A DNA stretch of 64,000 nt from Apostichopus japonicus (taxonomy: Eukaryota > Echinodermata > Holothuroidea > Aspidochirotida > Stichopodidae): NCBI RefSeq assembly GCF_037975245.1, contig NC_092566.1, positions 17,579,001 to 17,643,000 on the forward strand, written 5' to 3'. Below the pieces are notes generated by a model. That model saw only the letters and a program-made list of their open reading frames with translations, was not told the DNA's origin and did no database searches. The position numbers were made by a program, and so were the translations under genes. Shown here piece by piece: positions 1 through 64,000 of the stretch (within the stretch, counting starts at the first letter, position 1; the number at the start of each line of letters is the position of its first letter).

Positions 1-637
1 AAAACAAAATTCGTTACGCATCAATTTTGTAAAATCGGATTAGATCCGATGGCAACTCTCTCTAATTAGGAATCATCCACAGATTAATACTAGACATCTG
101 TATTATATATAGAATGCATTTAGGTCTGTCAAATTATCTGCGAAGCTTTTACTTTGTTTTACATCAGGTGTAGTAGGGAGCTACTTCCCGTCAGAAAATA
201 CGCAAATATCCGTTTATCAGAAAATACAGAAAAAAAGTGAAGTCTTGCATAACATATTGAAACCTTTCCCCCAGGATACAACAGTTAAGTAAAGGAAACA
301 GTTTTGTGTCTGTCAGTACCGTCGGAAATGAAACCATCACTTCCATGTCGACATATATACCTTCATAATAATATAGATTTAGTTGGTTCCGAATAGTATG
401 TTGCCACATCTCCATCTCGTGCAGTCGGAATAAATGTAAGGTACTGGTCAGGAGAAATCTCTGGGAGATGTACAGTATATCTCACGAGTGGCTGTACAAA
501 TTCCCATTCGTTTAAATTGGAACTGGTGTAAATCTAGCCCCCCCCCAAAAAAAACCATAAATCCGTGTTTTCTTTCTACAATTTGCTGATTGAATTGCTA
601 CAATTTGTGTGTGTGTGTGTGTGTACTTGTTTGATAT
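1..637. other. Non-coding flank with GT microsatellite
   Basis: No convincing gene is seen. A short GT dinucleotide repeat lies at about 606-624, and a C run followed by an A run at about 538-556. The stretch lies downstream of the minus-strand ORF 638-1378, so it may hold that gene's 3' region, but no clear polyadenylation signal was identified. Confidence 0.5.
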
Positions 638-1378
638 TTACATAAGAAGGTCATCTTTAGCTTCCGAGGTAGACCTATCTGAATCGTCCGCTCCCGAGTT
701 AAAATTGTCCACCCCTAAGAAGACGTCCTGCTGATCCGTTCTCTCTGGCGAAGAATTCGCTATGATCTCATTTCGGTTGGGATCATCCGTGGGGGGCTCC
801 ACAGAACTACCCGTTGAATTGCCACTGTCCGTCCGGAGTTTTTTCTTTCGTGTACGACGAATATTGTTCCGTAATCTTTCCGTATTTGGGAGTGGTAAAC
901 CTTTACCATAGGCCTCGATATCACTCATTCTTGTCGGCACCGAAGTTGGTTTTATTTTTCGTGGTTGTTTGCTCTCCTTATGCAAACTTGGACCTAATGT
1001 TACAATCCTGTCCACATAATTATTAGTTGTGTCACTCTTGGTTCTTTGCAACGGGTCAGCCGCTTGCTCCACTTGGTCGGAAAGCCTAAAATCGTTCAAG
1101 GATTTATTCTCCCTTATTTGTAAGGTATCGCCCTGATTTTGCCACTGGGGTAAACTATGACTTTGCGACCTACCTTTCAGTTGCCGCTTTAACCCTTCGT
1201 TTTCCTCTCGTAACTTATCGTTTTCCTCTCGTATATTTCCGGGTACATGACCTTGTTCAAGTTCGGCGATTTTCGCTATTAATTTAGCATTTTCGGCTCG
1301 CAAGTCGGTTTCTGTTTCGTTTCCAATAGATCCGTTGGAGAGTTCCCCTCGTCTTCGAGAGGATGGACGGCTCCCCAT
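638..1378 (-). CDS. Unrecognised 246-aa coiled-coil / disordered protein
   Basis: This is an open frame of 246 codons on the minus strand with ATG at 1378 and TAA at 638-640. I do not recognise the family. The N-terminus (about 1-20) is Ser/Arg-rich. Residues about 25-70 have heptad-like leucines among many Glu, Lys and Asn residues (repeated 'EEN.KL' patterns), typical of a short coiled coil. The remainder is polar and low in hydrophobics, with a basic cluster (RRTRKKKLR, about residue 175) and an acidic, Ser-rich C-terminus ending DDLLM. There is no signal peptide or membrane segment. Its length and non-repetitive composition in an AT-rich region favour a real coding exon. It may be a single-exon gene or the last exon of a larger one. 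A TATATAA lies about 40 bp upstream on the minus strand, which is too close to be a persuasive promoter. Confidence 0.5.
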   Translation of the reverse strand: MGSRPSSRRRGELSNGSIGNETETDLRAENAKLIAKIAELEQGHVPGNIREENDKLREENEGLKRQLKGRSQSHSLPQWQNQGDTLQIRENKSLNDFRLSDQVEQAADPLQRTKSDTTNNYVDRIVTLGPSLHKESKQPRKIKPTSVPTRMSDIEAYGKGLPLPNTERLRNNIRRTRKKKLRTDSGNSTGSSVEPPTDDPNRNEIIANSSPERTDQQDVFLGVDNFNSGADDSDRSTSEAKDDLLM

Positions 1379-4300
1379 TTCCCGAGATATTTCTCTTACT
1401 CACTCCTTCTGGATTATATAAATGGCTTCCGGTTTAACAAGCTTGGTTGAATTTGTATGGTAATTGTTAATACCGTCACTCTGGTAACGAAATATCCCAG
1501 GACCTGGTACCTTCATTTAGCTGAAAAATAAGATAACGTTGATATAAGGTCAGTTATTTCTTTAAATGATGATCATGGCTATAGCTATGTAGTTCGCTTG
1601 TCTCTATACTATACGAAGAAAGTGCTGTTAATCGGTTATATAGTTGCTTTGTAAGTGTGTCTGCATATATATGTGCACGGAGCTCCGCAGGGGGGGGGGG
1701 GGGGGGAGAACGTATATGGAAAAGGCAAACTTCATAGTTAAGCTAACATGCCTATTAAGGACTTAGCATTTAAAAAACTATAGGAAACTCGTCAAAAAAA
1801 ACCCATGTCAAATAAACATGTCTACGTCTCATTAAAAATTCATCAACTGCAAGTGCATTGCGTTGGGAAGTCATGCAGTATATGTATAATTACAAAAAAG
1901 AAAATAGTTTGAGAGAGAATTCTTTTTTTTTTTATAAAACCAAGGATTATGGTACCATTAGCAACCAGATCCGGAATGTTTTTCAAATTGTGTAAATTAA
2001 AGATTCAAATATTATATATATTTTAAGGTAATATCTCTAAAAACGCAATGGCAATTATAATTTTAGGAAAATAATGCTATCGCCGTCACACTTGTATATT
2101 CTTTGATGGGTTAATGGACAAACTACATTGTATTGTAACGAATGATTTACTTAACCATGGTTCACTTTAAGCAAGGGTTACAATGCAATCTATACAAAGG
2201 ACAATTCAATCATTTACATCGGAAGCCAGCTGGTTATGCGATATTAGTTTAATCTTTCATGATTTACTTCAAGTTTGTCCAGTAACAAGTCACTAGAAAC
2301 TATATGAAGTCACACGTCACAATTGAGTATGCGAAGAACAAGTCAACCATTGTTTTACATCAAGCAAGGGATATATAACGCACTAAACAAAGCAAAGCAA
2401 AGTCAACCATTCACTTCAAGTAGTTGCAGGATATAAACGCAATGTAAAGAATTATTCATACATGCTTCACTTCAATCAAGAGATTATAATTAATAATTCT
2501 TGGCTTTAATAACGTATATAGGTAATCTAAATGTTTTTTGTTCGTATATGAACCTGTTTCATTTAATACACTACGGTGCCATGGCAACATGAATGCGTAG
2601 ATCTTTAAGCACGTTTAATCTCTTTCATACAAGTACATGCATGGCTTCTCTTTTCTGATGTTGTTTTCCTTCATCAGGTTCGCGCGCGTGACTCCCCGTA
2701 GGGTATTTTCACTGGTATTGTCACCTTTGAGCTGTAATTAAGTAACTTACATAGGTTCAGTCGTTTGTGATGTTGTTTACGAAAGGACTCACATGGTTGC
2801 ATAATGGATTACCCTGCTGCACCTTCATTTCATATGCAAAACAAAGTGTATTCCACATGTACTCATTTTCGATGCAGGTTCAATTTATGAAAACAAAGTA
2901 TCTTTTCTACATGTAGTCATCTTCGCATACAAGAGTGTTTTTTCAGGGAAACCGTTCCCCTCAAAAGAGTCTTAATGACGGCGTAACTTTTATACATAAT
3001 TAACTTGAAATATCATAATAAAAAGAAAATTTTAAATCCACAGTTTCTCACCTATCTGTCAATATCGAAGTTTTAATGCAGATTATCCCTCGAAATAGGC
3101 CTAAATTTCGCTATTAACTTTATGATATTCAATTTTCAAAAATGTGAAAGCCTACTGGTTATGTATAGGCAGGCCTGAAGAGAGAAAGATGGTTGGGGTA
3201 GTCAGAGGTTGTACAGCCCCACGACCCGGGATCTAATTACATGGAGCCAGGCGTATGTGTAAGGATGCATCAAGTCAGGTCTTCCGACCACCAGCATCAT
3301 TCTTTAAAAAGATACTATGAATTTATATGGAGGCCTCGAATAATGCACTTTAAACAGCATTTCGTCTATGATTCTAGCCATTTCTCAAAACTTCGTACAC
3401 AAAATAAAGATGAAATCATTCAAGTGTATCACACTATTACCTGAAGAAACCGTCCTACTAGAATTCTTTTTTTATTTACGAAATTTCAACTAGTGACTAA
3501 TTAATGTTTCCTTTCGATTCTTAAAATATTATCGCCTGACGTCACAACTGCAGCAATACAGTGGTCTGAGTTTTCCCTTGCGACAAAATATGAACACGAT
3601 GACTTTTGAAAAAAACATTTGTCTTTGCAAAAATTAATTCATAATACTTGCAAAGAGATTTCATGTTCGTTTTGATGAATAATGAAAATCCTCCAGAATG
3701 CCTCAAATCTAAAAACTATACTACCCAAAACCTTAATAAATCGCTACACAATCGCTTATAAATTGAATTCTAAGAGCGCAAAGTACAGTTAGCATTAATA
3801 TCTCAAGTGCTGGGGCCAAACAACGACACACAATAAGAGAGAATTCCTTTTACCATCCTCCCGATCGTTAAATAGCTTATAGAGTCATTAATAATTTTGC
3901 CGGATAAAACAGCAGGTAGTTCTATCACAAGATGTAATTCAAAACATCCTCAAAATGAATCTCAACAGTTGTGACTCGAGGGAGAAGAACGTGGCAGACA
4001 CCGTGAAGAATTTTTATGAGAAATAACGTTATGTTTTTAAAGACAACAAATTATCATAATATAATGGATTATTCTTACCCATAAAAATTTCCAGAATGAT
4101 AAATGATACAAATTTTAAACCAATCGAATACTCACCGAGCGATGGCCATATTCATCTTCAGAAGACGGAATAATAAGGATGTAACACGTAAAACGAAGAC
4201 ATAGATACACATACATACATGCACACGGATGAAGCCAGAAAGAACGACTACTCCTATAGTGAAAACAGATGGTCGTACACACGAAGCCCGATCTCATTTA

Positions 4301-5430
4301 ATTATGTATAGCCATGAGAGATTGACAATTCTGCTTATGACGTGCGAGCGATTCAAAACATCACCCCCTTACAGTCAAAGGAGACTAGGGAATTGAAAAG
4401 AAGACGAAGGAGAAAAAGGAAAAGAGAAAAAGAGAGAGACAAAGAAAAAAAGGGTTTAGATATAATGTTAATATTGTTTGATTATCATCAACTTCATGGG
4501 TTGTGTTTTGATGAATTGACTCTGTTTTCTTTGTATCTATCGCATTGTGATGATTTTTTATTACATTTTTGCTTCGAGAAAAGTAGGTTAGCAAATGCTT
4601 TCAAGCTGAATGAGGACAAATATTATGGTTTGAAATTTGATAAAGGAATGCGGCATTAAAGGCAAATTACTTAGAACTGAGAAAGGGACAAATGAGGGAC
4701 ATCTTTTAAATCAAATAGTACCCGGATGTTGAAGTATAATATTGGAAGTATATTGGAAGTATATGGATTCCTTCTATCCATTGAAGGATTCGGTTGTATA
4801 CCATTCCGAGTAATACGTCAAAACTTTAGTGGCAACAAGTCGATTGGGAAATAAAAATATACTTCCCTGATCATGCTGTTTCTTTCAAATCGTAATCGCC
4901 TCAATTTTTGGTTTCATGTTTAGAGTTTTTTCCATCTTTTGTGATATACGAAATAAAACCTAACCACTCGTCAAAACATTGCAAGTCTCTTAACAGGCTA
5001 TACAGTTTATGTTAAAGATTCATTTGTCTCTACCAATCTGTCTTCAAGCTGGGCTCTCATTACCGGCTTTTAATAAATAAGTAATATCGGGGGATATATT
5101 TTCGTATTGGCTTATACCATTTCGCCAACGAGATTGTGACATAAATATACAGATTTACATCATGTCCTTTACTCTGCATTTTTGTTCTAGAAAATGAATT
5201 ACGGCACCATTTTATAATTTATGCTTAGCAACATATCAATCTTAATTTTATCATAAAAAATTCCGAGTATTGTAATATATATTACCAGAAAGTATTCCCA
5301 CGCCAACAACAATATACCTTTAACTATTGTTGCAGCTAGACAAAGCTTTTAAGCTAATAGCTTCGACTATATCAGATAATTTATATACGAATATATATAT
5401 ATATATTCACTATCGGTCACTTTCGGTGAT
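1379..5430. other. Intergenic stretch without a recognisable gene
   Basis: I see no coding region with family resemblance. A 17-base G run sits at 1690-1706. Around 2150-2470 there are loosely repeated phrases (variants of 'caaccattgttttacatcaa'), possibly an old tandem repeat. Short ORFs at 3241-3444 and 4342-4659 have low-complexity or random composition; the second is driven by a purine-rich tract at about 4380-4455. Confidence 0.4.
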
Positions 5431-5432
5431 CA

Positions 5433-5471
5433 TGCACTGAAGAAGAGCTAGTTTTGCTCGAAAGCTCTGCA
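5433..5471 (+). ncRNA. Hammerhead-ribozyme-like motif (possible Penelope-element end)
   Basis: The order of elements matches a type I hammerhead: stem I strand TGCA (5433-5436), core CTGAAGAA (5437-5444), stem II GAGC..GCTC (5445-5459), GAAA (5460-5463), then GCTC. The last A of GAAA plus GCU forms the self-complementary AGCU expected of a palindromic stem III, C5467 sits at the cleavage position, and TGCA at 5468-5471 can pair back as stem I. The core has one extra A compared with the canonical CUGANGA. The same arrangement with different stem sequences occurs in the Penelope-like element at 46010-46048 (minus), so this may be the remnant of a related element. No element ORF is seen nearby. 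Confidence 0.5.
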
Positions 5472-5590
5472 AAAACTAAACATTGGCTGTTTTATTTCCG
5501 ATCACTTATCCTAATTTAATTATTGTATCTCACTCGAGATCAAGCCTTTCTGTATATGCAGCATAGTTGTTTAACAGTTTTCCGTTATTC

Positions 5591-8799
<3,209 letters not shown>

Positions 8800-8957
8800 A
8801 CCGGGATTCGAGCCCGGGCCTCCCGCTTTATACGCGGAGACCCTAACCACAAGGTTATGGACGCTGATTATATGTCCAGAAGTTTGAAACCGGTAATGAA
8901 GGTCGTAATTCCACTGTAGGCGTTTTTCACCTGTATCGAACAATGCTAGTTCTGTTT
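8800..8957 (-). mobile_element. tRNA-derived SINE with dispersed repeat body
   Basis: Read on the minus strand, about 8880 to 8806 gives a tRNA-like head: a box-A-like GTGGTTAGGGTCTCCGCG and a well-formed T arm (CCGGG, loop CTCGAAT, CCCGG) that includes box B GGCTCGAATCCC. The acceptor stem does not close well, so I call a SINE head, not a functional tRNA. The adjacent 8880-8957 is a second copy of the repeat at 5616-5695. Confidence 0.6.
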
Positions 8958-9231
8958 TTGGTGACATATTTGCCTTACTCAAGAGATCAAATATGATACT
9001 AACCAACTCGAAGAGACGAAATCGGCGATTTTCATAATTGTGGTAGATCTAACAAGGGTTTCAGTTGAATTAAAAACCCATAAAATCGAATCTAGTTACG
9101 TGCTTAAAGAAAAGTTATTTAATGAACAGTTATATAGTTGCATTTAAAAAGGATAAAGAACATATGGGGAAGAGTTCGTAGTCAAGTTCTTATAATTTGC
9201 ATAACAATTTTTCTGATTTTCGTTCCAGATG

Positions 9232-9234
9232 GTC

Positions 9235-9270
<36 letters not shown>

Positions 9271-9280
9271 CTGTCTGTCT
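9232..9280. repeat. (CTGT)n microsatellite abutting the transporter stop codon
   Basis: A CTGT/GTCT tetranucleotide tract of about 48 bp ends immediately before the complement of the stop codon of the SLC35G-type gene (TAG, 9281-9283 on the minus strand), so it would form the start of that gene's 3' UTR. Confidence 0.85.
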
Positions 9281-10261
9281 CTATTTGGCGGATAGATGTT
9301 CATCTCCGTCACGATCTTGAAGCTCTTGTCCTTTGTTCTCTCGTTCCTGTAATATTTGTTCTCGGATACCCATTATTCCATACACAACGGGAGCACTAGT
9401 GATCAGAAGAGCCCCTGTTATTGCCATCCAGTCAACTTTATCGCTTGTGAACGCAATTTGAAGCAAGTAGGAGGTTAGTACGTCAATTGCAGTAATCAAC
9501 GCCACCGTTTTGGCGTTGAGTGTTTCCAGTGCAAAGTAGGTAAACAAGACTTCAGTTAAACCACAGACACAGACGATTGACAAGTAGAACCACTCTAGAG
9601 TGGTTTCTAAAGGTTTTAGTTCAGTTATGTTGAATAAAATTCCCATGGAGTAAATCAGAAATCCTGCGACGGTTTTAGCAAGCAAAATTGTCGCCGTATC
9701 AAATACGTCATCTGCCACAATTTTTCGTATACTGACATATTGCAACGCCCCGCAGATAGCACCAACCAGGGAGAGCAGGGCGCCAACTAACTCTCGAGAA
9801 TCGCTGGTCAGCTTACCCCCGAACAAAAAGGGGGGCTTCCCTACTAACAAAACACCAATGAAGTTAGCTAATATCAGTAAGGCGTCGATCCAAGCTAAAG
9901 GCTCTTTGATCAAACATTTTCCGAATAGAGCCGAGAACAAAGGCTTTGTATAAAGAATAGCACTGGTATTTCCAACGGAAGTAAAAGCAAAAGCGAAAGA
10001 GATGAAACACAGATGTAATGTACCAAAGAGACCAGCGATAAATATCATTAATATATTGGTCAGTGTGTACTTGTTGTTCAGTTCCCAGTTGATCCATGGG
10101 ATCACTACTAGATGGCATATTGTGAAGAAGAAGCATATAATCCACGGGGAGATGGTCCTGGCTAAGAGATTTGTACCCAGTCCGTGTACTCCGAGCATTA
10201 TCCCGCCGACGAGTGCGTTGAAAATCCCACGCTGACTTCTCAATGTACGTATCACAGACAT
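9281..10261 (-). CDS. SLC35G-type EamA/DMT family transporter (intronless)
   Basis: An uninterrupted 326-codon frame runs from ATG at 10261 to TAG at 9281. The protein has about ten hydrophobic helices in two repeated halves, the EamA arrangement of the drug/metabolite transporter superfamily (roughly residues 12-140 and 165-300). Phrases such as GNTSAILYTKPLFSALF and GVLLVGKPPFLFGG fit the SLC35G branch (TMEM20/TMEM22-like). The C-terminal tail is short, hydrophilic and rich in Glu, Lys and Gln. Members are multipass membrane proteins. The substrate is poorly defined for this branch, so I give none. The length is slightly short of typical members, and the N-terminus goes almost directly into helix 1. 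The gene stands alone, with no functional link to the CLCA cluster visible. An overlapping frame on the same strand (9864-10145) is a shadow. Confidence 0.87.
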   Translation of the reverse strand: MSVIRTLRSQRGIFNALVGGIMLGVHGLGTNLLARTISPWIICFFFTICHLVVIPWINWELNNKYTLTNILMIFIAGLFGTLHLCFISFAFAFTSVGNTSAILYTKPLFSALFGKCLIKEPLAWIDALLILANFIGVLLVGKPPFLFGGKLTSDSRELVGALLSLVGAICGALQYVSIRKIVADDVFDTATILLAKTVAGFLIYSMGILFNITELKPLETTLEWFYLSIVCVCGLTEVLFTYFALETLNAKTVALITAIDVLTSYLLQIAFTSDKVDWMAITGALLITSAPVVYGIMGIREQILQERENKGQELQDRDGDEHLSAK

Positions 10262-11409
10262 TTTTATCTGTCTATAGCTGAATCTTAATCATTCAAAGCT
10301 GATTAGTTGAAGGCATACTGTCAGTACTTTCTCTGTTTACGAGTTGCATATATGCTCTTGAACCAAGATGTAAAGCTGACGGTAAGAACAAGATAAAAAC
10401 AAAACTAAAACATTTGGTAATACACGCTGTACTTGAAGTCAAAGGAGAATAAAAATCCTTTTCACATAAAAGGTATGGTTCTAATTCGATATGTGAAAAT
10501 TGGTCATCAGACTGCCGTATATGAGCATCCTGTGTAAACATATATGAGTGACGGCGAATCAGTAGGAGGGGCCAGGGGGGGGGGGACAAGTTTCCCTCCT
10601 GAGCAAAAATGCCTCTTGTCATTAATAAGAAGTGCCCAGTGTGTTAATGTGGGGGGGGGGGGGGATTCTCCCTTTTTGCAGTAAACTTGAAGTGCCATTT
10701 TGTTATATAATTGCAAAGATATTTGTGGTACAGAATATATGGAGATATTGTTATTTTCGGGAAGGTTTGAGGTAACTAAGTGGTTTACTCAAAGTGACAC
10801 GAATCACAGTCCTTGAACTTTGTGTCATTGAATCGGCTTTCGGGAAGGGAGGGAGGGGTAGTGGGATGGTGGTTGGTGTAAAATGCCGTAATTTTCCATA
10901 TCGAAAGTTTCTAAATTAAACTTTGTTTTGAGCGAACAAACATCGAAATTTACACGAAAAAATGAGTCGTTTGTACATTCCTTACAACAAATTTGGGATT
11001 AACTAAACGACAGTTTTAGATTATGAAAAGTAATTATTTCAGTTAGACGAAAATGAGGAGCATATATCCATGTACCACCCACATTTAGTAATCAGTGGTC
11101 CTTTTGCACTTTGTCTTGTTTTTCATTTAAAACGTTTATTCCCGTATAAATTTTATACCCATCTTTCCCTTCCCCTCCCCCTAAATTTTTTAGAGAAGGT
11201 AAAAAAAAAATATATAAACAAGGCATGCACAGGCACAGTACAACAAAGTCACACCCATAGTAGTATACATCAAATCTCAAAAAAGGGAATAAAACCTCAA
11301 ATAGATTTGGAAATGACTCTATTTTACAAAACCACCTATATGGCGCATCAAAAAGAGAAGTAAAAGTCAATGTTTTAAGAAGTAGATGGTTTTAGAAAAC
11401 GAACACAAT
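10262..11409. other. Intergenic stretch with G runs
   Basis: No gene recognised. Poly-G runs lie at 10575-10585 and 10651-10664. The short frames around 10293-10716 owe their Pro-rich composition to these runs on the opposite strand. Confidence 0.45.
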
Positions 11410-11810
11410 CCCAACGATCGTATGTGGATGATATGACAGAGATCTGTGTAAAGAACGATGCTCCCAAATGAGCTATGATATATCTCAGTTTAACAATCGT
11501 CTCTGCGATCTGTCATCTTGTAAATCGGTGATGTCATAGAGCCACTAAGGATCTTAATTATTTTGCTCTCGCTTTGTCTTTTTATATCGTTTCATAGTTT
11601 CAAGGGAGAAATGTGAACCAGTGCCATTTATTAAATTATATTATGATGTTCAATATTTTAGATTCAGCATTTGCAAAAACCCATCTCCATTCTGCTGAAA
11701 ATAAAATATTGTTTAATAAATAAATGTTAAATGAAAAACATACAGAATCGAAGAACATGAGGATCGTTGATGTGATATTTAGACTTGGTCAAGTCTTTGG
11801 GGGAGTTCAT
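11410..11810 (+). repeat. Diverged copy of the CLCA 3' flanking sequence
   Basis: This stretch is recognisably similar to 35840-36120 and 61190-61580, which lie just downstream of the two CLCA genes. Shared phrases in the same order include 'gtaaatc.gtgat.tcatag.gcc', 'tcgtttcatagtttcaagg', 'caatattttagattcagcatttg' and 'tagacttggtcaagtcttt'. No CLCA coding exon was found directly upstream, so it is either an orphan remnant of an older CLCA duplication or a dispersed repeat that happens to lie next to these genes. Confidence 0.6.
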
Positions 11811-14800
11811 AACAGTTATCTCTGTCACATATACCAATGAAGATGGTTATGGTTTGTGTCTTATTTGAACTCTGCAAGTTCTCTGTTCAGCAAATCCCTA
11901 TTTGAGTTACCTGTGCCAACATACATTATTACCTTTACGTTGTACTTTAACTTCCTCGGTTTCCCTGTTTCATTTTTTAATTTATGTCAAAACGATGTCA
12001 CCCAGTCCATGAATAGCCTTCATTTTACTTAAAGTATATTATGAAAATGAGAAAAAGGATATTTATTGCCCCGCATTTTCCCTAAATTGACACTGGACCC
12101 CAGGCTGTGACCCCTAACCCGGTCTTGTCAGACCTGGCAAAAAAAAAATAGTTTAAATCAAAACTAACGACCCCCATTTTTCTGTCTTGTCGATCCCATA
12201 ATGTTTTCTTTTTGTATTTAAAACAATAAGCGTATATGATTTGTATCGATTAGGACTACTTGGTCAAGTAGGACGCCTCTTCGCGAGTTCTTAAACTGGA
12301 TATGTCCCTCTCATACGAGTTTTCGCTTCCCTGTCGTCCTTGTTTTAAGTTCATTACAGTTCATCGTTAAGTTCATCATAAATAACCATATTGTCAGCGT
12401 GTAAGTCAGGAGAGTTCGCCGTGAGTTGTATGGGCTACTCCGTTGCCAGATAATAAATACATAAGAACTGCTGTAATTGTCTCCCCCACCCCTCCCCCAC
12501 CTCGCCCACTCGCATTACCACTCACCAGGATCTGCATCAAATTACGAGTCAGTTTACCTACCACTATTTACAAACTTACTTGTTCACTATGGAATTTAAG
12601 ACTTAATTAACTTAACCATAGCAGATTTCTATGTATAACAATCACATATCGACCCTCTTGTTTGCCCTTTCTTTTATCAGATTTCGGTTGGCTAGACTCT
12701 ACTTAAGCTACTATAGTATGAAGACGGATTAGCTGACAGTATCTATTATAAACAGACACGAAAAGAAATCATAGAACTACTCTACGGTGGTAAGTTGTTC
12801 AACAGATTAGTAAATACAAAATAGAATTGTACTGGTAGTGTTTTACCGATTTTATTTCAAATGCCCAATTGGAATCTAATTGTGTTACTTTATTTTGCAG
12901 TTAGCAATCAAATTCTGAAATCAAAATGCGTGGTGAGGACTATTGTCAAGAATATTTCAATGGGATTGCATTTGTTAGTTTTCGTTTCTTTCTGGCAAAA
13001 TGGACTGAACTCACTGGATTTCTCTTTATTTCACTTGATTTCATGATCTTCATATCATCTGCATTTGATCTCATTCTTCAATTTTTTCACATAGATCCTT
13101 TCAATTCGGTTCTTCTGAAGTATTTTCAGGATTACTTACATATCTATTTCGTAATGGTTCGAAAGATATGCTGCTTTTTAATGTTGCAATTGAGCGATCA
13201 ATCGATATGGCTTTATTATGTTGCCATTGATTAATCAATCAATGAAGTAAACAAGCTAACAAACAAACAACAAAGCAAGGGAGCAATTAAACAAACTATC
13301 AGTCAATCAGTGAAATAATAAGTCAGCCAGTAAATTCATCAATCAATCCATCTGTCCATATATCCATGCATCGATGCACCCACCCATCAGTCCTAATGCA
13401 ACAGCGCATGATTTTCGTGAAAGATTTAAAAGTATGAAGATTTTTTTTTTATGTGTAATTTTCCACTCATTCACCACAGGGCTATTTAGAAACTATAAAG
13501 TTACTACTTTCTGCATACCGAAAAAAATTGTGTCACATTTTCTATCATATTTTGTAGACATCTAAACGTACATGTATTTTATACCGGTCTATCTCTTCTA
13601 AATATTCCTGATTTTAATAGCACGATGTCAGTTTGGCAATTTTTGTCGCCAGCCAATCGCAGGTAGAAGATAAGAGGCTACTTCATGCCCTTGTAAAATT
13701 GAGTTTTCAAATGTACTTTTCTCATTCGTTTTATAAACCTGAAGGTTGAATATTGTTTGTTGTATCGTGAACATATCAACCATGACGATTGGAACTTCCA
13801 CAACCCATGGCGTCACATGTGATAATCAACTATCAAATATTATATTCGAATCCAAAACCAGAACATAGAAAACATATTGGTTAATAACTTATCAACCATT
13901 CCTAATTCACAAAATGTTGTGCTTAACGAATGAACGTGTTGCATTTCTCTTTACCTTGCCTTTCATGTTAAAAATGTCGTATATTGGTAAGGGACAAAGA
14001 TGATTTTTGAAAGGATTGAATTCTTTTTAATATTCAGTAAGATTTCTATTCGAACAGAGAAGCATTACAAACATATTGAAGAAACAAGAAGTGTAATAGA
14101 CGTGTTTCCACCTCTCTTGATTCCACATCCCATGCATCGGCAATATTTCCTGATACTTTTCTGATTCAAGGATCTAATATAACGTCTGGCACCTAATAAA
14201 GTAAATCATCGAAGCAACTCACTTCCAATTGCTCCCAACCCCTGGGTATTATATGAAGCTCACCTCCTTCCTAACCGATCCATTGTTCAATCACTATGGA
14301 TCTTTTGTCTTCCGGGCTCCAATCCTTATAATGGAGTTGGTTCCTTTAGTGGGCCACCCCTTCGGCCTCGCATACCTATATATTTTTTCTACAGATTGTT
14401 GTATAAGCGAATACATATTTAGCTCCTGTAACAGTTACAAAACTAATAGTTCAAATAAAACAGTAATAGTTCGAAACTATCGATTCCAGGGTGAAATATG
14501 ATCATATAATTCTGTAATGTACATATGAGTGATATAAGCGCCTCTTCAAGAAACCACTAGTACATAATGTTTAAGAAACAGGTATTCTAATAACCGACTT
14601 CTCTTTCAAGACAATCTGATCTTACTACTGACGAGTAGACTTTGTATCACTTTTGACTGAAGATTAAAAACCTAACACCTGATTACGATGATGTCCATAA
14701 TGACGGTGCACATTCTAAAGTTAATCATAAGTATGATATATAGTTGGATGATGTGAAAGTAGACTTTTGTTATCTTTGTTGAAATATGTGCACTACAGAT

Positions 14801-16394
14801 TTGCTATAAAATATTTTACTGTATAAATCATACAATCAGTATTTTTCACTCCCTGTAACGTATTGACAATTACCGTTCGTTCGTTTTCTTACGGAATAAA
14901 GCCTAGTAACTTACCTTTGTTTGAGCCTGTAGCATACGAGAGCAAGGCATCCCCTTTGGTTTTGTTGCAGAGCTGTTGTCCTCGGTAATGTCAGTTCTCA
15001 AATATACTTGTTACCAAGGAGAGAATTGTACAGGTACAAACTCCACATGTCAGGACCTGACGCTTTGGTTTTATGCGTGATCTGAACACAAATATCACAA
15101 TATAACAGTATCTCTTGCCATTGAAGCGTAACAAACTAGTCTGTAACAAATTTGGTGGCTATATGCGAAACGACAACGTCCCTGTACGGGTGGGTACTGA
15201 TGCATCGTCTTTAGCTACAACAAAGTGCTTGAGAGATTCATCTATTTGCTGCAGGCCAACTGCGATGTGGCACTTATTGAATTTGGTTGTACGTATATGT
15301 CTCTACATTTTGTAGAGTACTACACATATATGATCGTATGGCTCCTCACACTACCCTGGCAGCATTATCAGATACCATGAGGTATGATACAATGCCACTT
15401 GGTGACGACAGTGGCATCAGTACCGGGAAAATAAAAGTTGTTTTAGTGTATGTCTCATGGTCTTATCCTAGCTCACTTTCTAAAGGGATAATCCGATGGA
15501 AGAAAACGTGACACGTATATGGAAATTATACACTGTAAGTTAAGAACCGCATCTCAATATCCTCTTCTTGACATTTTGGTATTATTTTTTATTTTTATTT
15601 TTTTAATTTTTATTATTGCAAACGTTTCCTCTTCCAAAATAAAATGGTATTTATGATCACTATCCATCTAGGGTAAAGCAAATTATATTATTGTGATATT
15701 TACTAATAAAGGCAATAATCTTCTTGAACTTCCTGCAATGTTGTAGTTCCGATGTTGAGCAGGGGGTTACCCATCACTTTTGGGGAAACCGTTTGCTCAC
15801 AGTAACAAAAATGTGCAAGGTGCATGTTTGATATGATACTTTGTTTTAAATTATAACATAATATATTGAGTTTGATACGAAATATGGCGTATCTATGACA
15901 CCTCTAGTGGGCGTCATACACAATCGATTGGTGGTTATTAGCTTCATACTGATAAGTCACTCAAACACATACTTAATGTTCTTTATTTGACTCCAAATTG
16001 ACAAACACAAGCATACATGTACAATACGGATCATCATGGTGATGTGTTTTCTTCTTTTGAACATGTTTCATTTCTTCACCATGGGAATCATGTCAACTAA
16101 AAGAATTGCATTTAAATGATACATATCAATTTCAAAACCTGATGAATTTAAATAAAAAAGCAAATTTAACGTTACGTTACATAATCGACACCACGCATAC
16201 TCATAAATGTGTGCATCAAGAATCAACAATCTTTCGTTCAGTCTATTTACAATGTCATTCTTTAGTTAAACCAGCAGGTAATTGACTTCAACGCGTAGAT
16301 TGCGCGAAATATATGTAAACATTGAACAATTTTGTTAATTCAGTTGAAATTTGAATCTTCCGTTTACTACAAATTTGTAAAACAAAAAATTCCA
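11811..16394. other. Intergenic stretch without a recognisable gene
   Basis: No supported coding region. A C-rich tract lies at about 12481-12515 and an imperfect simple repeat of CAAA/CAAT/CCAT type at about 13230-13390. The frames at 12861-13234, 13374-13565 and 14229-14501 show no family resemblance. Confidence 0.4.
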
Positions 16395-16490
16395 TCGCTC
16401 GAATTGTGACTTGAAACCCATGACCATCAGATGAAAAAATTGTTTGGTGCTCTACCGTTTGAGCTAACCGTGCTCTAGTACCTTACATCT
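16395..16490 (-). mobile_element. Degenerate tRNA-derived SINE head
   Basis: On the minus strand, about 16480-16400 reads as a tRNA-like sequence with a box-A-like TAGCTCAAACGGTAGAGCA and a degenerate box B (GGGTTTCAAGTC). The anticodon region is A/T-rich and the T arm imperfect. I take it as an old SINE fragment, not a working tRNA gene. Confidence 0.45.
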
Positions 16491-17859
16491 TACTTCACCA
16501 TCACTTCTAGTTAATCCTATGTAGGCGTAAATGGACTTTTAACACACACATGCGAGTTCTGATCATCTTTCTCTACGACTTCTTAAATATTTAAAAATGC
16601 CCTTTCAATAGGGCGATGACGAGTTTCTTTAGATCAGGGATAATTATAACTGATGTCACTAGTTAATTGTAACAACACCGGATAACAAATGGTCAAGTTG
16701 GGTTTTCATAAATACCAGGATAACCAAAAAACAAAAAGCTGGATTCCCACACCACACATTATTCGGCCGACCAACATTCAAGAATTAAAGATTGTTATCC
16801 TTTCATTTAAGGAAAACCACATCAATACAAAATTGATTTGAATTCCTCGACGAAAAAGAAGACGTTTATTTTAAACATTTCACTTACAATGTTTTGATCA
16901 CTCAAAATGGTAGACTACGTAGACTTCAAAGTTATTAAAATTCTGTGAACCTTAACTTATATACTATACTTCATCTTGCCTAATTTTATTTTTTCTTTGT
17001 AATACACTGTTAGACCCTTTGTTTCAGATGTATTTAAAATATCATTGGGGTCATATGATGAGTGATTAAAAAGCTGATTTGCATACATAAAAGATTGCCC
17101 TCTCTTCCATAGAAATCTCTCCTATAAGCAGATCGAGTGATTGCGAGCATATATCACCCAGCAGACAGAAATTTTGACAAGCCGTTTTATGATGACGCAT
17201 AGGCTGATCGTAAATATTTGCCAATGACTGCTGTTAGAGTTATTGTTGTCACATGTAAATAATGAATGTGAAACATTTTGTGACTCGTAGCTGAAGTGCG
17301 GGAAAACCCCTACCATTTGGCGACCGAGAAACGCAAGTTACCATTTCCAGAGCAATAACTGATGCTCCTGCGGGGTAATTTATGTCATGATATAGTTGAT
17401 CGATGCAATCGCCGTTAACTGTATTGCCGCTGAATATATTAAATATTTACTTAGAACGCAATGGAAAGAACAGGATAACTGCTGTTTGAAGTAGAAGTGT
17501 GAACCCTGAATTACAGAGCATTGAATATAATAGCAAAACCTTCGAAACTCAAAACAGCAAAGGTAAAATGCCATGTAGGATATGGCGTGGAACATTATTA
17601 TTAGTCTGTGTGGATAGATGTTGGAGCATGGATGTGGTAATTGCAGTGTTCCATTATCAATTTACGGCTAAAAATGCATTAACCCTCTTTCAAAACTCTA
17701 CAAACAACTTGAATTTTTATAACTTTGTTAACTGATAAGATATAAGAAAATGTAATAAAGCTGTAACATTTGTATAGCAAACGGTTTCACCCTAGAACGA
17801 AACTACTCACTTTGACGAAGAGCAAATAATCGATGATATATCGTCTTGTCTGCGTGGGA
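16491..17859. other. Upstream region of the first CLCA paralog
   Basis: No gene recognised. Short open frames on both strands have no family resemblance. The 3' end leads into a TATA-like element and the signal-peptide exon of the broken CLCA paralog. Confidence 0.4.
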
Positions 17860-17866
17860 TATAAAG
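17860..17866 (+). promoter_or_regulatory. TATA-like element upstream of the broken CLCA paralog
   Basis: TATAAAG lies 51 bp upstream of the putative ATG of the signal-peptide exon at 17917. The position is compatible with a core promoter, but no other promoter signal is seen. Confidence 0.35.
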
Positions 17867-17916
17867 GCATATACCGAATGATACCAAACACAGCCACATG
17901 AAAATGGCCACCTACA

Positions 17917-20667
17917 ATGGTTACTGTAATTCTAGTCTTCCTTGGGGTATTATCAACCATATTCCATCCTAGCAGTGGTCTAACTAAACCAAGTTCCATA
18001 AAATTGGTGAACAATGCTTGGTTACACTGGAGTAAACATCGCGATTCACCCAAACGAAGAGGAACGAGAAGGTCTGATTGAAGCTATCAAAGTGAGTTTT
18101 AAGTATAGTTGCCTGACGTTGTAGTTTCTTAGTTTTTATTCAGTTTTAATTCGTGTTCTGTTTTGAAATAAAATACAATTGTTTTTAGATCAAAGGTAAG
18201 GATAAGGACATAAAATAAGTGAAACTTTCAGAAAAAATGATTAACATTATTCTATTGTATTGTATACCTTGTACATTCACGTGTCAGTTAACTATCGAGA
18301 TGAACTTCGGACCACCTTTCAAGATAATCAATATCACATACTTTTGTTAAGTAACTCATTAGAATAACATTTGTTGTCTATTTCAAGTATTATAATTCAA
18401 AACTTCCTTTGTAAAGTAACATTTTCAGAGCTTTTAAGTAGGACGTGTGGAAGATCTCTTTTAAATATCATCACCCCCATCTTCAGTATGTCGTAGATGA
18501 AACTGACCTTAAACAAATCAGTGTCACGTTTTCTTCACACATCAGTCACAGACGTTTTTTGTTGCCATGGTATTAATGTGGACTTCATCTAACTTTACAA
18601 TTGACGAATAATGGAATAGGTTCTTTTCAAGTTTTTTCGAGCATAGACTTTATATTGTAGCTGAAGCAAAGTGACAATGATATACGAATGTTGCAATAGA
18701 ATGCCTTACTCTAACTTAGTTATCAAGGACTGACAAGACCAAAGCATTTGTATAATATAATCAAGTAATAACAAAATGATTAATTGATTGAAACATCTTG
18801 TTCGAAATGATATGTTATGAATCCCTTTGGAAGGAAAGTGACAATGGGGAGTTTTTCACTCGGTTTTGCAGTAAGTAGTTGCATATTACATTGTTTTTTT
18901 AAACTGACATCGTATATTCAAACACACCACACATTTAGTACACATCTGCTCTCTACTAACCGGGTAAGGTCACAGTGCATGGAAACCATTCAGCCTCTGG
19001 AGTGACGAACCCCGCTCATGACTTTCCTGCAGTGGCCATATTGGATGACATTTCTTCAAGTTATTCTCGTCCTACAAAATGTAATATCTTTTACTTTTGT
19101 GTCATTCTTTCTCCAGCAAATGGTTACTGATGCATCTCCATACCTTTACACTGCTACAAAACGTCTTGTCTACCTCAAAAAGGTAATTATATTAGTACCA
19201 GAGACATGAGAAGATAAAGACAAATACCAATCCTCCCCCAAATGCCACTTTTGATACAGTTCATGGAGAGGTCAAAGGTTAAGTAAAGTCTAAACCTGCC
19301 AGTTGTTCATTATACATAATCCATGTCAAATTCAGATAATCTTTTATTCAAAAATAATATAATTTGTCCATGATTTTGAAATTCTTGTTTTTTAGGTATC
19401 AAGTAATGTTTATTTCCTTTCAATGCATAGAAAGCCAAACTATCTCGGTTTGAATTTTGTTTTTGTTTAAGACGGAACAACCCCTCACGAATTTATTGCT
19501 GATGTTACTCCAACCATTGTTGTGGCCAGAAAGAGATCGGTTCGAGCGGTGCTGATGCTGGACACATCTGGAAGTATGAATGTAAGTCAATATATAAAGC
19601 ATTATTGTGTTATTGAAAATCACTCGCTTCCTTTGGAACTGGTATTGTTGCAATGTGACGATCGTTACAACGGGACTTGTGCATTGCTCAGATAAAGGTG
19701 CGGTATCCATATGGCTCTTCACATGTTACTGAAGTACAGTCTTATGATATACAGCCTATACCGCAATTTTGGAGAGGACTCGAATAGTATCCATCATTTA
19801 TTAAATATATAAATGTATGCATACTCAGACGAAATAAACGAGGAAATCTTTGCTAATGATATACAATTTCTTTTATTTTAATTACTAGCCTGCTTCTTGT
19901 GTTTCCTATATGAACTGAAAGTACAATTAAAAGTTTCATGCAACGTATAAATGACGTTTATTTATAGCGCCACCTCATAAATATGAAGGGGGAAGTTGCT
20001 ACATGGACTTGTTTGCCACCCTGTAAACTTGAAGTAATCTTTATATTGTAATCCTAAGTAGGAAACCATTTGTCAGTAAATCATTGATGTCAAAGGGCAG
20101 TTTGAATTTCCTAATGTCAATATACATAAAATTCGTAACGTCCTAGACTGGTTGTCTCAATGTCAAAAGATAGACGTTGGAAGGTTAATGCGAAGTCTCT
20201 TCGTTCTACTTATTGTTTTGTTTCATGTGATGACAACCAAGCTTACATTTTATATTCACGTAACAAAACACAAATAATTATTAATGTTTACAGGGACCTC
20301 TCGACGACAGATTTATATTGAATTTTATAGTTATTTGCAATTTGGTTGGCAGTGTATGGGTAATGGCTCTGTTTGATGCAGTAATTGTTGAAAATATTTC
20401 TTAGCGTAATATTGAAGCTAATTATATAATATAATCCTGCAATTTGTGTTTTAAACCTCAGACTAGGGATCGAATCTCAAAACTTGCTGTTGCAGCGAGA
20501 AATTGCATTGGACAGTAGCGTGGTCGCCCTTGTCAACTTTGATTCGACAGCTTAAGGGACAAACCGTGGTGGACTCTGATGAAATAAGAAGTAAATTGGC
20601 GGATCTTGTACCTACCGGAGCGAATGGTTCAACATGTATTGGAAAGGGATTGGAAGCTGCTCTTCAG
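17917..20667 (+). pseudogene. CLCA: Broken CLCA paralog (exons 1, 2-part, 6 and 7 only)
   Basis: Exon 1-like sequence at 17917-18091 encodes a signal peptide and a 'GLTKPSSIKLVNN' stretch, then continues in another frame as 'GYTGVNIAIHPNEEE' before a GTGAGT donor. It therefore has a frameshift, and is 175 nt against 180 nt in the intact genes. Exon 2-like sequence starts at 19117 (QMVTDASPYLYTATKR) but hits TGA at 19207, where the intact genes have Trp. An exon 6-like piece (19472-19581, the same 110 nt length) encodes the MIDAS motif DTSGSM. An exon 7-like piece (20462-20667) is 22 nt short and frame-broken. Exons 3-5 and 8-15 were not found. The pieces keep splice-like borders. It is a decayed CLCA family member, possibly transcribed but not protein-coding as read. 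Confidence 0.8.
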
Positions 20668-21456
20668 GTATTGATATTTCCTTGTATTATATTAAATTTA
20701 ATCATATTTGAATACTGAAATATGAACTAGGGTAGTTGCCGTTCCTTGATTTGTTTAAGAGTACAGTGACAGCTTGGTAAATTTTAATAAGATCTCGTAT
20801 AATGATAAACATTGAGAAACTATATTTTGGATCGGGAAAGTGGGCTACCTTAAAAATTGTGAGAGACATGACCGGGGTTCCAATTCACTGTAGGTCCGGA
20901 TGATAAATGCGTCATTGTTCCTATATATTAATGGAATTCTCATAAAAATCTACTTTAAAAAAAGCCCGCAAAAACAACTCGTACCGTTTTTAGTCATGTT
21001 ACCGTGCACTCATAAATTATTTGCTAGGTCTTATCATCATAAAAAATAGAATCCTGATGGTGTTGCAATGTTTTCTTAGCTTATAGATATATAGTAAATA
21101 AATAAAGAATAACACACCAGAAAACTTCCTCTTCACAACCGGTTTCGTCCTTTTGGGACTCATAAGGCGAAGGTAGGAATCGAACCCGTGGTACACATCT
21201 GTCATACCACTTGCTACACATTCATTTCTTATTGACCTCTCCCGTCACTTACAGTAAATACAATGAGCCGTGAAATTTGCTAGATTTGTCCTTTTATTAT
21301 TGTTTATCTATCCGTAACTTATTCTTCTTCTTCTTTTTTTTTTGGGGGGGGGGGGGGGGGGGTAAACATGATAGGTGGCAAAGGCGTTCATCCGTAGACA
21401 AGTCATATATTTAGTTGGGTATGATATAAGGGACTTATTTGAACATGAAGACTGGG
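20668..21456. other. Spacer between broken paralog and CLCA-A
   Basis: Holds a tRNA-like SINE with a hammerhead-like motif (about 21060-21235, minus) and a 19-base G run at 21344-21362. No coding sequence is seen. Confidence 0.6.
21060..21235 (-). mobile_element. tRNA-like SINE carrying a degenerate hammerhead motif (A copy)
   Basis: Read on the minus strand: a tRNA-like head with box A-like TAGCAAGTGGTATGAC and box B GGGTTCGATTCC, then a hammerhead-like stretch (about 21166-21142) with stem II GTCC..GGAC and GAAAC, and a T/A-rich tail (ATTT repeats). Here the core is CTTATGAG, one base off the canonical CTGATGAG. The orthologous copy in the second unit (near 40020-40100) keeps CTGATGAG. Confidence 0.55.
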
Positions 21457-21466
21457 TATATATAAA
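21457..21466 (+). promoter_or_regulatory. TATA box of CLCA-A
   Basis: TATATATAAA about 110 bp upstream of the CLCA-A start codon, followed by sequence conserved with the second unit (TATA at 40680-40689). A transcription start near 21490 is inferred from the usual 25-35 bp spacing. Because the element was copied with the duplication, its conservation is not independent proof. Confidence 0.55.
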
Positions 21467-21574
21467 TCATTCTTAGCTGTTTTTACAAAGCAGTTGTACA
21501 TTTGTAAGCAGTGTCTAATGTGTAGCAAGTTGATGGGCGTTTGTTATATCACTTCTGTTCTCGCTACATCAGAA

Positions 21575-24500
21575 ATGGCCAATCGTGTCAACCTAATATT
21601 ATCTTTGGCGATATTGTTATTGAATAATCCATTCCGATGTCTTGGTCTAACCAAACCTTCGGCAGTGAAGCTCGAGAATAACGAGTATTCAGGTGTTGTT
21701 ATCGCCATACATCATAGTGAACTAGAGAATGAAGATCTCATCGACGAAATTATTGTAAGTACCAAGAGCCGTATAAATAATCACAAACACCAATTAATAC
21801 TACATCGTACCGGCGTCGGGCCCTCGGGTTTAGTTTTGTTGTTGGGCAATAGAACGTTGTGTAGACTAAATATTGCTCCAAAAAGGTATTTCGGTTGTAA
21901 TTTCGGTATTTGACTTGTGTCCCGTGAGCACGTCTTCCAAAAAACCCTCGACCTACTCGACCTACTATACCAAGGTTGCTACAGCAGTATTATAAGAATC
22001 AGGTAACTATATATATCAATCAATCATTGAACATATTGCGCACGGTAATAATACTAACCTTTCCCCCATCCCCTCCGTCAAAGCGAATAACACCTCTTAT
22101 CGGTAGGTTATCCCGTCAAGGACCTTTAAATGTCTCGTGAACCAGGGTTTCATTATGTAAAAAGGAAATAGAAAAAAGGAAAAAAGTCGCCAAAAAGAAA
22201 AAGGAAAAGGGAAAAAACGTCGCCAAAGAGATAGAGGTCGGCAGCAAAAGATCAAACAACTTGATCCATTCTCAATCCCGGTGCCTCGAGAAACATTGAG
22301 CTTTTATGTATGTCACACTTCCTTTCCCATATTGATCATTTGAAATCGTTAATAAATGGTTCGTCTACTCTCACCACGGATTTTTTTTTATCAGTTTTAC
22401 GTGACCGTTTCTTTCTTTCAAAATACATATTTCTAATATGAAAGGAAATGGTCAACGACGCCTCCTCGTACCTTTACGAAGCTACAAATAATCGCGCTTT
22501 CTTCAAGGATGTCACCATCCTTATCCCAGACACTTGGCCAGATAAACCTGATTACCAGTCACCTGGAAATTCAACATTTGAAGGTGCCGATATCATCATT
22601 GCACCAAGAAATCCACGTTTTGCACCGACGTCCGTGTTTCCTCCTGCTCCACATACGAAACACTATGAAGGATGCGGCAAACAGGCAGCTTATATACATC
22701 TCACCAGCCACTTTCTTCTCAATGAAACATCTGAGGAACTTTATGGCAATAAAGGTTTGGCACAAACTTTGACACAGTTTTGTTTTTCTAGACAAACCGT
22801 TTTGTATCAGTTCTCAAGGTATTTTCGTGATTTGGTTGATTGTAAACATAGTAAATACCAAGAACTGAATTTCCCCGAGTGCTTGCAGTATTAGGAAGAA
22901 CTTTTCGATTGTTCATGGTGTTACTTTTTTGGCGGACAACACACCAGGAAGTATATCATGTAGGTACCTACAAAGTGAGGGTGCTTGTGAGCGTCGTGAC
23001 AGGCTCAGAACTAAGTTGGCTACACTGCATATGTACATAGACTATATGCAACTTTAGGTCAACGTCCAGTCACGTAGGCCAGTAACGACATATTTTAGCG
23101 CGCACGCGCACAACAATAACTAGCATCACTACAATTGTAGAGCTTAGTTTTACCCTTTTTTAGGATACTCTCACTTAGGTTACATATTACCCATAAGAAC
23201 CAAAGACTTAGGTCATGAGAAACTAATTCAGGGCGTTCAATGGCCTTGATATGCACTTCCTCATAAATCCCGGCTACTTTAAACAAAAGAGGTTACTACT
23301 GTGAAACAGAAGTGGCAAACGAGGTGTTTTTTACACAACGTTTTTGAAGTACATAAATAGTTATTATTAACTCGCTTGCAGGAAACGGAAACGTATTGGG
23401 ACAGGAAAGGTTGTTATGCCCTTTGTAATCGTAAAGATCAAGTTCACACGAATATCATCGAGGTGTTAAGCATCTGCAATGTAAACGGAACAAGCTACGA
23501 GCAGTTGAATGGTTCAGTTCACCAATCGATAAGCAACCCGTTCCACATCATAGACGCATGCTCATTCAGCCGTTAATGTTTTCTTAAGACAACGGTTTCG
23601 TTTCCTTCTTCACACACTTCAGTGACTCAGAAAAACCAATTGATCAGTGTAGCATAGCTTCTTCTTTCCAAAACAAAAAATCAATTGTACAATTATAGTT
23701 CTGATACCAAAAACTCAAAGATCTTGTTATGTTGAGCAAGACCGAGTTCACAACTTAACAAAGCTGGGTAGGGTTCACGTAGCAGTGGTGTGATTCCGTC
23801 AATACTTTTGTAACCACAATGCGCTCCAAGACGTCGGTGGATGATTCAAAGCTATGTACTTATGAGTTGCGAGAAGGAATTAGCATGACAATGCAAAAAA
23901 CCGTGTCTTATCCATAACTCATAACCCTTGAAGTATCCTGCAGAATGTGTAAACCTGTTGGATAGTAAACATGAAAATATCCAGTTAACGTTACATGAAT
24001 GCCAGAAATTACCAGTTTAAAATTGTTAAGTACAGGGTAACGCAGCAGCGATATTTATGTTTAGCATCAAGAAATTTGAATCTAGAGACAGAAAAAGATT
24101 CGTTACAGTGTAGTTAGGCACCTTCAAAGATAAATAACGGCCTCCCATCCCCACCATATTCCTCTAAGGCTACTAGAAAGTGATAAAGAACATAAGGCCG
24201 AAAGAAATGTATATGATAAACGGAATTGTAGGAGATACCATGGATAAATATGCCGCACAAGGCAATGCATTGTGTAGTCTGCTCAATTAAATGGTGTATC
24301 CGGGCTACCGTAGTAACGCCACTTAAGAAGTGGGATTCACATTCTACAACGCAAAAACAATACTATTCGACAACCTTTGACATTACATATCCGCTAAGCT
24401 TTGGTCGCCATTGTACACAAATCTTGTTTCTGTTCACCTTGTGCCAACGCTTACTACCGAGGAACTTATTTGAACACATAGTGAGGCAATTTTTGATAAA

Positions 24501-27500
24501 TCCCTGTTTAGGTAATAAATAGTATCCACCCCAACCTCCCTCCCGCACAACAAGGGGGTTTGAATATTACATGTTACAAGAGCCTGCAAAACTTAATGAT
24601 ATACGTGAATATAAAGAATTTCCATTATGTTATAATGAATAGCGCTAACTGCAAAGTAATTTTTTCTTTAAACGTCTCTTCATGTTGCCTATAGCGATTT
24701 AGCGCCAGGATTATATTTTGTATAATATCCATGAACGGTAAACGCGTTAACTGTTTAAATAGATGTAGTTTCTTTCCCTTTAATTGTACTTCCAACAAGA
24801 ACTTTGCACTGATCATAGATTTCGTCTTTTGAAAGAGTTTTATAAGGCATTAAAGGAGTCTGAGTACGTTGCCATAAAATGTTGTTCGTATTTGTAATCA
24901 TCTGTTATTAATGATTTTTACTTTTTTCCTATATCAGGGAGGGTACTCGTCCACGAATGGGGCCATTACAGATGGGGTTTGTTCAACGAATATCCAGACC
25001 CCATCGGAGATCCAGAACATTACAGGCAGTTATATTTTTCGGTAGAAGAAGGAAAATGTCTCCTATCCGTGTAAGTACACGAAATTCGTAAGGTGAACGT
25101 GTTTCTAGAAGGGGTATGGGAAGTATGGGGGAGGTGATCGAAGGTACACTATGTATACCGTCAAAATAATGTCAACCATTTCATTTCACCTGACACAGAA
25201 GTAAAAATCGAAAAGCAATTGTAAACACACTGTGTTCTCTAGTTATTATAAAGGTTTATACAACAACTAATTATATTCCGGCCATTTGATTGGTCAATTG
25301 CTCGTCGATTGCATGCAAAATCCGCTCTATTGCACTCTATGAAATAGAACCATGTGTTATACTTTTTTGACAGCACTTTTTTTCAATGGTAAGAGAGCAG
25401 AGAAACCTGTCTGTTCAATACAATCTGTTGCATGAGTGCATTTTATATCCAAATTTGGAGTTGTTGTATAAAACAAATAATGAATGGTTTCCATTCGTGC
25501 AATAGTGCGAATATTTCATTCGTTGAAAGATATAATTTGTTTCATTCAACTCGGCTGCGCCTCGTTCAATGGAACATTCCATCTTTCAACTCATGAAATA
25601 TTTGCACTATTGCACTCATAACCATTTATTATTTGTATAATATCATATTTTGTGTAAATCTCATATGTCCTGGACCGAGTGATACAGAGCTGCAAACTGG
25701 ATACAATGTGGCATTAAGTCTAGTAAGTTCATCAACATGTTTACATGCCAATCCTTAAATTCCGTATGTACTTCTGTAATTGGATTCAGAGTTGTGAGGA
25801 TTTAAAAAAAAGTGTGGGGAAAGGAGGGAGAGGGGGGGGGTAAATAAATCCCCGACTAACTGATCCTTTATGGGAGGTCCAGAGGCAGATCAAGGTTTAA
25901 TAAAGCAGGGCACATGGCTATGAGTTCGTTAAAGCCGGTGTTCCATGTAGAGGCTCTAGCTTTATGAATAGGTCAAAACGCATGGTTGTGCGAGAAAATT
26001 ATTTTGAATATTTTTGTGAGGTTGAAACAGAAGGTGGGTTTACACCCCAAGATCCGCACATTAGGGCGTCCCGGGCCGGCGGGAAAGTTCGATTTATTTA
26101 AGAAAATAAACTGACGGTGTAGGTATAGGCGCAGGACTACCTCTCGTGCCTTACCAATCCTTGGCGCACGCCACCGATTGTACTATTTTTGTGCACGAGC
26201 CATTTAAAGATTTTGTAAGTTGAGACTATCTATAATCGGGAAGACTAATCGATACCGACATTCTTTTCTCATTTTTATTTGAATTAGTTGTACACGAGGC
26301 TGGAACATCACCTCTGTAACTTACAACGATGATGGAACATATGTTCCCAATACTGATGTGCCATCAATATCAGACCTTTTTACCTGTAAAAATTTGAATT
26401 TTATACCAAACAACATGCAAAGTACAACTGCTAGTATAATGTCCGGCTATACAAATTTTCCAACGGTAAGTTAATATAAACGGGACAAGACAAATATGAT
26501 CTTATAGATATGGAAATACCATTACAAACAAATAAGTACTATTATTTAAGATCTGATCAACATCATTCTATCTAATCGCTCCCTTAGGTAAAATGGGAAT
26601 GTCAAGTTCTGTCAAGGTCGTAACTGAGGTCAATGGTCAAAGGTATATTTTGTTGTGTCAAAATTCCTCCTAAACGGCTGTTCCGATTTTCTTTAAACGT
26701 GGTAGGAAGTTACCCCATAAACGGAACTCGCAGACTCGCAGAACAATAGGTCAGACGTCAAGGATCAATTATGCACAAAAACATGATTATTTAGTATTAT
26801 TTGTGTTTGGTGGCTGTAGCTTGAAGTGAAGTATCAAGTTATACCAAAATATGTGGTTGCAACGGTAACAAACATGAACGGTCAAAGTTCAGAGGTCAAA
26901 ATTAGTAAGTAGAGACATTTTGCTATAACTCTAAAGGGAATCATCGAATTGACTTGCAACCTCCACAGGTATAATGAATGGTTATGTCAAGCGCTATCAT
27001 ATTTTGTGGTTAACATGGGTGTTAATTTAAAAAAAAAGTATATAGCGCATGAATTTTTCATTACTGTGAATTTGCGACGAGATATGCAGCCCCATGGATT
27101 GTCCTCTTGTTATTTTGATAAGTAATGCTACATAACGATACTACTGTAGATATCACCTTTAAGCAACGGTTTCCCATGTTTACAAAGGTATTTCTGCTTT
27201 TTTTAAGGTGAGGAAATTTTGCGACGATTTGGAAACCACCGACCCAAGCTTAGAACACAACCCAGAAGCTCCGAATAAACACAATAGACTATGCAATCAA
27301 CGAAGCTGCTGGTCAATAATGAGAGATCATCCTGATTTTAAAGGTCAATGTTCTCAACTACCCAATGCAACGACGGAAAAGATGAAGACAATTATGATGC
27401 CAATGAGTTTTACGTTAACAAAAATCTCGACGATAACGATGACACATTATTTTGATTATCCAAATTAAGTTTACAACAAGATGACAATAACGATAAAAAT

Positions 27501-30500
27501 AACAGATTTGATGATGATGATGATGACGACGACGACGACGACGACGATGACCATGACGACGATGATAATAACGATGATGATAACGATGACGATCTGGGTA
27601 TAACAATGACGATGGCCATAATGATTAGGTTTCCAGCAATAAGTATGATTGTAACGTAGCTGTCGATGTCCTTGATCGTGTTGTTTGTATGTTGCATATT
27701 CATCCGTCTCTGCATGACGAAAAATGTGCATGAAAATAAAATGGCAAATTAACAATTAATCGCTCAACTAAAGGTTATCGTGTTTTTTTTCTAAACGAGA
27801 GTGTTTACGTTTTCTCTGCTCTCTTTCATTCCATAGATGCTAATTTGCCGAGTCTAGTAACTCTTGACGTGACTCCTTCTATTGTACTGGCACGTTCGAA
27901 ACCAAAGCGTGTTGTTCTAGTTTTGGATACATCTGGGAGTATGAATGTAAGTGTTTACTTTACATCACTATTTTAAACCATGACAGGAAATTCCAAAATT
28001 TTAACAAAACAAAATGGATGAACATCACTTGTTACGACCTTGGAACCTCGGAACATTATACAAATCCAAGCTACAAATGGAACAATCTAAAATATCTTTC
28101 TGTGTCTAAGATCTTATATGACATTTATCAAATATTCCATTAGTAGTTAAAACACAAACTAGATGAACTTCATTAATACTGCGAATAAACAAGGCATATT
28201 TGAATGAATATTCCTGTTGATTCATTGATTTAGTATACACACAAGTGCATGTTTCGAATACTTTTATTAATGTCTGCAACTTCTTTTGACTAATCCACAG
28301 AGTCTTAACCGAATTTCAAAACTCGCTTCAGTATCTCGAAACTTTATCACCAACGTAGTTGTCGACGGCAGTCATATTGGCATTGTACAATTTAGCAACC
28401 GCGGTATAAGGTTAAGTGGTCTTACCGTAGTAGATTCAGACGATACACGACAAAAACTAGCTGACTTGATACCGACGGATGCATCTGGGAGTACCTGTAT
28501 TGGATGTGGTCTGGAAATAGCTTTGGAGGTAAATAAAATAACAAACTTCGAAGTAATCCGAGAATTAAGTATTGAAGTAGACACCAAATCAACAATCATC
28601 ATTCATCTATGTGAAAGCACATTGTGTAAAACTTCCTCCAACAGCTGAGGAAGAATATTATTTCTCCTCGTATAATGAGGTAAACAAAATTTTTAACGAA
28701 AAAATAAAGTTCGCACACTCGGCAATGCTTTTTACTGAAATTTTTAGCTAATAGCAATAAAACCCTTCATAATTGTTATTAACGTTATAATCTATAATCT
28801 CCATTTCCTTCTCTTAAGATTTTGACAGAAAATGGAATGGACGCTGCAGGAAGTCTGGTAGTACTTGTGACGGATGGAAAAGACGGTGAAACTACTAAAA
28901 CGAACGATTTTAAAAACCGTTATATCGAGGAAGGTGTATCAATCGATGGTGTTGCTTTTAGTAACACTGCCGAAGAGAACATAGTTAGTCTGCAAATAGA
29001 AACGGGTGAGAAAATAACTTCTTAACTTAGAAAGACAATAAGTTGAGGTCGAAATTGTTTTATTATAAAGTGTCTTAAATAAAAACAAACGGCATTAGCC
29101 GAACAACCGACACATCTCGGGAAAGCTCGACCACTTGGAATAACCAGGAGGTGCAAAATATTCCTCTTAATGGGAAGGGACACCCTTTTCCCTGAACCCC
29201 TCACCAAAAGAGTTACTATCTTATCACCTCTCCACCAGTACTAATAAAGATGGTTGCGCCCTTGAGCTACAGCAAACAAAAAAGGGAGAAGATAAGAAAG
29301 ACCCATTAAGTTCTGTAAATTTGAGAATGGGAACACTCTTCAATCAATCAATCAATGATTGGCACACTGTTGTGACTAATCACTAAACATTATAACCTTT
29401 AAGACCACCCATGATACCATAAAACTATGAATCATTATCAATGTTTAAAAAAACCTCGGAATCTGTTACGTTTCCACTGAGTGAATATTTAAAATGATAA
29501 TGACCATTCCATATATCTGAGGCCATCACAGTTGGACATTAACTGTAGCATTTTACCCATAGGACACATTGATTGTTTGGATAATGTACGGTTCTATCGG
29601 TTTCTAGCTATTTCTGTCGGTGACACAGCTCCCATGGGGAGGGTAGGGAGGGGAGGGGGAGCTGGTGATATAAAAGGGGGCACCGATCAAGGGTATAGCT
29701 GTTGTATTTGTATGGTTGTACATAAAGAAAAAAAATAACTTTGCTCAAAACGGAATGGTAACACAGTGGTACATAGCAGGTTTTGTTAATACAGTAATAC
29801 ATGTTGAAAATATGTCATGAATATAAAAATAATGTTTTGCGGACCCTCTTAGGAGGCAAATTGTTCCTCCAGACCGATGCCCCTTCTTCCACTGGCTTAT
29901 ACGAGGCATTTCAATCAACAATGGAATCTGGTATAGCGGAGAATAACAGACGCATTGAGGTAAGCTTCAGGTTCAAAGCCAAAAGAAACCAGATCCTGCA
30001 TGATAACGTTTCACAAAATATATAAATTCCTACTGCGTTTTGTCACTTTTCCTGAAGAGGAACATCTGGGTGGATTGATAAAGACTCTAATAGGAGTATG
30101 CCACCTCAAAAGAAAAACATCGACCTAAGACTTTCTGACCTCAAACAACATGTTTACAGTGCCGTACAAATTGGTCACGAACCCATTCACGGGTACTCTG
30201 TTGTTCGTATGTTGTTACAAAAACGTTTATTGTAGAGTTTATTAGAAGTGATAAATCAATGGATTGACATTAGGCCTAACATTTAGGACTACTGTAAGGA
30301 AGCCGACCTCACCATCAATTAAGCGTTGACTGGGTTTGCAAATGACAGCTATTGAATATTTTGTGCGAGGTTGAACAGTATACCGCACAGACCGTTTCCT
30401 GAATCCGCGTATCGCCGGCTGCCATTTGTAAACATCTTGTTTTCTTCTTCTAACTGACTGTTAAAACTGTTTCTGTTTTATCAGAGTATATTTACTCTAA

Positions 30501-33500
30501 TTTATGAAGCGGAAAAAGTGTAACTTTCTGAGAATTTTGCACAATATAATTTTAGAGTGCTAATTATCACTGTCCAGCTTTGAATTTTTATAACAGCTTT
30601 GCTTATTGTAACTTCAATGACACGTGTTACTTTTTAAAGTCTTAGAGTTTACATGTGACTTTTATAACTTACTTATGTTCTACTTCACCTTTCAAGTTGC
30701 ATGCGTCCTCGTCAACATTTGAACCTAATCAGGTATTTTCTTCTGGGGTTTACATTGATCCAACGGTTGGAAATAACACGCTTTTCGATTTTTCGTACTT
30801 CGGTGGTGCACTAGATGCACAACGTAAGTTGCTTTGTAACAACTTTTTCGAGTTTAACCAGACGACTTAAGGCACAAACTGAACATTTGAAAACACTGCT
30901 ATCAGTATAGGTTGCATTTCTATAGCATTTTTTTTATTTCGAGTGTGAGCGTTTAAACAACTAAGGTTCATTAATTGAACTGACTAGACTATGGAATATT
31001 CTACACAGACCAATTTGGTCAGTTGTTTCAGTTGCCACGCAAAGTTCATTGAGAACACATAAAAGAACTAAATTTTCACTGAGTTATTATAATTTATGAA
31101 ACAAAAAATTAACAGTAAGATTTAGGAATGTATACCGAGGAGCCTGTGGCATTGTCAAGTTAAACTTAAATGTCAATATATGGAGATCTGGAATAGCTAT
31201 AGCTTTTTTCCTTTTGAATATCATATATAAATATTCAACTCTGCATAAAGTCATCCTTTAGATCCTGGGTTTTATGTTAAGTCTGATTTGTATTCAGCAA
31301 GTTGTGTAACATTATTGATTTCAGTTTGCATGACTAGACGACTTCTTTAAATTACGTCTCATTCGAACGTGTGGTCAGAAGTAGGGTCCACTTGCAGGCG
31401 AATATTCAATTTTGAGTAAAGTAATCCTTAATTCCTGGGTTTTGTGTAAGCTTTGATTTGGTTTCAGGAAGTTGTGTGAATTTACTGACTTCACGATTTT
31501 GCATGAATATGAAAAGGTTTACTTAACTTAGAGCTATTTTTGAACTTGGATTCTGAAGCAAGGTCTACTTGACTCGGCGTTAGGAGACAGCACAGGCCAA
31601 TCATCAGCTTATAGAAACTACATGCTACTACCGTGTCCAAGTCCCAAACTATAAACGTCTGGAGACGGCAATATCCGCCTGAAACCTTGATAGTAAATTC
31701 ATGAAATATGATTTTGTGTTCATTCTTGATTAAAAGATCCATAATGCTCTAAAGTAGCCATTAGGTCAGTTTATCGTAATTTGGTAGAGACTGGGGACCA
31801 GTTTTTGTTTGTTTTCAGCATTGCAGATTGTCATAACCAATCCCATGGATGAGGTTTTCGATGTCAGCCACGAAGGTTACGGCGAAGATTTGACTTTTCA
31901 GATAGTTACTGTTAGAATACCAGGAACTGCTGTGGTACGATATTTTGTTGGTTATGAGTTCTACATTTACTTCTGAAAGGGCAGTACCGTATCAGGTTTG
32001 CCTTTTCTCTCGTCCAGCGGTTGATAACATACATTATTGTGAGCATAAAATTGTACGTACTTTTTATTTGCTGAACTTTTCGCGGAATAGGTATATGGCC
32101 CCGCCTCCGAAGTAATTTCTAATATCAATGTGGTGTCAAAGTATACATGTACATTTGAATATTAATCGCAAGAATGGGTAAAGTTAAATAATTTGTTTTA
32201 AATTTCCCAACAACGGGCACTTTTTATATCATTTTGGTTGTAATTTCTCAACAACACAGCACTTTTTAAATTACGTGAAAACCTGGAATACCTTTAATTA
32301 ACAAATGGGTAAAAGGTTACCTTCCTATAACATGGAGAGCTTCTACTTTATAAATAGAAAAACTGACACTTTTGAGAATCTTCACAAATTGGGAGTACTA
32401 ATTCCCACCCCATAGCAACCAGCTAGAATTCTCAATATTATCAAACATTTACTGTAAAAGGTGGAGCTTATGGTTGCTATTTGCAAGGCTTAAACATATA
32501 TCGAATTCTATCGAATTTTTGATCATTGCTATATATTTGCAGCCTGGGTTTTGGAGTTACAAGGTTACAAATATAAACAGTTCTGCGATTGGTGTTCTCA
32601 TTACCATATCGACTCTCGCATCGCAAGATGGTGTCGATCCAATCATCGTTTCTTCAGAACTGAGTGGTTCTATTACAGACTTTGCCAATGACAAACCTCT
32701 GATAGCATTTGGCGAGGTTCGTCAAGGAACGTATCCAATTATCAATGTCATGGTTATTGCAACCATTGAACGTCCTCCTGATCCAAAAGGTATTCCTCAA
32801 GATCCTGTGCAGATACAACTTTTGGATAATGGTGCTGGTAGGTACACTTATGTATTCACAATAAAATGTATAAATATATAAATAAAAAAAGGTTTAATGC
32901 AACTTTGAATTATACGAATATATCATAGTTCTTCTTCTTTTAACTAGCCAAACTGATATTTTGTACCTCTGTGGACATCCAGCAATTCCCAAATGTAGCA
33001 GTTTTATTTCAGAGTTTATGTCATTACTTCTACTATGTATCATGTTGATTTACACTTGCTACATCATGGAGCGTCCCCTACAGCCGTGTGGCGTCTACCA
33101 ATGTTATCAGTGTTATTTATCGTCATTACGTTTCCATTTCTGCACTTCTGGTCAAAAACACACGATGGCAAGGTAACTTCGAATCAAAGTCTCGGCCTGG
33201 CGATACTACTCACTGATCATGACAGTGTTTGCTCATTGGCATTGTATACCAGATTAGGCGCACTCTTTTGAAAACACGCGGTGTTAGAGTACACGTCATT
33301 CCTGTATGTATATATTCGAATACTCGTAAATCTTGGAGTCTAAATGCACTCTCCAAAAAGAAGGACTCAGCATATGTAAGCCATACAAACCCAATCTACC
33401 TGCTTTCAATCACTTCCATTTGTCTTTACCTTCGACCAATTTTGCGACTGTTTTTTAACTATACTTTAGGTCATCTGAGACTCGTTCGTTTATCTTGATC

Positions 33501-35707
33501 CCCCATCACTGTTAGGAGGCGATACGAAAGATAGCGTTTTTCTTCTGGTCTGTCCGCAAAAGACAGAACTGTAGTTGCCAATGAACTCAAATCAAACGTC
33601 TTCGCGTTTCAGTTTATAATTATTTTAATGAATATGCATTATTTTCTCAGGAGCTGATGTAACGAAAAATGATGGCATTTACTCTCGCTATTTCACGAAC
33701 TTACTGGTGTTGGATTTTATGGCATCAAATTGGCCTTTTTCAATGAAATTGGTTCAGCAATTATACTGAGGCCTGCTGAACTTCCATTTTCTCGTGTACC
33801 AGCTTATGTTGATCCACAAGAACTTTTGAAAGGAAACATTCCAATCATTGGTGAGTTTGGAAAATCACATACAAACTGACCTTCTGATCAGATCTCGAAT
33901 TGTGTAAAAGTAAGTTGGCCTGACATTTCGATCCTAGCAGGATCTTCTTCAAAGGCTAAAATCGGATCAAAGGCTAAAATCAGATCTCGAATTAACCGAC
34001 GACATTGAAAGCGAAGTGTCGCCGTTTCTTATATGCCACTTGCGTAATGCCTTTGTTGCCCACATTGTTAAAATCATCCTTTTAAACCAAGTTGACTGTT
34101 AACCACTTTTCTTCATAATTTGCACATTTCGTGGCATTACACTGCAGCCATACTGAGTTTAAATATTTTGTTTCAAAAATCCTGCAGTTTTCCTAAATTA
34201 GGTTCGGCAAACTCTAACATACAAAATGTCCTCAAATATACATTCATGATATGATTGCGTAAACTCCTCAACTTATGATTTATTGCTCTTTTTCATCTCA
34301 ATCCAATTTTATATATTCAAAAATGAAGTGTTACTATCTAGTTGACAATATGGTTCCAAGAGATGACCTCTGCAATGTTTCAAGCAAAGTATTAAATTGG
34401 AAAAAAATACTATGACATTAAAATGCCTGTGAAGGTAATTACCATTACCTGTATGAGTAGTCGTTCTCCATGACATGTGGCATATCGAGATATATACCCC
34501 AGTTAGTTCTTATATGCTAAATTCTGTTCAGATGGTACTATCTTGCCCTTACCTGGTATTCCTGTTCCTGAACCTGACAGTGCACCAGCACCGAGTTTTT
34601 CAAGAGGCATATCCGGGGGTTCCAGTCGAGTCCCCGAAATACCGGAGAATTGGAGCCCTGGTGATGACGTTTTCCCTCCAAATGCTATACTTGACTTGAT
34701 AGTGACATCGTCGTCTTATGAAAATGAAACAGCAACATTGCAATTTACAGCTCCTGGAGACGATTTGGATAGCGGATACGGTAAATATGCCAGCTGTCAC
34801 TTTTATTGGAATATTGACTACTTATATAACATAATTAGGATATATTGTCTCCAGTTTAATAAAGTTTCAAAAGTCGCTAATCATATTTAGGTGAATCAAG
34901 AATTCCGAATTTCAAAATTCCTTTTACTCTTGTAGCCAATAAGAAAAAGGTATCAAGCAAGATGCGCCATTCTATTCTTTCTTAACACGGCTTCTTTTTC
35001 AAATATCTAAGCTTTTAAAGTTCGTAAACACGGGTGAGGTTTGGAATGGAAAAAAACTCTACCTGCTTTCTACTAGAGATCAAACTGTTTCATCCTATTC
35101 AACAGCTTCGTTTTACGTCATTCGGGTAGCTGAGTCTAGCAATCACTTCAAAAACAACGGGACCTCCATCCTCCCACTGAACACTACTGATATTATTCAA
35201 GGAAACATTTTGTCACCAAAACTGTCTGGGGAGCGTGAAGTTTTCGTTGTAAGGATTTCGATTCCAGCAAAAGGAACCATGTTCTCTTATCATTTCGCAA
35301 TACATGCCGTGGATAACTTTGGTAACCAAGGAGATATTTCCAACATAGCCTCAGTAACTATTGATGTACCTATCCCTCTTACGTCACCTGCTCCTGTAAC
35401 TACTGAATTGCCATCAACAACAACAACAGCAACAGTAGCAGCAACAACAGCAGAACCTACTGAAATATCGTCGACATTGCAGGAAACGACAGCAGGAGAT
35501 GAACCGGCCGTCACAATAGGATTGGTAGGAATAATCACTGGAATAACGTTCATATTGGTGATCGTTGTTTGTGGTTTCTTTTGCCTGATCTATGTTGTGG
35601 CAAAGAGAAGAGCTAAAGCAATAGGACACGGGCAAGGGGATGACCACGAGAGAGGGTACGCTGATCCACACACGGTCAAGAATAAAGTCTTCGCAATTAA
35701 AAATTAA
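21575..35707 (+). CDS. CLCA: CLCA-A: calcium-activated chloride channel regulator-like, 15 exons, frameshift in exon 13
   Basis: Exons: 21575-21754, 22445-22754, 24938-25070, 26288-26465, 27208-27343, 27837-27946, 28301-28528, 28819-29005, 29853-29959, 30697-30823, 31819-31934, 32543-32837, 33651-33850, 34532-34780, 35106-35707. All have GT..AG borders and compatible phases. Exon 1 encodes a signal peptide. Exon 3 holds HEWGH (residues 169-173). Exons 6-8 form the VWA domain with DTSGS (343-347), the Thr of GSTCIG and the Asp of VTDGKDG, a complete MIDAS. Exons 9-13 give the beta-rich part, exon 14 the PGDD..FPP linker, and exon 15 the last beta domain, a short Thr-rich stalk, a membrane helix and a basic tail. 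CLCA proteins are secreted or membrane-anchored self-cleaving regulators of the TMEM16A chloride channel. Against CLCA-B, exon 13 lacks one T near 33701, shifting the frame to TGA at 33767-33769 and predicting 741 residues without the anchor. Either a real truncation or a sequence error. Confidence 0.88.
25257..25640. mobile_element. MITE/foldback insertion in CLCA-A intron 3
   Basis: About 380 bp present in the A unit and absent from the matching intron of B. Two inverted features are visible: tatacaacaact (25257-25268) against agttgttgtata (25459-25470), and a larger foldback in which 'aaataatgaatgg..gtgcaatagtgcgaatatttcat' (from about 25476) is mirrored by 'atgaaatatttgcactattgcac..ccatttattattt' (to about 25638). 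No ORF. A non-autonomous DNA element is likely. Confidence 0.6.
27511..27596. repeat. (GAT/GAC)n microsatellite in CLCA-A intron 5
   Basis: A GAT/GAC trinucleotide tract with interruptions, just downstream of exon 5. The same locus in the B unit (about 48212-48383) is about twice as long with regular GATGAC repeats. The Ser-, Val- and Met-Thr-rich frames through it are artefacts. Confidence 0.85.
33902..33980 (-). mobile_element. 79-bp Penelope-like element end with 13-bp target duplication
   Basis: In CLCA-A intron 13 the direct repeat cagatctcgaatt (33889-33901 and 33981-33993) brackets a 79-bp insert that is absent from CLCA-B. The insert matches the terminal repeat of the Penelope-like element at 45934-47305, including 'agtaagttggcctgac' and the hairpin 'gatcctagcaggatc'. 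Its ribozyme-like core is mutated (TTGAAGAA and GAAAT). It is a severely truncated insertion made after the segmental duplication. Confidence 0.8.
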
Positions 35708-36241
35708 TTACAAAGGGAAGAAGAAGACAGATTTCAAGGATATTAATTAGTAATCATGCATGGCTATCTTTTTATGATGTCATCGCAATTCCTCCAAACA
35801 AGTATCTTGTTCCGTTTTGGAGAAATGCTACTATATAGTTCATATCTGGGAGATGTCAGTTGTAAATCTGTGATATCATAGTGCCGTTAAGATCAGAAAC
35901 CTTTACTTTCTTTTTGTTTTTCTTTTCATATTTTCAAGGAAAATTTGAAACCCCTGCCATCATTTGGCCCTGAAAAGAGCTTCAATATTTTAGAATCAAC
36001 ATTTGGAAAATCCATATTCATGTAAGAAAATAAACCTGTAATAGATAAAGGAAAACCATAAGGACAATGTAGCACATGCGGCTCGATGATGTCGTATGTA
36101 GACTTGACCAAGTCTTTAAACCTTGTTAGTGTTAAAATATTAGATCTTTAATCTGGAATAAGGCATGTAATCGTCCCATGGGTGCATATATTCTCTCCAT
36201 ACAACTTGTGTTTTATTAACTGCTACTTATCCAAGCAAATG
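35708..36241. other. CLCA-A 3' flank
   Basis: Conserved with the flank of CLCA-B and, more distantly, with 11410-11810. AATAAA at 36029-36034 is a possible polyadenylation signal; the B unit has AATAAT there, so its use is uncertain. No gene is seen. Confidence 0.5.
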
Positions 36242-36940
36242 TTGAGGTGTATATACGTTGGCACAGGGCCATTGTTATTTCAACTATCATTGTATTTTGT
36301 CATTATGTTTAGTCTATTTCTACTTGTAAATAAAACAGAAGAAGCTTTATTTCGGGTACTGTACACAAATGCACCATAGTGCTTTATATGTAATCGTCCC
36401 ATGGGGCATATAATCTCTCTTTCTCCATACCATTTGTTATTATTTTACTTTCTCTGTTCACTGCTACTTATCAAGCAAATGTTGAGGTTAATATACGTTG
36501 AGGAGTGTTAGCTCAGTGGTTAACGCTGGTGCCTTTCAATCATAAGGTCCAGAGTTCGAGTCACTCCAAGATTAATGTATGTCGTCCAGTTACAGAATTG
36601 TTGACAACTGACAATTCATATGAATCTATGAGACTGACTTCGGTCAGCTTGAGGCTTTGATAAGTCAATGATGGCTTCTTCGCGAGTTCCTGCTTCTAAA
36701 AATACATACATACGTTGAGACAAAGCCACTGATTTCAAGTTTTCATTGTCTTCTGTAATAACGGTTAGTTTATTTCTACTTGTAAATACAACAGACGAAA
36801 ATGTATTCGGGTACTGTACACAAATGTACTATAGGGCTCGATCGTCCCGAGGGGGCGTATACTATCTCTCCATACCATTTTCCTTTGTTTTTTTATCTTA
36901 CTTGCTCTGTTCACTGTAACATAGTCAAGCCCGTAACCAG
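36242..36940. repeat. About 240-bp tandem repeat downstream of CLCA-A
   Basis: Recurring blocks contain 'tctacttgtaaata.aacaga', 'ttcgggtactgtacacaaatg' and 'atcgtccc..gggg.c.tata.tctctccatacca'. Copies begin at about 36242 and 36483, with a partial copy just before, and the second full block is split by the SINE at 36503-36709. The same arrangement follows CLCA-B (about 61700-62440). Confidence 0.65.
36503..36709 (+). mobile_element. tRNA-derived SINE with 10-bp target duplications
   Basis: The insert is bracketed by atacgttgag at 36493-36502 and 36710-36719. The head is nearly cloverleaf-like: GGAGTG..CACTCC acceptor strands, box A TAGCTCAGTGGTTAACGC, and box B GAGTTCGAGTC. The body ends in 'cttcttcgcgagttcctgc' and an ATAC-type tail. 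The B unit carries the same SINE at 61967-62200, so it inserted before the segmental duplication. Confidence 0.8.
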
Positions 36941-37766
36941 ACCAAGGCACGGAGGGCGTGCCCTCTTCACAGTACAGACTATTTACAGTACTGACTAATA
37001 TCCCCCCTCCACCCCATGGGTGCCATCGTTATATGTACGAAAACTGTAGCACATGACACAAGGTGTGCGTCTCTCCTTACATTGTTGGTGCCCCTCGATA
37101 AAAACTGGTGTCCCTCCATCTAGGCTTTCCTGGCTACGGGCCTTTGCTTACCTACTTACATTTAAAACATAAGTTTCCATTGTTCGTATATTTATGCAGT
37201 CAGATTAGTTTATTTTACGTTTATCAAATTATGAATTACATTACCAAGTGTAAACTGACCGGCTCTGTGCGTTTTTATTGTTTATTCATGTTGATGTTCA
37301 AACAAAAACAAGACCAGAGGTTGACTGGGGCATAAATTGCTACTTGGTCATGTGATCAAACTTGTCAGGACATGTCCCCCCCCCCAATATTTTAGGTGGG
37401 GATATAGTATCTAATATCTCCCCCCCCCCCCCCAGTATTTGGTGGCATAGTTTTTTTTTAGCATATTTTTTTATGATATCTCTAGTAATTTCGAAATAGC
37501 AAATGCTAAGATGCAATTTACAAGGCCGGGGAAGTGCCATTTCCAGCGATCTGGAAAGCATTTTCGGCCAAAATTTTCTTTTGCGCTTAGCGCCAACTTG
37601 GCGCCACGCTTAGATAGTTTGCCTACAAGCTTCGCCCCTCCCTTGGCAAATCCCTCGCAAGGCGCCTGCCTAACCGTGTCACAATTTGTTACTATATATG
37701 ACCGAAAGTTGTTTTTACTTTTTTTTCGAAATGAATAGCTAGACGTACCGCATCCGTAATGAAATT

Positions 37767-37820
<54 letters not shown>

Positions 37821-37905
37821 TTTCTGTGACCTGTGGCCGTATAGCATGTTGTCACTCATGAATATTATCATAATATATGTACATCTCTTGTGTATGAGTG
37901 TTAGT
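36941..37905. other. End of unit A and spacer between duplicated units
   Basis: Similarity to the B unit ends at about 37367. The spacer 37368-37905 holds C runs (about 37377-37385 and 37421-37433) and an AT microsatellite at about 37770-37818. No gene is seen. Confidence 0.6.
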
Positions 37906-37977
37906 TTGGATGACATTCAAGTTATTCTCGTCCTACAACATGTAATATCTTTTACTTTTGTGTCATTCTTTCTCCAG

Positions 37978-39579
37978 CAAACGGTTACTGATGCATCTCC
38001 ATACCTTTACACTGCTACAAAACGTCTTGTCTACCCCAAAAAGGTAATTATATTAGTACCAGAGACATGAAAAGATAAAGACGAATACCAATCCTCCCCC
38101 AAATGCCACTTTTGATACAGTTCATGGAGAGGTAAAAGGACAAGTAAAGTCTAAACCTGCCAGTTGTTCATTATACATAATCCATGTCAAATTCAGATAA
38201 TCTTTTATTCAAAAATAATATAATTTGTTCATGATTTTGAAATTCTTGTTTTTTAGGTATCAACTAATGTTTATTTCCTCTCAATGCATACAAAGCCAAA
38301 CTATCTCGGTTTGAATTTTGTTTTTGTTTAAGACGGAATCAACCCCTCACGATTTATAGCTGATGTTACTCCAATCATTGTTGTGTCCAGAAAGAGATAG
38401 GTTCGAGCGGTGCTGGTGCTGGACACATCTGGAAGTAGGAATGTAAGTCAATATATAAAGCATTATTGTTTTTTGAAACGCACTCGCTTCCTTTGGAACT
38501 GGTATTGCTGCAATGTGACGATCGTTAAAAATGGGACTTTTGCATTGCTCAGATAAAGGTGCGGTATCCATATGGCTCTTCACATGTTACTGAAGTACAG
38601 TCTTATAATGTACATCATATACCGCAAGTTTGGAGAGGACTCGAATAGTATTCATCATTTATTAAATATAGAAGTTTATGCATACTCAGACAAAATAAAC
38701 GAGGAAAACTTTGCTAATGATATACTATTTCTTTTATTTTAATTACTAGCCTGCTTCTTGTGTTTCCTATATGAACTGAAAGTACAATTAAACGTTTCAT
38801 GCAACGTATAAATGACGTTTATTTATAGCGCCACCTCATAAATATGAAAGGTGAAGTTTCTACATGGACTTGTTTGCCATCCTGTAAACTTGAAGTAATC
38901 TTTACATTGTAATCCTAAGTCTGAAACAAGTTGTCCGTAAATCATTGATGTCAAAGGACAGTTTGAATTTCCTAATGGCAATATACATAAAACTCGCAAC
39001 GTACTAGACTAATTTTTAAAGTCTAAATGTCAAAAGATAGAAGTTGGAAGGTTAATACGAAGTCTTGAAATTATTCAGCTATGTTACGCGGAGTTGTTGT
39101 GGCCTTCGTTCTTCTTATTGACTTTATTTCATGTAATGACAAAAGAAGCCCACATGTTAGTTACATAACAAACATAAATAAATAAGTAGTGTAAAATGGG
39201 ACATCTCGGCGACAGATCTATATTGAATTTTAAAGTTGTTTGCAATTTTGTTAGCAGTGTATGGGAAATGTCTCTATTTGATGCAGTAATTGTTGAAAAT
39301 ATTTCTTAGCGTAATATTGAAGCTAAATATATAATCCAATCCTGCAATTTGTGTTTTAAACGTCAGACGAAGGATCGAATCTCATAACTTGCTGTTGCAG
39401 CGAAAAATTGCATTGGACAGTAGCATGGTCGCCCTTGTCAACTTTGATTCGACAGCTATGAGCTTAAGGGACAAACCGTGGTGGACTCTGATGAAATAAG
39501 AAAGAAATTGGCGGATCTTGTACCTACCGGAGCGAATGGTTCAACTTGTATTGGAAAGGGATTGGAAGCTGCTCTTCAG
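37978..39579 (+). pseudogene. CLCA: Broken CLCA fragment in unit B (exons 2-part, 6 and 7)
   Basis: This is the duplicate of the 3' part of the broken paralog in unit A. The exon 2-like piece starts at 37978 and meets the same TGA (38068-38070) where the intact genes have Trp, so the damage predates the duplication. The exon 6-like piece (38333-38442) has gained an in-frame TAG and its MIDAS Met codon has become Arg (DTSGSR). The exon 7-like piece (39367-39579) is frame-broken. Exon 1 is absent because the duplicated segment starts downstream of it. No coding potential remains. Confidence 0.85.
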
Positions 39580-40679
39580 GTATTGATATTTCCTTGTATT
39601 ATATTAAATATAATCATATTTGAATACTGAAATATGAACTAGGGTAGTTGCCGTTCTTTGATTTGTTTAAGAGTACAGTGACGGCTGGGTAAATTTAACA
39701 AGATCTCGTATGACGAAAAACATTGTGAAACTATATTTTGGATCGGGAAAGAAGGCTATACCTTTAAAATTGTGAGAGACATGACCGGGGTTCCAATTAA
39801 CTCTCGGTACCGATGATAAATGCCGTCGTTGCACCTATATATATATTAAGTAATACCCATAAAAATAAAAATCGCAAAACACAACACGTACCGCTTTCAA
39901 TTATGTTACCGTGCACTCATAAATTATTTGCTTGCTCTGATCATCATAAAAATAGAATCATGAAAGTGTTTCAATGTTTTCTTAGCTTCAAGATATATAG
40001 TATTTGATAAAGAATAACACACCAGAAAAACCGACCGGTTTCGTCCATTTGGGACTCATCAGGCGAGGGATCGAACCCGTGGTAAACATTATACCACTTG
40101 CAACATATTCATTTCTTATTTACGGCTTTGCTTGCCAATAACGAGTGGATATTCTGTGTATATTGTCAGATTCAAATCACCAGGGGTGTACTCTGTACAA
40201 TCATAACACTTGGGTAATACGCTTTCAATAACAGTTATACAAAGCCAAGTTATACGCATTCACACACCAGTAGAATCACTGTGGTCGAGTGGTACGGACT
40301 TCGGTCTGTGTTTTTTTGGTATAGGACAAACATGGGTGATTAAATAAGGCACTGTTGCCCCCAGTACCTATCCACATCACCCTTATGAAGCTTTTTTGTT
40401 TCATCTATTTTAATAAGGACCACGTTGTGAACAAAATGTGCAACGTGAAGAATTTCAAAGCTTTTTCAGACAAGAATGATGCTCGTCACTGACAGTCAAT
40501 AAAGTAAGCTTTGAAATTTGCTAGATGTTTTCTTTTTTCATTGTTTATCTATCCGTCACCTATTTTTGGGGGTAAACATGGTAGATGGCAAAGGTGTTCA
40601 TCCGTAGACAAGTCATATATATAATTGGGTCTGATATAAGGAACTTACCGTTACGGTTTATTGGTACATGAAGACGGGG
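39580..40679. other. Spacer upstream of CLCA-B
   Basis: Homologous to 20668-21456 of unit A, including the hammerhead-bearing SINE. A unit-B-only stretch at about 40120-40500 includes a tRNA-like piece 'tggtcgagtggtacggact' at about 40284-40310 without a clear box B. No gene is seen. Confidence 0.5.
40010..40110 (-). mobile_element. tRNA-like SINE with intact hammerhead core (B copy)
   Basis: Minus strand: box B GGGTTCGATCCC, then the hammerhead core CTGATGAG (40062-40055), stem II GTCC..GGAC, and GAAAC (40042-40038) followed by CGGTC. ACCGGU is self-complementary, as in hammerheads whose stem III forms between two copies, and GUC would be the cleavage triplet. Stem I pairing is weak: only the first base pair is evident. 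The A-unit copy has CTTATGAG and is probably dead. Confidence 0.55.
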
Positions 40680-40689
40680 TATATATAAA
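40680..40689 (+). promoter_or_regulatory. TATA box of CLCA-B
   Basis: TATATATAAA about 110 bp upstream of the CLCA-B ATG, in sequence conserved with the CLCA-A promoter. A start site about 30 bp downstream is inferred. Confidence 0.55.
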
Positions 40690-40799
40690 TCATTCTTAGC
40701 TGTTTTTACAAAGCAGTTGTACATTGGTAAGCAGTGTCTAATGTGTGTAGCAAGTTTTTGGACGTTGGTTATATCACTTCTACTCTCACTACATCAGAA

Positions 40800-61074
<20,275 letters not shown>

Positions 61075-61966
61075 TTACAAAGAGAAGAAGACAATATTTA
61101 AAGGATATTAATTTGTATTCATGCATGGCTATCTTTATATGAAATCTTCCTTATGTGCTTCCCTGTGTATTCAGATGTGAATCATGAAAGGAGACACAAA
61201 ACCAACCGTAATTTGTAGCTGATATGACAGACATCTTTATGATGAACAAATCCTCCAAAAAATATCTTGTTCCGTTTAAAGATATGTTAGTATTCAGATC
61301 ATGTCTGGGAGCTGTCAGTTGTAAATCTGTGATGTCATAGTGCCGTTAAGATCAGAAACCTTTACTTTCTCCTTGTTTTTCGTTTCATATTCTCAAGGAA
61401 CATTTGAAACCCCTGCCATCATTTGGCCCTGAAAAGAGATTCAATATTTTTGAATCAACATTTGGAAAATCCATCTCCGTGAAAGAAAATAATCCTGTAA
61501 TAGATAAAGGAAAACCATAAGGACAATGTAGCACATGCGGGTCGATGATTTCGTATGTAGACTTGACCAAGTCTTTAAACATTGTTAGTGTTAAAATAGT
61601 AGATTTTTAATCTGGAATAAGGCATGTAATCGTCCCATGGGGGCATATATTCTCTCCATACAATTTGTGTTTTATTAACTGCTACTTATCCAAGCAAATG
61701 TTGAGGTGTATATACGTTGGGACAGAGCTATTGCTTGTTTCAACTTTCATTGTATTTTGTAATTATGGTTAGTCTATTTCTACTTGTAAATAAAACAGAA
61801 GAAGCTGTAGATTCGGGTACTGTACACTAATGCACCATAGGGCTCTATATGTAATCGTACCATGGGGGCATATAATCTCTCTTTCTCCATACCACTTGTT
61901 TTGTATTTTACTTTCTCAATTCATTGCTACTTATCAGCAAATGTTGAGGTTTATATAGGCTACATT
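61075..61966. other. CLCA-B 3' flank with start of 240-bp tandem repeat
   Basis: Matches the flank of CLCA-A and, more distantly, 11410-11810. The tandem repeat blocks begin at about 61700. No gene is seen. Confidence 0.55.
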
Positions 61967-62200
61967 GAGGAGTGTTAGCTCGGTGGTTAACGCAGGTGCC
62001 TTTCAATCATAAGGTCCCGAGTCACTCCAAGATTAATGTATGCCGTCCAGTAACAGAGTTGTTGACAATTGACAATTCGTAATCATGGCCGTTAAATATG
62101 AATCTAAGAGACTGACTTCGGTCAGCTTGCGGCTTTGATAAGCCAATGATGGCTTCTTCGCGAGTTCCTGCTTGCAGGAGGATCTAAAATACATACATAC
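61967..62200 (+). mobile_element. tRNA-derived SINE (B copy)
   Basis: Orthologous to the SINE at 36503-36709: TAGCTCGGTGGTTAACGC box A, a damaged box B (five bases lost around 'ggtcccgagtcactcc'), the 'cttcttcgcgagttcctgc' body and an ATAC tail. It has about 20 extra bases in the body compared with A. Confidence 0.75.
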
Positions 62201-63176
62201 ATACGTTGAGACAGAGCCATTGATTTCAATTTTTCATTGTATTCTGTAATTACGGTTAGTTTATTTCTACTTGTAAATACAACAGACGAAAATGTATTCG
62301 GGTACTTTACACAAATGTACTTTAGGGCTCGATATGTGATCGTCCCGAAGGGGCGTATACTATCTCTCTATACCATTTTCTTCTGTTTTTTATCTTTCTT
62401 TCTCTGTGCACTGATACATATCCAAGCCCGTAACCAGGCCAAGGGACGAAGGGCTTGCCCTCTTCACAGTACAGACTATTTACAGTACTGACTACTACCC
62501 CCCCCCCTCCATCCCATGGGTGCCAGTATTATATGTACGAAAACTGTAGCACATGACACAAGGGGTGCGTCTCTCCTTTAAATTGTTGGTGCCCCTCCAT
62601 AAATACTGGTGTCCCTCCATCTTAGAATTCCTGGTTATGGGCCTATGCTTACCTTCTTACATTTAATACAATAGTTTCCATTGTTCGTATATTTATGTAG
62701 TCAGATTAGTTTATTTTACTTTTATCAAATTATGAATAACATTACCAAGTGTAAAGCGACCGGCTCTGTGCGTTTTTATTGTTTATTTATGTTGATGGTT
62801 CAAACAAAAACAAGACCAGAGGTTGACTGGGGCATAACTTGCTACTTGGTCATGTGATCAAACTTGTCATGTGATTAACCATTAGGAGCCTTGCCTTGCA
62901 CGGCTCGATCATGAGGTTTCATTCTGACCATGGATCCAACAGGTGATTCTCGGTGTCTCGAAACAAGCAGCGCATTTGACATCTCGGACCAAGCGGCACA
63001 ACGATTATGAGCCGGTATATCAGTAGGACAATATCTCTTTGGTAAAGGCATTGTCTAAAATAGCAACCAAGTTGAATATTTGATCAGGTAATTATGTGAA
63101 GAATGGTGAGACTGTTTTCTTTATTAGATTTGTATTCTAGTGATTTATGGACTTATGGAAGAATATCGTTTGTGTT
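62201..63176. other. End of unit B and unique flank
   Basis: Similarity to unit A ends at about 62869. 62870-63176 is unique in this window and shows no gene. A C run lies at about 62499-62508. Confidence 0.5.
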
Positions 63177-64000
63177 GTATTTATGTAGACATGCTTGTCA
63201 CAATAACGACTGCATGTCGTATTGCTTGGTATACTAGACACAGGAATGAATCTTAGTTTAGGTATCCTAACATGGTATTTATGTAGACATGCTTGTCACG
63301 CTATAGACTACATGTTGTATTGATTGGTTTAGACACAGGATGGAATCTTAGTTTAGGTATCCTAACATGGTATTTATGTAGACATGCTTGTCACGCTATA
63401 GACTACATGTTGTATTGATTGGTTTAGACACAGGATGGAATCTTAGTTTAGGTATCCTAACATGGTATTTATATAGACATGCTTGTCACGCTATAGACTA
63501 CATGTTGTATTGATTGGTGTAGACACAGGAATGAATCTTAGTTTAGGTATCCTAACATGATATTTATGCAGACATGCTTGTCACGCTATAGACTACGTGT
63601 TGTATTGATTGGTTTAGACACAGGATGGAATCTTAGTTTAGGTATCCTAACATGGTATTTATGTAGACATGCTTGTCACGCTATAGACTGCATGTTGTAT
63701 TGATTGGTGTAGACACAGGAATGAATCTTAGTTTAGGTATCCTAACATGATATTTATGCAGACATGCTTGTCACGCTATAGACTACATGTTGTATTGATT
63801 GGTTTAGACACAGGATGGAATCTTAGTTTAGGTATCCTAACATGGTATTTATGCAGACATGCTTGTCACGCTATAGACTACATGTTGTATTGATTGGTTT
63901 AGACACAGGATGGAATCTTAGTTTAGGTATCCTAACATGGTATTTATGTAGACATGCTTGTCACGCTATAGACTACATGTTGTATTGATTGGTTTAGACA
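63177..64000. repeat. 95-bp satellite array, running off the window
   Basis: After one diverged unit, regular 95-bp monomers start at 63271, 63366, 63461, 63556, 63651, 63746, 63841 and 63936 (phase taken at 'catggtattt'). Each contains 'tagacatgcttgtcac', 'gttgtattgattgg' and 'tcttagtttaggtatcctaa'. Units differ by a few marker bases, and a two-unit pattern (63461-63650) recurs at 63651-63840. The array continues past the window edge. Confidence 0.95.

Follow-up and report, generated by a model that had tools for sequence, protein, structure and literature searches.

Hammerhead ribozymes of Penelope-like elements (PLEs) are reportedly the subject of work by Cervera and de la Pena from 2014 and by Lunse, Weinberg and Breaker from 2017. 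In the excerpts available of the papers cited here and below, such hammerheads are described as minimal type I variants (PMC6155905, PMC7761336, PMC7229834) and as dimers formed by two copies within a tandem RNA (PMC7761336, PMC6466107), and a review calls their role a mystery (PMC7761336). The hammerhead of an Anolis PLE, according to the excerpted text, cleaves with the help of protein (PMC11167929).

The window, that is the whole stretch of 64,000 nucleotides of Apostichopus japonicus DNA analysed here, contains two motifs of 39 nt each which, judged from their sequence, are very probably minimal type I hammerheads, one for each of two divergent PLE families of one genome, and lie in the 3' (pseudo-LTR) region of these elements. 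This reading builds on the architecture of the motifs, on covariation and on the PLE context, and for family 1 also on an insertion with a target-site duplication, all of which can be read directly from the DNA. A preliminary description of the window had placed two hammerhead-like motifs at 5433-5471 (+) and 46010-46048 (-), and both were confirmed at these sites (Table 1). The 5433 motif reads TGCA-CTGAAGAA-GAGC(tagtttt)GCTC-GAA-AGCT-C-TGCA and the motif at 46 kb, from 46048 to 46010, GCCT-CTGAAGAA-GATCC(tgcca)GGATC-GAA-ACGT-C-AGGC. They share the order of a stem I strand (4 nt), CTGAAGA plus an extra A, a 15-nt stem II hairpin, GAA, a palindrome, C and the stem I partner (4 nt), and in both the palindrome is 4 nt long with A first and T last. 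The type I order CUGANGA...GAA with A15.1-U16.1 and H17 is present in both copies, bar the one A inserted before stem II. The pairing of the stems listed earlier holds, but GATCCTG/CAGGATC cannot form a stem of 7 bp because its loop would keep only 1 nt; the actual stem II has 5-6 bp and a loop of 5-3 nt.

Table 1. Positions of the PLE-derived features in the window.
Feature	Position	Strand	Remarks
Truncated family-2 PLE 3' region copy, GGTCACTTTCGG...TTATTC	5415..5590	+	TA-rich microsatellite on both sides
Family-2 PLE hammerhead motif (putative)	5433..5471	+	Motif definitions, covariance model, covariation
5433 motif, stem I	5433-5436/5468-5471	+	
5433 motif, core CTGAAGA and extra A	5437-5444	+	
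5433 motif, stem II hairpin	5445-5459	+	
5433 motif, GAA; palindromic AGCT (stem III); C17	5460-5462; 5463-5466; 5467	+	
5433 motif, predicted cleavage	after 5467	+	
77-bp truncated PLE insertion, scarcely more than the motif	33902..33978	-	Absent from paralogue B (58873-58887, single-copy site)
Target-site duplication ATCAGATCTCGAATT, 15 bp	33887..33901		Second copy 33979-33993
Third family-1 motif copy	33918..33956	-	Core C3 changed to T
Whole family-1 PLE insertion, paralogue B	45934..47305	-	Insertion-free site in paralogue A near 26611-26618
Target-site duplication AAGGTTTATTTGT, 13 bp, left copy	45921..45933		
Target-site duplication AAGGTTTATTTGT, 13 bp, right copy	47306..47318		
3' extension (tail) past the pseudo-LTR	45934..45992	-	
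3' pseudo-LTR, family-1 PLE	45993..46113	-	84% identity to 47184-47293; ends at TTACTTTTACACA
Family-1 PLE hammerhead motif (putative), core intact	46010..46048	-	Predicted cleavage between 46014 (C17) and 46013
Open frame, C-terminal part of PLE protein with GIY-YIG endonuclease	46377..47216	-	
5' pseudo-LTR remnant (partial tandem)	47184..47293	-	
Second family-1 motif copy, in 5' pseudo-LTR	47201..47239	-	Core destroyed: GTTTAGA for CTGAAGA

Six motif definitions were run as a chance control on both strands of 376 Mb simulated by a first-order Markov process from the window's composition. Five of them gave no match; four of these five recover both motifs in the window, and the one that admits no extra nucleotide recovers neither. 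The loosest definition gave 7 simulated matches, equivalent to 0.0012 per 64 kb, as compared to 3 in the window. The unpaired pattern CTGANGA..GAAA occurs 5 times in the window versus 4.3 times expected, which is not significant, and since this bare pattern is found at chance level the signal sits in the paired stems. A covariance model built from three sequences (the copies at 46 kb and 34 kb and one from an Epulopiscium contig, L126), with 5433 left out, scored the 5433 motif over all 39 positions at 20.5 bits (E = 4e-4, rough calibration). As a control only, viral contigs were scanned for the pattern CTGAAGAAG..CGAAACGT, which yielded at least 120 stretches; 100 of these loci scored at best 18.7 bits where the pre-selected letters stand and 15.9 bits at other sites, so that the margin of 5433 is small over pre-selected letters and larger over unselected sequence. 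The structure scan of 120 of the viral loci (1.07 Mb) gave a single match, with a looped stem III and no four-base palindrome. The viral stretches were rejected as true motifs: among the 120 obtained, none has stem I and stem II both of at least 3 bp, and they thus look like chance matches. The specific pattern of the 46-kb type had 0 matches in viral contigs, and a PDB sequence search returned a single unrelated chain (E 0.9). The Rfam hammerhead models gave no match at E<=10 to 5433 or 46010, be it in the whole window or in 101-nt stretches, and none in two of the contigs described below (L127 and L131). In L126 the Rfam model HH9 reached 16.7 bits (E 8.5) against a gathering score of 52, and the top Rfam match on the 46-kb motif was a CRISPR repeat model (18.0 bits, E 0.19, gathering score 37). 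An Rfam score is a criterion of detection and no test of mechanism.

From the two motifs of the window it had been argued that compensating changes in the helices point to a conserved RNA fold and not to shared descent of a fixed sequence. The compensating changes are borne out; the exclusion of shared descent is not, as the set consisted of two sequences and covariation is compatible with shared descent of the fold. We aligned five 39-mers (those at 46 kb, 34 kb and 5433 and those of L126 and L127), leaving out the 47-kb copy and that of L131. In this set, which is small and in which the 34-kb and 46-kb rows are close relatives, 98.2% of the cells are paired and 7 of the 11 pairs are changed on both sides (8 of 12 if the core pair 5-10, C3-G8, is added), and none of 500 shuffles reaches it on any of five measures. 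The palindrome variants ACGT, ATGT, AGCT, ACGT and AATT are all self-complementary if G-U is allowed. Because the 39-mer is identical in 18 of the 20 best-scoring family-2 loci, the covariation lies between families. The core of L127, TTGATAA, was considered as a product of decay, and this was dropped: it carries the core pair U3-A8 in place of C3-G8, and this same replacement is reported for natural hammerheads (PMC3088659).

The extra A recurs in each of the 7 motif sequences compared, even in the damaged 47-kb copy. Its presence, like the hammerhead-type fold, the link to PLEs and the compensating helix changes, held when set against independent loci. The suggestion that it defines a new variant is weakened, since the (+) hammerhead of chrysanthemum chlorotic mottle viroid has a documented A10 between A9 and G10.1, the same place as here; in that case, where the carrier is a viroid, the accessible part of the report states that A10 lowers the trans-cleaving rate moderately (PMC3705267). 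No description of an extra A in PLE hammerheads was found in the literature searched, as far as the excerpts of it extend and with the detailed original papers on PLE hammerheads lying outside its coverage.

The window contains two tandem paralogues, A at about 19-37 kb and B at 38-62 kb, which allow the insertions of family 1 to be read against sites without them. At the site of the 46-kb element paralogue A is 17 nt shorter than a simple empty site predicts, so that a small later deletion in A (or a gain in B) must be assumed. The pseudo-LTRs of the element, 110 and 121 nt long and 84% identical, stand in a direct or partial-tandem arrangement, and the 3' one, which a 3' UTR separates from the open frame, ends 21 nt past the predicted cleavage site. 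The open frame matches PF01541 at 20.7 bits (E 5e-4; Pfam cut-off 22.6), and its product is 31% identical to the protein of L127 over 238 aa (E 8e-38). A telomerase-like reverse transcriptase was looked for and no RVT match was found in the element; the similarity of its protein to that of L126 begins at residue 527, past the reverse transcriptase domain at 315-448. The 46-kb copy is internally deleted and its reverse transcriptase domain is missing. The two further copies of the family-1 motif, 33918-33956 (-) and 47201-47239 (-), had been overlooked in the preliminary description, and with them two of the three copies in the window have a damaged core (those at 34 kb and 47 kb). In the animal's own genome (671,581,487 bases in 35 contigs) exact matches to the 31-nt core of the 46-kb motif number 11, against 0 for its reversed control.

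The paralogues show other features as well. At 21114-21184 (-) in A and about 40000-40063 (-) in B, the same ancestral place, lies a second hammerhead-like sequence, of canonical type, with the core CTTATGA.. in A and CTGATGAGTCCCAAATGGACGAAA in B; its Rfam scores are below threshold both for HH9 (30.2 bits, gathering 52) and for type I (22.1 bits, gathering 34). By its sequence and position it would be retrozyme-like and predate the gene duplication. A long simple repeat coding for threonine and alanine occupies 60245-61000 in the last large frame of paralogue B, the corresponding frame of A being far shorter there, and the window has three tandem-repeat arrays (TTTACC-rich, 72-bp and 95-bp units), at 56316-56913, 57775-58332 and 63140-64000.

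The 5433 motif had been taken for an orphan, which is wrong: the genome search shows it to be one copy of a genomic repeat, and two loci (L153 and L155) assign this repeat to the 3' region of PLE family 2. A query of 136 bases from the 5433 region gave 780 first-look candidates in the own genome, and the 40 of these that were scored gave 42 matches, namely 5433 itself and 41 others at 91-97% identity; the final two are partial and adjoin another match on contig 19. The best 20 loci were fetched with flanks of 1.5 kb and, having been chosen as best-scoring, understate the variation. The two loci whose 39-mer is not identical to the others differ by one core change, A9 to G (L148), and by a loop two bases longer (L156). 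The family-2 unit spans GGTCACTTTCGG to about TTATTCC, or about 175-195 bp. By simple count TA repeats follow it in 17 of the 20 loci (in L151 and L152 they come after a second GTTATTCC, and in L148 they are absent), and the sequence directly upstream is TA-rich in 14 of the 20. In L153 and L155, two of the 20, the unit is preceded by a PLE GIY-YIG frame whose matched pieces share 37-43% identity with the PLE protein of the window and which in L155 has its stop codon 195 nt before the motif; L153 also has partial tandem copies of the unit. Since these two loci join the same sequence to GIY-YIG frames, the repeat is the PLE's own 3' region, and the 5433 copy, which has no frame, is best read from its sequence as a 3' end, truncated on the 5' side, of a second and divergent PLE family. 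A search around 5433 for direct repeats of 8-14 nt found none; the TA microsatellite flanks could mask them.

Many of the fetched family-2 copies begin at nearly one base (5415 in the window), beside the TA microsatellite, and the first bases, GGTCAC-TTTCG-GTGATC, by eye allow a hairpin of 6 bp just 5' of the hammerhead. Further downstream, at 8793-8864 (-), is a tRNA-like sequence (Rfam tRNA 38.8 bits, gathering score 29) in a window in which ARAGORN finds no tRNA; it may belong to a tRNA-derived repeat, because the adjoining 8869-8958 repeats 5604-5695 next to the 5433 motif.

Where do the insertions end relative to the predicted cut? The 34-kb insertion ends in ...TTACTTT(T/A)ACAC(A), 20-21 nt past it, and so does the 46-kb element at its internal junction. 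Eight of the 11 exact places of the 46-kb type were fetched, one of which is the window's own. In L138 and L139, close copies on one contig with identical similarity coordinates and an end set by similarity loss alone, similarity is lost at element position 1332, near 45999 and about 15 nt downstream of the predicted cut, which is about six bases earlier than the ends at the 34-kb and 46-kb junctions. In L134, L135, L137, L140 and L141 similarity extends to element positions 1392-1407, close to the far end at 45934. Excerpts of two papers describe PLE pseudo-LTRs that may carry a tail (PMC3846280) and reverse transcription that begins internally (PMC11167929), and the family-1 ends match both. 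As the insertions end 3' of the predicted cut, the RNA template was presumably whole at the motif; to judge from these ends, reverse transcription in the 34-kb, 46-kb and L138/L139 events seems to have begun downstream of a motif that had not been cut. Reverse transcription from an uncut motif would make cutting at that copy dispensable for insertion, and this agrees with the Anolis PLE, for which the consulted excerpt of PMC11167929 reports that hammerhead mutants left insertion unaffected.

PLE loci outside the window's genome were sought with the protein-motif pattern C..C..QY[VIM]G[EQ]T, run as DNA on prokaryote genome records, which returned 12 contigs. In nine of them there are PLE-like frames, with matches to the protein of the window at E 1.3e-16 or better, and the remaining three (L124, L132, L133) are taken as unrelated. 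The nine frames presumably stem from hosts behind the prokaryote records. The endonuclease is C-terminal in L126, L131 and the fragment L127 and lies near the N-terminus in L122, L123, L125, L128, L129 and L130. Pfam detects a reverse transcriptase at E<=0.01 in L123, L125, L126, L130 and L131, above the cut-off in L131 alone, and neither a reverse transcriptase nor a GIY-YIG domain in L122 and L129. The structure scan finds the motif in L126 and, more loosely, in L131. The covariance model, of which L126 is itself a building sequence, finds it in L127 (E = 2e-5) and gives L131 8.5 bits (E 5.9), with a stem I of 3 bp including a wobble; in the six contigs with N-terminal endonuclease it gives nothing better than E 2.8. 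The motif is thus found in three of three contigs with C-terminal endonuclease (two solid, one weak) versus none of six with N-terminal endonuclease, some of which may lack the relevant flank. Protein and pattern searches for PLE relatives in viral contigs, plasmids and phages found none; the sole pattern match there (L121) was rejected since its frames look like phage. Two observations concern the prokaryote records themselves. The Epulopiscium contig contains two tandem PLE frames of 765 aa, L126:228-2522 (-) and a frame of the same length about 5.4 kb off, with the hammerhead between them, and the six contigs with N-terminal GIY-YIG are large PLE-like frames in prokaryote genomes or MAGs, probably through eukaryotic contamination of species-representative genomes.

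How, then, would such a motif act? As the palindrome cannot fold back on itself, stem III needs a second copy, and it would form by pairing with the same palindrome of that copy, in a tandem transcript or a dimer. The paired dimer would cut 3' of the C which follows the palindrome, the PLE protein may help cleavage, and cleavage would separate the units of a tandem transcript. We infer RNA cutting, the action of a dimer and/or the PLE protein, and the unit-separating role from the motifs and from the systems described; by analogy, help from the PLE protein is plausible for the motifs found here. Nearest-neighbour energies, which do not include tertiary contacts of the core, amount for the 46-kb motif to -19.5 for the double hammerhead, -23.0 for two separate monomers and -34.4 for the extended duplex, so that the dimer is not energetically favoured over monomers or duplex. 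In predicted folds with flanks the 46-kb motif keeps stems I and II, 5433 and L131 fold otherwise, and the core of L126 is invaded by extra pairs; an extension of stem I past an internal loop is predicted for 46-kb, L126 and L131 and none for 5433. These models support the reading as minimal type I hammerheads aided by a dimer or by protein only partly. Tentatively, and with more doubt than confidence, we suggest that PLEs with C-terminal GIY-YIG keep a hammerhead with A10 and a zero-loop palindromic stem III which may be deliberately slow and activated only in tandem RNA or by the PLE protein, and that PLEs with N-terminal endonuclease do without.

Could one or both motifs merely resemble a hammerhead by chance? 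The frequency of the unpaired pattern is as expected, neither motif is recognised by Rfam, and the score of 5433 is to be seen beside the 18.7 bits reached by pre-selected viral sequences. Such a coincidence would nevertheless have to produce what five of six definitions did not produce once in the simulated sequence, and to do so within repeat families, beside PLE frames and with the same architecture at independent loci; we consider it hardly credible. More specific is the proposal that sees in the 5433 repeat a non-autonomous, retrozyme-like element equipped with a hammerhead of its own, rather than just a truncated PLE end. Many copies, a short unit, a left end that is nearly constant among the fetched copies and the tandem partial copies in L153 would fit such an element, but the PLE GIY-YIG frames to which L153 and L155 join the repeat argue against a separate retrozyme, which we therefore regard as unlikely. 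A high-copy truncated subfamily of family 2, moved by the PLE, is possible.

The hairpin and its flanks might instead be conserved because the PLE protein uses them, in RNA or DNA, as a landmark near the start of reverse transcription, the motif being a ribozyme no longer or not mainly. The distance of about 20 nt between motif and insertion ends speaks for this, as does the Anolis PLE, which according to the excerpts inserts in vitro without hammerhead cleavage and is cut only with protein (PMC11167929), and the modelled dimer is not the energetic minimum. A landmark, however, leaves unexplained why the catalytic letters are conserved, why C3-G8 is swapped to U3-A8 and why stem III changes (ACGT, AGCT, AATT) and yet stays self-complementary; moreover, the RNA requirement for insertion of the Anolis PLE was mapped to the first 172 nt of its ORF, as stated in the same excerpts (PMC11167929). 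This makes a landmark role very unlikely in our view.

Read as minimal type I hammerheads, the motifs suggest that two divergent PLE families of one genome have in common a small ribozyme architecture that persists while its stems change and one extra A stays constant, and that this architecture is also kept by PLEs of the hosts presumed for two or three of the prokaryote records. If insertion needs no cleavage, the insertion ends sharpen the question of what the hammerhead does for a PLE, and the extra A offers a single-base handle on it. A hammerhead in a PLE is of a published kind; what is new are the two families, the explanation of the supposed orphan as a repeat copy, and an extra A that stays constant throughout the small set compared.

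Like the motifs described here, the known PLE hammerheads, as presented in the excerpts of PMC7761336, PMC6155905 and PMC6466107, have the type I order, a helix III so small or absent that a dimer is needed, and no obvious loop-loop contact, and they lie in PLE pseudo-LTRs in many dispersed copies. Particular to the present motifs are the sequences of two PLE families of this genome and the extra A that precedes stem II in all copies compared. The Poseidon PLE of Anolis carolinensis (PAc) is likewise a GIY-YIG PLE with a hammerhead in the pseudo-LTR region, and its reverse transcription too starts within the RNA at an AC-rich site, with insertion without cleavage; in PAc, however, the hammerhead and the beginning of the reading frame overlap (PMC11167929, in the parts consulted), whereas the copies seen in the present genome are all 3' ones, apart from an element with an internal deletion. 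Metazoan non-LTR retrozymes resemble the motifs of this genome as short, repeated, hammerhead-bearing animal sequences of type I order, but in the excerpted account they have canonical type I hammerheads and tandem units of about 170-400 nt (PMC7229834). The 5433 repeat, by comparison, has a minimal core of the PLE type and in two loci is joined to a PLE frame.
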